A DNA stretch of 64,000 nt from Streptomyces sp. H27-H5 (GTDB lineage: Bacteria; Actinomycetota; Actinomycetes; Streptomycetales; Streptomycetaceae), in NCBI RefSeq assembly GCF_026627505.1, contig NZ_JAPNLK010000010.1, forward strand, positions 1 through 64,000, read 5' to 3'. The notes beneath the pieces were generated by a model. That model was not told where the DNA came from. It did no database searches and worked only from the letters and a program-made list of their open reading frames with translations. Positions 1-64,000 of this stretch are shown one piece after another. The translations under genes and the position numbers were made by a program. Position 1 is the first letter of the stretch. Each line of letters begins with the position of its first letter.

Positions 1-222
1 CGGATCGCCCTGCTGGCCGCGCACATCCGCGACTACTACACCAGCGACTACGCACTGGTCGTCCTTGGCCTCGTCCCGGATCTGGCGGCCTGGCTCACCG
101 AGCGCTCCGGATTGTCGGCCGCACTAGGCGGACGCACCCGGGCCTACGCCGACGGAACGGCCATTCCGGATGTGGACCTGGGCCACCGCGCTCACAGCTT
201 GCTGACACCGATCCGCGAGTAG
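1..222 (+). CDS. 3' end of an unidentified protein (partial)
   Basis: An open frame enters from the left edge and stops with TAG at 220-222. The 73 visible residues end in ...LLTPIRE. Third positions are almost all G or C, so it is genuine coding sequence. I see no recognisable motif and cannot name the family; the 5' part lies outside the window. It is followed by the leader of whiB7. Confidence 0.6.
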   Translation, partial: RIALLAAHIRDYYTSDYALVVLGLVPDLAAWLTERSGLSAALGGRTRAYADGTAIPDVDLGHRAHSLLTPIRE

Positions 223-411
223 CCTCAACCAGGCGATGGCGGCGCAACCCGACCCCGGCCCACCGTGTGCCGGACCGAAGCCGGGTCGTCCGAGGACCGC
301 TTCCCGCAGGATGCCTGCGCGCTCACACAGCGTCACCAATCCAGCCACGCCCAACCGGCAAAGGACCTGCGACGCGCTGCACTAGTCAACCAAGACGAGG
401 AAGAAACCACC
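223..411 (+). promoter_or_regulatory. whiB7 leader with a candidate upstream ORF
   Basis: This 189-base stretch precedes whiB7. It contains a 24-codon frame (ATG 311-313, TAG 383-385) ending 26 bases before the whiB7 start. In actinobacteria whiB7 is known to be controlled by a long leader with an upstream ORF and conditional termination when ribosomes stall, so this frame is a candidate sensor peptide. Its own ribosome-binding site is weak, no strong terminator hairpin is visible, and the transcription start may lie further left inside the preceding gene. Confidence 0.35.
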
Positions 412-783
412 GTGCAACTCGAAGCGCACGCCCCGTCCGTACCGCAGACCCAAACGATCTCCCCGCCCGCAGTCCCGGAGGACTCCACCTTGACTCCCCT
501 CACCGCGCTGACCGCGCTCGACGACGCCATCGAGAACCTCGGCGTCCCCGTCCCCTGCCGTACCTTCGACCCCGAGGTCTTCTTCGCCGAGTCCCCGGCC
601 GACGTCGAGTACGCCAAGTCGCTCTGCGGCACCTGCCCGCTGGTCGAGGCCTGCCTCGCCGGCGCGAAGGAGCGCCGCGAGCCCTGGGGCGTCTGGGGAG
701 GCGAGCTGTTCGTCCAGGGCGTCGTCGTCGCCCGGAAGCGGCCCCGCGGTCGCCCGCGCAAGAACCCGGTTGTCGCGGCATGA
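412..783 (+). CDS. whiB7: WhiB-family iron-sulfur regulator WhiB7 (WblC)
   Basis: Transcription factor that activates intrinsic antibiotic-resistance genes together with the main sigma factor. The 123-residue product has the four cluster-binding cysteines (Cys49, 72, 75, 81), the GVWGG turn at 93-97, and the RGRPRK AT-hook at 112-117. The AT-hook marks the WhiB7/WblC subclass rather than other Wbl proteins. GTG at 412 is chosen because AGGAAG lies just upstream and the protein then begins MQLEAHAPS, as recalled for orthologues; an in-frame extension to 265 looks like leader. The stop overlaps a possible ATGA start of the next gene. Confidence 0.93.
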   Translation: MQLEAHAPSVPQTQTISPPAVPEDSTLTPLTALTALDDAIENLGVPVPCRTFDPEVFFAESPADVEYAKSLCGTCPLVEACLAGAKERREPWGVWGGELFVQGVVVARKRPRGRPRKNPVVAA

Positions 784-839
784 CCGCCATCGGCACCATC
801 GACCGCCCCCTGACGCGCGACCCCTTGAAGCAGGCCCTC

Positions 840-1112
840 ATGTCCACCCACACCACCACGAGCGAGCAGCCGCACGGCTCCGCCACCGCAGACTTCATCA
901 CCGCAGGCGCGATCACCTCGCGTCAGAACAGGACCCGCGAAATGCAACTCATCCCAGAAGCCATGGCTCGTGCCCATATGGACGACCGCATGCGTGAGGC
1001 GGACGCCGAGCGTCACGCCCTGCGCCTGGTCGCCGCCCGGCGCATGCAGCGCCGAGCCGAGCGCGTTTCGATGCGCGCCCGGCGGGCCCTCGCCATGGCC
1101 GTCATGAACTGA
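840..1112 (+). CDS. Small basic hypothetical protein downstream of whiB7
   Basis: A 90-residue product, Ser/Thr-rich at the N terminus and strongly basic and Arg-rich at the C terminus (many Arg-Arg pairs between about 55 and 85), suggesting a helical nucleic-acid-binding or protein-binding tail. ATG 840 has GAAGCAGG upstream. An in-frame ATG at 780-782 overlaps the whiB7 stop as ATGA and would add 20 residues, implying translational coupling. A strong terminator follows directly, so it is the last gene of the whiB7 transcript. I do not recognise a family. Confidence 0.6.
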   Translation: MSTHTTTSEQPHGSATADFITAGAITSRQNRTREMQLIPEAMARAHMDDRMREADAERHALRLVAARRMQRRAERVSMRARRALAMAVMN

Positions 1113-1129
1113 GCACCGAAGGAACAGCA

Positions 1130-1167
1130 CCCGGGGGGACCGGTCCGAAAGGACCGGTCCCCCCGGG
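1130..1167 (+). terminator. Intrinsic terminator after the whiB7 unit
   Basis: Perfect 17-bp inverted repeat (1130-1146 and 1151-1167) with a GAAA tetraloop, starting 17 bases after the preceding stop. No long T-tract follows, as usual in Streptomyces. Confidence 0.85.
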
Positions 1168-1211
1168 GCGTTGCGGAGCGCGCCCACCCCCGGCGGGGAT
1201 ATCGTCTGCGG

Positions 1212-1418
1212 GTGGACCAGCCGACTCCCCGCCCCACCCCGCCGGGACCCGAGGCCCAGCCCGTCGTCTGCGCGGGGTGCGGTGCCGACGCCCCGGACGG
1301 CGCGCCGCCCACCTGGACCTGCTCCGTGGAGAACGGGACCAGGCAGTACTTCTGCGTCGCATGCGCCCGCGCCAACCTCCGGGCGATCGAAGGCCGGCTC
1401 GACTCCTCCTGGTGGTGA
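1212..1418 (+). CDS. Small zinc-ribbon-like conserved hypothetical protein
   Basis: A 68-residue product with two CxxC pairs (CAGC near residue 20 and CVAC near residue 48), the spacing expected of one zinc-binding knuckle, and a conserved ending EGRLDSSWW. I recall near-identical short proteins in other streptomycetes but no assigned function. The start is GTG 1212. It is convergent with the kinase gene ending at 1501. Confidence 0.7.
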   Translation: MDQPTPRPTPPGPEAQPVVCAGCGADAPDGAPPTWTCSVENGTRQYFCVACARANLRAIEGRLDSSWW

Positions 1419-1500
1419 CCGGCGGCGCCACCCGAGGCCCCGCCGCCCGAAACCCTCCAGCCGAGGCCCCGGCCCCTCCGCCCGGCCACCGCCGGGCGCA

Positions 1501-2910
1501 CTACTTCCCCCGCTCGCCATCCTTCGCGAGGTCCTTCTCGCGATCCGCTCCGCGATCCGCCTCGGGTGCCCGCTCGGGTTCCAGGTCCTCGGGCAGGAAC
1601 CCCGGGAGCCAGGACTCCAGTTCCTCGCGGAGCCGCACCGTCGCACCCAACTGGCACAGCACGCCGAGGGTGCTCAACGTGACCCGGTGGATGAGCAGGT
1701 ACGACGGCGGCAGATTGATCTGTCGTCCCAACTGGTGCGCGGGGGAGCGGGGATCGGCGATCCGTGCCGCCTGGCCGCGCAGCCACGGGCGGGTGAAGGT
1801 GAACTCGTCGGCCTCGACCGGTTCGAGCAGGGGCTCCAGATAGTCGAGCACCGCCTCCGGGTCCAGCTCGATGGACTCCTTCACGAACCCCTCGGCGCGC
1901 AGGTGCTCGTAGACCCCCTCGGCGTCACCGCCCAGCGTCAGCCGCAGCGACCGACCGATGGGCTTGGGCCAGCCACCCGGAAGGCGATCGACCGTCCCGA
2001 AGTCCAGTACGCCCAACCGCATCCGGCCGTCCTCGCCCGCTATCAGCCGGAAGTTCCCGGGATGCGGATCGGCGTGCAACAGCCCGGTGCGCGCCGGCCC
2101 GGAGAAGAGGAACCGGGCCAGCAACTGCCCGGCACGGTCCCGCTCCTCCTGCGTGCCGTCCGCTATCACCTCCGACAGCGGGGTCCCGTCCATCCACTCG
2201 GTCACCAGCACCTCGTCGCCCTGGTGCACGACGTCCGGCACGACCACGTCCTCGTCGCCGTCGAAGGCGTCCGCGTGCGTCCGCTGCGCCTCGGCCTCCA
2301 GCTCGTAGTCCAACTCCTCCGAGACCCGGTCACGCAGTTCGGTGATCAGCGGCTTGATGTCCATGCCCGGAATCAGCGGCCCCAACAGCCCCGCGAACCG
2401 GCTCAGTTGCCTGAGATCCGACAGCAACGCCTCGCCGGCTCCCGGGTACTGCACCTTCACCGCCACCTGACGGCCGTCGTGCCACACCGCACGGTGCACC
2501 TGACCGATCGAGGCGGCCGCCGCGGGCGTGTCCTCGAACTCCTCGAACAAGTCGCGCCAGTCCTCGCCGAGCCGCTCCGCGAGCACCTGGTGCACCCGGG
2601 CCGCCGGCAGCGGCGGGGCCGCCTCCTGGAGCTTGGTGAGCGCCGCCCGGTAGGGGCCGGCGATCTCCTCGGGCAGGGCCGACTCGAAGACGGACAGGGC
2701 CTGACCGAACTTCATCGCCCCGCCCTTCAGCTCGCCGAGCGTCCGGAACAGCTGATCGGCGGTGCGCTGCTGGAGCTCCCGCGCGACGATCTCCGCCGAC
2801 TTGCCCCCGATCCGCTTTCCCAGCCCCCAGGTGGCCCGACCCGCGAAGCCCAGTGGCAGCGCGGCCAGCTTGACGGTACGAGTGACCGCCTTCCGGGGAA
2901 GATCAGACAT
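1501..2910 (-). CDS. ABC1/UbiB-family atypical kinase (AarF-like)
   Basis: A 469-residue member of the ABC1 (ADCK/UbiB) atypical protein-kinase-like family, whose members are linked to quinone or lipid metabolism. Visible landmarks are the KxGQ motif (KFGQ, 67-70), the alanine-rich nucleotide loop (about 130-135), the VAVKVQYPG lysine strand (Lys152), the catalytic HADPHPGN (279-286), and the metal-binding DFG (303-305). The C-terminal about 25 residues are charged and low in complexity. The start is ATG 2910. Its substrate cannot be inferred; Streptomyces uses menaquinone, so a literal ubiquinone role is excluded. Confidence 0.85.
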   Translation of the reverse strand: MSDLPRKAVTRTVKLAALPLGFAGRATWGLGKRIGGKSAEIVARELQQRTADQLFRTLGELKGGAMKFGQALSVFESALPEEIAGPYRAALTKLQEAAPPLPAARVHQVLAERLGEDWRDLFEEFEDTPAAAASIGQVHRAVWHDGRQVAVKVQYPGAGEALLSDLRQLSRFAGLLGPLIPGMDIKPLITELRDRVSEELDYELEAEAQRTHADAFDGDEDVVVPDVVHQGDEVLVTEWMDGTPLSEVIADGTQEERDRAGQLLARFLFSGPARTGLLHADPHPGNFRLIAGEDGRMRLGVLDFGTVDRLPGGWPKPIGRSLRLTLGGDAEGVYEHLRAEGFVKESIELDPEAVLDYLEPLLEPVEADEFTFTRPWLRGQAARIADPRSPAHQLGRQINLPPSYLLIHRVTLSTLGVLCQLGATVRLREELESWLPGFLPEDLEPERAPEADRGADREKDLAKDGERGK

Positions 2911-3012
2911 ACGCCCCTCCAGTTCCCAGACAGCCGTGCCGCGAGCGGCGGTTCAGGGGCGCGCCCCCTGAGGCAGACCAAACGCATCCTGTCATGACCC
3001 CCCGCGGCCTCC

Positions 3013-4173
3013 TCAGCCCGATCCTCCCCGCCCCCTTCCCGACACGGCCACACCGCCCCGGCCGGCGCCCGCCGTCGTCGGCGTCGCCTCCGCGACCCCG
3101 GCGGCGGAGCACGGGCAGTCCACATGAGGGCGAACCTCGGAGGGCTCCCAGCTCAGGCCCGGTAACGCGGCCTCCCATCGGGCTCCCGTCGAGGCGGGCA
3201 GACGTCCGTCGAGGAAGGACAGGGCGTGCCCGGCCGCCAACCCCGCCACCGCCGAGGCCAACCCCAGGTCGCAGGCCGCCGTGGCGCGCCTGCGATGCGC
3301 CGACCGCCACTGCACCAGCATCCTGGGCCAGGCCGGATCCCGATCGATCCGGTCGCGTTCCATGCAGCCCGCGCAGGCCGTGGCCCCCGGCAGCACCAGC
3401 GGCCCGACCAGCCCCGTGCCCTCCAACACCCCCGCGTACAGATGCGGGGTGCCCGTGGCCACCCAGTCCGCGGCCGTCTCCGGATCGGGGGCCCACGCCT
3501 GGAGCCCGTCCCGGGGAGCGACGACCACCAGGGAAAGCGCCGGCTCCGGCCCCTCCGCCTCCCCGGCGCGGGGAGCGCGCCCCGGGGCAGCCGCCCGCAC
3601 GAGCGCCCCCGCGGCCTCCGCCCGCAACCGGCCCACACTCCCGGACCCCAACCCGCCCGGCGCCACATCGGCCGGCTGGACCCGACCCCCGTCGAGGACC
3701 TCGACCCGCCCCACCCCGGCCCCCGCGAGCACGGCCGCGATCACCGCGCCCACCCGCCCGCTCCCGCGCACCTGGACCCGTATCGCCCGCCGGGCCGCGA
3801 CCGCCCGCAAGTCCCCACCCGGCTCCCGACGCACCAGCGAGAGCGAGGCGAGATCGGGCCCGAGCCGCTCCAGGCTCTCGGGCCTCCGACGCACCGCCTG
3901 GGCCCGGGGCCCACCCACGGTCGCGTCGTCCAACAGCCCGGCCCCCGCCAACCGTCGGATCAACTCGTCCACCCGACCCTCCGACAACCCCATCGCCGCG
4001 CCCTCCGCACGCAGCAGATCGATCCCCCGTGTCCCGTCGATCCGGTCCATGAACGCCCCGGTGGCCGTGTCCACCGGGCCGAGCACCACCGCATGCGCGG
4101 GAGTCACCCCGAACTGCACCGTCTGTAGATCCCGCCAGGCCCTCGCCAGCGCCGGCTTCACCTTCGGATACAT
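3013..4173 (-). CDS. ThiF/E1-like protein (TOMM cyclodehydratase leader-binding-like)
   Basis: A 386-residue protein beginning MYPKVKPALARAW, with a winged-helix-like N-terminal part, then a Rossmann segment containing GSGRVG (about 137-142), and zinc-type cysteine pairs (CAGCMERDR near 275, CPCS near 354). This is the architecture of E1-like ThiF proteins and of the leader-peptide-binding partner of azoline cyclodehydratases. No precursor peptide or YcaO gene is nearby, so a RiPP role is not supported here. ATG 4173 is chosen because GAGGGG precedes it; the open frame extends 63 codons further into repeat-like DNA. Confidence 0.7.
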   Translation of the reverse strand: MYPKVKPALARAWRDLQTVQFGVTPAHAVVLGPVDTATGAFMDRIDGTRGIDLLRAEGAAMGLSEGRVDELIRRLAGAGLLDDATVGGPRAQAVRRRPESLERLGPDLASLSLVRREPGGDLRAVAARRAIRVQVRGSGRVGAVIAAVLAGAGVGRVEVLDGGRVQPADVAPGGLGSGSVGRLRAEAAGALVRAAAPGRAPRAGEAEGPEPALSLVVVAPRDGLQAWAPDPETAADWVATGTPHLYAGVLEGTGLVGPLVLPGATACAGCMERDRIDRDPAWPRMLVQWRSAHRRRATAACDLGLASAVAGLAAGHALSFLDGRLPASTGARWEAALPGLSWEPSEVRPHVDCPCSAAGVAEATPTTAGAGRGGVAVSGRGRGGSG

Positions 4174-4508
4174 GGCCGTCCCCTCGTTTCCGTCCCCGAG
4201 CCCCGAGCCCCGAGGCTCCCGATTCGCCGAGGCCCGAGCCCCCCGATTCCGCGAGCACCCGAGCCCCGGGGTCCCCGAAAGCCCCCGAAGCGGTCTTCCG
4301 CCTCCGTCCGCAACAACATTGCCCGTCCCCGGGAATCGGTGCGTGAGTTTGTCCACAGGCAAGGGGTATTAGGCATATGAGATGGAGAAAAGGGGTGTTC
4401 ATGCGCGTAAGGGGCGCAGAGGGCGTTTCTGATATCGACGGCGAATCGATCATGTTCGAAGCGCGGACGAGCGGGACTTCCGCCATGACGAGCGGGTACC
4501 GTGCTGGC
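4174..4508. other. Divergent intergenic region with C-rich imperfect repeats
   Basis: 335 bases between two divergent genes. Positions about 4194-4290 contain several imperfect copies of CCGAGCCCC separated by CCGATTC-like spacers. The part from 4377 onward is open in frame with the metallopeptidase gene, with a good GGAGAAAAGGGG site before ATG 4401, but its codons have clearly less G/C in third position than the downstream gene. It is treated as leader, not coding sequence. Confidence 0.5.
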
Positions 4509-5048
4509 GTGTCCGCCGATCCCTCGCAGCGCGCCGTCGAAGTCCGCCGGAGCGCGCGCCGCCGCAGGACCGTTTCCGCATACCGTGAGGGTGACCGGAC
4601 GGTCGTCCTGATCCCTGCCCGGATGTCGGAGGCGGAGGAGCAGCGCTGGGTGGGCGTCATGCTCGACAAGCTCGCCGCCCAGGAAAGCAAACGCACCCTC
4701 GGCGACACGGAACTGACCGAACGCGCCGAGCGTTTGTCCGAGCAGTACTTCGACGGCCGCGCCCGCCCCCGCTCGGTCCGTTGGGTCACCAACCAGAACA
4801 CCCGCTGGGGTTCCTGCACCCCCGCCGAGGGCAGCATCCGCCTCTCCCACCGCCTCCAGGGCATGCCCGAGTACGTCGTCGACTACGTACTGCTGCACGA
4901 GCTGGCGCACCTCCTCGTCCCCGGTCACGGCCCGCGCTTCTGGCACCTGCTGGAGGCGTACCCGAAGACCGAACGGGCCCGCGGATACCTGGAGGGAGTG
5001 GTCGCGGCCGAGCGCCTTCCCGCGGTTCCCGGAGCGCGGGACGAATGA
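4509..5048 (+). CDS. YgjP-type (DUF45/M48-like) zinc metallopeptidase
   Basis: A 179-residue putative zinc hydrolase. HELAH at 130-134 with a third ligand His140 (HELAHxxxxxH) forms a zincin site, and NTRWGSC (98-104) is the signature of the YgjP/DUF45 family. There is no signal peptide, so it is cytoplasmic. GTG 4509 matches the start I recall for homologues and gives consistent codon usage. Alternatives in frame are ATG 4485 and ATG 4401. Substrate unknown. Confidence 0.8.
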   Translation: MSADPSQRAVEVRRSARRRRTVSAYREGDRTVVLIPARMSEAEEQRWVGVMLDKLAAQESKRTLGDTELTERAERLSEQYFDGRARPRSVRWVTNQNTRWGSCTPAEGSIRLSHRLQGMPEYVVDYVLLHELAHLLVPGHGPRFWHLLEAYPKTERARGYLEGVVAAERLPAVPGARDE

Positions 5049-5183
5049 TCATGGCGTGACAGGGCGTGATGTGTACCGGGTCGGTACCGACTTGGCTGGA
5101 TGTCGGCGGAAGCCGTTAGCCTGAGCGGCAGCCGTTAGCCTGCGGCACTGCATTCACAGTCGGGATGGGGGACGGTCGGACGT

Positions 5184-6851
5184 ATGGCCAGGGAATTCCA
5201 ACGCGGCCACAAGGCCAAGATCAGCGATCTGACAGCGGGCACCGATCTGTACGTGGGCGTCCAGATCGCCGGGCCCGGGCTTGCCATCGACATCAGTTGC
5301 TTCGGCCTCGATGCGAACGAGCAGCTCTCGGACGATCGCTACTTCGTTTTCTACAACCAGCCGAAGTCGCCGGAAGAGTCCATTCAGCAGCTCGGCACGC
5401 AAGCGGGCGACAGCGAATCCTTCCGGGTGACTCTCGACCGGATCCCGCAGAACATCCACAAGCTGTCCTTCGCCGCCTCCATCGACGGCCCCGGGCAGAT
5501 GTCGCAGATCGGCCCGGGCTACATCCGGATCGTGGCCGGCGGTGAGGAAGTCGTCCGCTACTCGTTCACGGGCGCGGAATTCAGCACCGAACGCGCCCTG
5601 ATGATCGGCGATTTCTACCTCAAGGACGTGTGGCGCTTCGCCGCCGTCGGACAGGGCTTCGACGGCGGACTCGCCGCACTGCTGAAGAACTTCGGCGGCG
5701 AGGTGGCCGAGGACGAGGAGCCGCAGCAGCAGGCCCCGGCCCAGCCCGCGGGCACGCCCGGGTTCGCCCCGCCGCCGCAGGCGCAGGCCCCCGCGCCCGC
5801 CTTCGGTGCTCCCGCCCAGGCCCTGGCACCCGCACCCGCCCAGGCTCCCGCCCCCGCGCCGTCGTTCGGCACCCCGGCCGGCGCCCCGCAGCAGCCGGTG
5901 CACTCGGCCCCGACGATGGTCGGACCCCTCACGACGCAGCCCACCGCGCCGTACGGTCAGCCGCCCCACCCCCCGCAGCAGCCCGGAACCCCCTCGTACG
6001 GTCAGGTCCCGGGACAGCAGCCCGGCTACGGCGCCCAGGTGCCGCCGCCGGCCCCTGCCCCCGCTCCCTACGGGCAGCAGCCCTCGTACGGCCAGGTCCC
6101 CGGACAGCAGGCACCCCCGTACGGCGGTCAGCCGGCCTTCGGTCAGCAGCCGCCCCAGTACGCGCAGCAGCCCCAGCCGGCCGCCGCCGGACACGGCCTC
6201 GCCGCCGCGCTCCAGCCGTACAAGGAAGCCCCCACCGGCACCCGCTGGACCCCGCAGAACCAGCAGCTCATGCGGGTGGACCTGTCCATGGGCGGCCAGG
6301 CCGTCCTCGCCCGTCAGGGCAGCATGGTGCTCTACCAGGGCAAGGTCGACTTCAGCTACAAGGGAGCCGGGTTCGCCGGCCGCATCGTCGGCAACGCCAC
6401 CGGCCAGGAGATGCAGCTGATGCGCTGCACCGGTCGCGGCCAGGTCTTCCTCGCCGAGAACGGCGCCCACCTGCACGCCATCGAGCTCCAGGGCGACGGC
6501 ATCTGCGTCTCCGCGGAGAACGTCCTCGCCTTCGACGAGTCCCTCCAGCACGAGGTCCGTCGCATCGAGGGCCACGGCATCCCCGGCGGCGCCCTGTTCA
6601 CGATGCAGTTCCAGGGCAGCGGCACGGTGATCGTCAAGACGCAGGGCGTCCCGGTCGTCCTGCCCGTCACCCCGACCACCTTCGCGGACAGCAACGCCAT
6701 CGTCGCCTGGTCCGCCGCCTCGCAGGTGATCATCTCCAGCCAGGTCCGGCTGCGCCGCACCGCCTATCCGGGCCACAGCGGGGAGACCGTGAACCTCCAG
6801 TTCCGCGGCGCACCCGGCAACTTCATCGTCGTCCAGCCGTACGAGGTCTGA
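5184..6851 (+). CDS. TerD-AIM24 fusion protein
   Basis: A 555-residue two-domain protein. Residues 1 to about 185 are a TerD/CABP domain of the tellurite-resistance family (calcium-binding style core, IDISCFGLDANEQLSDDRY). About 185-345 is a long linker rich in Pro, Ala, Gln, Gly and Tyr with repeated SYGQVPGQQ-like units. About 345-555 is an AIM24-type beta-roll domain. It is first of three genes carrying AIM24 domains, the next starting 11 bases downstream. TerD proteins act in stress-linked membrane-associated complexes; what the AIM24 fusion does is unknown. The start is ATG 5184. Confidence 0.85.
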   Translation: MAREFQRGHKAKISDLTAGTDLYVGVQIAGPGLAIDISCFGLDANEQLSDDRYFVFYNQPKSPEESIQQLGTQAGDSESFRVTLDRIPQNIHKLSFAASIDGPGQMSQIGPGYIRIVAGGEEVVRYSFTGAEFSTERALMIGDFYLKDVWRFAAVGQGFDGGLAALLKNFGGEVAEDEEPQQQAPAQPAGTPGFAPPPQAQAPAPAFGAPAQALAPAPAQAPAPAPSFGTPAGAPQQPVHSAPTMVGPLTTQPTAPYGQPPHPPQQPGTPSYGQVPGQQPGYGAQVPPPAPAPAPYGQQPSYGQVPGQQAPPYGGQPAFGQQPPQYAQQPQPAAAGHGLAAALQPYKEAPTGTRWTPQNQQLMRVDLSMGGQAVLARQGSMVLYQGKVDFSYKGAGFAGRIVGNATGQEMQLMRCTGRGQVFLAENGAHLHAIELQGDGICVSAENVLAFDESLQHEVRRIEGHGIPGGALFTMQFQGSGTVIVKTQGVPVVLPVTPTTFADSNAIVAWSAASQVIISSQVRLRRTAYPGHSGETVNLQFRGAPGNFIVVQPYEV

Positions 6852-6862
6852 GGGAGCCCGTC

Positions 6863-7552
6863 ATGAACGCCATGAACCAGCAACTCGCGGGATACGCCCC
6901 GACCCCCGTCACGGCCCGCATGGAGAACCACGGTCGAGCCATGCTCAAGGTCGCCATGCAGAGCGGCCAGGACCTGTTCGCGCGCACCGGATCGATGGTC
7001 GCGTACGAGGGCTTCGTCCAGTACGAGCCCAACCCGCCCGCCGTCCGCCAGATGGCCTCGCAGTGGATCACCGGCGAGGGCGCCCCGCTGATGAAGTGCA
7101 CCGGCGACGGTCTGCTCTACCTCGCCGACTACGGCGCGGACGTCGTCGTCATCAACCTGAACAACGACGCCCTCTCCGTCAACGGCACCAACCTGCTCGC
7201 GTTCGACGCCCACCTCCAGTGGGGCGTCGAGCGGGTCAAGGGCATGGCCAAGTTCGCCGGCCAGGGCCTGTTCAACGTGCAGGTCTCCGGCACCGGCTGG
7301 GTGGCCATCACCTCCCGCGGCACCCCGATCGTCGTCGACTGCGGTCGCGGCGACGACGAGACGTACGTGGACCCCGACGCGCTCGTCGCCTGGTCCCCGA
7401 ACCTGAAGGTCAAGGGGAAGCGCAGCTTCAAGGCCTCGTCGATGATCGGCCGGGGCAGCGGTGAGGCCTACCAGATGGCCTTCTCCGGCCAGGGAATCGT
7501 CGTGGTACAGCCCAGCGAGGACAGCACCGACCGGCTCCGGACCCGGGGCTGA
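6863..7552 (+). CDS. AIM24 family protein
   Basis: A 229-residue single-domain AIM24 protein (homologue of the altered-inheritance-of-mitochondria-24 fold, a beta-rich trimer-like barrel). It aligns by eye with the C-terminal part of the preceding TerD fusion: RTGSMVAYEGFV, MKCTGDGLLYLADYGA, NGTNLLAFD and DALVAWSPNLKVKGK match the equivalent blocks. It is 11 bases from the upstream gene and 17 from the next, so one transcript is likely. The start is ATG 6863 with AGGGAG upstream. Confidence 0.85.
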   Translation: MNAMNQQLAGYAPTPVTARMENHGRAMLKVAMQSGQDLFARTGSMVAYEGFVQYEPNPPAVRQMASQWITGEGAPLMKCTGDGLLYLADYGADVVVINLNNDALSVNGTNLLAFDAHLQWGVERVKGMAKFAGQGLFNVQVSGTGWVAITSRGTPIVVDCGRGDDETYVDPDALVAWSPNLKVKGKRSFKASSMIGRGSGEAYQMAFSGQGIVVVQPSEDSTDRLRTRG

Positions 7553-7569
7553 GGGGGAGCGGACACATC

Positions 7570-8325
7570 ATGCAGAGCGCACTTTTCGCCCACGCCGAGA
7601 CGCAGTCCGAGGAGCGGTACACCGTCCAGAACCCGCAACTCCTGCGGGTCTCCCTGAGCGGCACCGACGACGTCCTCGCCCGCAAGGGCGCGATGGTCGC
7701 CTACCAGGGGATCGTCGACTTCGACGGCGAGTACCAGAGCACCACCCAGCGCACCGCCCGCGCCCGCACCGGCGAGGGCCTGGACCTGATGCGCTGCTCC
7801 GGACAGGGCACGGTCTACCTGGCCAACCTGGCCCAGTACGTGCACGTCGTGGACGTGGACCGGGACGGTCTCACCGTCGACAGCAGCTACGTGCTGGCGC
7901 TGGACTCCACCCTGCACACCGAGGCCATCGCGGTGGACAGCCAGTACGGGATCTCCGGCTCCGGCAAGTACCAGCTCAACATCAGCGGCCGCGGCAAGGT
8001 CGCCCTGATGACCTCCGGCCAGCCGCTGATGATGCAGGTCACGCCCGACAAGTACGTCAACGCGGACGCCGACGCGATCGTCGCCTGGTCCACCTCGCTG
8101 CGGGTGCAGATGCAGGCCCAGACGCACTCCACCGGAGTCTGGCGGCGCCGCGGCAACACCGGCGAGGGCTGGGAACTCAGCTTCCTCGGCACCGGCTTCG
8201 CCCTCGTGCAGCCCAGCGAGGCACTGCCGCCGCAGAACGCCCAGATCGGTCAGGGCGCCGCGGCCCAGTTCGGCATGGGCCAGCAGGGCGCCCACAGCCA
8301 GAACCAGAACAACGCCTGGAACTGA
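7570..8325 (+). CDS. AIM24 family protein
   Basis: The third AIM24 domain in a row, 251 residues, with matching blocks (ARKGAMVAYQGIVDF, MRCSGQGTVYLANLAQ, ADAIVAWSTSLRVQ) and a short Gln/Asn-rich tail ending QNQNNAWN. Three tandem paralogues suggest assembly of a hetero-oligomer, which is inference. The start is ATG 7570 after GGGGGAGC. A hairpin terminator follows the stop. Confidence 0.85.
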   Translation: MQSALFAHAETQSEERYTVQNPQLLRVSLSGTDDVLARKGAMVAYQGIVDFDGEYQSTTQRTARARTGEGLDLMRCSGQGTVYLANLAQYVHVVDVDRDGLTVDSSYVLALDSTLHTEAIAVDSQYGISGSGKYQLNISGRGKVALMTSGQPLMMQVTPDKYVNADADAIVAWSTSLRVQMQAQTHSTGVWRRRGNTGEGWELSFLGTGFALVQPSEALPPQNAQIGQGAAAQFGMGQQGAHSQNQNNAWN

Positions 8326-8378
8326 TCCGAGCCACGGCACGGCGCGCGAGAGCGGCGCGGTACACCACGCCTGACGCC

Positions 8379-8412
8379 GCAAGGGGCGGGTCCCGAGGGA
8401 CCCGCCCCTTGC
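8379..8412. terminator. Bidirectional terminator between convergent genes
   Basis: A 16-bp inverted repeat (arms 8379-8394 and 8397-8412) between the AIM24 gene and the convergent NUDIX gene. Confidence 0.8.
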
Positions 8413-8431
8413 GCATGCCCTCCCGGCCGTC

Positions 8432-8968
8432 TCAGAGACGCGCCAGGCTCGCTTCCATCAGCCGCACGACCGAGGCGTCGGCCACCGCCGCGACCTCCGC
8501 GTACGGGAACCAGCGCAGGTCCAGCGACTCCTCGCTGATCTCCGCGACCGCGTCGGCCGGGGCCAGCGCCGCGTACTGCACGTCCAGGTGCCAGTTGCAG
8601 GGCTCCGGGATCGGATGCCGGTCCAGCCGCACGGGCCCGCCCGGCAGCAGGGTCAGCCCGCCGGCGATCCCCGACTCCTCGACGGCCTCGCGCAACGCCA
8701 CCTCCGCGAGGGTGGCGTCACCGGGCTCGCAGTGACCACCCATCTGGAGCCACATGCCCAGCTTCTTGTGCAGGGTGAGCAGGACGCGCCCCCGCACCGG
8801 GTCGATCACCAGCGCGCTGCCCGTGACGTGTCCGGCCCGGCAGGGCTTGTAGACCCCGTCGGGGTGGGCGGCGAGGTGCTCCAGGTAGAGGTCCCGCAAC
8901 CCGCTCTGCTGCTCATCGGTCGGCGCGAGGTCCTTCAGGACCGCGACCGCGTCGTCGTACAGGCTCAC
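8432..8968 (-). CDS. NUDIX hydrolase
   Basis: A 178-residue pyrophosphohydrolase. The Nudix box reads GGHCEPGD...REAVEESG, with the catalytic REUxEE motif intact. It hydrolyses a nucleoside diphosphate linked to some moiety X; the substrate is not predictable. GTG 8968 overlaps the stop of the upstream gene (GTGA), so translation is probably coupled to the Zincin_2 gene. Confidence 0.88.
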   Translation of the reverse strand: MSLYDDAVAVLKDLAPTDEQQSGLRDLYLEHLAAHPDGVYKPCRAGHVTGSALVIDPVRGRVLLTLHKKLGMWLQMGGHCEPGDATLAEVALREAVEESGIAGGLTLLPGGPVRLDRHPIPEPCNWHLDVQYAALAPADAVAEISEESLDLRWFPYAEVAAVADASVVRLMEASLARL

Positions 8969-10383
8969 TTCTTCTCTTCGCCCTCGCCCTTGTCGCCCTG
9001 ATCACGCTTCTCGGCGGCCTCGCCGAGCATCTTGTCGATCTCCGAGAAGTCCAGCTGCTCGCGGTGCACGAACCCGTCCGGGTCGTCCAGGTCGGAGGCC
9101 GTCGGCAGCATGTCCGGGTGCTCCCACAGCCCGTCGCGGCCGTCCACACCCCGCGCGTCGGTGAGCGAGGCCCACAGCCGCGAGGCGTCGCGCAGCCGGC
9201 GCGGACGCAGCTCCAGCCCGATCAGCGTGGCGAAGGTCTGCTCGGCCGGACCGCCGGAGGCGCGCCGCCGGCGCATCGTCTCGCGCATGGCGTCCGCCGA
9301 GGTCAGACGGGGCTTGGCGGCCTCGTGCACCACCGCGTCGACCCAGCCCTCGACCAGCGCGAGCGCCGTCTCCAGGCGCGCCAGGGCCGCCTTCTGCTCC
9401 GGGGTGTCCTGCGGCTGGAACATGCCGCCCGCGAGGGCCTCCTGCAACTGCTCCGGATTCGACGGGTCGAGCTGGCCGACCACGTCCTCCAGCTTCGAGG
9501 TGTCGACCTTGATGCCGCGGGCGTAGCCCTCGACCGCCCCGAACAGGTGCGAGCGCAGCCACGGCACGTGCGCGAACAGGCGCGCGTGCGCCGCCTCGCG
9601 CAGCGCCAGGTACAGCCTGACCTCTTCGGCCGGCACGCCCAGGTCCTTGCCGAAGCCCTCGATGTTCAGCGGCAGCAGGGCGGCCTTGCCGGTCGGGCCC
9701 AGCGGGAGCCCGATGTCGGTCGAGCCGACGACCTCGCCCGCGAGCACGCCCACCGCCTGCCCGATCTGCTGGCCGAACATGGCGCCGCCCATGGAACGCA
9801 TCATGCCGAGCAGCGGGCCCGCCATGGCCTGCATCTCCTCGGGCAGCACCCCGCCCATGGCCGCCCCGACGCGCTCGGCGACCGGGTCCACGAGCTCCTT
9901 CCACACCGGGAGGGTCGCCTCGACCCACTCGGCGCGGCTCCACGCCACCGCCGTGTTCGCGCCCGACGGCAGCGAGGTCACCCCATCCAGCCACAGGTCG
10001 GCCAGGCGTACGGCCTCTTGGACCGCCGACTTCTCGGCGACGCCGACGCTGGTGTCCTTCACCCCGTCGGCGGTGCCCTGCGCGACGGTCTGGCGGGCGA
10101 TGTCCTTGGCCATGTCCCAGTTCACGGGGCCGCCCTCGTAGCTCAGCATCTGGCCGAGCTGCTGGAAGGCCGCGCCGAGGTCGTTCGGATTCATGGCACC
10201 GAACATCGAGGCGAACGGGTTGTCCGCACCGCCCGGGCCGCCGGCGCCCGGCAGGCCCATGCCGGGGAACCCGAACGGATTCGCCGGGCCGCCCTGACCG
10301 CCCTCGTTGCCCTTCTTCTTGCCTTCGTCGCCGTTCTCCGGCTCCTCCGGCGGAAGGCCGAATCCGAATGGGGTGTCGCTCAC
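8965..10383 (-). CDS. Zincin_2 (DUF2342) family putative metalloprotease
   Basis: A 472-residue protein of the actinobacterial DUF2342 family (annotated zinc-dependent metalloprotease or coenzyme F420 biosynthesis-associated). The N-terminal about 60 residues are Gly/Pro/Glu-rich (MSDTPFGFGLPPEEPEN). The family's helix reads REAAHARLF rather than a textbook HExxH, so protease activity is uncertain. GTG 10383 is chosen for the GAGGAAA site upstream; a longer frame to 10458 lacks one. It forms an operon with the NUDIX gene. Confidence 0.75.
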   Translation of the reverse strand: MSDTPFGFGLPPEEPENGDEGKKKGNEGGQGGPANPFGFPGMGLPGAGGPGGADNPFASMFGAMNPNDLGAAFQQLGQMLSYEGGPVNWDMAKDIARQTVAQGTADGVKDTSVGVAEKSAVQEAVRLADLWLDGVTSLPSGANTAVAWSRAEWVEATLPVWKELVDPVAERVGAAMGGVLPEEMQAMAGPLLGMMRSMGGAMFGQQIGQAVGVLAGEVVGSTDIGLPLGPTGKAALLPLNIEGFGKDLGVPAEEVRLYLALREAAHARLFAHVPWLRSHLFGAVEGYARGIKVDTSKLEDVVGQLDPSNPEQLQEALAGGMFQPQDTPEQKAALARLETALALVEGWVDAVVHEAAKPRLTSADAMRETMRRRRASGGPAEQTFATLIGLELRPRRLRDASRLWASLTDARGVDGRDGLWEHPDMLPTASDLDDPDGFVHREQLDFSEIDKMLGEAAEKRDQGDKGEGEEKK

Positions 10384-10575
10384 GGGGTTTCCTCGGCTCG
10401 TAGGGCCGCCGGCGGGAGCCGACGGCAATGGTCCGACAACACCACCCAGCGTAGACACCCCGCCCGCTTCCGGGCTCGGTGCTCCGCCGACTCCTGGGCT
10501 GCGGCAGGATGGACATCACCTGGTAGGTACGCGTCACGGTGCGTCCCTACTGAAGACAACCGCTGGAGACGCCTG

Positions 10576-11757
10576 GTGAGTTCCCCGGATCCGCAGCTTT
10601 CGGACAAGCACAGCCGCGCGCCGCAGGACGCCGAAGACAGCCCTGAGCACGGTGACAGCGCCCCTGGCGTTCGCCAGACGCGAAACGAGCCCGCCCCCCG
10701 CCGACACAACCCCGTGATCGCCGTGACGGGTGCCGCGTCGGGCGTCGGCGCCGCCCTGGTGGCCCGCCTCGTCGAATCCGACGAGGTCAAGCACGTCGTC
10801 GCGATCGACGAGCGGCGCGGCGACTGCGCCGCCGCGCAGTGGCACGTCCTGGACGTACGGGACCCCGCGATCGCCGAGAAGCTGCGCGGCGCGGACGTCG
10901 TCGTCCACCTCGCGCTCGACCTCGACTTGGAAACGGACCCGGCGGCCCGCACCGCCTACAACGTGCGCGGAACCCAGACCGTCCTGACGGCCGCCGCCGC
11001 GGCCGGGGTGCACCGGGTCGTGCTGTGCACCTCCGCCATGGTCTACGGGGCGCTCCCGGACAACGACATCCCGCTGACCGAGGACGCCGAGCTGCGGGCC
11101 ACCGCCGAGGCCACCGGCGTCGGCGACCTGCTGGAGATCGAGCGGCTCGGCCGCCGGGCCCCCCGCGCGCACCCCGGGCTGAACGTCACCGTGGTACGCC
11201 CCGCGGTCCTGGTCGGAGGCACCGACACGGCGCTGACCCGGTACTTCGAGTCCCCGCGCCTGCTCGTGGTCGCGGGATCCCGGCCCACCTGGCAGTTCTG
11301 CCACGTCGAGGACCTGGTCAGCGCCCTGGAGTACGCGGCGCTGGAGAAGGTCGAGGGCGAGCTGGCGGTCGGCTGCGAGGGCTGGCTGGAGCAGGAGGAG
11401 GTCGAGGAGCTGAGCGGCATCCGCCGCATGGAGCTGCCCTCGGCGGTCGCCTTGGGCGCCGCGGCCCGACTCCACCGGATCGGCCTGACGCCGTCCCCGG
11501 CCGGCGACCTCGCCTACACGATGCACCCGTGGGTGGTCAGCGTCAGCGGGCTGCACGCGGCCGGCTGGCGGCCCCGCTGGACCAACGAGGAAGTGCTCGC
11601 CGAACTGCTCCAGGAGGTCGCGGGCCGGCACACCGTCGCGGGCCGTCGCCTGGGCCGCAAGGACGCCGCCACGGCCGCCGGCGCCGCCGGCGCGACCGTC
11701 GCCCTCCTCGGCGCGGCCGCCGCGGTCCGCCGCGCCCGCAAGCGCCGGGGGATCTGA
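10576..11757 (+). CDS. Extended SDR-type NAD-dependent epimerase/dehydratase
   Basis: A 393-residue protein. After a charged about 45-residue N-terminal tail comes the dinucleotide motif TGAASGVG, then DVVVHLALDLD, NVRGT and SAMVYGALPDN with the catalytic-region Tyr. The usual YxxxK Lys is not evident. The last about 35 residues contain an Ala-rich hydrophobic stretch (AATAAGAAGATVALLGAAAAV) followed by Arg/Lys, which may be a membrane anchor. GTG 10576 has GGAG upstream. Divergent from the Zincin_2 gene. Substrate unknown. Confidence 0.75.
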   Translation: MSSPDPQLSDKHSRAPQDAEDSPEHGDSAPGVRQTRNEPAPRRHNPVIAVTGAASGVGAALVARLVESDEVKHVVAIDERRGDCAAAQWHVLDVRDPAIAEKLRGADVVVHLALDLDLETDPAARTAYNVRGTQTVLTAAAAAGVHRVVLCTSAMVYGALPDNDIPLTEDAELRATAEATGVGDLLEIERLGRRAPRAHPGLNVTVVRPAVLVGGTDTALTRYFESPRLLVVAGSRPTWQFCHVEDLVSALEYAALEKVEGELAVGCEGWLEQEEVEELSGIRRMELPSAVALGAAARLHRIGLTPSPAGDLAYTMHPWVVSVSGLHAAGWRPRWTNEEVLAELLQEVAGRHTVAGRRLGRKDAATAAGAAGATVALLGAAAAVRRARKRRGI

Positions 11758-11921
11758 GCAGCCGGGCCGACGCGCGCCCCGCCCCGGCCCGGGGCGGGCG
11801 CTCGGCCCCGGTCGAGAGCGGGCCGGGCCGTGCTTCCTGTAGAAGGCTCCATACGGGCGGGTCGTACAGCCGGTCGAATCGGCTCTACCGCGATCCGAAA
11901 ACCGTGGTGCACGATGGCTGT

Positions 11922-12383
11922 ATGGATCCGCACTTCGACCACCCCGGCGAGCAGGCCGCTCCGGACCCGATCCGCCTGCTCGAAATCCGTGAGACCCCGC
12001 TCTCGATCGACGAGGTCTTCCAGGCCGTCGGCGACGACGCGACGGGCGGCACGACCCTCTTCGTCGGCACCGTGCGCAACCACGACAGCGGAGCGGACGT
12101 GGACTCCCTCGGCTACTCCTGCCACCCGACGGCGGAGGCCGAGATGCGCCGCGTCGCCGAGCGCGTCGTGGCCAAGTTCCCGGTCCGCGCCCTCGCGGCC
12201 GTCCACCGCGTCGGCGACCTGTCCGTGGGCGACCTCGCGGTCGTCGTCGCCGTGTCCTGCCCGCACCGCGGCGAGGCCTTCGAGGCCTGCCGGATGCTGA
12301 TCGACGACCTCAAGCACGAGGTGCCGATCTGGAAGCACCAGACGTTCGCGGACGGCACCGAGGAGTGGGTCGGCGCCTGCTGA
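11922..12383 (+). CDS. moaE: Molybdopterin synthase catalytic subunit MoaE
   Basis: A 153-residue MoaE, which with thiocarboxylated MoaD inserts the dithiolene sulfurs into precursor Z during molybdenum cofactor synthesis. Landmarks are FVGTVRNHDSG, the AVHRVG strand, SCPHRGEAFEAC and the C-terminal catalytic-lysine segment PIWKHQTF. No other moa gene is in the window. The start is ATG 11922; an upstream GTG frame is only leader. Confidence 0.9.
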   Translation: MDPHFDHPGEQAAPDPIRLLEIRETPLSIDEVFQAVGDDATGGTTLFVGTVRNHDSGADVDSLGYSCHPTAEAEMRRVAERVVAKFPVRALAAVHRVGDLSVGDLAVVVAVSCPHRGEAFEACRMLIDDLKHEVPIWKHQTFADGTEEWVGAC

Positions 12384-12561
12384 GCCCTTCCGCGCGCGCC
12401 CACACCCCCCGGTACACCCCCGGCGGCGGGGCCGCCTCCGCAAGGGGGTAACCTCGCACCCGTTCGGCCGCGCAACACGCCCCCGATTTGCGTAACCCCT
12501 TTCCGGGCACGAGCGTTGAAGCCACCAACGACACGTACTTTCGGGGCAGGGAGGCACGTCC

Positions 12562-12759
12562 ATGGCATCATTGGCGTGGTTGCTGATTCCGCTGTTCGCC
12601 GCCATCGGAGCGGCGATATGGGGCAGCTGGGCGGCTCGCGACCGGACATCCGGCGACATATCCGAGCTGGCCGGCTACGCGAGGTTCCGCGAGGTCATGG
12701 ACAAGACCGACCACACCAGGACGAAGGCGGAGGTGCACTCCGGTTCCGACGCCGTCTGA
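12562..12759 (+). CDS. Small single-pass membrane protein
   Basis: A 65-residue protein with one N-terminal transmembrane helix (about residues 3-22, LAWLLIPLFAAIGAAIWG) and a charged cytoplasmic tail. A strong GGGAGG site precedes ATG 12562. Conserved short proteins of this kind occur at this position in Streptomyces; function unknown. Confidence 0.75.
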   Translation: MASLAWLLIPLFAAIGAAIWGSWAARDRTSGDISELAGYARFREVMDKTDHTRTKAEVHSGSDAV

Positions 12760-12863
12760 GGCGTCCCGTGAGTCCCTGAGAATCGCCTGAGAGTTCCCGC
12801 GCACGACCCCGTACGGCCCGGCCCCACGGGCCGCCTGCCAGGGGCGTCCCGTACTGTCGATCC

Positions 12864-13952
12864 ATGCCACGCCGCACCGCGACGATGCTCGCCTCCACCC
12901 TCGTCCTGTTCGCGCTGCTCTGCGCAGGGGTGTTCCTGAAGGTCCCGTACGCCGAGATGAGCCCGGGTCCCACGGTGAACACGCTCGGGGACTCGCGCGG
13001 CGAGCCGGTGCTCAGCATCTCGGGGCACAAGACCTACCCCACCAGCGGTCACCTCAACATGACGACCGTCCGGGTCACCGGCGCGGACTACGACATGAAC
13101 CTGCTGGAAGCGGCGTACGGGTGGCTGTCCGGCGACAACATCGTGGTGCCGCACGAGAACCTCTACCCGAACGGGAAGACGGAGAAGCAGTCCACGCAGG
13201 AGAACGCCGAGGAGTTCAGCCAGTCCCAGGAGAGCGCCAAGGTCGCGGCGCTCAAGCAGCTGAAGATCCCGGTCACCCCGCACGTCATCGTGTCCTCCGT
13301 GGTCAAGGGCGGCCCCGCCGAGGGCATCCTGCACGCCGGCGACGTGATCAAGTCCGTGGACGGCACCCCCGTGGCCGAGGCCGCCGACGTGGCCAGGCTC
13401 GTCACCAAGCACAAGGTCGGGGAGCCCGTCGAGTTCGTCGTCGTCCCCGCGAAGGAGATGGCGGAGGCGGAGAAGGGCAACCGCGAGCCCGGCGCCACCG
13501 CCAAGATCAAGGTCACCACGGGCAAGGCCGAGGACGACGGTCACGCCATCGTCGGGATCCGGGCCGGGATCGACCACACCTTCCCGTTCCCCATCGACAT
13601 CAACCTCGCCGACGTCGGCGGTCCGAGCGCCGGTCTCATGTTCGCGCTCGGCATCGTCGACAAGCTGACCCCCGAGAACCTGACCGGCGGGAAGTTCGTC
13701 GCCGGCACCGGCACCATCGACGACGACGGCAAGGTCGGCCCGATCGGCGGCATCCAGATGAAGACCATCGGCGCCCGCCAGGCCGGCGCCGAGTACTTCC
13801 TGACCCCGGCCGACAACTGCGCCGCCGCCTCCTCCCACGTGCCCGATGGGCTCACGCTGGTGAAGGTGTCCACCATCGACGACGCCGCCAAGGCGCTGGA
13901 GAAGATCTCCAAGGGGGAGACGGCAGGGCTGCCGCAGTGCGGCAAGCCCTGA
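12864..13952 (+). CDS. Membrane-anchored PDZ/Lon-type (S16) serine protease, YlbL family
   Basis: A 362-residue protein: an N-terminal transmembrane/signal-anchor helix (about 8-27), a PDZ domain (about 140-215) and a C-terminal Lon-like proteolytic domain. The catalytic dyad is visible as Ser255 in GGPSAGLMFALG and Lys300 in GGIQMKTIGA. It lacks the Lon ATPase, as in the YlbL family, and probably cleaves membrane or extracytoplasmic substrates. The start is ATG 12864. Confidence 0.85.
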   Translation: MPRRTATMLASTLVLFALLCAGVFLKVPYAEMSPGPTVNTLGDSRGEPVLSISGHKTYPTSGHLNMTTVRVTGADYDMNLLEAAYGWLSGDNIVVPHENLYPNGKTEKQSTQENAEEFSQSQESAKVAALKQLKIPVTPHVIVSSVVKGGPAEGILHAGDVIKSVDGTPVAEAADVARLVTKHKVGEPVEFVVVPAKEMAEAEKGNREPGATAKIKVTTGKAEDDGHAIVGIRAGIDHTFPFPIDINLADVGGPSAGLMFALGIVDKLTPENLTGGKFVAGTGTIDDDGKVGPIGGIQMKTIGARQAGAEYFLTPADNCAAASSHVPDGLTLVKVSTIDDAAKALEKISKGETAGLPQCGKP

Positions 13953-14014
13953 CCGGCCCCCGAAGAACCCCGCGAGCGACGATCCGGGTCCGGCACGGGC
14001 CGGTCCGGGTCCGG

Positions 14015-14587
14015 TCAGTCCAGGAAGGTCGCGGCCAGTGCCTCGGCCAGCCCCGGCACCAGGGTCGCGCCCGTCAGCACCTCGGTCGACGAGTCCTTCT
14101 CGCGCAGCCGGACGGCCGACTCCCGCGACCCGTCCCGCAGGACACCCACGGTCAGCCGCACCTCCTGCCGGTCCGGATGCCCGGCGACCCACTTGGCCAG
14201 CTGCTTGTCGCCGAGCCCCTCCGGGACGGAGGCCTCCGCCGACGGCGGCAGCATCAGACGCTCCACGGTCAGCGCGCAGCCGACGATCGCGGCGGGCCAG
14301 GCGATGGTCCCCAGGAACTTGTCCAGCGGGGTCCCCGCCGGCACCTGGTCCTGTTCGATCGGGGTGAGCTGGCTCTTGCCCGCGTCGTCCTGGTCGAGGC
14401 CCAGCTGACGGGCGAGGCCCGGCTCCTGCTTGCGCAGCTTGGCGGTGTCGACCAGGGCGAACAGCCGGGCCGGCTTGTCCCAGCCGAGGGTGGAGGCGTA
14501 CTCGTCGATCTCGAGGACGGCGCGCGTCAGCGGGGAGGCGGCCATCGGGGTGCCGGCGGAAGGAGAAAGGTTGGACATGGACAACAT
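14015..14587 (-). CDS. PPA1309 family protein
   Basis: A 190-residue protein of the actinobacteria-specific PPA1309 family of unknown function; I recognise the core LTRAVLEIDEYASTLGWDKP...FLGTIAWPAAIVGCALTVER. An AAGGAGG site lies 4 bases before ATG 14587; ATG 14578, three codons in, is an alternative. It is convergent with the S16 protease gene and divergent from the UPF0182 gene. Confidence 0.75.
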   Translation of the reverse strand: MLSMSNLSPSAGTPMAASPLTRAVLEIDEYASTLGWDKPARLFALVDTAKLRKQEPGLARQLGLDQDDAGKSQLTPIEQDQVPAGTPLDKFLGTIAWPAAIVGCALTVERLMLPPSAEASVPEGLGDKQLAKWVAGHPDRQEVRLTVGVLRDGSRESAVRLREKDSSTEVLTGATLVPGLAEALAATFLD

Positions 14588-14615
14588 CCTGCCTCCTTTC
14601 CACCCGATACCGGGA

Positions 14616-14633
14616 ACTGACTAAAGCCTCAGT
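14616..14633. promoter_or_regulatory. Inverted repeat in a divergent promoter region
   Basis: ACTGA (14616-14620) and TCAGT (14629-14633) flank CTAAAGCC between the PPA1309 and UPF0182 genes. It could be an operator shared by both genes, but no cognate regulator is identified. Confidence 0.25.
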
Positions 14634-14707
14634 AAGTTGCATGAGTGGGCTCTACGATCGGGGGCCCCGTTGATGACCAGACCCAGCGACTTTCAGAGGT
14701 GCGCACC

Positions 14708-17599
14708 TTGGCTTTCCAGATGCCGGACCGCGGCGGAGGCCCTTCCGGGCCACGGATGAGAGTCGGCCGCCCGTCCCGGCGTGCCCGGACTCTATTGATG
14801 ACCTTGGGCGTCCTGGCCGTCCTGGCCATGTTGTTCATCATGTTCGCGGGCTTCTGGACCGACTGGCTCTGGTTCCGGTCCGTCAAGTACTCCACGGTCT
14901 TCACCACCACCCTGTGGACCAAGGTCGGCCTCTTCGCCGTCTTCGGCCTGCTGATGGCGGGTGCCGTCGGCTTCAACATCTGGCTGGCCCACCGGCTGCG
15001 GCCGCCGCTCAGCGCGATGTCGATGGAGCAGCAGAGCCTCGACCGCTACCGCATGAGCGTCGCACCGTACAAGAAGTGGCTGCTCCTGGGCATCGCCGCC
15101 ATCGTCGGCCTGATCGCCGGCGCCTCGGCGGCCGGCCAGTGGAAGACCTGGCTCATGTACGTGAACGGGGTGCCCTTCGGACAGAAGGACCCCCAATTCG
15201 GCCTGGACGTGTCGTTCTACACCTTCGACCTGCCCTGGTACCGCTTCCTGCTCGGCTTCGGCTTCGCCGCGATCGTCCTGTCGGTGATCGCCGCCGCCGT
15301 CGTGCACTACCTGTACGGCGGACTGCGCGTCACCAGCCCCGGCGCCCGGGCCACCGCCGCGGCCACCGGGCACCTGTCGGTGCTGCTCGGCCTCTTCGTG
15401 ACGTTCAAGGCGATCGCGTACTGGCTCGACCGGTACGGCCTCGCCGTGAAGTCCAGCGACTTCAAGGCCGCCGACAACTGGACCGGCCTGCGCTACGTCG
15501 ACGCCAACGCGTACCTCCCGGCCAAGACGATCCTCGTCGCCATCGCCGCGATCTGCGCGGTCCTGTTCTTCGCCACCCTGTGGCGCCGGACCTGGCAGCT
15601 GCCGGTCATCGGCTTCGGCCTGATGGTCCTCTCGGCGATCCTGATCGGCGGGCTGTACCCGGCGATCGTGCAGAAGTTCCAGGTCCAGCCGAACGAGCAG
15701 GCCAAGGAATCGCCGTACGTCCAGAAGAACATCAAGGCGACGCGCGACGCCTACGGGATCGCCCAGTCCGAGGTCAAGGACTACCCGGGCGTACCGCAGA
15801 CCGAGGACAAGACCAAGCTGCGCCAGACCGCGGACACCACGGCCAGCGTCCGTCTCCTCGACCCGAACATCGTCTCGCCGGCCTTCCAGCAGCTCCAGCA
15901 GGTCAAGGGCTACTACGGCTTCCCGTCCACGCTCGCCGTGGACCGGTACAACGGCCAGGACACGGTCATCGGCCTGCGCGAGCTGAACATCGGCGGCATC
16001 CCGAAGAACAACTGGATCAACGACCACTTCAAGTACACCCACGGCTACGGCGTCGTCGCGGCCAAGGGCACCACCGTCGGTGACCAGGGCGCCCCCGACT
16101 TCACCCAGTCCGACCTGCCCTCCAAGGGCATGTTCGGCACGGACTTCGAGCAGCGCATCTACTACGGCGAGATGACGAAGCAGTACTCGATCGTCGGCGG
16201 ACCGCAGAAGGAGCTCGACTACTCGGACGACAAGGGCGAGAAGGAGACGAGCTACAAGGGCGACTCCGGGGTCAATCTCGACAACCCGGTCAACCGTGCG
16301 GCCTACGCGCTCTCCTTCAACGAGCCGCAGATCCTGTACTCCGGGGCCATCGGCGAGGGCTCGCGGATCCTGTACCACCGCACGCCCAAGGAGCGCGTCG
16401 AGGCCGTCGCGCCGTGGCTGACCATCGACGGGGCGCCGTACCCGGCGGTCGTCGACGGCCGGATCAAGTGGATCGTCGACGCCTACACGACGACCAACGG
16501 CTACCCGTACGCCTCGCGCACCACGCTGGGCCAGAGCACCGCGGACTCGCTGACCAACAGCCAGCGCGCGGTGGTCGCCCAGGAGAACCAGGTCAACTAC
16601 ATCCGCAACTCGGTGAAGGCGACCGTCGATGCGTACGACGGCACGGTCGACCTGTACCAGTGGGACAAGGAAGACCCGGTCCTCAAGACCTGGATGAAGG
16701 CGTTCCCGGGCACGGTCAAGGCCAAGAGCGAGATCCCCAAGGCGCTCATGGACCACCTGCGCTACCCGCAGGACCTCTTCAAGGTCCAGCGCGAGCTGCT
16801 CACCCGCTACCACGTCACGGACCCGCAGACCTTCCTCAGCGGCAGTGAGGCCTGGGCCGTCCCGGACGACCCGACCGTCAAGGCGGGCACGGCGCTTCCG
16901 CCGTACTACCTGTCGATGAAGATGCCGGACCAGAAGGAGAAGGACCAGGTCTTCTCGCTCACCACGACGTTCACGCCGAACGAGCGCGACAACCTGAGCG
17001 CCTACATGGCGGTCAACGCCGATCCGGGCACCCCGGACTACGGCAAGATCAGAATCCTGAAGCTGCCGACCAGCAAGCCGGTCGACGGGCCCAAGCAGGT
17101 GCAGAGCAAGTTCCAGTCCGAACCGAAGATCGCCGAGTCGATCCGCCTGCTGCGCGGTGGTGACTCCGAGGTCGAGTACGGAAACCTGCTCGCGGTGCCG
17201 CTCGACGGCGGAATGCTCTACGTGGAGCCGGTGTACGTCCGCAGTTCCGGGCTGAAGTACCCGCTGCTGCGCAAGGTGCTGGTGACCTACGGCGGCCAGA
17301 CGGCCTTCGAGGACACGCTGGAGAAGGCACTGAACGTCGTCTTCGGGGCCGAGGCGCCGACCGTGCCCGTGACCCCGGAGAAGCCGCCGGGCGAAGGCAC
17401 CGTCACCCCGCCGACCGCCCAGGACCCGACGGTCAAGGCGGCGCTGTCGGACGCACAGAAGGCCATCGAGGCGGCCGAGAAGGCCCGCCAGTCCGGTGAC
17501 TGGACGGCGTTCGGCAAGGCCCAGGAGGACATCAAGGCGGCGCTTCAGCGGGCGATCGACGCCGAGGCGAAGCTCACGGCTCCCAAGTCCGGAGGCTGA
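14708..17599 (+). CDS. UPF0182 family large membrane protein
   Basis: A 963-residue protein of the UPF0182 family. About seven transmembrane helices lie in the first about 320 residues (for example [20 protein letters not shown] and [19 protein letters not shown]). They are followed by a large predicted extracytoplasmic region of about 600 residues and an Ala/Lys-rich C-terminal helix. Function is not established. TTG 14708 gives [11 protein letters not shown], the N terminus I recall for homologues, with AGAGGTG upstream. ATG 14720 is an alternative. Confidence 0.85.
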
Positions 17600-17651
17600 C
17601 GATCACTTGGTAATGGCTCCGTCCCGCGTCGTGCTACTGTGGTTTTACCGA

Positions 17652-17725
17652 CGCGGGGTGGAGCAGCTCGGTAGCTCGCTGGGCTCATAACCCAGAGGTC
17701 GCAGGTTCAAATCCTGTCCCCGCTA
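17652..17725 (+). tRNA. Initiator tRNA-fMet (anticodon CAT), copy 1
   Basis: A 74-base cloverleaf with anticodon CAT at 17686-17688. The anticodon stem ends in three consecutive G-C pairs (GGG/CCC) and the 1-72 pair is mismatched (C/T), both initiator hallmarks. The T arm is GCAGG-TTCAAAT-CCTGT. CCA is not encoded. It is identical to copy 2 at 20443. Confidence 0.97.
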
Positions 17726-17731
17726 CTGAAA

Positions 17732-17767
17732 ACGAAGGCCCGGATCCCATGGGATCCGGGCCTTCGT
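17732..17767 (+). terminator. Terminator after tRNA-fMet copy 1
   Basis: Perfect 17-bp hairpin arms (17732-17748 and 17751-17767) seven bases after the tRNA. Confidence 0.85.
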
Positions 17768-17952
17768 CATGTCCGCGAAGGGGCGCGGACATGACGCGTG
17801 ACGAACGCGTGACGGACACGGGGTCGCTGGGGCGGGTGAGTTGGGGCAGGAGCGTGTTTGACTTGTCTCTCTGTGGGCATGTCGACAAAACGCTGTAGTG
17901 ACCTCACTGGCTGCGACATACCAGGTGTACGCGGGTAGCAGGTGATGCGACG

Positions 17953-19809
17953 ATGGGATTTATGGGGGACAGGTCAACTCTGCTGGAGACAGGGCGGTTT
18001 GTGAGGGCGGAGGCCGAGCCGGGCACGGGAGCCGTTGAGGCGGCTCGCACCGTTAACGCGCAGACCGCACTGACCGATGCGGATTTCGCGGACGAAGCCT
18101 TCGGCGAAGCCGACGTGGCCAGTGACGCCGAGCTCGAAGCCCGGCACCGGGTGGCCGCCGACAAGGGCGACCCCGGCGCCATGAGCGTGCTCGGGGCGCT
18201 GCTGCTGCGCCGCGGCGACCTCGCCGGGGCCGAGCCCTACCTGCGCGGAGCCACCGGCGAGGGCGACCGGGCCGCCGCCAACAACCTCGGCGTACTGCTG
18301 CACCAGCGGGGCTACCCCGAGGAGGCCGCCGGCTGGTGGCGCGTCGCCGCCGTGGCCGGATCCGCACCCGCCGCGCACGCTCTCGGCCGCTACTACCGGG
18401 AGCGGGGCGACGAGCCCGCCGCCGAGTACTGGCTGCGCCAGGCGGCGGAATCCGGCCATGCCCTGGGCGCGTACGGACTGGCCGACCTGCTGGAGCACCG
18501 TGGGGACCGCGGCGTCGAGCGCTGGTTCCGCGCGGCTGCCGAGCAGGGGCACCGCGAAGCCGCGTACCGACTGGCGCGACACCTGCGCAAGGGCGACCCC
18601 GCCGAGGCCGAGCAGTGGTACCGGCAGGCCGCCGCGCGCGGACACCGCCGGGCCGCCCTGCACCTGGGCGCGTTGCTGGAGGCGCGCGGGGAACTCAAGG
18701 AGGCCGGGCGCTGGTACCTGACCTCCGCCAAGCAGGGCGAGGCCCGAGCCGCCTGCGCCCTGGGGTTCCTGCTGCGCGACGCCGGCGACGAGGACAGCGC
18801 GGCCGCGTGGTGGAACCGTGCCGCCCAGGACGGCGACGGCAACGCCGCCAACGCGCTGGGCGCGCTGCACGCCGCGCGCGGCGAGACCCAGACGGCCGAG
18901 AAGTGGTACCGGGCCGCCATGGACGCGGGCGACCAGAACGGGGCGTACAACCTTGCTTTGCTGTGCGCCGCACAGGAGCGGACCGCGCAGGCCGAGCAGT
19001 GGTACCGGCGCGCGGCGTACGCGGGCCACCGCGAGGCGGCCAACGCGCTCGCCATCCTGCTGTTGCAGGGCGGCGACACCGAGGGCGCCGAGCCCTGGTT
19101 CTCCAAGGCGGCGGAGGCGGGCAGCGTGGACGCCGCCTTCAACCTGGGCATCCTCTTCGCCGGTCGGGACGAGGACCGCACGGCGCTGAAGTGGTACGAG
19201 CGGGCCGCGTCGGCGGGACACACCGACGCCGCGCTCCAGGTCGGCATCGCCCTCGTGCGGGACGGCGAGGAGCGCGCCGCCGAACGCCACCTGCGCTGCG
19301 CGGCGGGCGGCGGCAGCGCGGAGGCCGCGTTCCGGCTGGCCTCGCTGCTGGAGTCGCTGGCCCCGCCGCCGGAGCCGCCGGCCCTCGGCGAGTCCGCGGG
19401 CGGCGCCGCGCGCACCGAGAGCGAGGAGTGGTACGAGCGGGCCGCCGAGCACGGGCACCGGCGGGCGCAGGTGCGCGTCGGGATGCTGGCCGCCGCGCGG
19501 GGTGACCTCGCGATGGCGGCGCGGTGGTACCGGGAGGCGGCCGAGGCCGGCTCCCGCAACGGGGCCTTCAACCTGGGGCTGTTGCTGGCACGGGAGGGCA
19601 ACGAGCCGGAGGCGGCGCTGTGGTGGACGCGGGCGGCCGTGTCCGGACACGGCCGGGCCGCGCTGCGGCTGGGACTGCTGGCCGCGCGTCAGGGCGACCT
19701 GACGGAGGGGCAGAAGTGGTGCGTGCGGGCCATGGAGCTGGGGCCGGCGGAGGTCTCGGAACGGGCCGCCAGGCTGCGGGACGCGCTGGCGGAGGAACTC
19801 TCGGCCTGA
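17953..19809 (+). CDS. Sel1/TPR-repeat protein
   Basis: A 618-residue protein made almost entirely of about 36-residue Sel1-like helical repeats from about residue 70 to the end. Each carries a variant of AxxWYRxAAxxGHxxAAxxLG; about fourteen copies are visible. Such solenoids are scaffolds for protein complexes. There is no signal peptide. ATG 17953 has AGGTG upstream; ATG 17962 is an alternative. It lies alone between two identical tRNA genes. Partner unknown. Confidence 0.85.
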   Translation: MGFMGDRSTLLETGRFVRAEAEPGTGAVEAARTVNAQTALTDADFADEAFGEADVASDAELEARHRVAADKGDPGAMSVLGALLLRRGDLAGAEPYLRGATGEGDRAAANNLGVLLHQRGYPEEAAGWWRVAAVAGSAPAAHALGRYYRERGDEPAAEYWLRQAAESGHALGAYGLADLLEHRGDRGVERWFRAAAEQGHREAAYRLARHLRKGDPAEAEQWYRQAAARGHRRAALHLGALLEARGELKEAGRWYLTSAKQGEARAACALGFLLRDAGDEDSAAAWWNRAAQDGDGNAANALGALHAARGETQTAEKWYRAAMDAGDQNGAYNLALLCAAQERTAQAEQWYRRAAYAGHREAANALAILLLQGGDTEGAEPWFSKAAEAGSVDAAFNLGILFAGRDEDRTALKWYERAASAGHTDAALQVGIALVRDGEERAAERHLRCAAGGGSAEAAFRLASLLESLAPPPEPPALGESAGGAARTESEEWYERAAEHGHRRAQVRVGMLAAARGDLAMAARWYREAAEAGSRNGAFNLGLLLAREGNEPEAALWWTRAAVSGHGRAALRLGLLAARQGDLTEGQKWCVRAMELGPAEVSERAARLRDALAEELSA

Positions 19810-19840
19810 CCCGGGACGGCCGAGAGGCGCCGCTCGGGGG

Positions 19841-19943
19841 TCAGCGGTAGAGCCATGACGTCGAGCGCGCGTACGCGTGGCGGAAGAACAGGGGCATCAG
19901 GGCGTCGTTGACGCGGCGTTGCAGGGTGCCGGGGGTCTTGGAG
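19841..19943 (-). pseudogene. Remnant: C-terminal tail of an unidentified gene
   Basis: On the minus strand about 34 codons ending in TGA at 19841-19843 encode [14 protein letters not shown]...SWLYR with G or C at nearly every third position. This shows they are real coding sequence. The frame has no start and merges into DNA that reads as TetR sequence on the opposite strand from about 19945, so it is a truncated leftover. The parent family is not identified. Confidence 0.5.
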
Positions 19944-19944
19944 T

Positions 19945-20395
19945 CGCACTTCGCCGGCAAGGAGGAGCTGCTCCAGGCGCTGCTCGCGGACATGGGGGAC
20001 CAGGTCGACGCGGCCGTGGGGGCCGAGGAGCATCCGCGGGAACACGATCTCGCCGATCCCGCACAGCTCCGCACGCACGTCGCCGTCAGCTGGGGGTCTT
20101 CCGGGACCACCTGCCCGTCGTGGTGGCCCTCTTCCAGAAGTCCATGGCCGAGCCCCCGGCGGCGGGGCGAGCCTGGGAGCGGCTGACGCGGGAGACGGAC
20201 CCGCTGCGTCGGCACCTGGAGTACATGCGCGAGCAGGGCCGCCCGCTTCCCGGAGACCCCGGTCTGGTCGCGGCGGCCATGGGGTCGATGATCTCGATGC
20301 TCGGCTACGCGGCGATGACCGCAGGGGTCCCGCTCGACGACGACGAGGTGGTCGACACCCTCACCGCTCTCCCGCTGCGAGGACTGGCCGGTTAA
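19945..20395 (+). pseudogene. TetR-family regulator remnant (5'-truncated, frameshifted)
   Basis: Frame 1 reads [20 protein letters not shown], the end of a TetR DNA-binding domain, and continues to about 20091. The protein then continues in another frame as [18 protein letters not shown] to the stop at 20393-20395. One missing G in the G-run at 20092-20096 explains the shift. The first about 40 residues, including most of the helix-turn-helix, are absent. The gene is therefore non-functional even if the frameshift were a sequencing error. Confidence 0.7.
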
Positions 20396-20442
20396 CGGAT
20401 TTGCATCTGCCGGGGGCCCTCCCGTAAAGTCAGGTTTACCGA

Positions 20443-20516
20443 CGCGGGGTGGAGCAGCTCGGTAGCTCGCTGGGCTCATAACCCAGAGGTCGCAGGTTCA
20501 AATCCTGTCCCCGCTA
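20443..20516 (+). tRNA. Initiator tRNA-fMet (anticodon CAT), copy 2
   Basis: Identical over all 74 bases to the copy at 17652, with anticodon CAT at 20477-20479. The identity extends about 10 bases upstream (GTTTACCGACG versus GTTTTACCGACG). The terminator after it is similar but not identical. Confidence 0.97.
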
Positions 20517-20521
20517 CTGAA

Positions 20522-20560
20522 GACCGAAGGCCCGGATCCCCTGGATCCGGGCCTTCGGTC
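20522..20560 (+). terminator. Terminator after tRNA-fMet copy 2
   Basis: An 18-bp perfect stem (20522-20539 and 20543-20560) with a 3-base loop. Confidence 0.85.
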
Positions 20561-20586
20561 GTTTCCGGATGGAAAGCGCGCCACGA

Positions 20587-20621
20587 GAAGGGCCCGGAAG
20601 CATCATGCTTCCGGGCCCTTC
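20587..20621 (-). terminator. Terminator of the catR gene
   Basis: A 16-bp perfect stem (20587-20602 and 20606-20621), 20 bases beyond the catR stop. Confidence 0.8.
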
Positions 20622-20640
20622 GTGTCATTCGTGGCGGGGG

Positions 20641-21057
20641 TCAGGCGACCGCGCAGTTCGGGCAGACCCCTCGGTACGTCACCTCGACGGCGGAGACCGT
20701 GAAGCCGAAGCGTTCGCCGTCGGGGAGGTCGGCCAGCGGGTCGCCGGCCGGGTGGACGTCGCGGATCGCGCCGCAGCGGGCGCACACCAGGTGGTGGTGC
20801 GGCTGGTGCGCGTTCGGGTCGTACCGCTTGGCGCGGCGATCCGTGGACACCTCCAGGACCTCGCCGAGGGACACGAGCTCGCCCAAGGTGTTGTAGACGG
20901 TCGCCCGGGAGATCTCCGGCAGCCTGGTCACGGCACGCGCGTGCACCTCGTCTGCCGTCAGGTGAACGTGGTCACCGTCGAGCACCTCGGCCACGACACG
21001 CCGCTGTGCGGTCATGCGCCATCCGCGTCCGCGGAGTCGTTGCAGCAGGTCACTCAT
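20641..21057 (-). CDS. catR: Fur/PerR-family peroxide-sensing repressor CatR
   Basis: A 138-residue Fur-family metalloregulator: winged helix (about 1-80, SRATVYNTLGEL recognition helix), then His-rich PHHHLVCARCG, and two CxxC pairs (Cys92/95 and Cys132/135) for structural zinc. Divergent placement beside a catalase gene is the arrangement of S. coelicolor catR-catA, where oxidation of the repressor releases catalase expression. The start is ATG 21057. Confidence 0.85.
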   Translation of the reverse strand: MSDLLQRLRGRGWRMTAQRRVVAEVLDGDHVHLTADEVHARAVTRLPEISRATVYNTLGELVSLGEVLEVSTDRRAKRYDPNAHQPHHHLVCARCGAIRDVHPAGDPLADLPDGERFGFTVSAVEVTYRGVCPNCAVA

Positions 21058-21123
21058 GGACGCCAGCCTAACAGCGAGGGGACTCCGTGTAACTCCCGAA
21101 CGAGTGCGAGATTGGATTCCTGC

Positions 21124-21151
21124 TTGACTTAGACAAAGTCCATCGTAGGAT
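21124..21151 (+). promoter_or_regulatory. catA promoter with overlapping inverted-repeat operator
   Basis: A -35 TTGACT (21124-21129) and -10 TAGGAT (21146-21151) are separated by 16 bases. GACTT (21126-21130) and AAGTC (21136-21140) form an inverted repeat over the -35 and spacer, a plausible CatR site. Confidence 0.6.
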
Positions 21152-21217
21152 CGAGTACGGCACGGCCCGAGGTCGGGTCGAGGGCAGGACGAGGCAGGAA
21201 TGACGCAGGAGGCGCAC

Positions 21218-22669
21218 GTGACGCAGGGACCGCTCACCACGGAGGCCGGAGCTCCGGTCGCCGACAACCAGAACAGCGAGACCGCCGGCATCGGCGGCCC
21301 CGTCCTGGTCCAGGACCAGCTCCTGCTGGAGAAGCTCGCGCACTTCAACCGCGAGCGGATCCCGGAGCGCGTGGTGCACGCCCGCGGCGCCGGCGCCTAC
21401 GGCACCTTCACGCTCACCCGCGACGTCTCGCAGTGGACCCGGGCGAAGTTCCTGTCCGAGGTCGGCAAGGAGACCGAGACGTTCCTGCGCTTCTCCACCG
21501 TCGCGGGCAACCTCGGCAGCGCCGACGCGGTGCGCGACCCCCGCGGCTGGGCGCTGAAGTTCTACACCGAAGAGGGCAACTACGACCTCGTCGGCAACAA
21601 CACCCCGGTGTTCTTCATCAAGGACGCCATCAAGTTCCCCGACTTCATCCACACCCAGAAGCGCGACCCGTACACGGGCTCGCAGGAAGCCGACAACGTG
21701 TGGGACTTCTGGGGCCTGAGCCCCGAGTCGACCCACCAGGTCACCTGGCTCTTCGGCGACCGCGGCATCCCGGCGTCCTACCGCCACATGAACGGCTTCG
21801 GCTCGCACACGTTCCAGTGGAACAACGAGGCCGGCGAGGTCTTCTGGGTCAAGTACCACTTCAAGACCGACCAGGGCATCAAGAACCTCACCCAGGACGA
21901 GGCCAACCGGCTCGCCGGCGAGGACCCCGACTCGCACCAGCGCGACCTGCGCGAGGCCATCGAGCGCGGCGACTTCCCGTCCTGGACCGTGCAGGTCCAG
22001 ATCATGCCCGCGGCCGAGGCGGCCGGGTACCGCTTCAACCCGTTCGACCTCACCAAGGTGTGGCCGCACGCGGACTACCCGCTGATCGAGATCGGCAAGC
22101 TGGAGCTCAACCGCAACCCGGAGAACGTCTTCGCCGAGGTCGAGCAGAGCATCTTCAGCCCGGCCCACTTCGTCCCCGGCATCGGTCCCTCTCCGGACAA
22201 GATGCTCCAGGGCCGTCTCTTCGGCTACGGCGACGCCCACCGCTACCGCGTCGGCATCAACGCCGACCACCTGCCGGTGAACCGCCCGCACGCCACCGAG
22301 GCGCGCACCCACTCCCGCGACGGCCACCTGTACGACGGTCGCCACAAGGGCGCGAAGAACTACGAGCCGAACAGCTTCGGCGGCCCGCACCAGATCGACC
22401 GCCCGCTGTGGCAGTCGGTTCCCCTCACGGGCGGCACGGGCAACCACCCGGCCGCGGTGCACAGCGAGGACAACGACTTCGTCCAGGCCGGCAACCTCTA
22501 CCGCCTCTACTCGGAGGACGAGAAGACCCGGCTGATCGAGAACCTGTCCGGGTTCATCGCCAAGGTCTCGCGCGAGGACATCGTCGAGCGCGCGATCAAC
22601 AACTTCCGCCAGGCGGACGGCGACTTCGGCAAGCGGCTGGAAGCCGCGGTCCAGGCCCTTCGCGGCTGA
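21218..22669 (+). CDS. catA: Monofunctional heme catalase
   Basis: A 483-residue clade-3-sized catalase that dismutates hydrogen peroxide. The catalytic His54 sits in [11 protein letters not shown] and the heme-ligand Tyr in [25 protein letters not shown] is also present. GTG 21218 is preceded by AGGAGG at ideal spacing and gives [11 protein letters not shown], as recalled for S. coelicolor CatA. An ATG six codons upstream (21200) is less likely. No signal peptide. Confidence 0.95.
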
Positions 22670-22692
22670 CGCACCGCTTGTCGTGGCGAAAG

Positions 22693-22726
22693 ACGGGCCG
22701 GCGCTCCCTCGGGAGGGCCGGCCCGT
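22693..22726. terminator. Terminator between catA and the CBS gene
   Basis: Inverted repeat with outer arms 22693-22701 and 22718-22726 and an inner CTCCC/GGGAG stem, lying between convergent genes. Confidence 0.7.
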
Positions 22727-22775
22727 CGGCGTACCGCCGAAGAAGCCCGGGCCGGCGCGGCCCCGGCCCCTGGAC

Positions 22776-23171
22776 CTACGCCGGTACGGCGCTGCGTCGG
22801 ACCGGCGCCCAGCAGCGGATGACGTCACGGACGGACACGATGCCCACGGGGCCGCCGTCCTCCAGCACGATCAGATGCCGGAAACCGCCGTGCGCCATGG
22901 CCTCGGCGGCCTCCTGCACGGTCGCCTCCGGGGTACAGAACACGACGTTGTTGGTGGTGTGCGCACCCACGGACTCACGGTCGGGATCGTGTCCCGCGCC
23001 GATCGAGTTGAGGATGTCGCGCTCGGTCAGGATGCCGATTCCACTGTGCTCGGGGTCGAGTACGACGGCCGCGCCCACGCGCCGGCCGGACATCAGGCAG
23101 GCCGCCTGACGGAGGGAGTGCGCGGGTCCGAGGGTGAGGATCACGGTGCTCATGGCGTCACGGACGAGCAT
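22776..23171 (-). CDS. CBS-pair domain protein
   Basis: A 131-residue protein consisting of two CBS motifs (about 5-58 and 70-125; ILTERDILNSIG and GIVSVRDVIR end each one). CBS pairs bind adenine nucleotides and act as energy or redox sensors. ATG 23171 gives MLVRDAMSTV with AGGAGG upstream; the longer GTG start at 23183 overlaps that site. Confidence 0.85.
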   Translation of the reverse strand: MLVRDAMSTVILTLGPAHSLRQAACLMSGRRVGAAVVLDPEHSGIGILTERDILNSIGAGHDPDRESVGAHTTNNVVFCTPEATVQEAAEAMAHGGFRHLIVLEDGGPVGIVSVRDVIRCWAPVRRSAVPA

Positions 23172-23311
23172 GAAGGGAGCCACCTCCTGGTGATCCCCCG
23201 CTCGGGTGGGTGCGCGAGGTGAAGGCCGTGCGGTCGCACTTCGAGAAACCCTTCACAAGCGCACAAGCGGGGGGACCCTCAGATTCCCACGAACACGGAG
23301 GGTCATCAAGA

Positions 23312-23359
23312 GGGCGCGTTCCGCACGCCCGGGCGCATCCGCCGGCGCGGAACGCGCCC
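23312..23359 (-). terminator. Hairpin downstream of hisN
   Basis: 13-bp arms (23312-23324 and 23347-23359) with a 22-base loop in the 251-base gap between the hisN and CBS genes. The rest of the gap holds no gene that I can support. Confidence 0.5.
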
Positions 23360-23422
23360 GGACCTCGTTCGCGTGGGCCCCAGGGGTCCGGGACCCGGCC
23401 ACCCGCACCCCGGCGCCTTGAG

Positions 23423-24235
23423 TCAGGCGCGCGGACGCAGGTGCGCCAGCATCTCCGCGTGGAGCAGCCCGTTCGAGGCGGCGGCGTTCCCGCCGTGCAC
23501 GCCCTCGACCCCGTCCAGATCGGTGAAGCGGCCGCCCGCCTCCTCCACCACGACCGCCAGGGCGGCCATGTCCCACAGGCTCAGCTCCGGCTCCGCGCAC
23601 AGGTCGAGCGAACCCTCCGCGACCATCATGTAGGGCCAGAAGTCGCCGTAGCCGCGGGTGCGCCAGCAGGCGCGCGACAGGTCCAGGAAGCCGGGCAGCC
23701 GGCCCTGCTCCTCCCAGCCGGTCAGCGAGGAGTAGGCGAAGGAGGCGTCATCCAGGGTCGCGACCTTCGACACCCCGAGCCGCGTGGTCTCGCCCAGGGC
23801 GCCGCCCGCGAAGGCGCCACCGCCCTGCGCCGCCCACCAGCGGCGGCCCAGCGCCGGCGCGGAGACCACGCCGACCACGGGACGGAAGGCGCCGTCGGCG
23901 TCGTCGGGGTCCTGTGCCATCAGGGAGATCAGGGTCGCCCAGACCGGAACCCCGCGCACGTAGTTCTTGGTGCCGTCGATGGGGTCCACGACCCAACGGC
24001 GCGGCCCCTCGCCCTGGAGCCCGTACTCCTCGCCCAGGATCGCGTCGCCGGGGCGGGCGGCCAGGATCCCGGCCCGGACGATCTCCTCGGCGGCCTTGTC
24101 GGCCTCGCTCACCGGGGTCATGTCCGGCTTCGTCTCGACCAGCAGGTCGAGGGCTCGGAACCGCTGCATCGTGGCGGCGTCCGCCGCGTCGGCGAGTTCA
24201 AGGGCAAGGCGGAGGTCATCGTCATACTCGGGCAT
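23423..24235 (-). CDS. hisN: Histidinol-phosphatase (inositol monophosphatase family) HisN
   Basis: A 270-residue member of the IMPase superfamily. The metal site is intact: GEE at 68-70, DPIDGTKNY at 84-92 and the C-terminal ELSLWDMAAL. In actinobacteria this subgroup supplies the histidinol-phosphate phosphatase missing from the his operon. From memory the gene sits near aroA in Streptomyces. Inositol monophosphatase activity is the alternative. The start is ATG 24235. Confidence 0.8.
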   Translation of the reverse strand: MPEYDDDLRLALELADAADAATMQRFRALDLLVETKPDMTPVSEADKAAEEIVRAGILAARPGDAILGEEYGLQGEGPRRWVVDPIDGTKNYVRGVPVWATLISLMAQDPDDADGAFRPVVGVVSAPALGRRWWAAQGGGAFAGGALGETTRLGVSKVATLDDASFAYSSLTGWEEQGRLPGFLDLSRACWRTRGYGDFWPYMMVAEGSLDLCAEPELSLWDMAALAVVVEEAGGRFTDLDGVEGVHGGNAAASNGLLHAEMLAHLRPRA

Positions 24236-24337
24236 GGTCGAACAGTAGCGAGACTGTCGCGGCCCGGCGAACGCCGTCCACGGTACGGCCGAGACGCGCC
24301 CTTGACAGGATCTGTCGACCCGTCAACTCTGGCCGGA

Positions 24338-24362
24338 GAGCCAATCGGGTGAGCCAATCGGG
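24338..24362 (+). repeat. 12-bp direct repeat upstream of a tetR gene
   Basis: GAGCCAATCGGG occurs at 24338-24349 and again at 24351-24362, just before the ribosome-binding site. Further upstream TTGAC (24303-24307) and GTCAA are spaced as an inverted repeat around a possible -35. Confidence 0.45.
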
Positions 24363-24372
24363 GGAGGCGTCG

Positions 24373-24933
24373 ATGCCGGCGGCCCGGGAATCCTTGCTGG
24401 AAGCGGCCGGAGCGGCGCTGTCCGCCCGCCCCTGGCCCGCCGTGCGGATGGTCGACGTGGCGGCCGCCGCCGGGGTGTCCCGACAGACCCTCTACAACGA
24501 GTTCGGCGGCAAGGCCGGCCTGGGCCGGGCCCTGGTCCGCCGCGAGGCCGACTGGTACCTCGACGGCGTGGACCGGACCCTGGCCGTCCAGGCGGGCACC
24601 GCCGACCGGCTCGCGGGAGTGGCCGAATGGACCGTACGGGCCGCCCGCGCGCGCCCCCTGGTCCAGGCCCTGCTGACCGGCTCGTGGAACGGGAACCTGC
24701 CCGCGCCGCCCGGACGCGGGTCCCGGCCGGGCGTCCCCGCGCTCGGTCCCGGCGAACTGATCCGCGCGGTCCGCGACCGGGCGTCCGCCGCGCTCACGCC
24801 GGAAACGGCGGGGCGGTGCGAACTCGTCGTACGGCTCGCACTGTCCTACGTGATCGCCCCGGGGGAGGAGTCGGGCACCGGGGAACTGCTGCGCCTGGTC
24901 AGTGCGCCGAACCGGACAGCTGAAGCCCGATGA
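24373..24933 (+). CDS. TetR-family transcriptional regulator
   Basis: A 186-residue regulator with a classical N-terminal helix-turn-helix (VDVAAAAGVSRQTLYNEFGGKAGL, about 23-46) and a divergent ligand-binding half. GGGGGAGG six bases before ATG 24373 fixes the start. It converges on the SMR transporter gene and overlaps its 3' end by 35 bases. This arrangement suggests, but does not prove, that it controls that efflux gene. Confidence 0.85.
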   Translation: MPAARESLLEAAGAALSARPWPAVRMVDVAAAAGVSRQTLYNEFGGKAGLGRALVRREADWYLDGVDRTLAVQAGTADRLAGVAEWTVRAARARPLVQALLTGSWNGNLPAPPGRGSRPGVPALGPGELIRAVRDRASAALTPETAGRCELVVRLALSYVIAPGEESGTGELLRLVSAPNRTAEAR

Positions 24934-25222
24934 CGCCGAGGATGACCAGCGAGATCGAGACGAGCTTGAGGGTGGACACCAGGTCGCCCAGGAAGACCAT
25001 GCCGTAGATCGCGGTCCCGGCGGCCCCGATGCCCGTCCACACCGCGTACGCCGGACCCACGTCGAGCTTCTTCAGCGCGAGCGTCAGCAGGCCGAAGCTG
25101 CCGAGCGCGAAACAGGCGAAGGCGATGGTCGGCCACAGACGGGTGAAACCGTGGGACAGCTTGAGGCACACCGCGAAGCCCGTCTCCAGGAACCCGGCGA
25201 CCACGACCAGCAGCCACGCCAT
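24899..25222 (-). CDS. SMR-family efflux transporter (SugE/Gdx-like)
   Basis: A 107-residue small multidrug resistance protein with four transmembrane helices. The essential proton/substrate Glu13 is in FLETGF and Trp62 in AYAVWTGIGAAGT. The WTGIGA pattern fits the guanidinium-exporting SugE/Gdx branch better than EmrE. No guanidine riboswitch is evident upstream. The start is ATG 25222. Confidence 0.85.
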   Translation of the reverse strand: MAWLLVVVAGFLETGFAVCLKLSHGFTRLWPTIAFACFALGSFGLLTLALKKLDVGPAYAVWTGIGAAGTAIYGMVFLGDLVSTLKLVSISLVILGVIGLQLSGSAH

Positions 25223-25244
25223 GGCGTACGCCTCCCCGCGTCAT

Positions 25245-25259
25245 GTGACATCGCGTCAC
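25245..25259 (-). promoter_or_regulatory. Inverted repeat upstream of the SMR gene
   Basis: GTGAC (25245-25249) and GTCAC (25255-25259) with a 5-base spacer, 23-37 bases before the SMR start. A plausible operator for the neighbouring TetR protein. Confidence 0.4.
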
Positions 25260-25338
25260 TTGGTGCGAACAAGCATTTATCCCGACCGGTGCTCCCACAA
25301 ACCCGGCCCGCCGCCGGACGGCCGGGCCGCCGATCGGC

Positions 25339-26349
25339 TCAGTCGCCCTCGCGGCGCTCCCGCGTCTCCAGCAGCCGGCGCAGCGAGTACAGCCGCGCCG
25401 GGTCCGCGTGGCCGTCCTCCACCCACTTGTCGAGCGCGCAGTCCGGCTCGTCGTGGCTGCACGCGCGCGGACACCCCTCGGTACCGGGCACCAGCTCCGG
25501 GAAGGCCAGGATCACCCGGGACGGGTCCACGTGGTGCAGACCGAACGAGCGCACGCCCGGAGTGTCGATCACCCAGCCGTCGCCCGAGGGCAGCGGCAGC
25601 GCCAGCGCCGAGGTGGTGGTGTGCCGGCCGCGGCCGGTCACCGCGTTCACGTGGCCGGTGGCGCGCCGCCGGTCCGCCGCGACGAGCGAGTTGACCAGGG
25701 TGGTCTTGCCGACGCCCGAGTGGCCGACGAAGGCCGTGATCCGGCCGTTCAGACGCTCGCGCACCCGCTCCGCCGCGTCACCCGTCGCCAGCTCCTCGCG
25801 GTTGGTGACCACGTAGTTCAGGCCGAACGTCGAGTAGATCTCCAGGATCTTGTCGGCGGACGTCAGGTCGGACTTGGTGAGCACCAGCAGCGGCTCCAGC
25901 CCGGCGTCGTACGCGGCCACCAGGCAGCGGTCGATCATCCGGGGCCGCGGCTCCGGATCGGCCAGCGCCGTGACGATGGCCAGCTGGTCCGCGTTCGCGA
26001 CGACCACCCGCTCGTACGGGTCGTCGTCGTCCGCGGTGCGCCGCAGGACGGACCTGCGCTCCTCGATCCGCACGATCCGGGCGAGGGTGTCCTTCTTGCC
26101 GGACAGGTCACCGACGATCCAGACCTTGTCGCCGACCACCGCCGCCTTGCGGCCGAGCTCGCGCGCCTTCATCGCGTGCACCGCGCGGTCCTCGACCAGG
26201 CAGGTCAGCCGGCCGCGGTCCACGGTCAGGACGAAGCCCTCCGAGGCGTCCTCGTGCTTGGGGCGGATGGTCGTACGCGGCCGATTGCCCTTGCGGTTCG
26301 GGCGGGAGCGGATGTCGTCCTCGTCGGTGTTCTTGCCGTACCTGCGCAT
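25339..26349 (-). CDS. rsgA: Ribosome small-subunit-dependent GTPase RsgA
   Basis: A 336-residue circularly permuted GTPase that helps mature the 30S subunit. Motifs occur in permuted order G4 (TKSD), G1 (GHSGVGKTT) and G3 (DTPG), followed by the C-terminal zinc knuckle CPRACSHDEPDC. ATG 26349 follows the aroA stop by 8 bases, so the two form an operon. The 14-residue upstream extension lacks a ribosome-binding site. Confidence 0.93.
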   Translation of the reverse strand: MRRYGKNTDEDDIRSRPNRKGNRPRTTIRPKHEDASEGFVLTVDRGRLTCLVEDRAVHAMKARELGRKAAVVGDKVWIVGDLSGKKDTLARIVRIEERRSVLRRTADDDDPYERVVVANADQLAIVTALADPEPRPRMIDRCLVAAYDAGLEPLLVLTKSDLTSADKILEIYSTFGLNYVVTNREELATGDAAERVRERLNGRITAFVGHSGVGKTTLVNSLVAADRRRATGHVNAVTGRGRHTTTSALALPLPSGDGWVIDTPGVRSFGLHHVDPSRVILAFPELVPGTEGCPRACSHDEPDCALDKWVEDGHADPARLYSLRRLLETRERREGD

Positions 26350-26357
26350 GACGGGCC

Positions 26358-27695
26358 CTACGCTCCCGCTCCCGCGAGCATGTCTGTCCACATCTTGGGG
26401 AAGTCCGGCAGGGTCTTCGCGGTCGTCGCCACGTTCTCGATCAGCACGCCCTCCACCGCCAGACCGATCACGGCGCCCGCGGTGGCCATCCGGTGGTCGT
26501 CGTACGTGTGGAAGACACCGCCGTGCAGCGGGCGCGGGCGGATGTGCAGACCGTCGGCGGTCTCGGTGACGTCGCCGCCGAGCCCGTTGATCTCGGCGGT
26601 CAGCGCGGCCAGCCGGTCCGTCTCGTGCAGCCGCAGGTGCCGGACACCGCGCAGGATCGACTCGGAGTCGGCCAGCGCGGCCACCGCCGCGATGCCCGGG
26701 GTCAGCTCGCCGACCTCGCCCAGGTCCACGTCGATGCCGTGAATCTTCCCGGTGCCGGTGAAGACCAGACCCGCGTCGGTGAGCTCGCAGGAACCGCCCA
26801 TCTCCGTGAAGATGCGGCGCAGCGCGTCACCGGGCTGCGTGGTGCGGTGCGGCCAGTCGGGGATGGTGACCGTGCCACCGGTGATCAGCGCCGCCGCCAT
26901 GAAGGGCTGCGCGTTGGACAGGTCGGGCTCCACGACCATGTCGCGGCCCAGGAGCGCGCCGGGCGCGACCCGCCACACGTCCTTCTCGCCGCCGGCCTCC
27001 GGGGTGTCCACCTGGGCGCCCGCCGCGCGCAGCATCTCCACCGTCATCCGGATGTGCGGCATCGACGGCAGCGTCGAACCGACGTGCCGGACCTCGACGC
27101 CCTGGTTGAACCGCGGCGCGGACAGCAGCAGCGCGGAGACGAACTGGGAGGAGTTGGAGGCGTCGATCTCGACCGTGCCGCCCTCCAGGGCCCCGCCGCC
27201 CTGGACGGTCAGGGGCAGCGCGCCCCGGCCGTCGTCGTCGATGCGGGCCCCGAGGACGCGCAGCGCGTTGATGACCTCGCCCAGCGGGCGCTCGTAGGAA
27301 CGCGGGTCGCCGTCGAAGCGGATGTCGCCGCCGGCCAGGGTGGCCACGGGCGGCAGGAAGCGCATGACCGTGCCCGCGTTGCCGACGTCGACGGTGGCCG
27401 GGCCGTGCAGCGCGGCCGGGATGACCCGCCACGCCTCGCCGCTGTCACCGTCGGCGGAGCTGGAGGAGATGGTCTCCTCAATGCCGACGCCCATCGCGCG
27501 CAGGGCGTCCGACATCAGCTGCGAGTCGCGCGAGCGCAGTGGGCGGCGCACCCAGCCCGGCTCGGAGGCGAGCGCGGCGAGCACCAGGGCCCGGTTGGTG
27601 ACCGATTTGGAACCCGGCACGGTGACGGTGGCGTGGACGGTGCCGTCCGCGAGCGGAGCGGGCCAGAGGGCGTGGAGCGCGGGGGTCTCGGTCAT
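26358..27695 (-). CDS. aroA: 5-enolpyruvylshikimate-3-phosphate synthase AroA
   Basis: A 445-residue shikimate-pathway enzyme that joins PEP and shikimate-3-phosphate. Recognised by [16 protein letters not shown] near the N terminus (catalytic Lys), [28 protein letters not shown] and the C-terminal [13 protein letters not shown] 27695 has GGAGA upstream. The chorismate genes are not clustered here. Confidence 0.95.
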
Positions 27696-27760
27696 GGTCT
27701 CCACTTTAGTGGCTCCACCCGTACCCGGATCTTGATCGCCGGCCGGTCGTCGTCCCCGTC

Positions 27761-28474
27761 TCAGAGGGCGAGAAGCCAGCGCCCGCCGCCGATCAGCGAA
27801 CACAGCGCCACGGCGTGGAACATCAGCAGCCAGACGACCGGGTGCACGTGCGTGAGCCGACCGAGCTGGTCCGCGTCCGAGTCCGGGGCTCCACCGTTCC
27901 TCCGCTTGGCCTGGAGCTCGAACACCGGCCGGACCCCGCCCAGCAGCAGGAACCACACCACCCCGTACGCGAACATCGCCTGGACCTCGGCCGGGGCCAG
28001 CCAGGACACCAGGACGAAGCCGGCGCCGGTCAGCACCACCGTCAGCAGCCCGTACGCGTTCCGGATCATCACCAGCAGCGCCACCAGCAGCGCGGTGGCC
28101 GCCCACAGCAGCAGCGTGATCCGGTGCGCCGACAGCAGCGCGGCCCCGCCGAGGCCCAGCAGCGAGGGCGCCGTGTACCCGGCGGCCGCCGTCAGGACCA
28201 TGCCGAGCCCGGTCGGCCTGCCCCGGCTGACGGTGACCCCGCTGGTGTCCGAGTGCAGCCGGATCCCGTCGAGCCGACGCCCGGTCAGCAGCGCGAGCAA
28301 CCCGTGACCGCCCTCGTGCGCGATGGTGATCGCGTTGCGGGAGATCCGCCACACCGGGCGGGGCGCCACGGCGGCCAGGGCGACGACCCCGGTCGCGATC
28401 ACCAGCCACAGCTCGGGCTCGGGCTGTATGCCGGTGAGCCGGTCCCAGAGACCGGCCGTCGTGATGCTGTCCAT
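27761..28474 (-). CDS. M50-type integral membrane metalloprotease
   Basis: A 237-residue polytopic membrane protein with HEGGH (about residue 53-57), the zinc motif of the M50B (site-2-like) family, and five to six hydrophobic helices. It may cleave a membrane-bound substrate such as an anti-sigma factor; the target is unknown. ATG 28474 has AAGGAG upstream. The longer frame to 28618 runs into the divergent SRAP gene. Confidence 0.8.
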
Positions 28475-28527
28475 GGAGTGGCGGACTCCTTGCGGTGGTG
28501 GGCGGGTGTCGTGGCAGTGTTGCAGGC

Positions 28528-29343
28528 ATGTGCGGAAGGTATGCAGCGAGTCGGGCGCCGGAGGATCTGGCGGGGATCTTCGGCGTCGAGAAGTGGGAGC
28601 CCGAGGAGGCCCTGGCACCCGACTGGAACGTGGCGCCGACGAAAGAGGTCCACATCGTCCTCGACCGTCCCTTGAAGGACGCGCCGAGCCCGCGTCCGGT
28701 TCGACAGCTGCGGGTGGTGAAGTGGGGGCTGGTCCCCTCCTGGGCCAAGAACCCCGAGGGCGCGGCCCGGATGATCAACGCCCGCGCCGAGACCCTCGCG
28801 GAGAAGCCGTCCTTCCGCCGCCCCTTCGCCCAGCGCCGCTGCATCGTCCCCGCCGACGGCTACTACGAGTGGGTCACCGCCCACGACGAGCGGCAGCTGG
28901 AGGTCGAGGGGAAGAAGAAGCGGGCCCGCAAGCAGCCCTACTTCGTGCTGCCCTCCGACGGCGCCGTCTTCGCCATGGCCGGGCTCTACGAGTTCTGGCG
29001 GGACCGGACCCTGCCCGACGAGCATCCGGCGGCCTGGTGGGTGACCTGCTCGGTCATCACCACCGAGGCCGAGACGGGGCCGCTGGGCGTGGCCCCCGCC
29101 GACGGGCCCCGGTCGCTCTCCGAGATCCACCCCCGCATGCCGCTGATGCTGACCCCGGACAAGTGGGACCCCTGGCTGGACCCGGCGCGCACCGACCCCG
29201 ACGAGCTCCAGGCGCTGCTCGCGCCGCCGCCCGGCGGGCTGATGCGGGCGTACCCGGTGTCCACGTCCGTCAGCAACGTGCGCAACAACGGCCCCGAGCT
29301 GCTGGAGGAACTGGCCGCGCCGGAGGAGGAGACCCTCTTCTGA
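28528..29343 (+). CDS. SRAP-domain DNA-repair protein (YedK/HMCES family)
   Basis: A 271-residue SRAP protein that covalently shields abasic sites in single-stranded DNA. The invariant Cys2 (MCGRYA) must become residue 1 for catalysis, which fixes the start at ATG 28528. Also seen are [25 protein letters not shown], and the catalytic His in IHPRMPLML. Divergent from the M50 gene, with a short leader. Confidence 0.93.
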
Positions 29344-29362
29344 CCCGGGCAGGATGGGGCGC

Positions 29363-30019
29363 ATGACCACGCGTACCGAGAGCGCCCCCACCCCGGCGGG
29401 CGAGGCCCGCATCACCTGGCACCCCGCCACGGCCGGGAAGACCCGGCTCGTGCTCGCCGTGAGCCACGGCGCCGGCGGCGGGATCGAGGCACGGGACCTG
29501 CGGGCGCTGGCCGCCGACCTGCCGGCCCGCGGGATCACCGTGGCCCTGGTCGAACAGCCCTGGCGGGTCGCCGGGAAGAAGGTCGCCGCCGCGCCCAAGG
29601 TGCTCGACGAGGGCTGGCGCGGGCTGTGGCCGGCGCTGACGCGGCCCGGACTGCCCGTGGTGGCCGGCGGTCGCAGCGCGGGGGCCAGGGTCGCCTGCCG
29701 GACCGCCGTCGAACTGGGCGCGGCCGGGGTGCTGGCGCTGGCGTTCCCGCTGCACCCGCCGGGCCGGCCCGAGAAGTCCCGCGCCGAGGAGCTGCTGGGC
29801 GCCGGGCGGCCCACTCTGGTGGTCCAAGGCGGCCGGGATCCTTTCGGCCGGCCCGAGGAGTTTCCCGAGCCGGTCGGGGACGATCCGTACGAACTCGTCG
29901 CGGTGGAGCACGGCGACCACGGGTTCGCCGTGCCGAAGAGGGCCGACCGGACCCAGGACGAGACCCTCGACGCGATCACCGGGGCCGTCGCGGGATGGCT
30001 CGGACGACTGCCGCTGTGA
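29363..30019 (+). CDS. Alpha/beta hydrolase (KANL3/Tex30-like)
   Basis: A 218-residue hydrolase with the nucleophile elbow GGRSAGAR, an acid in VQGGRDPF and the catalytic His in EHGDHGFAVP; SHGAGGG near the N terminus forms the oxyanion region. It starts 19 bases after the SRAP gene and is probably cotranscribed. ATG 29363 is preceded by AGGATGGGG; ATG 29354 is an alternative. Confidence 0.8.
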   Translation: MTTRTESAPTPAGEARITWHPATAGKTRLVLAVSHGAGGGIEARDLRALAADLPARGITVALVEQPWRVAGKKVAAAPKVLDEGWRGLWPALTRPGLPVVAGGRSAGARVACRTAVELGAAGVLALAFPLHPPGRPEKSRAEELLGAGRPTLVVQGGRDPFGRPEEFPEPVGDDPYELVAVEHGDHGFAVPKRADRTQDETLDAITGAVAGWLGRLPL

Positions 30020-30136
30020 GCCCTCGCACGGCTGCCGGCGCGCTCCACGGGCCCGACCTGACACATTCCCGCGTGATCCGGCTCACGCGCCCCGCCGAGT
30101 CGACCTGACGGATCCGGGAACGCCCCACAGGCCCCG

Positions 30137-30163
30137 GGAATGCCGGGCCCGGGCCTTCTGTTG
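30137..30163 (+). promoter_or_regulatory. Sigma-R-dependent promoter of sigR
   Basis: GGAAT (30137-30141) is followed after exactly 18 bases by GTTG (30160-30163), matching the known sigma-R consensus GGGAAT-N18-GTT. This implies positive autoregulation of sigR, as in S. coelicolor sigRp2. Confidence 0.85.
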
Positions 30164-30211
30164 TGCCGAATGTCGGTACGTACGGGAAGTTCGTCGGAGG
30201 AGAGGGAGCGC

Positions 30212-31021
30212 ATGACCCAGGTCATCAGCCAGAACCGTCCGCAGGCCGCTGACCTGGACTGGACGGTGCTGCCTGCCCCCAAGCGCGGGACGCTTCGGGC
30301 GGCGGAGGGCCGGGAAGGTCGACTATTCTCCGATTCGAGCGGATCCGCTTTCGGAGCCGCCACGCTGTCGGAGGAGGTGGGTCCTGTCGCCGGGACCGAC
30401 GAAGGCCACGCGGAGGAGACGACCCCGGAGCGCAACGCGCGCTTCGAGCGGGACGCCCTCGGCTACCTCGACCAGATGTACTCCGCCGCGCTGCGCATGA
30501 CGCGCAACCCGGCCGACGCCGAGGACCTGGTCCAAGAGACGTACGCGAAGGCGTACGCGTCGTTCCACCAGTTCCGCGAGGGCACCAACCTCAAGGCATG
30601 GCTCTACCGCATCCTGACGAACACGTTCATCAACTCCTATCGCAAGAAGCAGCGCGAACCGCAGCGCAGTGCGGCGGAGGAGATCGAGGACTGGCAGCTG
30701 GCGCGCGCCGAGTCGCACATGTCGACGGGCCTTCGGTCCGCCGAATCGCAGGCGCTCGACCACCTGCCCGATTCGGATGTGAAGGAAGCACTCCAGGCCA
30801 TTCCGGAGGAGTTCCGCATCGCGGTCTATCTCGCCGACGTAGAGGGCTTTGCGTACAAGGAGATCGCGGACATCATGGGTACACCCATCGGCACGGTCAT
30901 GTCCCGACTGCACCGTGGGCGCCGTCAACTCCGCGGAATGCTGGAGGACTACGCCCGTGAGCGCGGGCTGGTCCCCGCCGGCGCTGGAGAGTCGAACGAC
31001 CTGAAAGGCTCGGGCTCATGA
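30212..31021 (+). CDS. sigR: Redox-responsive ECF sigma factor SigR (long form; short form starts at 30377)
   Basis: Group 4 sigma factor for thiol-oxidative stress. Region 2 ([30 protein letters not shown]) and region 4 ([20 protein letters not shown]) are clear. Two starts are supported: ATG 30212 after GGAGAGGGAG, giving 269 residues, and GTG 30377, giving 214 residues (the classical SigR). The extra N terminus is exactly 55 residues, the length I recall for the unstable S. coelicolor SigR' isoform made after induction. The sigma-R promoter lies 49 bases upstream of the long start. The stop overlaps rsrA (ATGA). Confidence 0.95.
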
Positions 31022-31320
31022 GCTGCGGAGAGCCGCACGAGACGGAGTGCGCCGAGGTCCTGGATCACCTTTACGAGTTCCTGGACCACGAGATGCCCGA
31101 CAGCGACTGCACGAAGTTCGAGACACACTTCGGCGAGTGCAATCCCTGTCTTGAGAAGTACGGCCTCGAACAGGCCGTGAAGAAGCTGGTCAAGCGCTGC
31201 TGCGGTTCGGACGACGTGCCGACCGATCTGCGCTCGAAGGTGATGGGACGGATCGAGCTGATCCGTTCGGGACAGGCCGTGCCCGACCACGACGTCACGG
31301 CCGACCCCGCGACGGGTTAG
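31018..31320 (+). CDS. rsrA: Zinc-containing redox anti-sigma factor RsrA
   Basis: A 100-residue ZAS-family anti-sigma factor that holds SigR until disulfide formation expels zinc. It has seven cysteines (3, 11, 31, 41, 44, 61, 62) and His37 in the H-x3-C-x2-C motif, the same set as in S. coelicolor RsrA. The ATG overlaps the sigR stop, so synthesis is coupled. Confidence 0.97.
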
Positions 31321-31546
31321 CCGAAAGCGTTTCGTTACCCCGCCGGCCGGGATTCGCCGGCCGCGCCTTTCCGAACAACCGCCCCCGGTCGTTCACTTCG
31401 TTCACTCGAAGGTGCTAATCCGGGGGCACCCGCACGGCACAATGTGAAAATGTGGCCCACTTCGCGTGGGGCCCCACCTATTCTCCCCTTCCGGTACCGG
31501 TCCGCTCCGGTGCCCGCCGTGCACGGCCCAGGGGGAGGAGAGCGCC

Positions 31547-33208
31547 ATGCGGGTACTTCCGCCGGCGGCGCGCGTCCTCGTCGTGTGCGCGGTCCTCGGC
31601 GCCTCGGTGTGCGTCCTGCCGGCCGCCCTGCGCTCCGACACCCCGTGGCCGACCGTCTCGCTGCTCGCCGCGCTCTACCTCGGCTGTGAGGGGGTGCGGA
31701 TCTGCCCGCGCCTCGCCGGCCGGGTGCCCGAGGGCATCGGCACCTTCTTCCCCGTCGTGCTGGCCGCCGTCTTCCTGCTCCCGCCCTGCGCCGCCGCGCT
31801 CGTGGCCGTGCCCGGAGCCCTGGCCGGACCGGTGGTCCGGCGACCGGTGGGGGTGCGCCGGGTCTGGCACGCGGCGCAGCAGGCGACGGCCGCCTGGGCG
31901 GCGGGACGCGCGTACGGGCTGCTCGGCGGACCGGCCGCGCTCGACGGGCGGGGACCGGTCGCGAGCGCGGTCCCCGGGCCGTCCGCCGGCGGTGCGGCGG
32001 GCGCCGATCCGATCGCCTGGGTCGCCGACTTCCCCTACCTCCTGCTTCCCGCGGCGGTCGCCGCCGTCGTCTTCTGCCTGGTCCTCGCCCTCCTCGACGG
32101 GGCGATCCTCGTGGCCGCCGAGCGGCGGCCACCGGCCACCGTCCGGGCCGGGCTGTCGGTCCGCTCCCTGGCCCCGCACTGCGTGCACGGGCTGGCCGGG
32201 CTGATGATGGCCGTCATGTGGCGCAGCCCGTACGGACTGCCCGCCGCCCTGCTGGTCCTGCTGCCGATGTACATCTCCTGCTGGGTCTTCGCCCAGTACC
32301 ACCGCGAGCGCACCGCCCACCAGGCCACGATCCGCGCGCTGGTACAGGCCGTGGACATCAAGGACCGCTACACGCGCGGTCACAGCGAACGGGTCGGTCA
32401 GGCCTCGGCGATGATCGCCCGCGAGCTGGGGATGGCGGACGACCGGATGGAAGTCGTCCGTATCGCCGGCATCCTGCACGACGTGGGCAAACTCGGCGTG
32501 CCGACCCGACTCCTGCGCAAGGACGGGCCGTTGACCCCCGAGGAACGCAGGATCATCGAACTGCACCCCGAGTACGGGCACGAGATGGTGCGCGGCATCG
32601 GCTTCCTCGGGGAGGCCCGCGCGGCGATCCTCCACCACCACGAGCGGGTCGACGGGTCGGGCTACCCGTACGGACTGCGCGGCGAGCAGATCCCGGTGTC
32701 CGCGCGCGTGGTGGCCGTGGCCGACTCCTTCGACGCCATGACGTCGACACGCTCGTACAGCAGGGCGCGGCCGGTGCCGGTCGCGCTCGCGGAGCTGGAG
32801 CGGTGCGCGGGGACACAGTTCGACCCGGCGATGGTGCGCGCCCTGGTCGGCGCGATCGGGCGCCAGGGCTGGCATCCGATGGTCACCTCCGACGACGACC
32901 TCCAGGTCATCGGCGACGGGCCGGGCGCTCCGGGTGGTCCGGGTGGCTCCGCCGAGGGCACGCTGCCCGGGCTGCCGACCCAGGGCGGCCCGTCGGCGGC
33001 CCCCGCGGAACCGGGCCCGCCGGGCCGGTCCCGGGACAACGCCCCGGAACCCGGGCGGGCCCCCGACGGCCGGACGTCCCGGGTGCGCCCCGCGACCGGG
33101 ACGGGAACCGGCCCGGGCCCCGGACCCCAAACCGGACCCCGAACCGGACCCCGCTCCGGACCCCGACCAGGGCCCCGCCCCGGGCCCCGACCCGGAACCG
33201 GCCCGTGA
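31547..33208 (+). CDS. Membrane HD-GYP-type phosphohydrolase
   Basis: A 553-residue protein: about six N-terminal transmembrane helices (1-250), then an HD domain with RYTRGHSERVG, HDVGKLG, HPEYGHEMV, HHHERVDGSGYP and VADSFDAMTS. It is HD-GYP-like and may act on a cyclic dinucleotide. From about residue 465 the tail is disordered, ending in repeated (T/S/P)GPRxGPR units encoded by GGACCCC-type DNA repeats. ATG 31547 has GGGGGAGGAG upstream. The stop overlaps the next start (GTGA). Confidence 0.85.
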   Translation: MRVLPPAARVLVVCAVLGASVCVLPAALRSDTPWPTVSLLAALYLGCEGVRICPRLAGRVPEGIGTFFPVVLAAVFLLPPCAAALVAVPGALAGPVVRRPVGVRRVWHAAQQATAAWAAGRAYGLLGGPAALDGRGPVASAVPGPSAGGAAGADPIAWVADFPYLLLPAAVAAVVFCLVLALLDGAILVAAERRPPATVRAGLSVRSLAPHCVHGLAGLMMAVMWRSPYGLPAALLVLLPMYISCWVFAQYHRERTAHQATIRALVQAVDIKDRYTRGHSERVGQASAMIARELGMADDRMEVVRIAGILHDVGKLGVPTRLLRKDGPLTPEERRIIELHPEYGHEMVRGIGFLGEARAAILHHHERVDGSGYPYGLRGEQIPVSARVVAVADSFDAMTSTRSYSRARPVPVALAELERCAGTQFDPAMVRALVGAIGRQGWHPMVTSDDDLQVIGDGPGAPGGPGGSAEGTLPGLPTQGGPSAAPAEPGPPGRSRDNAPEPGRAPDGRTSRVRPATGTGTGPGPGPQTGPRTGPRSGPRPGPRPGPRPGTGP

Positions 33209-34482
33209 GGGGGCCGACCGCCCCGGCGGTACGCGCCGCCGCCGCCCTGCTCACCCTCGTGGCCCTGGGCCACACCCTGTGGCACGGCCTCGCCGACACC
33301 GGCGTCGCCCTCGCCTTCGGCGGACTCGTCGCCGTCGGGGAACTCGCCCGCCGCGACCACAGGGACGCCGCCGGGAACCTCACCGCCGAGGACCGCCGGC
33401 CCGCGCCCCTCGGCTCCGCCGGAGCCCTCGCGTACGCCCTGCTCGGCCAGAACGCCGGGCACCCCACCCACCACGGGGCCCTCCAGACCGTCGCCGTCGT
33501 GCTCGCCGCCGCCCTCGTCGGGCTCGTGCCGCACGTGGCGCGGGGCCGCGGACCCGCCCTCGACCACGTGGCCCGCCAGGTGCTCACGGTCGGCTTCGCC
33601 GCCGCCTGTTTCCAGCCGCTCCACCACTCCGCCCGCCTGGAGGGCAGCGTCGGCGAAGGCCCGTACCTCGTGCTCTTCCTGCTGCTCCTGCTCGGCCTGA
33701 CGGCCCTGTGCGACGCCGTCCTCGCCGCCGCGCTCGGCGCGTCCCGCACCGGCCGGCCGTACGGGCCCCTGCTGCGCGACGAGCTGCGCGCGCTCGCCGG
33801 GATCGGCTCGGCGATCTGCGCGACCGGCCTGGTCATGGCGCTGGCCGTGGCCGTGGCCGGGGTGTGGGCCCTGCCCGTCTTCAGCGTGCCGCTGCTGCTC
33901 ACCCAGCTGTCCTTCCACCGGATCACCGCGATCCGCACCACGTACCGCGAGACCATCACCTCCCTCGCCCGGGCCACCGAGATCGCCGGGTACACCCGCC
34001 CGGGCCACTCCCTGCGGGTGGCGGCGCTGAGCTGCGCCGTCGGGCGGGAGCTGGGGCTGTCCGAGCGGGAGCTCACGGTGCTGGAGTACGCCGCCCTGAT
34101 GCACGACATCGGGCAGCTGTCCCTCGTCGACCCGGTCCCGGCCGGGGCGACCGCCGGGCTGCCCGCTGCCGAGGCCCGCCGGATCGCCGGGCTGGGCGGG
34201 GAGGTGGCGCGGCAGACGGGGGTGCCGACGGAGGTCGCGGTGGTCGTGGAGCGGCAGGCCGATCCGTACCGTGAGCAGCCGGTCGCCGCCCGCATCGTGC
34301 GCGCGGTGAACGCCTACGACGACCTGTGCGGCGCGAGCGGTCACCCGGGCGGCTCACTGGCCGCCCTGGAGCGTCTGCGGCTGGGCACCGGGCACGACTA
34401 CCAGCCGGAGGTCGTGGAGTCTCTGGCGAGGGTTCTGGCCAGGGGCGGACGTGCCCGAGTCGTTCCCGTCCCGCCTGGGTAA
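33205..34482 (+). CDS. Membrane HD-domain protein with degenerate active site
   Basis: A 425-residue paralogue of the preceding protein: hydrophobic helices over about 1-235, then an HD domain with GYTRPGHSLRVA and MHDIGQLS. The catalytic HDxGK lysine is Gln here, and no HHH or GYP segment is visible, so it is probably non-catalytic or regulatory. GTG 33205 overlaps the upstream stop by 4 bases; the two proteins are likely made together and may pair. Confidence 0.75.
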   Translation: MRGPTAPAVRAAAALLTLVALGHTLWHGLADTGVALAFGGLVAVGELARRDHRDAAGNLTAEDRRPAPLGSAGALAYALLGQNAGHPTHHGALQTVAVVLAAALVGLVPHVARGRGPALDHVARQVLTVGFAAACFQPLHHSARLEGSVGEGPYLVLFLLLLLGLTALCDAVLAAALGASRTGRPYGPLLRDELRALAGIGSAICATGLVMALAVAVAGVWALPVFSVPLLLTQLSFHRITAIRTTYRETITSLARATEIAGYTRPGHSLRVAALSCAVGRELGLSERELTVLEYAALMHDIGQLSLVDPVPAGATAGLPAAEARRIAGLGGEVARQTGVPTEVAVVVERQADPYREQPVAARIVRAVNAYDDLCGASGHPGGSLAALERLRLGTGHDYQPEVVESLARVLARGGRARVVPVPPG

Positions 34483-34587
34483 CCCATGGGTAATGAGCGG
34501 CCGTCCGAGTGGGCATGGTTGGATGCGAGTGAGAGTGTCCGTGAGGGTGTCCGCAAGGCTGCACCGTTGGACCGGCAGGCGGGAATC

Positions 34588-35583
34588 GTGAGGATCTTCG
34601 GGAAGGTACGGCATCGGCCCTCCGCCTCGTGGCGGCAGGCCACCGACCGCGCGTTCACGCTGATCGGCGACGGGCGGTACGAGGACGCGGGCGCGCTGCT
34701 GACCAGAGCGGCCGACCTGGAGCCCTGGTTGTCCGAGTCCTGGTTCAACCTGGCCCTGCTGCACAAGTTCCGGCACGACTGGGAGCAGGCGCGGGCCGCG
34801 GGGCTGCGCGCGGTGGCCCTGTTGGACCGCGAGACGGGCGCCCCGGACTGGTGGAACGTCGGCATCGCCGCGACCGCGCTCCAGGACTGGCCGCTGGCCC
34901 GCCGGGCCTGGCAGGCGTACGGCCTGAAGGTCCCCGGGGACCCGCACGGCACGAGCGGCGCCGGCGAGCCCGTCGGCATGGAACTGGGCAGCGCCGCCGT
35001 GCGGCTCTCGCCCGAGGGCGAGGCCGAGGTCGTCTGGGGGCGGAGGCTCGATCCGGCCCGGATCGAGGTCCTCTCGATCCCGCTGCCGTCCTCCGGGCGG
35101 CGCTGGGGCGAGGTCGTCCTGCACGACGGGGTGCCGCACGGCGAGCGGATCACCGCCGCCGGCCCCTCCTACCCCGTCTTCGACGAGATCGAGCTGTGGG
35201 CGCCCTCGCCGGTGCCGACCTGGGTGGTGCTGCTGGAGGCGGCCACCGAGGCCGACCGCGACGCCTTGGAGCAGCTGGCCTCCGACGCGGGCTTCGCCGC
35301 CGAGGACTGGTCCTCGTCGGTGCGGCTGCTGTGCCGGACGTGCTCCGAGAGCGCGATGCCGAGCGACGAGGGCGACGAGCAGCACCCGGACCCGCACGAT
35401 CACAGCGAACCCGGCCATCCCGGCCCGCTGGGCCACCGCACCGCCGGTTCCGGCTCCCTGTGGGTCCCCGAGCGCGAGTGCGGCATCGCGGCGCCGGCCG
35501 GTCTGGTGCGCGGGCTGCTCGACGGCTGGGTGGCGGACAGCCCGGACAGTCGCGAGTGGCGGGATCTGGAGGAAGTCTGCTGA
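34588..35583 (+). CDS. Tetratricopeptide-repeat protein
   Basis: A 331-residue soluble protein with TPR-like helices in the first about 130 residues (AFTLIGDGRYEDAGALLTRAADLEPWLSES..., then WFNLALLHKFRHDWEQARAAG) and an unrecognised beta-rich C-terminal part with a Cys pair (CRTC). GTG 34588 gives MRIFGKVRHRPS, recalled for orthologues, with GGCGGGAA upstream. The longer ATG at 34486 has no ribosome-binding site. Possibly cotranscribed with the HD genes. Confidence 0.7.
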   Translation: MRIFGKVRHRPSASWRQATDRAFTLIGDGRYEDAGALLTRAADLEPWLSESWFNLALLHKFRHDWEQARAAGLRAVALLDRETGAPDWWNVGIAATALQDWPLARRAWQAYGLKVPGDPHGTSGAGEPVGMELGSAAVRLSPEGEAEVVWGRRLDPARIEVLSIPLPSSGRRWGEVVLHDGVPHGERITAAGPSYPVFDEIELWAPSPVPTWVVLLEAATEADRDALEQLASDAGFAAEDWSSSVRLLCRTCSESAMPSDEGDEQHPDPHDHSEPGHPGPLGHRTAGSGSLWVPERECGIAAPAGLVRGLLDGWVADSPDSREWRDLEEVC

Positions 35584-35650
35584 GTCGGGGCCGTAGGCTG
35601 TACGGGTCACATCGGTGACTCGGCGGACTTACGGAAGGCGTACGGCGGAC

Positions 35651-36286
35651 ATGGCGCAGCAGGAGAACCAGGTTGTCCCGGTCGACGAAGAGGGCTACGT
35701 CGTGGACACGGCGGACTGTGAGGCGCGCGAGCTCGCCTACCGTGAGCGCGGCACCTCCCGCCCCATCACGGTGGTCGGCAATCCGGTCCTGCACCGGGAG
35801 TGCAAGGACGTCACCGAGTTCGGCGACGAACTGGCCCGGCTGATCGACGACATGTTCGCCAGCCAGAAGACCGCCGAGGGCGTGGGCCTGGCCGCGAACC
35901 AGATCGGCGTGGACGCCAAGGTCTTCGTCTACGACTGCCCGGACGACGACGGCAAGCGGCACACCGGTGTCGTCGTCAACCCGAAGCTGGTCGAGCTGCC
36001 GGTCGGCGCCCGCGTGCTGGACGACTCCAACGAGGGCTGCCTGTCGGTCCCGACCGCCTACGCCTCGCTGGCCCGCCCGGACTACGCCGAGGTCACCGGC
36101 CAGGACGCGCAGGGCAACCCGATCAAGGTCCGGGGCACCGGCTACTTCGCGCGCTGCCTCCAGCACGAGACGGACCACCTGTACGGGTACCTGTACATCG
36201 ACCGCCTCTCGAAGCGCGACCGCAAGGACGCCCTGCGACAGATGGACGAGGGCACCCCGCGCTACGAGGTCGTCCCGAACGCCTGA
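35651..36286 (+). CDS. def: Peptide deformylase
   Basis: A 211-residue iron/zinc enzyme that removes the formyl group from nascent chains. The three motifs are [17 protein letters not shown] and QHETDHLYG. An N-terminal extension of about 35 residues precedes the core. The start is ATG 35651; a 12-codon in-frame extension is unlikely. Confidence 0.95.
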
Positions 36287-36298
36287 GCCGCCCCGGGC

Positions 36299-36332
36299 CC
36301 TGTCGTCGAAGTCGCGCCGCTTTGGCGACAGG
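36299..36332. terminator. Weak hairpin between def and nrdS
   Basis: CCTGTCG (36299-36305) and CGACAGG (36326-36332) between convergent genes. Confidence 0.4.
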
Positions 36333-36334
36333 AC

Positions 36335-37303
36335 CTACGCCACGGCCTGCGGGCCCCGGAAGGCGCGCCGGAACGAGTTCGGCGTGGTGCCCAGGGCCCG
36401 CAGGAAGTGGTGGCGCAGCGCTGCCGCGTTGCCGAAGCCGCAGCGGCCCGCGATGGCGTCGATGGTCTCGTCGGAGGACTCCAGCAACTCCTGCGCCAGC
36501 AGAACGCGTTGGCGCAGCACCCACTGGTACGGAGTGGAGCCGGTCTCCTGCTGGAAGCGGCGGGCGAAGGTGCGCGGGGCCATGTGCGCGCGCTCCGCGA
36601 GCTGCTCGACCGTGATCTCCTCGTCCAGGTGGCGTGCCATCCAGGCGATGACCTCCCCGACCGTGTCGCAGGAGGTGCGGGGCAGCGGACGCTGGATGAA
36701 CTGGGCCTGGCCGCCGTCCCGGTGGGGAGGCACGACCATCCGCCGGGCGATGGTGTTGGCCACCTCGGCGCCGTGTTCCTGGCGCACGACGTGCAGGCAG
36801 GCGTCGATGCCCGAGGCGGTGCCCGCGGCGGTGATCACCGAGCCCTCGTCCACGTAGAGCACGTCGGGGTCCACGATGGCCTTCGGGAAGCGGCGGGCCA
36901 GGGCCGGGGCGTGCATCCAGTGGGTGGTGCAGCGCCGCCCGTCGAGCAGTCCGGCCGCGCCGAGCAGGAAGGCCCCGCTGCACACGCTGAGCAGCCGTGC
37001 CCCCCGGTCCACGGCCCGGCGCAGGGCCTCCAGCAGTTCCTCGGGGTACTCCCGGGTCGGGGCCAGGCGGTCGGCCGGCAGGCAGATCAGGTCCGCGCTC
37101 TCCAGCCGCTCCAACCCGTGCGGGACCACGATGTCGAAGTGTCCATCGCCGGTGGTGGACCGCCGGTCCTCCGCGGCGCACACGGCGAAGTCGTAGACCG
37201 GCAGCCCCATGTCGCTGCGGTCGAGTCCGAAGACCTCGCAGAAGATGCCCAGTTCGAAGGGGGCGACACCGTTGGCGAGGGCCACGGCCACATTGGTCAG
37301 CAT
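36335..37303 (-). CDS. nrdS: GlxA-type AraC-family regulator, probable NrdS
   Basis: A 322-residue regulator: a DJ-1/PfpI-like domain (about 1-190, with LLSVCSGAFLLGAAGLLDGR) and a C-terminal AraC double helix-turn-helix (MAPRTFARRFQQETGSTPYQW and IAGRCGFGNAAALRHHFLRA). In S. coelicolor the class Ia reductase operon is nrdABS, with nrdS encoding an AraC-like protein, and this gene is downstream of nrdB in the same direction. A 320-base gap with a hairpin separates it from nrdB. The start is ATG 37303. Confidence 0.75.
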   Translation of the reverse strand: MLTNVAVALANGVAPFELGIFCEVFGLDRSDMGLPVYDFAVCAAEDRRSTTGDGHFDIVVPHGLERLESADLICLPADRLAPTREYPEELLEALRRAVDRGARLLSVCSGAFLLGAAGLLDGRRCTTHWMHAPALARRFPKAIVDPDVLYVDEGSVITAAGTASGIDACLHVVRQEHGAEVANTIARRMVVPPHRDGGQAQFIQRPLPRTSCDTVGEVIAWMARHLDEEITVEQLAERAHMAPRTFARRFQQETGSTPYQWVLRQRVLLAQELLESSDETIDAIAGRCGFGNAAALRHHFLRALGTTPNSFRRAFRGPQAVA

Positions 37304-37384
37304 GCCCCCAGTGTGGCAGTAATTCGCACTTCCATGACGGTCCTGCCACTGTCGGGATTTCGCCGGCCTCGCGAGAGTGGAGGC

Positions 37385-37669
37385 GTGAACACACTGCTGA
37401 ACCACCTCGTCGTCCTCGCCGTCGCAGGCCTCCTCGCGGGCCCGGCTCTCCACGGACTCCTCCTCGAACGCCGTGTCGACCGGCAACTGCGCGCCGCCCG
37501 CGAGCGGGAGGAGGCCGCCTGGGAAACACGGCAGCGCCCCCGCCCGGGACCCCCGGGAATCCGGGGGGTCCACCCCGTGGGCGGGGGCGCTGCCAAGCCG
37601 TACGGCCGTGTGGGGAAGGGGACTCAGAAGTCCTCGTCCAGGTCGACGGTGCCCTCGACCGCGACCTGA
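37385..37669 (+). CDS. Possible small membrane protein
   Basis: A 94-codon frame from GTG 37385. The first about 45 residues (NTLLNHLVVLAVAGLLAGPALHG, then a charged helix) look like a real small membrane protein with good codon bias. The rest runs through a terminator hairpin and into the nrdB 3' end, so the natural stop may have been lost by a frameshift. Function unknown. Confidence 0.35.
   Translation: MNTLLNHLVVLAVAGLLAGPALHGLLLERRVDRQLRAAREREEAAWETRQRPRPGPPGIRGVHPVGGGAAKPYGRVGKGTQKSSSRSTVPSTAT
37530..37594 (-). terminator. Terminator downstream of nrdB
   Basis: 16-bp perfect arms (37530-37545 and 37579-37594) with further CCCCC/GGGGG pairing inside; 29 bases past the nrdB stop. Confidence 0.75.
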
Positions 37670-38640
37670 TAGGCCGACGGGCGGCGCTCGAAGAAGTTCG
37701 TCAGCTCCTGGACGCCCTGGAGCTCCATGAACGAGAACGGGTTCTGCGAGCCGTACACCGGCGGGAAGCCCAGGCGCACCAGACGCTGGTCCGCGACGCA
37801 CTCCAGGTACTCGCGCATCGACTCGGTGTTCATGCCCGGCAGGCCGTCACCGCACAGGTCGCGGCCGAACTGCAGCTCCGCCTCGACGGCCTCCTTCAGC
37901 ATGTCGGTGACCTGCTGCCGGAGGGCGTCGTCGAAGAGCTCCGGCTCCTCCTTGCGGACCGTGTCGACGACCTCGAACGCGAAGTTCATGTGCATGGTCT
38001 CGTCACGGAACACCCAGTTGGTGCCGGTGGCCAGACCGTGCAGCAGGCCGCGCGAGCGGAACCAGTACACGTATGCGAAGGCGCCGTAGAAGAACAGGCC
38101 CTCGATGCACGCCGCGAAGCAGATGAGGTTCAGCAGGAAGCGGCGCCGGTCGGCGGCCGTCTCCAGCCGGTCGATCTTCTCGACCGAGTCCATCCACTTG
38201 AAGCAGAACTGCGCCTTCTCGCGGATCGAGGGGATCTCCTCGACCGCGTCGAACGCGGCCGCCCGGTCGTCCGGGTTGGGCAGGTAGGTGTCGAGCAGCG
38301 TCAGGTAGAACTGGACGTGCACGGCCTCCTCGAACAGCTGGCGCGACAGGTACAGGCGCGCCTCCGGGGAGTTGATGTGCTTGTACAGGGTCAGCACGAG
38401 GTTGTTCGAGACGATCGAGTCACCCGTCGCGAAGAACGCGACCAGGCGGCCGATCATGTGCTGCTCCGACGGGGTCAGCTTCGCGAGGTCCGCGACGTCC
38501 GAATGGAGGTCGACCTCTTCGACCGTCCACGTGTTCTTGATCGCGTCGCGGTAGCGCTCGTAGAAGTCCGGGTAGCGCATCGGGCGGAGCGTGAGCTCGA
38601 AGCCCGGGTCCAGGAGGTTCTTGTTCTCGTTGGAGCTCAT
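37624..38640 (-). CDS. nrdB: Class Ia ribonucleotide reductase beta subunit NrdB
   Basis: A 338-residue radical-bearing subunit. Diiron ligands appear in QLFEEAVHVQFY, IEGLFFYGAF and RDETMHMNFAF. ATG 38640 overlaps the nrdA stop by one base (TAATG), giving tight coupling. The operon is B12-controlled, so it is expected to be off while the B12-dependent class II enzyme works. Confidence 0.93.
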   Translation of the reverse strand: MSSNENKNLLDPGFELTLRPMRYPDFYERYRDAIKNTWTVEEVDLHSDVADLAKLTPSEQHMIGRLVAFFATGDSIVSNNLVLTLYKHINSPEARLYLSRQLFEEAVHVQFYLTLLDTYLPNPDDRAAAFDAVEEIPSIREKAQFCFKWMDSVEKIDRLETAADRRRFLLNLICFAACIEGLFFYGAFAYVYWFRSRGLLHGLATGTNWVFRDETMHMNFAFEVVDTVRKEEPELFDDALRQQVTDMLKEAVEAELQFGRDLCGDGLPGMNTESMREYLECVADQRLVRLGFPPVYGSQNPFSFMELQGVQELTNFFERRPSAYQVAVEGTVDLDEDF

Positions 38641-41048
38641 TACTGGCAGGCCTCGCAGGACTCGGGGTTCTCAAGGGAGCAGGCCAGCGCGTCGGCGTCG
38701 ACGGCCTGCGGAAGCGGGGTGGCCGCCGCCGGGACGGCGGAGCCGGACGCGGCGCGGGCGATCTTCGTCGCCGGGCGCGAGCGCAGGTAGTACGTGGTCT
38801 TCAGGCCCTGCTTCCAGGCGTACGAGTACATCGAGGACAGCTTCCCGATGGTCGGCGTCTCCAGGAACAGGTTCAGCGACTGCGACTGGTCGAGGAACGG
38901 CGTACGAGCCGCCGCCATGTCGATCAGGCCGCGCTGCGGGATCTCCCACGCCGTGCGGTACAGCTCGCGCACCTCGGCCGGGATCCAACCGAAGCCCTGC
39001 ACCGAGCCGCTGGCCTCGCGCAGCGCCTCGCGGGACTGGGCGTCCCACACGCCGAGCCGCTTCAGCTCGGCCACCAGGTAGGCGTTCACCTGGAGGAACT
39101 CACCGCTGAGCGTCTCGCGCTTGAAGAGGTTGGAGACCTGGGGCTCGATGCACTCGTACACACCCGCGATCGAGGCGATCGTCGCGGTCGGGGCGATCGC
39201 GAGGAGCAGCGAGTTGCGCATGCCGGAGGTCGCGACCCGGGCGCGCAGCGCCTCCCAGCGCTCCGGCCAGTTCAGCTCGGTGTCGTAGTGGTCCGGGTGC
39301 AGGACGCCGCGGGCGGTGCGGGTCTGCTCCCAGGCCGGGAGCGGGCCGTTGCGCTCGGCGAGGTCGCAGGAGGCCTCGTACGCGGCCAGCATGATCCGCT
39401 CGGAGAGCTTCGTGGACAGCGCCCGCGCCTCGGGGGAGTCGAAGGGCAGCCGGAGCTGGAAGAAGACGTCCTGGAGGCCCATCGCGCCCAGACCCACCGG
39501 ACGCCAGCGGGCGTTGGAACGGCCGGCCTGCTCGGTCGGGTAGAAGTTGATGTCCACCACGCGGTCGAGGAAGGTCACGGCGGTGTGGACGGTCGAGTCC
39601 AGCCGCTCCCAGTCGATGTCGCCGTCGACGACGAACGCGCCGAGGTTGACCGAACCGAGGTTGCAGACGGCCGTCTCGCCGTCGTTGGTGACCTCGATGA
39701 TCTCGGTGCAGAGGTTCGAGGAGTGGACGACCGTGCCCGGCTCCGCGGTCTGGTTCGCCGTGCGGTTGGAGGCGTCCTTGAACGTCATCCAGCCCTGGCC
39801 GGTCTGCGCGAGGGTGCGCATCATCCGGCCGTACAGCTCCCGGGCGGACATCGTCTTGCGGGCCAGGCCGTCCGCCTCGGCCTTGCGGTAGGCGGCGTCG
39901 AACTCGTCGCCCCACAGGTCCACCAGCTCGGGGACGTCGGCCGGGGAGAACAGCGACCAGTCGGAGTCGGCGTTGACGCGGCGCATGAACTCGTCCGGCA
40001 CCCAGTGGGCCAGGTTCAGGTTGTGCGTACGGCGCTGGTCCTCGCCGGTGTTGTCGCGCAGCTCCAGGAACTCCTCGATGTCCGCGTGCCAGGTCTCCAG
40101 GTAGACGGCGGCGGCGCCCTTGCGCCGGCCGCCCTGGTTCACGGCCGCGACGGAGGCGTCGAGGGTCTTCAGGAACGGCACGATGCCGTTGGAGTGGCCG
40201 TTGGTGCCGCGGATCAGCGAACCGCGGGCGCGGATGCGGGAGTACGACAGGCCGATGCCGCCGGCGTGCTTCGACAGGCGCGCGACCTGGTGGTAGCGGT
40301 CGTAGATCGAGTCGAGCTCGTCCAGCGGGGAGTCCAGCAGGTAGCAGGAGGACATCTGCGGGTGCCGGGTGCCGGAGTTGAAGAGGGTCGGGGAGGACGG
40401 CAGGTAGTCGAGGCGGCTCATCAGCCGGTAGAGCGAGGCCACTTCCTCGACGGCCTGGACCGTCTCGTTCTCCGCGAGACCACACGCCACGCGCAGCATG
40501 AAGTACTGCGGGGTCTCGATGACCTGGCGGGTGATCGGGTGGCGCAGCAGGTAGCGGCTGTGCAGGGTGCGCAGGCCGAAGAAACCGAAGCGGTCGTCCG
40601 CGCCCTCGGCGAGCGCGTGCTCGACCAGCGCGTTCAGCCGGCTCGCGTGGGTCGCCACGAACTCGGCCGTGCGGTCGGCGATCAGGCCCTCGCGGTGGCC
40701 GACCTCGACGGAGGCGGAGAAGGAGGTGGACCCCTGGCCCGCGGCCTCGTCACGGACGGCCAGCGTCAGCAGGCGCGCGGCCAGCCGGGAGTACGCCGGG
40801 TCCTCGGAGATCAGACCGGCGGCGGCCTCGGTGGCCAGCCCGCGCAGTTCGGCCTCGTCGGAGGCGGAGCTGCGGCCGCGGAGCGCGGCGGCGGCGACCC
40901 GGCCGGGGTCGGTGTCGGGGAGGTTGGCCGTCAGCTCGGTCAGGGTGCGCAGCAGCGCGGCCCCGGGTCCCCCGGACGTGATCGCGGTCTCGATCGCGGA
41001 CTCGGACGGAACGGACTCTGCGCGCGGTGCGGAGGGCGCGATGGTCAC
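38640..41048 (-). CDS. nrdA: Class Ia ribonucleotide reductase alpha subunit NrdA
   Basis: An 802-residue catalytic subunit reducing ribonucleoside diphosphates. Seen are SGTRHPQMSSCYLL (active-site Cys), HSSNLCTEI (Asn-Cys-Glu active site), CNLGSVNL, and a C-terminal redox pair ESCEACQ. GTG 41048 has GGGAGAG upstream. The frame remains open through the riboswitch to 41375, but that region is leader RNA. Confidence 0.95.
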   Translation of the reverse strand: MTIAPSAPRAESVPSESAIETAITSGGPGAALLRTLTELTANLPDTDPGRVAAAALRGRSSASDEAELRGLATEAAAGLISEDPAYSRLAARLLTLAVRDEAAGQGSTSFSASVEVGHREGLIADRTAEFVATHASRLNALVEHALAEGADDRFGFFGLRTLHSRYLLRHPITRQVIETPQYFMLRVACGLAENETVQAVEEVASLYRLMSRLDYLPSSPTLFNSGTRHPQMSSCYLLDSPLDELDSIYDRYHQVARLSKHAGGIGLSYSRIRARGSLIRGTNGHSNGIVPFLKTLDASVAAVNQGGRRKGAAAVYLETWHADIEEFLELRDNTGEDQRRTHNLNLAHWVPDEFMRRVNADSDWSLFSPADVPELVDLWGDEFDAAYRKAEADGLARKTMSARELYGRMMRTLAQTGQGWMTFKDASNRTANQTAEPGTVVHSSNLCTEIIEVTNDGETAVCNLGSVNLGAFVVDGDIDWERLDSTVHTAVTFLDRVVDINFYPTEQAGRSNARWRPVGLGAMGLQDVFFQLRLPFDSPEARALSTKLSERIMLAAYEASCDLAERNGPLPAWEQTRTARGVLHPDHYDTELNWPERWEALRARVATSGMRNSLLLAIAPTATIASIAGVYECIEPQVSNLFKRETLSGEFLQVNAYLVAELKRLGVWDAQSREALREASGSVQGFGWIPAEVRELYRTAWEIPQRGLIDMAAARTPFLDQSQSLNLFLETPTIGKLSSMYSYAWKQGLKTTYYLRSRPATKIARAASGSAVPAAATPLPQAVDADALACSLENPESCEACQ

Positions 41049-41221
41049 GGGGGGAGCTCTCCCTTGCTCGGCTCCGGGAACACCGACGGCGCGGGCGCGA
41101 GCGGGCGCATGCGGACCTGGCACGCTCCGGCCCGGACAGGGCGGGCGGTACGTGCACCGCATGGCGTCCACCGGCCCAACCGCGGGGCCCGGACGTGTCT
41201 GCACCCGGTTCGGTCGAGCCG

Positions 41222-41338
41222 GGCGCGCTGTCGACAGGTCCTCGGACTTGTAGTTGCACGAAAGGGTGCACTTCACACCGTTGCGGGACAGTTCCGGATT
41301 CGCACCGGATTCCCCTGCGACGACAGCGAGCACGAGCA
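41222..41338 (-). promoter_or_regulatory. Cobalamin (adenosyl-B12) riboswitch upstream of nrdAB
   Basis: On the minus strand the leader carries the conserved core GGGAATCCGGTGCGAATCC, then CTGTCCCGCAACGGTG, and GTCCGAGGACCTGTCGACAG, all hallmarks of the cobalamin aptamer. Borders are approximate. About 170 bases of expression platform lie between aptamer and nrdA. A -10-like TATGCT on the minus strand (41335-41340) sits just upstream. Binding of B12 is expected to repress nrdAB, as reported for Streptomyces nrdABS. Confidence 0.92.
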
Positions 41339-41339
41339 T

Positions 41340-41377
41340 ACATGTGGGGGCGGGTGGATGCGTGACCCCCCACATGT
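41340..41377 (-). terminator. Terminator of the GNAT gene
   Basis: An 11-bp stem ACATGTGGGGG/CCCCCACATGT (41340-41350 and 41367-41377), 14 bases beyond the GNAT stop. It insulates the nrd leader. Confidence 0.75.
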
Positions 41378-41390
41378 TGTGTCGGCGTGG

Positions 41391-41888
41391 TTACAGCTCC
41401 AGACGGTAGGTCAGGAGGGTGAGGCCCGGGATCGGGGCCCAGTCTCGTTCTGGTGTTCGGGTGAAGCCGAGGCGCTCGTAGAGCCTGTGCGCCCCCGCCA
41501 TCGACCTCTGGGTGGACAACACCAGGTGCGTCACGCCCTCCAGGGCCCTCGCCCGGGCCATGCACGCCCGCACCAGGGCCTCGCCCGCACCGCGCCCGCG
41601 CGCCGCGCGGGCGACGGCCAGCATCCGGAACTCCGCTTCGCCCGGGCCGGCGATGTCGGCCAGTGGGCTCGCGTTCGAGGCGAACGTCACCCCGCCGAGG
41701 ACCGTGCCGTCGTGGTCCGCGACGAGCACCTCCCCGGAGGCGGCCCGGCCGGCCACGTCGCGCAGCACGTTCAGGTAGGAGTCGTCCTCGTTGAAGTCCA
41801 GCAGCCCGTCGTCCAGGTAGGCCCGCGCGGTGATCTCGCCGAGCTCTTCGTATTCGGCGGCCGCGGCCGCCCTGATCACGATGTCCAT
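41391..41888 (-). CDS. GNAT-family N-acetyltransferase
   Basis: A 165-residue acetyl-CoA-dependent acyltransferase with the pyrophosphate loop RGRGAGEAL (about 99-107) after the beta4 strand EFRMLAVARAA, and HRLYERLGF near the C terminus. Substrate unknown. The start is ATG 41888; the open frame continues upstream through tandem repeats, which are not coding. Confidence 0.85.
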   Translation of the reverse strand: MDIVIRAAAAAEYEELGEITARAYLDDGLLDFNEDDSYLNVLRDVAGRAASGEVLVADHDGTVLGGVTFASNASPLADIAGPGEAEFRMLAVARAARGRGAGEALVRACMARARALEGVTHLVLSTQRSMAGAHRLYERLGFTRTPERDWAPIPGLTLLTYRLEL

Positions 41889-41934
41889 GCCGTCGAGTGT
41901 GTCGGACGGCCGTGCGAGGGGTCGCGCGTGTCCA

Positions 41935-42012
41935 CGGACGGGAACGCCGAGTGCGTAAGCCCGTGTACGGACGGGCAGGCCGAGCGCGTACACCCGGGTG
42001 CGGACGGGCACG
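41935..42012. repeat. 33-bp tandem repeat, about 2.4 copies
   Basis: Units start with CGGACGG at 41935, 41968 and 42001 (period exactly 33), followed by a similar GCCGAG(T/C)GCGTA(A/C) core. They lie in the noncoding gap between the GNAT gene and ybdD. Confidence 0.8.
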
Positions 42013-42015
42013 CGA

Positions 42016-42055
42016 AAGGGCCGCCGGGTTCCCCGGGGGGAACGCGGCGGCCCTT
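42016..42055 (-). terminator. Terminator of the cstA-ybdD operon
   Basis: AAGGGCCGCC (42016-42025) pairs with GGCGGCCCTT (42046-42055), with further inner pairing GTTCC/GGAAC; 19 bases after the ybdD stop. Confidence 0.75.
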
Positions 42056-42073
42056 CGAAGGCCCCGGACGGGG

Positions 42074-42280
42074 TCAGCAGCAGCGGAAGCCCTCGCGCGG
42101 GTCGGCCTCGCGGGCGTCCGTGCGGGCCCGCTCGAAGGCGCGCCGCGTCATGACCTCGGCGTCCGCGTCGTGCGCGCGGGCGTGCGCGACGTACCGGTCG
42201 TACGCGGCCTCGCCGGAGAACTCCCGGACGTAGAAGCGGGTCTTCTCCCACGCCCCGCGCACGGCCGCGAGGCGTCTCAC
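42074..42280 (-). CDS. YbdD/YjiX family small protein
   Basis: A 68-residue protein of the family found next to CstA/BtsT transporters. The core FYVREFSGEAAYDRYVAH and the ending READPREGFRCC are typical. GTG 42280 overlaps the cstA stop by 4 bases, so it is coupled to the transporter. Its role in transport is not established. Confidence 0.85.
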   Translation of the reverse strand: MRRLAAVRGAWEKTRFYVREFSGEAAYDRYVAHARAHDADAEVMTRRAFERARTDAREADPREGFRCC

Positions 42281-44490
42281 GCGACCGGTTCCCGGGTCTT
42301 GCCGCCGCCGGAGTCGAGGCCCGCCGCGGCGAGTTCCGCCCGTTCCTCGGGGGTGGCGATCAGCCCGGCCGGGGCGACGATCTTCGACTCGGTCCACGGG
42401 GTCTCGGTGAGGGTGACGGTCTCCGGCTTGCGGACGGCCTTGACGCAGGTCCGGGCCGCGTCCAGCAGCACGATGATGATCAGGACCGCGAACAGCACCG
42501 ACAGGACGCCGTCCACCGTGGCGTTGGTGACCACGGTGTGCATCTCGCCCATGTTCTTGGCGGGCTTGAGCACCTTCCCGGCCTCGATGCCGTCCTGGTA
42601 CAGGTCCCGCTGCGCGAAGAATCCGATCTTCGGGTTGTCGGAGAAGATCTTCTGGTAGCTGGCGGTGAGGGTGACCGCCACGTCCCAGGCCAGCGGGACG
42701 CCCGTCACCCAGGCCCACTTCAGCCGGCCCGACTTGATCAGCAGCGTGGTGCAGACGGCCAAGGCCACCGCCGCGAGGAGCTGGTTCGCGATGCCGAACA
42801 GCGGGAAGAGCTGGTTGATGCCACCCAGCGGGTCACTGACGCCGACCCACAGGAAGTAGCCCCAGCCACCGACGACCGCCGCGCTCGCGATCCACACGCC
42901 CGGCTTCCAGCTGACGTCCTTGAAGGACTTGTGCACGTTGCCGAGGGTGTCCTGGAGCATGAACCGGCCGACCCGGGTGCCCGCGTCGACGGTGGTCAGG
43001 ATGAACAGCGCCTCGAACATGATGGCGAAGTGGTACCAGAACGCCTTCATGCCGGCCCCGCCGATGACCGACGAGAAGATCTCCGACATTCCGAGTGCGA
43101 ACGTCGGCGCGCCGCCCGTCCGTGACAGCAGGCTGGTCTCCTCCACGTCCTTCGCCGCCTGGGCGAGGGCCTCCGGGGAGATGGCGAAACCGAAGTTCGT
43201 CACCGCCTGCGAGGCGGTCTCGACGGTGGTGCCGACCACGCCGGCGGGGGAGTTGACCGCGAAGAACAGCCCGGGCTCGATGATGCAGGCTGCGATCACC
43301 GCCATGACGGCGACGAAGGACTCGGTGAGCATCGCGCCGTAGCCGATGACCTGGACCTGGGTCTCCTTCTGGATCATCTTCGGGGTGGTGCCCGAGGAGA
43401 CCAGGGAGTGGAAGCCCGACAGCGCGCCGCAGGCGATGGTGATGAACACGAAGGGGAACATCGAACCGGCGAAGACCGGCCCGTCGCCGCGCGAGGCGAA
43501 CTCGGTCACCGCGGGCATCTTCAGCATCGGCATGGCGATGACCACGCCCACCGCGAGCAGCGCGATGGTGCCGACCTTCATGAAGGTGGAGAGGTAGTCG
43601 CGGGGCGCGAGCAGCATCCACACCGGCAGCACCGACGCCACGAAGCCGTACGCGACCATCCAGATGACGAGGGTCTGCTTGTCGAGGGTGAAGAACTCGG
43701 CGAGCGAGGAGTCCGCCACCCAGCCGCCCGAGACGATGGCGAGCAGCAGCAGGGCGACGCCGATCAGGGAGACCTCGGTGACGCGCCCGGGGCGCAGCAC
43801 GCGCAGGTAGAAGCCCATGAACAGGGCGATGGGGATGGTCATGCCGATGGAGAAGACACCCCAGGGGGAGTCCGCCAGGGCGTTGACGATGACCAGTGCC
43901 AGCACGGCGAGCAGGATGATCATGATGGCGAACACGGCGACCAGTGCGGCGGCTCCGCCCACCGGGCCGATCTCGTCACGGGCCATCTGCCCGAGCGAAC
44001 GGCCGTTGCGCCGGGTCGAGAAGAAGAGCGTGACCATGTCCTGGACCGCGCCGGCGAAGATCACGCCCGCCACGATCCAGATCGTGCCGGGCAGGTAGCC
44101 CATCTGCGAGGCGAGCACCGGGCCGACCAGCGGGCCCGCGCCGGCGACGGCGGCGAAGTGGTGACCGAAGAGCACGCGGCGGTCGGTGGGGTGGAAGTCG
44201 ACACCGTTGTCAAGGCGTTCGGCCGGGGTCGCCCGGGTCTTGTCCACCTTCAGTACGCGGTTCGCGATGAAGCGCGCGTAGAAGCGGTAGCCGATGGCGT
44301 ACGAGCCGAGGGCGGCGGCGAGCAGCCACGCGGCCGAGATCTCCTCGCCCCGGGAGAGGGCCAGTACGCCCCAGCCGATCGCGCCGATGAGACCGACGAG
44401 CACCCAGACGGCGATCGACTTCGGCGAGAGCCCCCCTGACGAGGCTCCCGCCGTGTCCCGTTGTGTACCTGTTGCTTCCGGTTCCGCCAT
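42277..44490 (-). CDS. cstA: CstA-family carbon-starvation transporter
   Basis: A 737-residue polytopic membrane protein with about sixteen helices. FGHHFAAVAGAGPLVGPVLASQMGYLPG near the N terminus is the family signature. Members import pyruvate (BtsT) or peptides. ATG 44490 has GAGGGG nine bases upstream. The next gene is ybdD, the usual partner. Confidence 0.92.
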   Translation of the reverse strand: MAEPEATGTQRDTAGASSGGLSPKSIAVWVLVGLIGAIGWGVLALSRGEEISAAWLLAAALGSYAIGYRFYARFIANRVLKVDKTRATPAERLDNGVDFHPTDRRVLFGHHFAAVAGAGPLVGPVLASQMGYLPGTIWIVAGVIFAGAVQDMVTLFFSTRRNGRSLGQMARDEIGPVGGAAALVAVFAIMIILLAVLALVIVNALADSPWGVFSIGMTIPIALFMGFYLRVLRPGRVTEVSLIGVALLLLAIVSGGWVADSSLAEFFTLDKQTLVIWMVAYGFVASVLPVWMLLAPRDYLSTFMKVGTIALLAVGVVIAMPMLKMPAVTEFASRGDGPVFAGSMFPFVFITIACGALSGFHSLVSSGTTPKMIQKETQVQVIGYGAMLTESFVAVMAVIAACIIEPGLFFAVNSPAGVVGTTVETASQAVTNFGFAISPEALAQAAKDVEETSLLSRTGGAPTFALGMSEIFSSVIGGAGMKAFWYHFAIMFEALFILTTVDAGTRVGRFMLQDTLGNVHKSFKDVSWKPGVWIASAAVVGGWGYFLWVGVSDPLGGINQLFPLFGIANQLLAAVALAVCTTLLIKSGRLKWAWVTGVPLAWDVAVTLTASYQKIFSDNPKIGFFAQRDLYQDGIEAGKVLKPAKNMGEMHTVVTNATVDGVLSVLFAVLIIIVLLDAARTCVKAVRKPETVTLTETPWTESKIVAPAGLIATPEERAELAAAGLDSGGGKTREPVA

Positions 44491-44619
44491 GATCGTCGTC
44501 CCCTCGTTGATCACTGCTTGAGCGCAGGGAATCTACGGGGGCCCGACCGATGAACGTAAGCCCCCGTCCGTATAGCGGTACGAGCGTCCACCGGGGGTCG
44601 ATCAGGAGTCAACCGTTGA

Positions 44620-45384
44620 TCAGAGGGCAGGTCGCTGAAGGCGGGCGACGAATTTATAACGGTCGCCGCGATACACCGAACGTACCCATTCGACCGGTTC
44701 GCCATCGGCGTCCAGCGAGTGCCGGGAGAGCATCAGCATCGGCAGGCCGACGTCGGTGCCGAGCAGTCCGGCCTCGCGCGGGGTGGCCAGCGAGGTCTCG
44801 ATGGTCTCCTCGGCCTCCGCGAGCCGTACGTCGTACACCTCCGCGAGGGCGGTGTAGAGAGAGGTGTACTTGGCCAGCGAACGGCGCAGCGCGGGGAAGC
44901 GCTTGGCCGACAGGTGGGTGGTCTCGATGGCCATCGGCTCGCCGCTCGCCAGGCGCAGTCGCTCGATGCGCAGCACCCGTCCACCGGTGGTGATCTTGAG
45001 CAGTCCGGCGAGCGTGTCGTCGGCCGTCACGTAGCCGATGTCGAGCAGCTGGGAGGTGGGCTCCAGCCCCTGGGCCCTCATGTCCTCGGTGTACGAGGAG
45101 AGTTGGAGCGGTTGGGAGACCTTGGGCTTGGCCACGAAGGTGCCCTTGCCCTGGATGCGTTCCAGCCGGCCCTCGACGACGAGTTCCTGCAGGGCCTGGC
45201 GGACCGTGGTCCGCGAGGTGTCGAACTCGGCCGCCAGCGTGCGCTCCGGCGGTACCGGTGTGCCCGGGGGGAGCGTCTCGGTCATGTCGAGCAAGTGCCG
45301 CTTGAGTCGGTAGTACTTGGGCACCCGCGCCGTGCGAGTGGCCGCCCCGCCTTCCGGCTCCGTGGTCGCCCCTTCGGTGGCCAT
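44620..45384 (-). CDS. dasR: GntR/HutC-family repressor DasR
   Basis: A 254-residue global regulator of amino-sugar metabolism and development. It has an N-terminal winged helix ([25 protein letters not shown]) and a UTRA effector domain that binds phosphorylated glucosamine compounds. ATG 45384 gives [13 protein letters not shown], which aligns with the S. coelicolor DasR N terminus, and GGAAGG lies upstream; longer starts exist to 45516. Divergent from dasA, with dre sites in between. Confidence 0.95.
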
Positions 45385-45531
45385 CGCCGCCCGCCTTCCC
45401 GACTCCAGTTTCGCTGCCGTCACCGGCTCCTCCATATGTGCGGTCACATCGTGACACGAGCGGGAGGACAGGCCTTCTCCCTCCCCCAGGTGTCGGTCCG
45501 ATAACGGACCGATCACCCGCTCATTAGACCC

Positions 45532-45560
45532 TTGACACCCCTAAAGGTCTAGGCCAAGCT
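45532..45560 (+). promoter_or_regulatory. dasA promoter with internal DasR site (dre 1)
   Basis: -35 TTGACA is at 45532-45537. AAAGGTCTAGGCCAAG (45543-45558) closely matches the DasR consensus AGTGGTCTAGACCACT and fills the space up to a weak -10 (about 45555-45560). Bound DasR would block RNA polymerase. Confidence 0.7.
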
Positions 45561-45566
45561 CCGGTT

Positions 45567-45582
45567 ACTGGTCTAAACCAAT
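45567..45582. promoter_or_regulatory. DasR site (dre 2) upstream of dasA
   Basis: ACTGGTCTAAACCAAT matches the dre consensus at 13 of 16 positions. It lies at or just after the likely transcription start of dasA, and 9 bases from dre 1. Confidence 0.85.
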
Positions 45583-45674
45583 ATGGATCGGATCCCGGCC
45601 CCACGTGCAGTACTTCGCGTATGTCGCCGCGGCGGGCAAGGGAAGTGCATGAAGGCATCCCTGAGGAGGGTGGC

Positions 45675-46964
45675 GTGAAGCGCAAGCTCATCGCGGCGGT
45701 TGGAGTCGCGGGCATGGTTATCGGCCTGGCGGCGTGCGGTGGCTCGGACGACAAGAGCGGCAACACTGCCGACAAGGCGTCCGACGCCAAGGAGTTGACC
45801 GTCTGGCTGACGGTCGACGCCCAGAACAACTGGCCGGAGCTGGTGAAGGCGGCCGACGACGCGGTCGTCGCGAAGCACCCCGGTCTCACCGTCAAGCACG
45901 AGTACTACGGCTGGCCGGACAAGAACGCCAAGCTGGACGCCGTGCTCGCCACGGACAAGGCGCCGGACGTCGTCGAGATGGGCAACTCCGAGATGATCGG
46001 CTACATGTCGACCGGAGCCTTCTCCGAGGTGGACCCGTCGAAGTTCGACAACTCCTCCGCCTGGCTGGACGCCCTCAAGGAGTCCGTGACCTACGACGGC
46101 AAGACGTACGGCGTCCCGTACTACGCCGGTGGTCGTGTCGGCACCTGGCGCAAGGACCTGGCCGCCGAGGCCGGCGTCACCGCCGCCCCCAAGACCTGGG
46201 CCGAGTACACCGGCGCGCTGGACAAGATCCAGGCTGCCAAGGGCGACAAGTTCAGCGCCCTGTACCAGCCGTCGCCCGACTGGTACGCCGCGATGTCCTA
46301 CGTCTACGACGCCGGCGGCGCCATCGCCAAGAAGGACGGCGACAAGTGGAAGGGCACCCTGTCCTCCCCCGAGTCGCTGAAGGGGCTCAAGCAGTACAAG
46401 GAGCTCCTCGACAAGTACATGCACGCGGACAAGACCAAGGACGAGTCCGACCGCCCGGTCGTCTTCGCCCAGGGCAACTCCGCCGCCATCTTCGCGGCCG
46501 CCTGGGAGGGCGCCACCGCGGCCGACCCGAAGAACGACAAGGTCGGCGGCCTGAAGGACAAGCTGGAGAACTTCGTCCAGCCCGGCCCGAACGGCAAGAA
46601 CCTCCCGGTCTTCCTCGGCGGCTCCGACCTCGCGGTCCCGGCCAAGTCCAAGGCCAAGGACATCGCCTCCGAGTGGATCAACGCCTTCACCGGTGCCCAG
46701 GGCCAGAAGGGCCTGATCGCCAAGGGCAACCTGCCCAACAACAAGACGGACCTCGGCCCGCTGAAGTCCGCCCCGGCGACGCAGGTCGCGGCCACCGCCG
46801 CCGAGTCCTCCTGGTTCGTGCCGACCGCCCCGGGCTGGGGCCAGGTCGAGAAGGCCAAGCTCCTGCAGACCCTGCTCCAGGAGATCGGCACCGGCAAGAA
46901 GTCGGTCGAGGACGCGGCCAAGGCCGCCGACGCCGAGATCGACAAGGTCATCAACACCAAGTGA
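45675..46964 (+). CDS. dasA: Sugar ABC transporter lipoprotein DasA (N,N'-diacetylchitobiose)
   Basis: A 429-residue solute-binding lipoprotein. Signal peptide MKRKLIAAVGVAGMVIG with lipobox LAAC (lipidated Cys21), then a family-1 extracellular binding fold. In S. coelicolor DasA binds chitobiose. GTG 45675 follows GAGGAGGG. First gene of dasABC; the ATPase is expected to be the shared MsiK encoded elsewhere. Confidence 0.95.
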   Translation: MKRKLIAAVGVAGMVIGLAACGGSDDKSGNTADKASDAKELTVWLTVDAQNNWPELVKAADDAVVAKHPGLTVKHEYYGWPDKNAKLDAVLATDKAPDVVEMGNSEMIGYMSTGAFSEVDPSKFDNSSAWLDALKESVTYDGKTYGVPYYAGGRVGTWRKDLAAEAGVTAAPKTWAEYTGALDKIQAAKGDKFSALYQPSPDWYAAMSYVYDAGGAIAKKDGDKWKGTLSSPESLKGLKQYKELLDKYMHADKTKDESDRPVVFAQGNSAAIFAAAWEGATAADPKNDKVGGLKDKLENFVQPGPNGKNLPVFLGGSDLAVPAKSKAKDIASEWINAFTGAQGQKGLIAKGNLPNNKTDLGPLKSAPATQVAATAAESSWFVPTAPGWGQVEKAKLLQTLLQEIGTGKKSVEDAAKAADAEIDKVINTK

Positions 46965-46974
46965 CCTGTAGCCG

Positions 46975-47005
46975 GCAGGGCCCCGCCACATCGGCGGGGC
47001 CCTGC
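46975..47005 (+). terminator. Intra-operon hairpin between dasA and dasB
   Basis: A 13-bp perfect stem (46975-46987 and 46993-47005) with a 5-base loop in the 76-base gap. It probably attenuates or stabilises the mRNA so that the binding protein is made in excess of the permeases. Confidence 0.75.
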
Positions 47006-47040
47006 TGCCCGTCAAGAGAGGGACCCCCGAGGAGCGCGCG

Positions 47041-48036
47041 ATGAGTGCCGCACAGACAACCACCGCCGACCTGCCGCCGGCGAAGCAGAACACCTCCGTT
47101 GGAATCGGGACGGGAAGTACGGGCAAGCCGGGGAAGCCGACCCGCAAGGGTTCCGGCGCGACCCCGTGGCTGCTGCTCGCCCCGTGCCTCCTGGTCATCG
47201 TCCTCGTCATGGGGTACCCGCTCTTCAGACTCGTGTCCCTCTCCTTCCAGAGCTTCGGCAAGTCCGAACTCTGGGGCTTCAAGGACGCCGAGTTCGTCGG
47301 GCTCGACAACTTCACGAAGATCCTCGGCGACGGGGTCTTCTGGACCGTCGTCCTGCGCACCGCCGTCTTCGCGGCCGGCGCCGTCGTCCTGACGATGGTC
47401 ATCGGCATGCTGATCGCGCTGCTGCTCCAGAAGGTGTCCGGCTTCGTCAAGGCGCTCATCAGCATCGCCCTCGTGGCGAGCTGGGGCATGCCGATCATCG
47501 TCGCCACCGCCGTCTTCAAGTGGCTCTTCGACGCCGACTACGGCGTCCTCAACTACCTGATGAGCAAGCTGCCCGGCGTCGACATGATCGGGCACAACTG
47601 GTTCGCCAGCGGCCCCCAAGGCCTCGCGGTCATCATGCTGCTGGTGGTCTGGGGGGCGGTGCCCTTCGTCGTCATCACCCTCAGCGCGGGCCTGACCCAG
47701 GTGCCCAAGGAGCTGGAGGAGGCCGCGCGCCTCGACGGCGCCGGCGCGTGGGGCGTGTTCCGCCACGTCACCCTGCCGATCCTGAAACCGATCATCGTGA
47801 TGCTGACGACCCTCTCGGTCATCTGGGACATGGGCGTCTTCCCGCAGGTCTTCGTGATGCGCAACGGCAACCCCGAGGCCGAGTTCCAGCTGCTGACCAC
47901 CTACTCCTACCAGCAGGCCTTCGTGGTCAACGACTACTCGGGCGGCTCCGCGATCGCCCTCGTGACCGTCCTGCTGCTGCTCGGAGTGGTCGCCGTCTAC
48001 ATGCGCCAGATGCTCAAGATCGGAGAGGTGGAGTGA
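47041..48036 (+). CDS. dasB: ABC transporter permease DasB
   Basis: A 331-residue MalF-type permease with six transmembrane helices and the ATPase-docking EAA loop EEAARLDGAGAWGVFRHVTLP (about 222-242). The N-terminal 40 residues are a polar cytoplasmic tail. The start is ATG 47041 after GAGGAGCGC. Confidence 0.93.
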   Translation: MSAAQTTTADLPPAKQNTSVGIGTGSTGKPGKPTRKGSGATPWLLLAPCLLVIVLVMGYPLFRLVSLSFQSFGKSELWGFKDAEFVGLDNFTKILGDGVFWTVVLRTAVFAAGAVVLTMVIGMLIALLLQKVSGFVKALISIALVASWGMPIIVATAVFKWLFDADYGVLNYLMSKLPGVDMIGHNWFASGPQGLAVIMLLVVWGAVPFVVITLSAGLTQVPKELEEAARLDGAGAWGVFRHVTLPILKPIIVMLTTLSVIWDMGVFPQVFVMRNGNPEAEFQLLTTYSYQQAFVVNDYSGGSAIALVTVLLLLGVVAVYMRQMLKIGEVE

Positions 48037-48905
48037 CCTCGACCACCGCGACCCCGCCCGTCGCCCGCCGCAAGCAGAACAAGCCGAGGGCGAAGTCGAA
48101 GCTCGGCTGGAACCTCATCGGCCTCGTGGTCTTCGCCACCGTCGGCTTCCCGGTCTACTGGATGCTGAACACGGCCTTCAAGCCGGCCAAGGACGCCATC
48201 GACCCCAACCCCCACTTCTTCCCGCGCACCTTCACCCTGGCCAACTTCCGGCGTGCGCTGGAGATCTCGGACTTCTGGGGCCCCGTCGGCCGAAGCATGA
48301 TCGTCTCGCTCGTCGTCGTGTCCATCGGCATCGTCGTCGGCATGCTGGCCGCGCTGGCTATCTCCCGCTTCGCGTTCCGCGGCCGCAAGGTCGTGATCGT
48401 CGGCATCCTCGCCGTCCAGATGATCCCGCTCGTCGCGATGATCATCCCGGTCTTCCTGCTCCTCAACGACCTCGGTCAGTACGACAAGCTCACCGGCCTG
48501 ATCGTCACGTATCTGACGTTCATCCTTCCCTTCACCGTGTGGACGCTGCGCGGCTTCATCGTCAACATCCCGAAGGAACTGGAGGAGGCCGCCCAGGTCG
48601 ACGGCTGCACGCCGACCGGAGCCTTCCTGCGCGTGGTCTTCCCGCTGCTCGCCCCCGGCATGGTCGCCACCTCGGTCTACGGGTTCATCCAGGCGTGGAA
48701 CGAGTACCTCTACGCACTGATGCTGATGAGCCAGCAGAACCAGACCGCCACCGTCTGGCTCGGCAACTTCACCACCAAGAACGGCACCGAGTTCGCGCCC
48801 ATGATGGCCGGCTCCACCATGATGGCGATCCCGATCGTCGTGCTCTTCCTCATCGTCCAGCGCAAGATGGCCGCGGGTCTCACCGCCGGCGCCGTGAAGG
48901 GATAA
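48033..48905 (+). CDS. dasC: ABC transporter permease DasC
   Basis: A 290-residue MalG-type permease with six helices and EAA loop EEAAQVDGCTPTGAFLRVVFP. GTG 48033 overlaps the dasB stop by 4 bases (GTGA). Pairs with DasB. Confidence 0.93.
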   Translation: MTSTTATPPVARRKQNKPRAKSKLGWNLIGLVVFATVGFPVYWMLNTAFKPAKDAIDPNPHFFPRTFTLANFRRALEISDFWGPVGRSMIVSLVVVSIGIVVGMLAALAISRFAFRGRKVVIVGILAVQMIPLVAMIIPVFLLLNDLGQYDKLTGLIVTYLTFILPFTVWTLRGFIVNIPKELEEAAQVDGCTPTGAFLRVVFPLLAPGMVATSVYGFIQAWNEYLYALMLMSQQNQTATVWLGNFTTKNGTEFAPMMAGSTMMAIPIVVLFLIVQRKMAAGLTAGAVKG

Positions 48906-48911
48906 CGGCCC

Positions 48912-50402
48912 ATGACTGTCCTTGCGCACCACACCGACACCCTCACCCGGGACGCCCTCGCGGTGCTCCAGCCCGGCTTCGAGGGCACCACCGCCCCCGC
49001 CTGGCTGCTGCGCCGGGTCGGCGAAGGCCTCACCGCCGTCGGCCTCTTCGGCCGCAACATCACCTCGCCCGACCAGCTCTCCGCGCTGACCGCACAACTG
49101 CGCGCCGAGCGCGACGACGTGCTCGTCGCCATCGACGAGGAGGGCGGCGACGTCACCCGCCTGGAGGTCCGGGGCGGCTCGTCCTTCCCCGGCAACCTGG
49201 CCCTCGGCGCCGTCGACGACACCGGGCTGACCCGGGACGTCGCCCGGGAGCTGGGTCGCCGGCTCGCCGAGTGCGGGGTCAACCTGAACTGGGCGCCCTC
49301 CGCCGACGTCAACTCCAATCCGGACAACCCGGTCATCGGCGTACGGTCCTTCGGCGCCGACACCGACCTCGCCGCCCGCCACACCGCCGCGTACGTCGAG
49401 GGCCTCCAGGCCGCCGGCGTCGCCGCCTGCACCAAGCACTTCCCGGGCCACGGCGACACCAACGTCGACTCGCACCACGCGCTGCCCCGCATCGACGTGG
49501 ACCTCGACACCCTGGCGGCGCGTGAACTCGTGCCGTTCAGGGCCGCCATCGAGGCCGGCACGAAGGCCGTCATGAGCGCGCACATCCTGGTGCCCGCCCT
49601 CGACCCGACCCGCCCGGCCACGCTCAGCCCGCGCATCCTGACCGGGCTGCTGCGCAAGGAACTCGGCTACGAGGGCCTGATCGTCACCGACGGCATGGAG
49701 ATGCACGCCATCGCCGGCACCTACGGCATCGAGCGCGGCTCGGTCCTGGCGATCGCCGCGGGCGCCGACGCGATCTGCGTCGGCGGCGGACTCGCCGACG
49801 AGGCGACCGTGCTCGCCCTGCGCGACGCGCTGGTCGCCGCCGTCCGCGAGGGCACGCTCCCCGAGGAGCGGCTCGCCGACGCCGCCGCCCGGGTCCGCGC
49901 CCTCGCCGAGTGGACCCGGCGATCCCGGGCCGCCGTCACCACGTCGGGCGCGCCGGAGGGGAGCACGCCCGACATCGGCCTGACGGCGGCCCGCAGGGCG
50001 GTGGTCGTCAGCGGTTCGTCGACTCCCGTCGGCGCCCCGTACGTCGCCACGCTCGCACCCGTCGCGAACATCGCGGTGGGCGACGAGACCCCGTGGGGCG
50101 TGGCGGCGGAACTGGCCGCGTTGCTCCCCGGCACCCGGTCGGGCGTGTACCCGCAGGGGACCGGCGCCGGGGACGTCCTGGCGGCGGCGGGGGACCGCAC
50201 CGTCGTCGCGGTCGTCCGGGACGCGCACCGGCACCCGTGGATGATCGAGGTCCTGGACGCGCTGGTCGCGGCCCGCCCCGACACGGTGGTGGTCGAGATG
50301 GGCCTGCCGCGCGCCGAGCCGCGCGGGGCGCTGTACATCGCGACGCACGGCGCCTCGCGGGTGTGCGGGCGGGCGGCCGCGGAGGTCATCGCGGGCGTCT
50401 AG
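48912..50402 (+). CDS. dasD: Glycoside hydrolase family 3 beta-N-acetylglucosaminidase DasD
   Basis: A 496-residue GH3 enzyme splitting imported chitobiose into GlcNAc. KHFPGHGDT (175-183) with the NagZ-type His loop and nucleophile Asp in LIVTDGMEMHA (about 260) are visible. No signal peptide, so cytoplasmic, consistent with import by DasABC. ATG 48912 lies 6 bases after dasC. Confidence 0.92.
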   Translation: MTVLAHHTDTLTRDALAVLQPGFEGTTAPAWLLRRVGEGLTAVGLFGRNITSPDQLSALTAQLRAERDDVLVAIDEEGGDVTRLEVRGGSSFPGNLALGAVDDTGLTRDVARELGRRLAECGVNLNWAPSADVNSNPDNPVIGVRSFGADTDLAARHTAAYVEGLQAAGVAACTKHFPGHGDTNVDSHHALPRIDVDLDTLAARELVPFRAAIEAGTKAVMSAHILVPALDPTRPATLSPRILTGLLRKELGYEGLIVTDGMEMHAIAGTYGIERGSVLAIAAGADAICVGGGLADEATVLALRDALVAAVREGTLPEERLADAAARVRALAEWTRRSRAAVTTSGAPEGSTPDIGLTAARRAVVVSGSSTPVGAPYVATLAPVANIAVGDETPWGVAAELAALLPGTRSGVYPQGTGAGDVLAAAGDRTVVAVVRDAHRHPWMIEVLDALVAARPDTVVVEMGLPRAEPRGALYIATHGASRVCGRAAAEVIAGV

Positions 50403-50465
50403 TGCCGTGCCGGGCGCCGTGACACGGTGAACCTTTCCGGTCACAGCACCAGCCGCCGTAAGCCG

Positions 50466-50502
50466 GGGAGCCGGGTACCCGTCACGGGGGTGCCCGGCTC
50501 CC
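50466..50502 (+). terminator. Terminator after dasD
   Basis: 15-bp arms 50466-50480 and 50488-50502 with one non-Watson-Crick position and a 7-base loop. Confidence 0.7.
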
Positions 50503-50538
50503 TCGCGTCCGGGGGCGTCCGGCGTCCCGGGTACGCGG

Positions 50539-50575
50539 AAGGGCCGGGCCGCCCCGTCGGGGAGGCCCGGCCCTT
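50539..50575 (-). terminator. Terminator after nagB
   Basis: 12-bp perfect arms (50539-50550 and 50564-50575), 12 bases after the nagB stop on the minus strand. Confidence 0.75.
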
Positions 50576-50587
50576 CACGGCCGTCGG

Positions 50588-51373
50588 CTACAGACCCTGC
50601 CAGGAGGGCTTGTTGGCGTACGTGTGGCGGAAGTACTCCGCCAGCTTCAGCTTGGACGCGGCGGCCTCGTCCACGACGACCGTGGCGTGCCGGTGCAGCT
50701 GGAGCGCGGACGCCGGTACGAGCGCGGACAGCGGCCCCTCGACCGTCTGCGCGACGGCCTCGGCCTTGCCCTCGCCGGTGGCCAGCAGGACCAGGTGGCG
50801 GGCGTCGAGGATGGTGCCGATGCCCTGGGTGATGACGTGGTGCGGGACCTGGTCCATGTCGTTGTCGAAGAACCGCGCGTTGTCCACGCGGGTCTGCTCC
50901 GTCAGCGTCTTGATCCGGGTGCGGGAGGCGAGGCTGGAGCAGGGCTCGTTGAAGCCGATGTGCCCGTCCGTGCCGATGCCGAGCAGCTGGAGGTCCACGC
51001 CGCCGGCGGCCGCCAGGGCCTCGTCGTAGGCCACACAGGCCGCCTGGACGTCCTCGGCGGACCCGTCCGGACCCATGAACGAGGACTCGGTGAGCCCGAG
51101 GGGTGCGACGACCTCGCGGAGCACGACCGCGCGGTAGGACTCGGGGTGGCCCGCCGGCAGGCCGACGTACTCGTCGAGCTGGCAGACGCGGGCCTTCGAG
51201 GCGTCGACCAGGCCGGCCTCGACCTTGGCCGCGAGGGCCTCGTAGATGGGCAGCGGGGTAGAGCCGGTCGCCACGCCCAGCAGGGCGTCGGGCTTGCGGC
51301 GGACCAGGGCGGCCATGGCCTCCGCGATGAGCTCGCCGCCTGCCTTGGCGTCCGGGACGATGACAACTTCCAC
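50588..51373 (-). CDS. nagB: Glucosamine-6-phosphate deaminase NagB
   Basis: A 261-residue enzyme converting glucosamine-6-P to fructose-6-P and ammonia. Motifs: GVATGSTPLPIYEAL, catalytic-base region QLDEYVGL and LLGIGTDGHIGFNEPCSS. GTG 51373 gives MEVVIVPDAKAGGELIAEAM, the standard length; the longer frame to 51553 would include a dre operator and is rejected. Convergent with dasD. Confidence 0.95.
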   Translation of the reverse strand: MEVVIVPDAKAGGELIAEAMAALVRRKPDALLGVATGSTPLPIYEALAAKVEAGLVDASKARVCQLDEYVGLPAGHPESYRAVVLREVVAPLGLTESSFMGPDGSAEDVQAACVAYDEALAAAGGVDLQLLGIGTDGHIGFNEPCSSLASRTRIKTLTEQTRVDNARFFDNDMDQVPHHVITQGIGTILDARHLVLLATGEGKAEAVAQTVEGPLSALVPASALQLHRHATVVVDEAAASKLKLAEYFRHTYANKPSWQGL

Positions 51374-51400
51374 GCGGGGCCTGCCGATCTGGAGAGGTGG

Positions 51401-51416
51401 TGTGGTATAGACCAAT
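51401..51416. promoter_or_regulatory. DasR site (dre) upstream of nagB
   Basis: TGTGGTATAGACCAAT contains the palindromic TGGTATAGACCA, 28-43 bases before the nagB start. This fits the known DasR control of nagB. Confidence 0.85.
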
Positions 51417-51897
51417 CTAACAGAACGGACCCCTTCCCGGCGGGTCGCCTCCCCTCTTTCCATGGTGATCCCGTCCCCTTCCCGCGGCCTCCCGGAAGCC
51501 GTCGGGGGCGCCGCCTCGCCGCGGGCGCTCGGCGACCCGTTCCAGGCGAACACGGAGCGTGACGGTGCGGGGGAGAGGGTGTGCGAGATGGCGCTTCGCG
51601 GGCGCCCGCGATCATCGCGTGAAGGGGTGGCCCGGGAAAAAGGGGCGCGGAAATGTCACGGCTCGCGCGGACGCGGCGGGGAATTGCGGGAAATGGGGCT
51701 CTGCGGCCCTGGAATTCCTCTGGGCCACGGTGCAGGACGGGACCCTCGACCCGCCCGGCACCGTAGCCCGGAGTACTTACGGCCGGCGGGTGTGCGGTTC
51801 CCTCCGGCCGGTGGGAGGAGCCTGCGCGGTCAGGGCAGAGCGCGCGGGTTACCTCGATCCGTCCTCCTGTGCGGGGAGGGCGGAAGCATAAGTCAAT

Positions 51898-51913
51898 TGT
51901 GGACTAGACCATT
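51898..51913. promoter_or_regulatory. DasR-like site upstream of the histidine kinase
   Basis: TGTGGACTAGACCATT contains TGGACTAGACCA, a near-perfect dre core, centred about 143 bases before the kinase start and about 530 bases from nagB. Confidence 0.65.
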
Positions 51914-52048
51914 CTGTTCTGTCCATCCAATGACGGGGGTATCCAACCCGTCACTTCCTCCAACAGTACGCGGATCGGGCCCCTCGTGGGTACTCCTGGG
52001 TAAGAGCCGTGGGGAAAGTCATGGCCATACCCGGGGTACGCTCGCCAC

Positions 52049-53527
52049 GTGCCCTCCATGAACGACCTCGTACGCCAGCACACCGCTCTCGGTGAAACCG
52101 ACCTGGAGTGGCTGCACCTGCTGGTTTCCGAGTGGCAGCTGCTCTCCGACCTCTCCTTCGCCGACCTCGTGCTGTGGGTGCCCACCCTCGACGGCACCCG
52201 GTACGTGTCGGTCGCGCAGATGCGCCCGAACACGGGGCCGACCTCCTACCAGGACGACATGGTCGGACACCTGGTTCCGCGCGGCCGGCGCCCGCTTCTC
52301 GACGCGGCGCTCGACGAGGGTCGGATCGTGCGCGAGGGCGACCCGGAGTGGCGCGAGGAGGTCCCGGTCCGCGTCGAGTCGATCCCCGTCCGCCGCGAGG
52401 GGCGGGTACTGGGAGTGATCGCCCGCAACACCAACCTGCTCACGGTCCGTACACCGAGCCGGCTGGAGCTGACCTACCTCCAGTCCGCCTCCGACCTGGC
52501 CCAGATGATCGCGGCGGGCTCCTTCCCGTACCCCGGCCAGCAGGTGGACATGGACGCCTCCCCGCGCGTCGGGGACGGCCTGATCCGCCTCGACGCCGAC
52601 GGGGTGGTCACCTACGCGTCCCCGAACGCGCTCTCCGCCTACCACCGGCTCGGCCTCGCCTCCGACCTGGTCGGCCAGCACCTGGGCAACGCCACCGCCG
52701 AACTCGCCCCCTCCCGCGGTCCGGTGGACGAGGCCCTGGTCAAACTCGCCAGCGGCTGGGCCCCCCGGGAGACCGAGGTCGAGGGCAACGGCGGCGTCAT
52801 CCAGCTGAGGGCCATCCCGCTCAAGCCCAAGGGCACCCGGATCGGTTCCCTGGTGCTGTGCCGTGACGTGACGGAACTGCGTCGTCGCGAACGTGAATTG
52901 ATCACCAAGGACGCCACCATCCGGGAGATCCATCACCGGGTGAAGAACAACCTCCAGACGGTGGCCGCGCTCTTGCGGCTCCAGGCCCGTCGGATGGATT
53001 CCCCGCAGGGCCGGGAGGCCCTCAACGAGGCGGTGCGCCGCGTCGGGTCGATCGCGATCGTGCACGAGACGCTCTCTCAGAACCTGGACGAGCGCGTCGA
53101 GTTCGACGAGATCGCCGACCGGGTGATCGCGATGGTCGCCGAGATCTCGCCCGGCAGGGTGGCCTGCCGGCGCACCGGTCGGTTCGGGATCCTCGACGCC
53201 GAGGTCGCGACCCCGCTGGCGATGGTGCTGACCGAGATCCTGCAGAACGCCCTGGAGCACGCCTTCGTCCAGGGCGAGGGAGGCACCGTCGAGGTGTCCG
53301 CCGCGCGCTCCGGCTCCGGGCGGGCCGACGCCCGACTGTTGATCACGGTGCTCGACGACGGGTGCGGCCTGCCCGAGGGCTTCGACCCGCAGCGGGCCGG
53401 CAACCTCGGGCTGCAGATCGTACGCACCCTCGTGGAGGGTGAACTCGGCGGCACGTTCGACATGATCCGGGTCGAACCGCGCGGCACCCGGGTCGTCCTC
53501 GACATACCGGCCAGCCCGCAGAAGTAG
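52049..53527 (+). CDS. PdtaS-type sensor histidine kinase
   Basis: A 492-residue soluble kinase: N-terminal GAF-like domain (about 1-150), PAS domain (about 175-290), HisKA_2 phosphoacceptor IHHRVKNNLQTVAAL (about 300) and a HATPase domain (LTEILQNALEHAF, then DDGCGLPEGF, GNLGLQI). Its expected partner is an ANTAR RNA-binding regulator (PdtaR), not present here. GTG 52049 follows a TACGCT -10 (52037-52042) by six bases, suggesting a leaderless mRNA. Confidence 0.88.
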   Translation: MPSMNDLVRQHTALGETDLEWLHLLVSEWQLLSDLSFADLVLWVPTLDGTRYVSVAQMRPNTGPTSYQDDMVGHLVPRGRRPLLDAALDEGRIVREGDPEWREEVPVRVESIPVRREGRVLGVIARNTNLLTVRTPSRLELTYLQSASDLAQMIAAGSFPYPGQQVDMDASPRVGDGLIRLDADGVVTYASPNALSAYHRLGLASDLVGQHLGNATAELAPSRGPVDEALVKLASGWAPRETEVEGNGGVIQLRAIPLKPKGTRIGSLVLCRDVTELRRRERELITKDATIREIHHRVKNNLQTVAALLRLQARRMDSPQGREALNEAVRRVGSIAIVHETLSQNLDERVEFDEIADRVIAMVAEISPGRVACRRTGRFGILDAEVATPLAMVLTEILQNALEHAFVQGEGGTVEVSAARSGSGRADARLLITVLDDGCGLPEGFDPQRAGNLGLQIVRTLVEGELGGTFDMIRVEPRGTRVVLDIPASPQK

Positions 53528-53596
53528 CAGCGAGTAGCAGCCGGAACGTCACCCTGCGTGACGGTTCCGGTGTGGCTTCGCACCCCGCACAGCACT

Positions 53597-53630
53597 GAGC
53601 CCCGGACCGAAGGTTCTCGGTCCGGGGCTC
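53597..53630. terminator. Bidirectional terminator between the kinase and wblE
   Basis: 14-bp perfect arms (53597-53610 and 53617-53630) with a 6-base loop between convergent genes. Confidence 0.85.
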
Positions 53631-53695
53631 AAGAGCACGTTGCTGAGCGCTTATACGGTTACTACGCGCTGCGGCTCGAGGCTCGAAAGTCGATG

Positions 53696-53953
53696 TCAGG
53701 CGGTGGCGTTCCGCGCCCGATTGCGAGCGGCGCGGCGCTTCATCGCGCGGCGCTCGTCCTCGCTGAGACCGCCCCAGACACCGGAGTCCTGACCGGACTC
53801 GAGCGCCCACTGCAGGCACTGCTCCATCACGGGGCAGCGGCGGCAGACGGCCTTGGCTTCCTCGATCTGCAGCAGCGCAGGACCGGTGTTGCCGATGGGG
53901 AAGAAGAGTTCCGGGTCTTCCTCACGACAAACGGCGTTGTGACGCCAGTCCAT
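53696..53953 (-). CDS. wblE: WhiB-family iron-sulfur regulator WblE (WhiB1)
   Basis: An 85-residue nitric-oxide-responsive [4Fe-4S] protein that binds the main sigma factor; its WhiB1 orthologue is essential in mycobacteria. Cys9, 37, 40 and 46, GVWGG at 58-62 and a basic tail are present. ATG 53953 with AAGGAG and GGAG upstream. The recalled S. coelicolor WblE is nearly identical. Confidence 0.95.
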   Translation of the reverse strand: MDWRHNAVCREEDPELFFPIGNTGPALLQIEEAKAVCRRCPVMEQCLQWALESGQDSGVWGGLSEDERRAMKRRAARNRARNATA

Positions 53954-54272
53954 GGCTGCTCCATCTCCTTGTATTGCGGGCAGGTTGCTTGTGAATGTGA
54001 ACGCTTTCACGAATCCCCCCGTGAGGGAAGGGCCGACCCCCAGTTGCCTGGTGGGGTCCGAGATTCGTGGAGGGGTTCTGGCGATCTGTGTGGGTGCCGG
54101 GTTCTGCGGGCTGTCCCGATCGCCATGTAGAGATTCGCAAACCTCGGACGGGGATACAACCCCTTCCGGAAAGTTTTTTTGGATTCGTCGGTGTCTACTA
54201 GGTCACAGCCCTAGTTCCTGGGGGTGGACCGGCGTGTATACGTTCGAGTGAAAGGACTTTAGGCCCTTCCAC
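53954..54272 (-). promoter_or_regulatory. Long wblE upstream region
   Basis: 319 bases without a gene between wblE and the lipid kinase gene, both minus. It is markedly less GC-rich than its surroundings, has a run of seven T at about 54174-54180 and an inverted repeat ACTAGG/CCTAGT (54197-54202, 54210-54215). Probably holds the wblE promoter and a long leader; I cannot place the -10 and -35 with confidence. Confidence 0.5.
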
Positions 54273-55238
54273 TCACACAATCACACGCAGTGCACGGCGT
54301 ACGCCTGTGAACCGAACGCTGGTGCGCAGTCCGAGGTGGTCGCCGTCCATCTGGAACGGGAGCGGAACCTTCGAATGCAAGGTGAAGTCGGTCAGATCGT
54401 GCAGAGACACCGCATGCTTGCCGTGCGGCCCGCGTTCAGGAGTCGAGGTCAGGAGCTGTGTGGCGTACCTGGCGACCGCCGGAGTTGACAAACGATCGAG
54501 CGCCAGTACGTCAAGCGCGGTATCGAACGACGCCTCCGGGGACGCGTAAAGCGGACGATTGCCCAGATACGTCCACGGCGAGGTGTTGCAGACTATCGAC
54601 AGCACCAGATCCGTCACCGGATCCGCGCCGGGGCGCTCCAGCGTGACCGTGCCGTGCCTGCGGTTCGGCTCGTCCCAGAACTGACGCATGAGCTGTCGCA
54701 CGTAGAGGGCGTGCGTCGAACGCTTGCCGCGTTCCCGCTGCTGCTCCACCCGCCCCACCACACCCGCGTCGAAGCCGAAGCCCGCGCAGAAGGTGAACCA
54801 GCGCGCCGGGACCGACTCGTCCTCCGTGCCCGGGGTGCCGGCCGCCAGACCGAGGCCGACCGTCCGTTCGCGTTCCTCGCGGAGCGCGTCGAGCAGGGCG
54901 CCGGTCGCCTCGACCGCGTCGTTCGGCAGGCCGAGCGCGCGGGCGAACACGTTCGTGGATCCGCCGGGGACCACCGCGAGCCGGGGCAGCCGGTCCGGAT
55001 CGGGCCCGTTGTGCAGCAGTCCGTTGACCACCTCGTTGACGGTGCCGTCCCCGCCCAGGGCCACCACGAGGTCGACACCCTCGTGGGCCGCCCTGCGCCC
55101 GAGGTCCCGCGCGTGCCCCCGGTACTCGGTGGTCACCGCCTCCAGCTTCATCTCGCTGGCCAGGGCGTGGGTCAATACGTCACGGGTGCGCGCACTGGTC
55201 GTCGTCGCTGCTGGGTTGGCCACGAGAAGTGCACGCAT
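54273..55238 (-). CDS. Diacylglycerol/lipid kinase (DAGK catalytic domain)
   Basis: A 321-residue kinase of the DgkB/YegS type with the nucleotide loop ALGGDGTVNEVVNG (about 63-76) and PGGSTNVFARALG. It phosphorylates diacylglycerol or a related lipid at the membrane. ATG 55238 begins MRALLVANPAATTTS, the usual N terminus. Confidence 0.88.
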   Translation of the reverse strand: MRALLVANPAATTTSARTRDVLTHALASEMKLEAVTTEYRGHARDLGRRAAHEGVDLVVALGGDGTVNEVVNGLLHNGPDPDRLPRLAVVPGGSTNVFARALGLPNDAVEATGALLDALREERERTVGLGLAAGTPGTEDESVPARWFTFCAGFGFDAGVVGRVEQQRERGKRSTHALYVRQLMRQFWDEPNRRHGTVTLERPGADPVTDLVLSIVCNTSPWTYLGNRPLYASPEASFDTALDVLALDRLSTPAVARYATQLLTSTPERGPHGKHAVSLHDLTDFTLHSKVPLPFQMDGDHLGLRTSVRFTGVRRALRVIV

Positions 55239-55322
55239 GAGCGCCAGCCTACCCACCCCTCCGCGGGAGGCCCCTACTGCCCGTCCCCTCCGGGGCCGGC
55301 GGGGCGCGGCTACCCTGCTGGG

Positions 55323-55775
55323 GTGAGTAAGAAGCCGACCTCGAACGTTCCCGCCCCCTCGCCCGCGCCGTCGCCCGTCGCGCTGCCCGGTCGGCTGACG
55401 GCCGCCGCCGTGCTCACCGCGCTGGAGGGCCTGGCGCTCGCCGGCCTCGGCGTCTACATGCTGTACGTGGGCATCGCCGGCGACCCCGACTCCCCGCAGC
55501 AGGCCGAGACCGGGGGTGTGACCCTGCTCGCGCTCGCCGCGCTCCCGCTGATCGCGGCGCGCGGGCTGCGCCTGGGCCGCCGCTGGAGCCGCGGCCCGGC
55601 GCTGATCACCCAGCTGATGGCGATGCCGGTCGCCTGGACCCTGTGGACCACGGGCGGGGCGATGGTCGCCGCCGCGGTGGCGCTGGCGCTCACGGCCGTG
55701 GCCGTGGGGGCGCTGCTGGTGAACCCGACGGCCACCGAAGCGCTTGGTATCGGGCCTGGGGAACAGACCCGATAA
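55323..55775 (+). CDS. Integral membrane hypothetical protein
   Basis: A 150-residue protein with a Pro/Ser-rich 25-residue N terminus and four predicted helices (about 28-50, 65-80, 95-110, 112-135). No motif recognised. GTG 55323. Divergent from the lipid kinase gene and convergent with sigH. Confidence 0.7.
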   Translation: MSKKPTSNVPAPSPAPSPVALPGRLTAAAVLTALEGLALAGLGVYMLYVGIAGDPDSPQQAETGGVTLLALAALPLIAARGLRLGRRWSRGPALITQLMAMPVAWTLWTTGGAMVAAAVALALTAVAVGALLVNPTATEALGIGPGEQTR

Positions 55776-55778
55776 CCG

Positions 55779-55833
55779 GTACGTCCTACTTTCCGTACGT
55801 CCACTTCCCGTACGTCCTGCTTCCCGTACGTCC
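55779..55833. repeat. Four GTACGTCC repeats, period 15-16
   Basis: GTACGTCC occurs at 55779, 55795, 55810 and 55826 with TACTT/ACTTC-like spacers, filling the gap between the membrane-protein stop and the sigH stop. Confidence 0.8.
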
Positions 55834-56846
55834 TACTCCTCGACGAGGAGCTTCTCGCGGAGCTGGGCCAGGGTGCGGGCCAGCAGGCGGGAGACGTGCA
55901 TCTGGGAGATGCCGACCTCCTGCGCGATCTGCGACTGGGTCATGTTGCCGAAGAATCGCAGCAGCAGGATCCGCTTCTCCCGCGGCGGCAGTCCTTCCAG
56001 CAGCGGCTTGAGGGACTCGCGGTATTCGACGCCCTCCAGCGCCTCGTCCTCCGAACCCAGGGTGTCCGCCACCGCCGGCGACTCGTCGTCGGTGTCGGGG
56101 ACGTCCAGGGAGAGCGTGCTGTAGGCATTGGCCGATTCCAGCCCCTCCAACACCTCCTCCTCGGAGATGCCGAGCCGTTCGGCCAACTCGTGCACGGTGG
56201 GGGAGCGGCCGTGCTGCTGCGAGAGTTCCGCCGTGGCCGTGGTCAGCGAGAGCCGCAGCTCCTGAAGGCGCCGCGGCACCCGCACCGCCCAGCCCTTGTC
56301 ACGGAAGTGGCGCTTGATCTCGCCGACGACCGTGGGCGTGGCGTACGTCGAGAACTCGACGCCGCGGTCCGGGTCGAACCGGTCCACCGACTTGATCAGG
56401 CCGATGGTCGCCACCTGGGTCAGGTCGTCCAGCGGCTCGCCGCGGTTGCGGAACCGCCGTGCCAGGTGCTCGACCAGCGGCAGGTGCATCCGGACCAGCC
56501 GGTTGCGCAGTTCGGCCCGCTCCGGCGAGCCGTCGGGCAGTTCCCGCAGCTCGAAGAAGAGGGCCCGGGCGCCGCTGCGGTCGCGCGGATCCGGCAGCGG
56601 CACGTGCGCCGCCGGTGCCATCGGGGCCGTGGCAGCGGCCGGCGGTGGCTGTGCTGGTTGTGGTTCTTCGTGCTGGTTCTCGCTCACAGGGCCCGCCCGT
56701 CGCTCCGCCGAGTCCAAAAAGCCGTCTTCCGCATCCGCGTCGGCCGGGTGCGGCCGGGCGTGCAGCTGCTCCGGGATGCCGCCGTCGACCTCGTGTCGTA
56801 CCCGGGGCCGATCCCCGCCCCGCACCGGGATCTCCCCGCCGCTCAC
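55833..56846 (-). CDS. sigH: SigB-type stress sigma factor SigH
   Basis: Osmotic/general-stress sigma factor of the SigB/SigF family. Region 2 (LTQVATIGLIKSVDRFDPDRGVEFSTYA), region 3 and region 4 (MTQSQIAQEVGISQMHVSRLL) are clear. GTG 56846 overlaps the prsH stop (GTGA) and gives 337 residues; GTG 56687 gives 284. The frame stays open through prsH to 57425. In S. coelicolor sigH is reported to yield several products from alternative starts, which this layout fits. Confidence 0.9.
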   Translation of the reverse strand: MSGGEIPVRGGDRPRVRHEVDGGIPEQLHARPHPADADAEDGFLDSAERRAGPVSENQHEEPQPAQPPPAAATAPMAPAAHVPLPDPRDRSGARALFFELRELPDGSPERAELRNRLVRMHLPLVEHLARRFRNRGEPLDDLTQVATIGLIKSVDRFDPDRGVEFSTYATPTVVGEIKRHFRDKGWAVRVPRRLQELRLSLTTATAELSQQHGRSPTVHELAERLGISEEEVLEGLESANAYSTLSLDVPDTDDESPAVADTLGSEDEALEGVEYRESLKPLLEGLPPREKRILLLRFFGNMTQSQIAQEVGISQMHVSRLLARTLAQLREKLLVEE

Positions 56847-57256
56847 GCCGGTCCTGGTCCCGCGCCGCGCTGTTTGTAGAGGCTGATGCTCACTGTCCGG
56901 TCCTCCTCGACCGTCGCCTCGACCTTGCCGGCCAGCGCCGACAGGACCGTCCACGCGAACGTGTCCCGCTCCGGTGCGCGCCCGTCGGTGGTCGGTGCGG
57001 AGACCGTGACCTCCAGCGAGTCGTCCACCAGCCGGAAGACGCAACTGAGGACGGAGCCGGGCACGGCCTGCTGGAGCAGGATCGCGCAGGCTTCGTCCAC
57101 CGCGATGCGGAGGTCCTCGATCTCGTCGAGGGTGAAGTCCAAACGTGCGGCGAGACCGGCCGTGGCCGTTCGCAGCACCGACAGGTAGGCACCCGCAGCC
57201 GGCAGCCGGACTTCCACGAAGTCCTGAGTCCCGGGCTCGCCTGCGATGTGGGACAC
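56843..57256 (-). CDS. prsH: Anti-sigma-H factor, RsbW-type kinase fold (PrsH/UshX)
   Basis: A 137-residue HATPase-fold anti-sigma protein (LDEIEDLRIAVDEACAILLQQ is the N-box region) that holds SigH. Upstream of and 4-bp overlapping sigH. GTG 57256 follows GGAGGTGAGG; longer frames lack such a site. Confidence 0.88.
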   Translation of the reverse strand: MSHIAGEPGTQDFVEVRLPAAGAYLSVLRTATAGLAARLDFTLDEIEDLRIAVDEACAILLQQAVPGSVLSCVFRLVDDSLEVTVSAPTTDGRAPERDTFAWTVLSALAGKVEATVEEDRTVSISLYKQRGAGPGPA

Positions 57257-57450
57257 CCTCACCTCCAAGGTGGTACGAGCTCTGTTCGCCGGTGACGCTA
57301 TCGCGATCCGGGCGATCGTGTCGCGGCACCCCGTGTGACACCTGCCCGGAGTACCCACGTCCGCAGGCCGGTGACCGATGGTAAGTCCATGGGTACGGAC
57401 AGTGGCTAGGGGTCTGCGGGCCCAAATCAGGGGAACCGGCGGAGGGTTGA

Positions 57451-57474
57451 CCTACCCCGCCTCAGACGATCGAA
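57451..57474 (-). promoter_or_regulatory. Candidate SigB/SigH-type promoter of prsH-sigH
   Basis: On the minus strand GTTC (57474-57471), 14 bases, then GGGTAG (57456-57451) resembles the GTTT-N14-16-GGGTAT consensus, about 195 bases upstream of prsH. It would give autoregulation. Confidence 0.35.
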
Positions 57475-57722
57475 CCGTCGACAAAACACCACCGCCAGGT
57501 CTCGCCCGGTTCGAAGCTGCGCATCATCGGATGACCCGTCTGGTGGTGGTGTGCCGTGGCGTGCCGGAAGGGGGAGGAATCACAGCAGGCCACGTGACCG
57601 CACGCCAGACACATCCGCAGCTGCACGGGGTGGCTGCCCAGTGCCAGACATTCGGGACAGGTCTGGGCAAGGGGGATGGGCTCGGGGCGCGGCAGTTCGG
57701 CAACGTGGGTGCACTCGCTCAT
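57462..57722 (-). CDS. UBP-type zinc-finger protein
   Basis: An 86-residue protein that is a single ZnF-UBP domain: CPECLALG, LRMCLACGHVACCDSS and HATAHHHQTGHPMMRSFEP supply the Cys/His ligands. In eukaryotes this finger binds ubiquitin C-termini; the bacterial role is unknown. The start is ATG 57722. Divergent from the antiporter gene. Confidence 0.85.
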   Translation of the reverse strand: MSECTHVAELPRPEPIPLAQTCPECLALGSHPVQLRMCLACGHVACCDSSPFRHATAHHHQTGHPMMRSFEPGETWRWCFVDGSIV

Positions 57723-57777
57723 GATGGCCAGCGTACTGAGGTGCGGACGCCCGCGGACTGAAGAGGATGGGTCTTCG

Positions 57778-59358
57778 ATGGAGGTATTGCCGCTGGTGGC
57801 GCTGGTCGCGGGCAGCGCGGTGGTCGCGGGGTTGGCCCGTCGGACGTCCGTGTCGGCTCCGCTGCTGCTCGTCGCGGCCGGTCTGCTGGCGTCGTACATC
57901 CCGGGCGTGCCGTCGTACACGCTCGACCCGCACATCGTGCTGCCGCTGCTGCTCCCTCCGCTGCTGCACACCGCCGCCATGGAGAGTTCCTACCTGGACC
58001 TGCGGGCCAACGCGCGTCCCATCGCCCTACTGTCCGTCGGGTACGTGCTCTTCGCGACGCTCGCCGTCGGGTACGCGGCCTACCTGCTCGTTCCCGGTCT
58101 GTCGCTGCCGGTGGCGCTGGTGCTGGGCGCGGTCGTCGCGCCGCCGGACGCCGTGGCCGCCACCGCGATCGCCCGCAAGCTCGGCCTGCCGAACCGGATC
58201 ACGACGATCCTCCAGGGCGAGTCCCTGGTGAACGACGCCACTGCCATCACCGCCTACAAGGTGGCCCTGGCGGCCGCGGTCGGCGTCAGTGCCGGCTGGG
58301 CGGGCGGGATCGTCGAGTTCCTGCTGGCCTCGGTGGGCGGCGTCGGCATGGGCCTCCTGCTGATGGTGCCCATCCACCTGCTGCGCAGGTCGCTGCGGGA
58401 CCCGCTGCTCCAGAACACCCTGTCGCTGCTGATCCCCTTCGTGGCGTACGCGGCGGCCGAACGGGTGCACGCGTCCGGCGTGCTCGCCGTGGTCGTCGTC
58501 GCGCTGTACCTCGGACACCGCAACTGGCAGGTCGACTTCGCCACCCGGCTGCAGGAGGCCGCGGTGTGGAAGGTGATCTCCTTCGTCCTGGAGTCGGTGG
58601 TCTTCGCGCTGATCGGGCTCCAACTGCCGGTGGTCCTCAAGGGGCTCGACGAGTACGCGGGCGGCGACGCGGCCTGGTACGCGCTGGCGGTGTTCCTGGC
58701 CGTGGTCGTGGCCCGGTTCGTCTGGGTGTTCCCGGCGACCTTCCTGCCGCGGGTGCTGTCCGAGCGGATCCGCGAGCGGGAACCGGAGACCAACTGGAAG
58801 GCGCCCGTCATCGTGGGGTGGGCGGGCATGCGCGGTGTGGTCTCGCTGGCCATCGCCTTCTCGGTCCCGCTGAGCGTGCCGCACCGCAACCTGATCCTGT
58901 TCCTGACCTTCACCACCGTCATCGGGACCCTGGTGGTCCAGGGACTGACGCTGCCCCCGCTGATCCGCCTGCTGAAGTTGCCGCCGAGGGACGCGCAGGC
59001 CGAGACGCTGGCCGAGGCGCAGGCGCAGAGCGAGGCGTCGCGGTCGGCCGAGGAGCGGCTCGACGAACTGCTCGCCGACCCGGCGAACGCGCTCCCGCCG
59101 CCGCTCGCGGACCGGCTGCGCACGGTGCTGGAGCGGCGGCGCAACGCGGTGTGGGAACGGCTCGGCGAGGTCAACGCGGTCACGGGCGAGTCGGCGGACG
59201 ACGTCTACCGGCGGCTGGCCGGCGAGATGATCGAGGCCGAGCGGGAGGTGTTCGTGACGCTGCGGGACCAGCGGCGGATCGACGACGAGATGCTGCGGGC
59301 GTTGCTGCGCAGGCTGGACCTGGAGGAGGCGGCGGCCTACCGGGAGGACTCCTCCTGA
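57778..59358 (+). CDS. CPA1-family Na+/H+ antiporter
   Basis: A 526-residue antiporter with about twelve helices in the first 400 residues. Ion-site motifs APPDAVAATAI and GESLVNDATAI are intact, and a charged coiled-coil-like cytoplasmic tail of about 120 residues follows. ATG 57778 has AGAGGATGGG upstream. Proximity to sigH fits salt stress but is only contextual. Confidence 0.9.
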   Translation: MEVLPLVALVAGSAVVAGLARRTSVSAPLLLVAAGLLASYIPGVPSYTLDPHIVLPLLLPPLLHTAAMESSYLDLRANARPIALLSVGYVLFATLAVGYAAYLLVPGLSLPVALVLGAVVAPPDAVAATAIARKLGLPNRITTILQGESLVNDATAITAYKVALAAAVGVSAGWAGGIVEFLLASVGGVGMGLLLMVPIHLLRRSLRDPLLQNTLSLLIPFVAYAAAERVHASGVLAVVVVALYLGHRNWQVDFATRLQEAAVWKVISFVLESVVFALIGLQLPVVLKGLDEYAGGDAAWYALAVFLAVVVARFVWVFPATFLPRVLSERIREREPETNWKAPVIVGWAGMRGVVSLAIAFSVPLSVPHRNLILFLTFTTVIGTLVVQGLTLPPLIRLLKLPPRDAQAETLAEAQAQSEASRSAEERLDELLADPANALPPPLADRLRTVLERRRNAVWERLGEVNAVTGESADDVYRRLAGEMIEAEREVFVTLRDQRRIDDEMLRALLRRLDLEEAAAYREDSS

Positions 59359-59405
59359 TCCCGGGCGCGGCGGGCCTGGCCTGACGGCAGCCGACGCGGG
59401 GCGGC

Positions 59406-59468
59406 GGGCCGGGGTCCGGGTCGGGTGCGGGGGCCGGGGCGGCGGGTCGGGGGTCGGGGTCGGGGAGG
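59406..59468 (+). other. G-tract cluster with quadruplex potential
   Basis: At least eight runs of three or more G within 63 bases in the gap between the antiporter and PLP-enzyme genes. On the minus transcript the complement is C-rich. Confidence 0.6.
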
Positions 59469-59490
59469 CCGTCACTCCCGGGCGGCGGGA

Positions 59491-60399
59491 TCAGGGGCGG
59501 CCGGTGACGACGGCCGCGAGGGTGGTGCCGCGGGGGAACGTGCCGGACTCCGTCAGGGCGGTCAGCGCCCAGAGCAACTTCGCGACGTAGACGCGCTCCA
59601 CGGGGACCCCGTGGCGGCGCTCGAAGCCCACCGCGAACGCCTCCAGCTCCGCCGGGACCTTCGCGTAGCCGCCGTGGTCGAAGCCCTCGGCCAGGGTCCA
59701 GTCGCCGGCCGGGCCCCCGAACGCGGCCCGCTGGAGGGAACGTATCTCCGCCCCCAGGAAGCCACCCGCGAGCACCGGTACGCCCCACGCCCGCTGGCCG
59801 GGGGCCAGTCCCGCCGCCAGGCCCGCCAGGGTGCCGCCGGTGCCGCAGGCGACCGCCACCACGTCGGCCGCGCCGCGCAGCTCGCGGCCCAGCTCGGCGC
59901 AGCCCGACAGGGCGAGGGCGTTGCTGCCGCCTTCGGGGATCACGTACGCGCCCTGCGCGCCCGCCGCGGCGAGCAGCCGGGCCAGGGTGCCCGGTTCGGC
60001 CTTGCGGCGGTACTCCGACCGGGACGTGAAGTGCAGCCGCATCCCGTCGGCCGTGCAACGGGCCAGCGACGGGTTCAACGGCCGGCCGGCCAACTCGTCG
60101 CCCCGGACCACCCCGACCGTCGCCAACCCGAGCAACCGCCCGGCGGCGGCGGTGGCCCGCAGGTGGTTGGAGTAGGCCCCGCCGAAGGTCACCAGCGCCG
60201 GGAACCCCCCGTCCAGGGCCGCCCGCAGGTTCGGCGCGAGCTTGCGCCACTTGTTCCCCGGCAGCTCGGGGTGCACGAGGTCGTCCCGCTTGAGCACCAA
60301 CCGCACGCCGTGCCGCTCGAACCGCCCGTCCGACGCCTCGACCAGCGGCGACGGCGGCCGGGGCCGGAGCAGGGAACGGGGATCCACGGGGCTGTCCAC
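59491..60399 (-). CDS. PLP-dependent enzyme of the D-cysteine desulfhydrase/ACC deaminase family
   Basis: A 302-residue fold-type II PLP enzyme. The Schiff-base Lys is in PGNKWRKL, with TFGGAYSNHLRATAAAG and the phosphate-binding CGTGGTLAG loop. Members deaminate D-cysteine or 1-aminocyclopropane-1-carboxylate; these cannot be separated by eye. GTG 60399 is used; GTG 60387 with AGGTGG upstream is an alternative. Confidence 0.82.
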   Translation of the reverse strand: MDSPVDPRSLLRPRPPSPLVEASDGRFERHGVRLVLKRDDLVHPELPGNKWRKLAPNLRAALDGGFPALVTFGGAYSNHLRATAAAGRLLGLATVGVVRGDELAGRPLNPSLARCTADGMRLHFTSRSEYRRKAEPGTLARLLAAAGAQGAYVIPEGGSNALALSGCAELGRELRGAADVVAVACGTGGTLAGLAAGLAPGQRAWGVPVLAGGFLGAEIRSLQRAAFGGPAGDWTLAEGFDHGGYAKVPAELEAFAVGFERRHGVPVERVYVAKLLWALTALTESGTFPRGTTLAAVVTGRP

Positions 60400-60547
60400 C
60401 TGCTCATTGTCGCCGGTGACGGTGGCCGCGCCGGAGGAGGTCGGGCGCCCGCGCGGCCCCCCGGCGCGGGTCCCGGCGGACGCCGACGGGGATAGGGGAC
60501 GGCGCCGCCGGGGCGGGGGTGTCAGGGGGCGACTCGGGGTGGGGTGG

Positions 60548-61138
60548 TCATTTGAGGCGGTCCGCCACGCGTTCGCGGAACCACGTCATCGTGAACCCCT
60601 TGGGGTCGATCTTGCCCGGCTGCCATTCGAGGTGGCCGATCACCGAGCGCTCGGTCCAACCGTGGAAGCGGCAGACGGCCGCGGCCGCCCGGACCATGGC
60701 GTCGAGCTGCACTGCGGGCCAGGGGTCCTTGCCGTCGCCGAGGTTCTCGCACTCGAAGCCGTAGAAGTGTCGGTTGCCGTCGGTGTTCGCGGTGTGGTCC
60801 GGGGGGAGCCGCTTCTCGGCGATGACCGCGGCCAGGACGTCGGAGTCGCCGGAGCCCGCGTGGTTGGCGCGGCCGTAGCCGACCAGGTGGACCCGGCCGT
60901 CCTTGGTGATCACGCCGTGGCAGAGCGGGCCGGGCAGGGCCTCGTCGCCGTCCCGGCAGAGCCGGACGGTGTACGCGGTGCCCTGCGTGACGGTGTGATG
61001 GATCATCACCCCGTTGACCGGCCCCCAGGGCCCCTTGTGGTTGCGGTTGTGGGTGCGCCAGGCGCCGACCTCGACGACGCGCAGTCCCTCGTTGCGCAAT
61101 TGGGTGAGGAAACGGTCTGCGGACATGGGTGCGGACAT
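60548..61138 (-). CDS. N-acetylmuramoyl-L-alanine amidase (Amidase_2/PGRP)
   Basis: A 196-residue amidase with zinc ligands in MIHHTV and near ERSVIGHLEWQPGKIDPKG, and catalytic-region HFYGFECENLG. No signal peptide or cell-wall-binding domain is visible, unlike typical secreted autolysins. ATG 61138 has AAGGAGG at 5-base spacing. Confidence 0.85.
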   Translation of the reverse strand: MSAPMSADRFLTQLRNEGLRVVEVGAWRTHNRNHKGPWGPVNGVMIHHTVTQGTAYTVRLCRDGDEALPGPLCHGVITKDGRVHLVGYGRANHAGSGDSDVLAAVIAEKRLPPDHTANTDGNRHFYGFECENLGDGKDPWPAVQLDAMVRAAAAVCRFHGWTERSVIGHLEWQPGKIDPKGFTMTWFRERVADRLK

Positions 61139-61308
61139 GGACGCCTCCTTCCGTGCGTGAGGGAGCGGTCACCTTTCGTGTCCGGTCCATCACGTTCCGG
61201 TGTAGTGGAGGGAGTCCTTCCGCGGCTAGCGCGTTCGTACGGCGAGCGATCGAATCCGGACATTCCCGGAGGTCCCGCCCGCCCCTGGCGCCCCACCGAC
61301 TCCGGACG

Positions 61309-62514
61309 TCACGCGGAGGCGAGCCACAGGTCGGGGCCGAAGACCTCGTAGTGGATGTCCGCCGCCGGCACGCCCTTGCCCAGCAGTTGTTCGCGGACCG
61401 CCCGCATGAAAGGCAGCGGTCCGCACAGGTAGGCGTGGGTGCCCGGGGCCACCGGGACGTCGGAGAGGTCGAGCCGGCCGACCCCGTCGTCGGCCGCGGC
61501 GTCCTCGTGGCCGGTCTCGTACCAGAATCGGGCCGAGGCGTCCGCGAGCTTGTGCGTCAGGGCCCGGTGGTCGCCCCGCAGGGCGTGGTCGGCGGGGGAG
61601 CGGTCGGCGTGCAGGACGGTCACCGGGGCGTCGTGCCCGGTCTCGGCGAGGTGCTCCAGCATCGACAGCATCGGCGTACAGCCGATCCCGGCCGAGGCCA
61701 GCAGTACGGGCGAGGTCGGGTCCTGGAGCACCAGGTCGCCGTACGGGACCGAGACGCTCAGTGTGTCGCCGACGCGGACCGCGGCGTGCAGGTGGTGGGA
61801 GACCTCCCCGTCCGGGCCCGCCGCGGCCGGCCCGTGGACCCGCTTGACGGTGATCGCGCGGACCGGGGAGCCGGGCGACGAGGCGAGGCTGTACTGGCGG
61901 ATCTGGCGCGCGCCGTCCGGGAGTTCGACCTGGACGGAGACGTACTGGCCCGGCTTGAAGCCGGGCGCGGGCGCCCCGTCGGCCGGGACCAGGTGGAAGG
62001 TGGTGCAGTCGACGGTCTCCTCGACGCGGCGGACGACCGTCCACGGGCGCCAGGCGTCGCCCGCGACGACCCGCTGCTCGGCGTACAGCCGTTCCTCGAT
62101 GGCGATGAGGGCGCCCGCCATCAGCCAGTAGACCTCGTCCCAGGCCTTGGCGACCTCGGGCGTGACGGCCTCCCCGAGGACCTCCGCGATGGACTCGAAC
62201 AGGTGCCGGTGGACGATCGCGTACTGGTCGCGGGTGATGCCGAGCGAGGCGTGCTTGTGGGCGATGCGGCCGAGCATCACGTCGGGCCGGGTGTCGGAGT
62301 GCCGGACGAGGTGGCCGGCGAACGCGGCGATGGAGCCGGCCAGGGCCTGCTGTTGCAGTCCGGCCTTCTGGTTGCCGCGGTTGAACAGGTCGCGGAGCAG
62401 GGCCGGGTGGGCGGCGAACAACTTCGCGTAGAAGAGTTCCGCGATGTCGCCGACGGCCGCTCCCACGGCGGGCAGGGTGGCGCGGACGGTCGCGGTCGAC
62501 TTCTCGGACAGCAT
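61309..62514 (-). CDS. hmp: Flavohemoprotein nitric oxide dioxygenase Hmp
   Basis: A 401-residue NO-detoxifying enzyme: globin domain (1 to about 140, Tyr29 B10 and proximal-His region RIAHKHASLGI), FAD domain (about 150-265, RQYSLAS) and NAD domain (GIGCTPMLSMLEHL, YLCGPLPFM). ATG 62514 has AGAGGAG upstream. An NsrR-like site lies 26 bases before the start. Confidence 0.95.
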   Translation of the reverse strand: MLSEKSTATVRATLPAVGAAVGDIAELFYAKLFAAHPALLRDLFNRGNQKAGLQQQALAGSIAAFAGHLVRHSDTRPDVMLGRIAHKHASLGITRDQYAIVHRHLFESIAEVLGEAVTPEVAKAWDEVYWLMAGALIAIEERLYAEQRVVAGDAWRPWTVVRRVEETVDCTTFHLVPADGAPAPGFKPGQYVSVQVELPDGARQIRQYSLASSPGSPVRAITVKRVHGPAAAGPDGEVSHHLHAAVRVGDTLSVSVPYGDLVLQDPTSPVLLASAGIGCTPMLSMLEHLAETGHDAPVTVLHADRSPADHALRGDHRALTHKLADASARFWYETGHEDAAADDGVGRLDLSDVPVAPGTHAYLCGPLPFMRAVREQLLGKGVPAADIHYEVFGPDLWLASA

Positions 62515-62539
62515 CGGGGAGCTCCTCTGTAAATGGACT

Positions 62540-62552
62540 ATTGGATACCAAT
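62540..62552. promoter_or_regulatory. NsrR-like operator upstream of hmp
   Basis: Perfect inverted repeat ATTGG-ATA-CCAAT in an AT-rich patch within the hmp promoter region. Confidence 0.6.
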
Positions 62553-62655
62553 TAAAGGGCGCGAGGGCCTCCGGAGTGATGCGGAGACGTGTTCGAAGGG
62601 CCCTCGGGTGTGGCGTGGGCGGGGTCGCGGCCGCTCGGAACCGGCCACCCGCGCC

Positions 62656-63117
62656 TCAGTCGGCGGGGCCCCCGCCCCGACCGGGCGGTCCGCCCGAAAT
62701 GCCCAGCAGCAGCGGTCCGGTGGGGGCCGCGACCAGGTCGTTCACCGTGAGCGGGTCCAGTGCGGCGAAGAAGGCCTCCTGGGCCCGACGCAGCGCGCCC
62801 CGCAGGAGGCAGGCGCTCCGCAGCGGGCACGGGACGGCGCCCTCGCAGTCCACCACGTCGCCCACGCCCTCCAGCTCGCGCACCACCGCGCCCACCGAGG
62901 CGGCGCGGCCGGCGCCGGTCAGGGCGAGCCCCCCTCCCCGGCCGCGCCGCGCCTCGACCAGGCCGAGGTGTTGCAGCCTGGCCACCACCTTCGCGGTGTG
63001 GGTGTACGGGACCTCCATGGTCGCCGCGACGTCGCGCGTGGTGGGGAGGTCCGTGTCCTCGACGGCCAGACGCATCAGGACGCGGAGCGCCAGATCGGTG
63101 AATCGGGTCAGCCGCAT
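62656..63117 (-). CDS. nsrR: Rrf2-family NO-sensing repressor NsrR
   Basis: A 153-residue Rrf2 regulator with winged helix (TTRDVAATMEVPYTHTAKVVARLQHLGL) and three cluster cysteines in CEGAVPCPLRSAC, the NsrR pattern. It represses hmp until NO damages the [4Fe-4S] cluster. ATG 63117. Upstream of and parallel to hmp, with its own operator. Confidence 0.92.
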   Translation of the reverse strand: MRLTRFTDLALRVLMRLAVEDTDLPTTRDVAATMEVPYTHTAKVVARLQHLGLVEARRGRGGGLALTGAGRAASVGAVVRELEGVGDVVDCEGAVPCPLRSACLLRGALRRAQEAFFAALDPLTVNDLVAAPTGPLLLGISGGPPGRGGGPAD

Positions 63118-63132
63118 GACTCCACCGTAGAA

Positions 63133-63155
63133 AACTTGAATTTCTGATGCAAGTT
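63133..63155. promoter_or_regulatory. NsrR operator at the nsrR promoter
   Basis: AACTTG (63133-63138) and CAAGTT (63150-63155) bound a 23-bp 11-1-11 inverted repeat, 16 bases before the nsrR start. It fits the known NsrR site architecture and implies autoregulation. Confidence 0.75.
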
Positions 63156-63340
63156 AGGCGGCGGGAGGGCCGTGGATGGCTGAAACCAGGGGGGTCAGAG
63201 GGGCTGGAGGGGAGAAAGGGACTCATCAGAGTGCCCACACCCCATACGGAGTAGTCCCACCCTTTTGTGTAATGGTCTCACCACGCTGTGCACTGGAAGG
63301 CTGATCCCGCAGATCCATGGAGTGATCGAAAGGGAAACAC

Positions 63341-64000
63341 ATGTCGGTCCAGGCAGGTTCCGAATCCGAAGTCCAGGCACCGCAGCGCAGTCTCGGGACC
63401 TCGGCCGCGCGGAACTTGGCAACCACGACCAAGTCCGCGCCGCAGATGCAGGAGATCACCTCCCGGTGGTTGCTCAAGATGCTCCCGTGGGTGTCCGTGC
63501 AGGGCGGTACGTACCGGGTCAACCGGCGGCTCAGCTACTCAGTCGGTGACGGCCGGGTGGAGTTCATCAAGACCGGCACCCAGGTCCAGGTGATCCCCGC
63601 CGAACTCGGCGAGCTCCCGCTGCTGCGCGAGTACGAGGACATCGACGTCCTGACCGAACTCGCCGCCCGGTGCCACCAGATCGACTTCGAGGCCGGCCAG
63701 GAGCTCACCTCCTTCGGCAGCCCCGCCGACAGGGTGTTCCTGCTCGCCCACGGCCGCGTCGACCAGATCGGCACCGGCCCCTACGGCGACGACGCCGTCC
63801 TGCAGACCGTCGCCGACGGCGCCTACTTCGGCGAGGACGCCCTCGTCGACGAGGAGGCCATCTGGGAGTACACCGCCCGCGCCGCCACCTCCGGCACCGC
63901 GCTCGTCCTCTCCCGCCAGGACTTCCAGCTCCTCGCCGACCGGGTCGACTCGCTGCGGGCGCATGTGGACGCGGTCCGGGCCCTGCCCGCCCAGCGGACC
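63341..64000 (+). CDS. eshA: Family 2B encapsulin shell protein with cNMP-binding domain (EshA-like), 5' part
   Basis: The first 220 residues of a gene cut by the window end. The N-terminal arm and start of the HK97-like shell fold ([21 protein letters not shown], then [23 protein letters not shown]) lead into a cyclic-nucleotide-binding-like insertion (about 105-205, with [18 protein letters not shown] and [12 protein letters not shown]). This is the family 2B encapsulin layout, formerly annotated Crp/Fnr-like or EshA. ATG 63341 has AAAGGG upstream. The cargo gene, if present, lies beyond the window. Confidence 0.85.

Follow-up and report, generated by a model that had tools for sequence, protein, structure and literature searches.

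The locus at the end of this stretch of DNA raises the question of what a protein shell encloses when its gene lies beside genes of NO defence. The window, that is, the whole stretch analysed here, comprised bases 1-64000 of contig NZ_JAPNLK010000010.1 of Streptomyces sp. H27-H5, which has a total length of 132,010 bases. An ORF on the forward strand (63341-64000) runs off the end of the window; the same frame stops at contig base 64747 and gives a product of 468 aa. The shell gene and its features are listed below.

63341..64000 (+), on to contig 64747: family 2B encapsulin shell gene; codons 1-220 of 468 lie in the window (from the ORF and profile matches)
63389..63451 (+): conserved N-arm of the shell, codons 17-37, 21 residues (from the alignment of gene-called shells)
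63683..63937 (+): CNB-like domain, shell residues 115-199 (Pfam match; an HK97 E-loop insertion by family definition)

The first-pass annotation had read these bases as the start of a family 2B shell gene with an inserted CNB-like domain, and the profile matches agreed with it. Residues 1-220 alone scored 266.7 bits against NF041163 (encap_f2b) over model positions 1-202/450. A fragment is not expected to reach the cut-off of 400, which applies to the whole protein, and Pfam cNMP_binding was already matched within this fragment, at residues 115-199. The complete 468-aa protein scored 767.3 bits against the same family 2B shell model and covered 450/450 positions. Its Pfam matches were cNMP_binding (residues 115-199, 52.6 bits) and SrpI-like (residues 216-466, 458.4 bits), so the CNB-like domain follows the N-arm and precedes the SrpI-like part. 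An HK97-type domain of the family 2 kind was thus identified by sequence, from NF041163 and SrpI-like. The best solved relative was 9bhu, titled Streptomyces griseus Family 2B encapsulin shell (674.7 bits, residues 1-465). No helix-turn-helix family was detected in the Pfam and NCBIfam scans of the complete protein, and the counter-case of a mere Crp/Fnr regulator lacking the HK97 shell domain did not materialise. The AlphaFold model of the shell (mean pLDDT 55.1, 233/468 residues below 50) was too poor to serve as evidence.

Loci round 2B shells were taken from the genus and the class; they were hand-picked from capped, score-sorted lists and are not a random sample. Five of the 101 loci (L038, L049, L068, L070, and L081) carried no gene-called shell and were excluded from the shell counts. 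The N-arm stretch was anchored in 111/115 gene-called shells, and its S, L, AAR, K, and PQMQ were invariant in 111/111. In the window's genome, the only match to NF041163 above the cut-off was the window's own shell, the one 2B shell found there. Judged by these profiles, the protein is a full-length family 2B encapsulin shell; the kind of system to which it belongs, with a prenyl transferase as partner, was described in 2021. By analogy with relatives whose shells have been solved, it would form closed icosahedral particles.

The first-pass annotation had also proposed reading past the end of the window, which recovered the rest of the shell gene and, 45 bases 3′ of it, a candidate cargo enzyme. 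The genes downstream of the shell encode this prenyl diphosphate synthase and a GNAT protein.

contig 64793-65842 (+), outside the window: candidate cargo gene, polyprenyl transferase, 349 aa (NF041169 match)

The synthase scored 477.9 bits against NF041169, the "family 2 encapsulin nanocompartment cargo protein polyprenyl transferase" (cut-off 450), and 357.2 bits, under the cut-off of 475, against the geranylgeranyl synthase model IdsB. The genome holds six more matches to the general prenyl synthase family, and the nearest paralogue, with 411.0 bits, missed the NF041169 cut-off of 450. The first aspartate-rich motif is DDVID and the second region is DDLIGIWGD, which would presumably give a C20 product; this chain length is a guess from the motifs. 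A structure prediction of the synthase without an alignment was poor (mean pLDDT 45.2) and was unused as evidence. The locus had been said to have no obvious cargo. That statement falls, as the shell gene is followed by a polyprenyl transferase gene of a recognised cargo type, which is kept at 43/44 syntenic loci. The adjacent gene encodes the expected partner enzyme, and therefore the earlier puzzle over the cargo can probably be answered with something described before: what the shell encloses is likely a prenyl chain synthase.

The constancy of the pair was examined in two sets of loci. The named Streptomyces set consisted of the best 80 of at least 590 loci. The named and unnamed sets overlap (for example L048/L249 and L199/L219), so their counts are not additive. 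With tblastn, the synthase was found at 43/44 loci syntenic with the window. Several syntenic loci at first seemed to have lost the synthase; this was rejected as an artefact of gene calling, since tblastn recovered the gene in all 44 except L048. Of the 80 named loci (the top 80 among at least 590), 73 had the synthase immediately 3′ of the shell. Among the other seven, none was found at L237, L249, and L282, fewer than 200 bases of DNA were left at L238 and L268, and a synthase match was present but outside the distance rule at L248 and L260.

A 2B shell of some type was present in 196/199 Streptomyces genomes examined, and a synthase above the NF041169 cut-off in 152/199. The three genomes of the genus without a 2B shell all had no synthase above this cut-off. 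The pairing is not strict: L249, L237, and L282 have an intact shell of the same lineage, yet no synthase above the NF041169 cut-off was found anywhere in these genomes; comparison genomes in the same search had one in 3/3 cases. By gene content, the shell and the synthase form a conserved pair across the genus.

The shell locus is probably the SCO5249 locus of S. coelicolor. This assignment follows the first-pass annotation and the synteny, as a SigB/F/G-type sigma factor lies near the shell locus in the window. SigH is SCO5243 (PMC9739823). The gene had been introduced as SCO5249/EshA and linked to ppGpp, which merges two paralogues. SCO5249 is eshB, and its paralogue SCO7699 is eshA (PMC3878966). 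The ppGpp accumulation is tied to SCO7699/EshA (PMC9739823), and eshA is located beside the 2-methylisoborneol (2-MIB) genes (PMC6428758, PMC5839063). In a tree of 115 shells, built by a quick method and labelled by a neighbour-gene rule, the 43 syntenic shells were set apart as a group by a branch with support 100. This branch adjoins a group of mostly 2-MIB-linked shells. The window's operon was not of the EshA type, which has a 2-MIB synthase and a methyltransferase; a prenyl synthase and a GNAT gene follow the shell instead. Since eshA belongs with ppGpp and the 2-MIB operon and the syntenic shells stand apart, the effects on ppGpp and growth are to be assigned to that paralogue, eshA. The published gene names, the 2-MIB placement of eshA, and the separate branch thus led us to reject an eshA/ppGpp link for the window's shell. 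Keeping eshB apart from eshA prevents the ppGpp findings from being credited to the wrong shell. As to eshB itself, its promoter is reported to be up-regulated during development (PMC3878966). SCO5249 is among the genes differing between mycelial stages (PMC3610822) and is listed as a possible AtrA target (PMC13170358).

On this evidence, the synthase is probably encapsulated in a family 2B shell of the eshB lineage. Family 2B PT operons and their terpenoid role have already been published (PMC8346489). The shell family is widespread, and the literature searched, which covered few subscription papers, contained no experimental work on the prenyl-synthase type.

The N-terminus of the synthase fits the description of such cargo less neatly. 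Encapsulin PT cargo has been described with a disordered N-terminal domain of 50-100 residues (PMC8346489). The window's synthase has at most 15 residues ahead of its core and thus does not carry such a domain. The N-terminus was measurable at 175 loci, with some genomes counted twice. Shells at least 83% identical to the window's were found at 31 loci, its own included; two of these gave no start codon, and the upper bound was at most 17 residues in 28 of the 29 measurable. The exception was L227, with 58 residues before the synthase core. At the 144 other loci, the upper bound ranged from 11 to 276 residues (33 at 20 or fewer, 95 under 50). As nearly all close relatives have at most 17 residues, the described loading domain is absent in the window's clade. 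The synthases of L110, L112, and L201 have seemingly very long, repetitive N-terminal extensions, with uncertain start codons. Many longer forms carry MAEFMTET or MGEFMTET in the N-terminus. We do not claim a conserved N-terminal tag from this, because in the DNA a start at MTET may use some of these bases as its ribosome-binding site, and the start codons were guessed.

For the window's clade, the N-termini would leave three choices: a very short tag, loading mediated by the folded enzyme, or an enzyme that stays outside. We put forward only tentatively, and with some doubt, that the eshB-lineage shell takes up the synthase without a cargo-loading domain, relying instead on a tag shortened to a dozen residues or so, or on contacts that the folded enzyme makes. 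If true, such uptake would differ from the loading through N-terminal domains that has been described for cargo of family 2. The natural series of synthase N-termini (upper bounds 11-276 residues) suits tests of cargo loading.

The strongest alternative places the working synthase outside, at the shell or close by; the shell would then hold something else or act alone, and the pairing of the two genes would reflect a pathway. The near absence of an N-terminal extension (at most 17 residues in 28/29 measurable close loci) speaks for it. So do the three assemblies with a shell and no synthase (L249, L237, and L282), where the element upstream of the shell, listed below, is retained in at least L249 and has a near form in L237 and L282. 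We nevertheless regard this alternative as unlikely, given that adjacency is retained at 43/44 and 73/80 loci (the 80 being the best of at least 590) and that the synthase belongs to the curated cargo family NF041169.

Another candidate content is a terpene cyclase encoded in trans, such as geosmin synthase. The published terpene-cyclase motif is GPTGLGTSAAR (PMC8346489). The shell N-arm SLGT[AS]AARNL, seen in the shells of L003 and L014-L113, has LGT[AS]AAR in common with it. The cyclases examined for LGT[AS]AAR include L059:6669-8921, L074:2287-3585, the unlinked L114-L143, and L167. This motif was picked after the data were seen; at 7/7 positions, it occurred in 0/952 other genes of at least 200 aa, so the shared letters do stand out from the background. 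A cyclase was called unlinked when no shell lay within about 1.5 kb on either side (30 loci), and the genome's own copy was added. Geosmin-type cyclases had 7/7 positions in 6/14 shell-linked and 7/31 unlinked cases (p = 0.29), and 6 or 7 positions in 12/14 and 18/31, respectively. The full motif was present in 3/18 2-MIB-synthase-like proteins. In a profile scan, 10 cyclases were among the top 20, against at most 8 with 200 column-shuffled profiles; the AUC of 0.80 did not exceed what shuffled profiles reached (mean 0.66, maximum 0.93).

The idea that the N-arm was copied into cyclase tags in connection with shell linkage was rejected, because the control (6/14 linked vs 7/31 unlinked) went against it. 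It is possible that cyclase tags occupy the N-arm groove of the shell, which is conceivable because N-arms were unresolved in some 2B shells (PMC12407261). The letters shared between the N-arm and the cyclase motif, and the full motif in geosmin-type cyclases both away from shells (7/31) and linked to them (6/14), would fit loading in trans. The genome's own geosmin synthase, encoded on a different contig from its only shell, has only a decayed form (GLGTTALD, 4/7), and we hold it very improbable that the window's shell loads such an enzyme.

The NO-defence genes had been offered as a hint to the cargo. These genes and the DNA between them and the shell are listed below.

61309..62514 (-): flavohemoprotein-like gene, PRK13289 match of 350 bits (cut-off 432); accessory, outside the shell unit
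62656..63117 (-): Rrf2-family regulator gene, NsrR-like, 83.9 bits to the NsrR model PRK11014 (cut-off 182); accessory, outside the shell unit
63133..63155 (no strand): inverted repeat AACTTGAAT-N5-ATGCAAGTT, before the NsrR-like gene and apart from the shell's conserved element
63232..63275 (+): conserved element with TGCCC at 63232-63236, TTTGTGTAATGG at 63264-63275 and conserved bases between, from 79 aligned loci

Both genes lie on the strand opposite to the shell. The flavohemoprotein and NsrR-like genes were each present at 11/44 syntenic loci, and at 34/80 and 33/80 of the named loci (best 80 of at least 590), respectively. On the neighbour counts of 11/44 and 34/80, we rejected a link between NO defence and the shell, and the hint lapsed with it. 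The upstream alignment comprised 79 loci, namely 78 of the 80 named ones and the window's own. Nine of the 12 bases of the TTTGTGTAATGG block were conserved in at least 77/79 loci, and the remaining three in 61, 72, and 65. With at most two mismatches, TTTGTGTAATGG was found within 400 bases upstream of 38/43 syntenic shells vs 0/71 other shells. With at most one mismatch, it occurred once in the genome, and the reversed control pattern occurred twice. The element is independent of the NO genes: these are absent from most of the named loci, and it persists without them.

The repeat AACTTGAAT-N5-ATGCAAGTT was the only inverted repeat detected in the intergenic stretch between the NsrR-like gene and the shell, and it is possibly the site of the NsrR-like regulator. 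A scan of 63100-63400 for sigma-70 promoters and terminators found none. Rfam RF02735 (Sernc350) matched 63373-63879 on the reverse strand, opposite the shell gene, with 152.3 bits. Sernc350 is an antisense RNA described from Saccharopolyspora, and this match may simply mirror the conservation of the coding sequence. A shell content related to NO or stress is hardly credible: divergent flavohemoprotein and NsrR-like genes do stand just upstream of the shell gene in the window's genome, but they recur at only 11/44, 34/80, and 33/80 loci, the shell's element persists where they are absent, and the regulator-type repeat lies about 77 bases from that element.

The CNB-like domain bears on how a filled particle could work. 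In the Trp175 column, W was present in 108/115 shells and R in 0/115; we take this column to be the position of CRP's phosphate-binding Arg. Trp for Arg in 108/115 shells agrees with a lost binding of cyclic nucleotides, and this is not new in kind. The 2B insertion domain is reported to bind no cyclic nucleotides and to diverge in some binding-site residues (PMC12407261). The particle size and pore position of 2B shells have been reported there as well.

Under the preferred reading, in which the synthase is enclosed, the operon would be a family 2B encapsulin of the lineage called eshB in S. coelicolor. From the family, sixty shell subunits would assemble into a T=1 particle that carries the CNB-like domains on its outer face, above the two-fold pores. 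The synthase would sit in the interior and produce prenyl diphosphates there. Ligands of the CNB-like domain other than cyclic nucleotides may tune the traffic through the pores, and the NO-defence genes adjoining the shell would be passers-by.

Among known systems, the family 2A shell SrpI (6x8m) shares the C-terminal HK97 part (294.8 bits), whereas 2A shells lack the CNB-like insertion and are known with a cysteine desulfurase as cargo (PMC8346489). The S. lydicus shells 9bje and 9bix are of the same fold family (596.1 and 603.9 bits), but that system has two components and two shell genes (PMC12407261) and the window's genome has one. The S. griseus shell 9bhu is co-linear over residues 1-465 with an identical domain order; it is a different protein from the window's shell, and we infer that it belongs with the 2-MIB-linked branch, separate from the syntenic group. 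The PT operons of Andreas and Giessen 2021 (PMC8346489) differ in the 50-100-residue disordered N-terminus of their transferases, which the window's enzyme lacks, but they have the same arrangement in an actinobacterium: a 2B shell with a CNB-like insertion, followed by a polyprenyl transferase.
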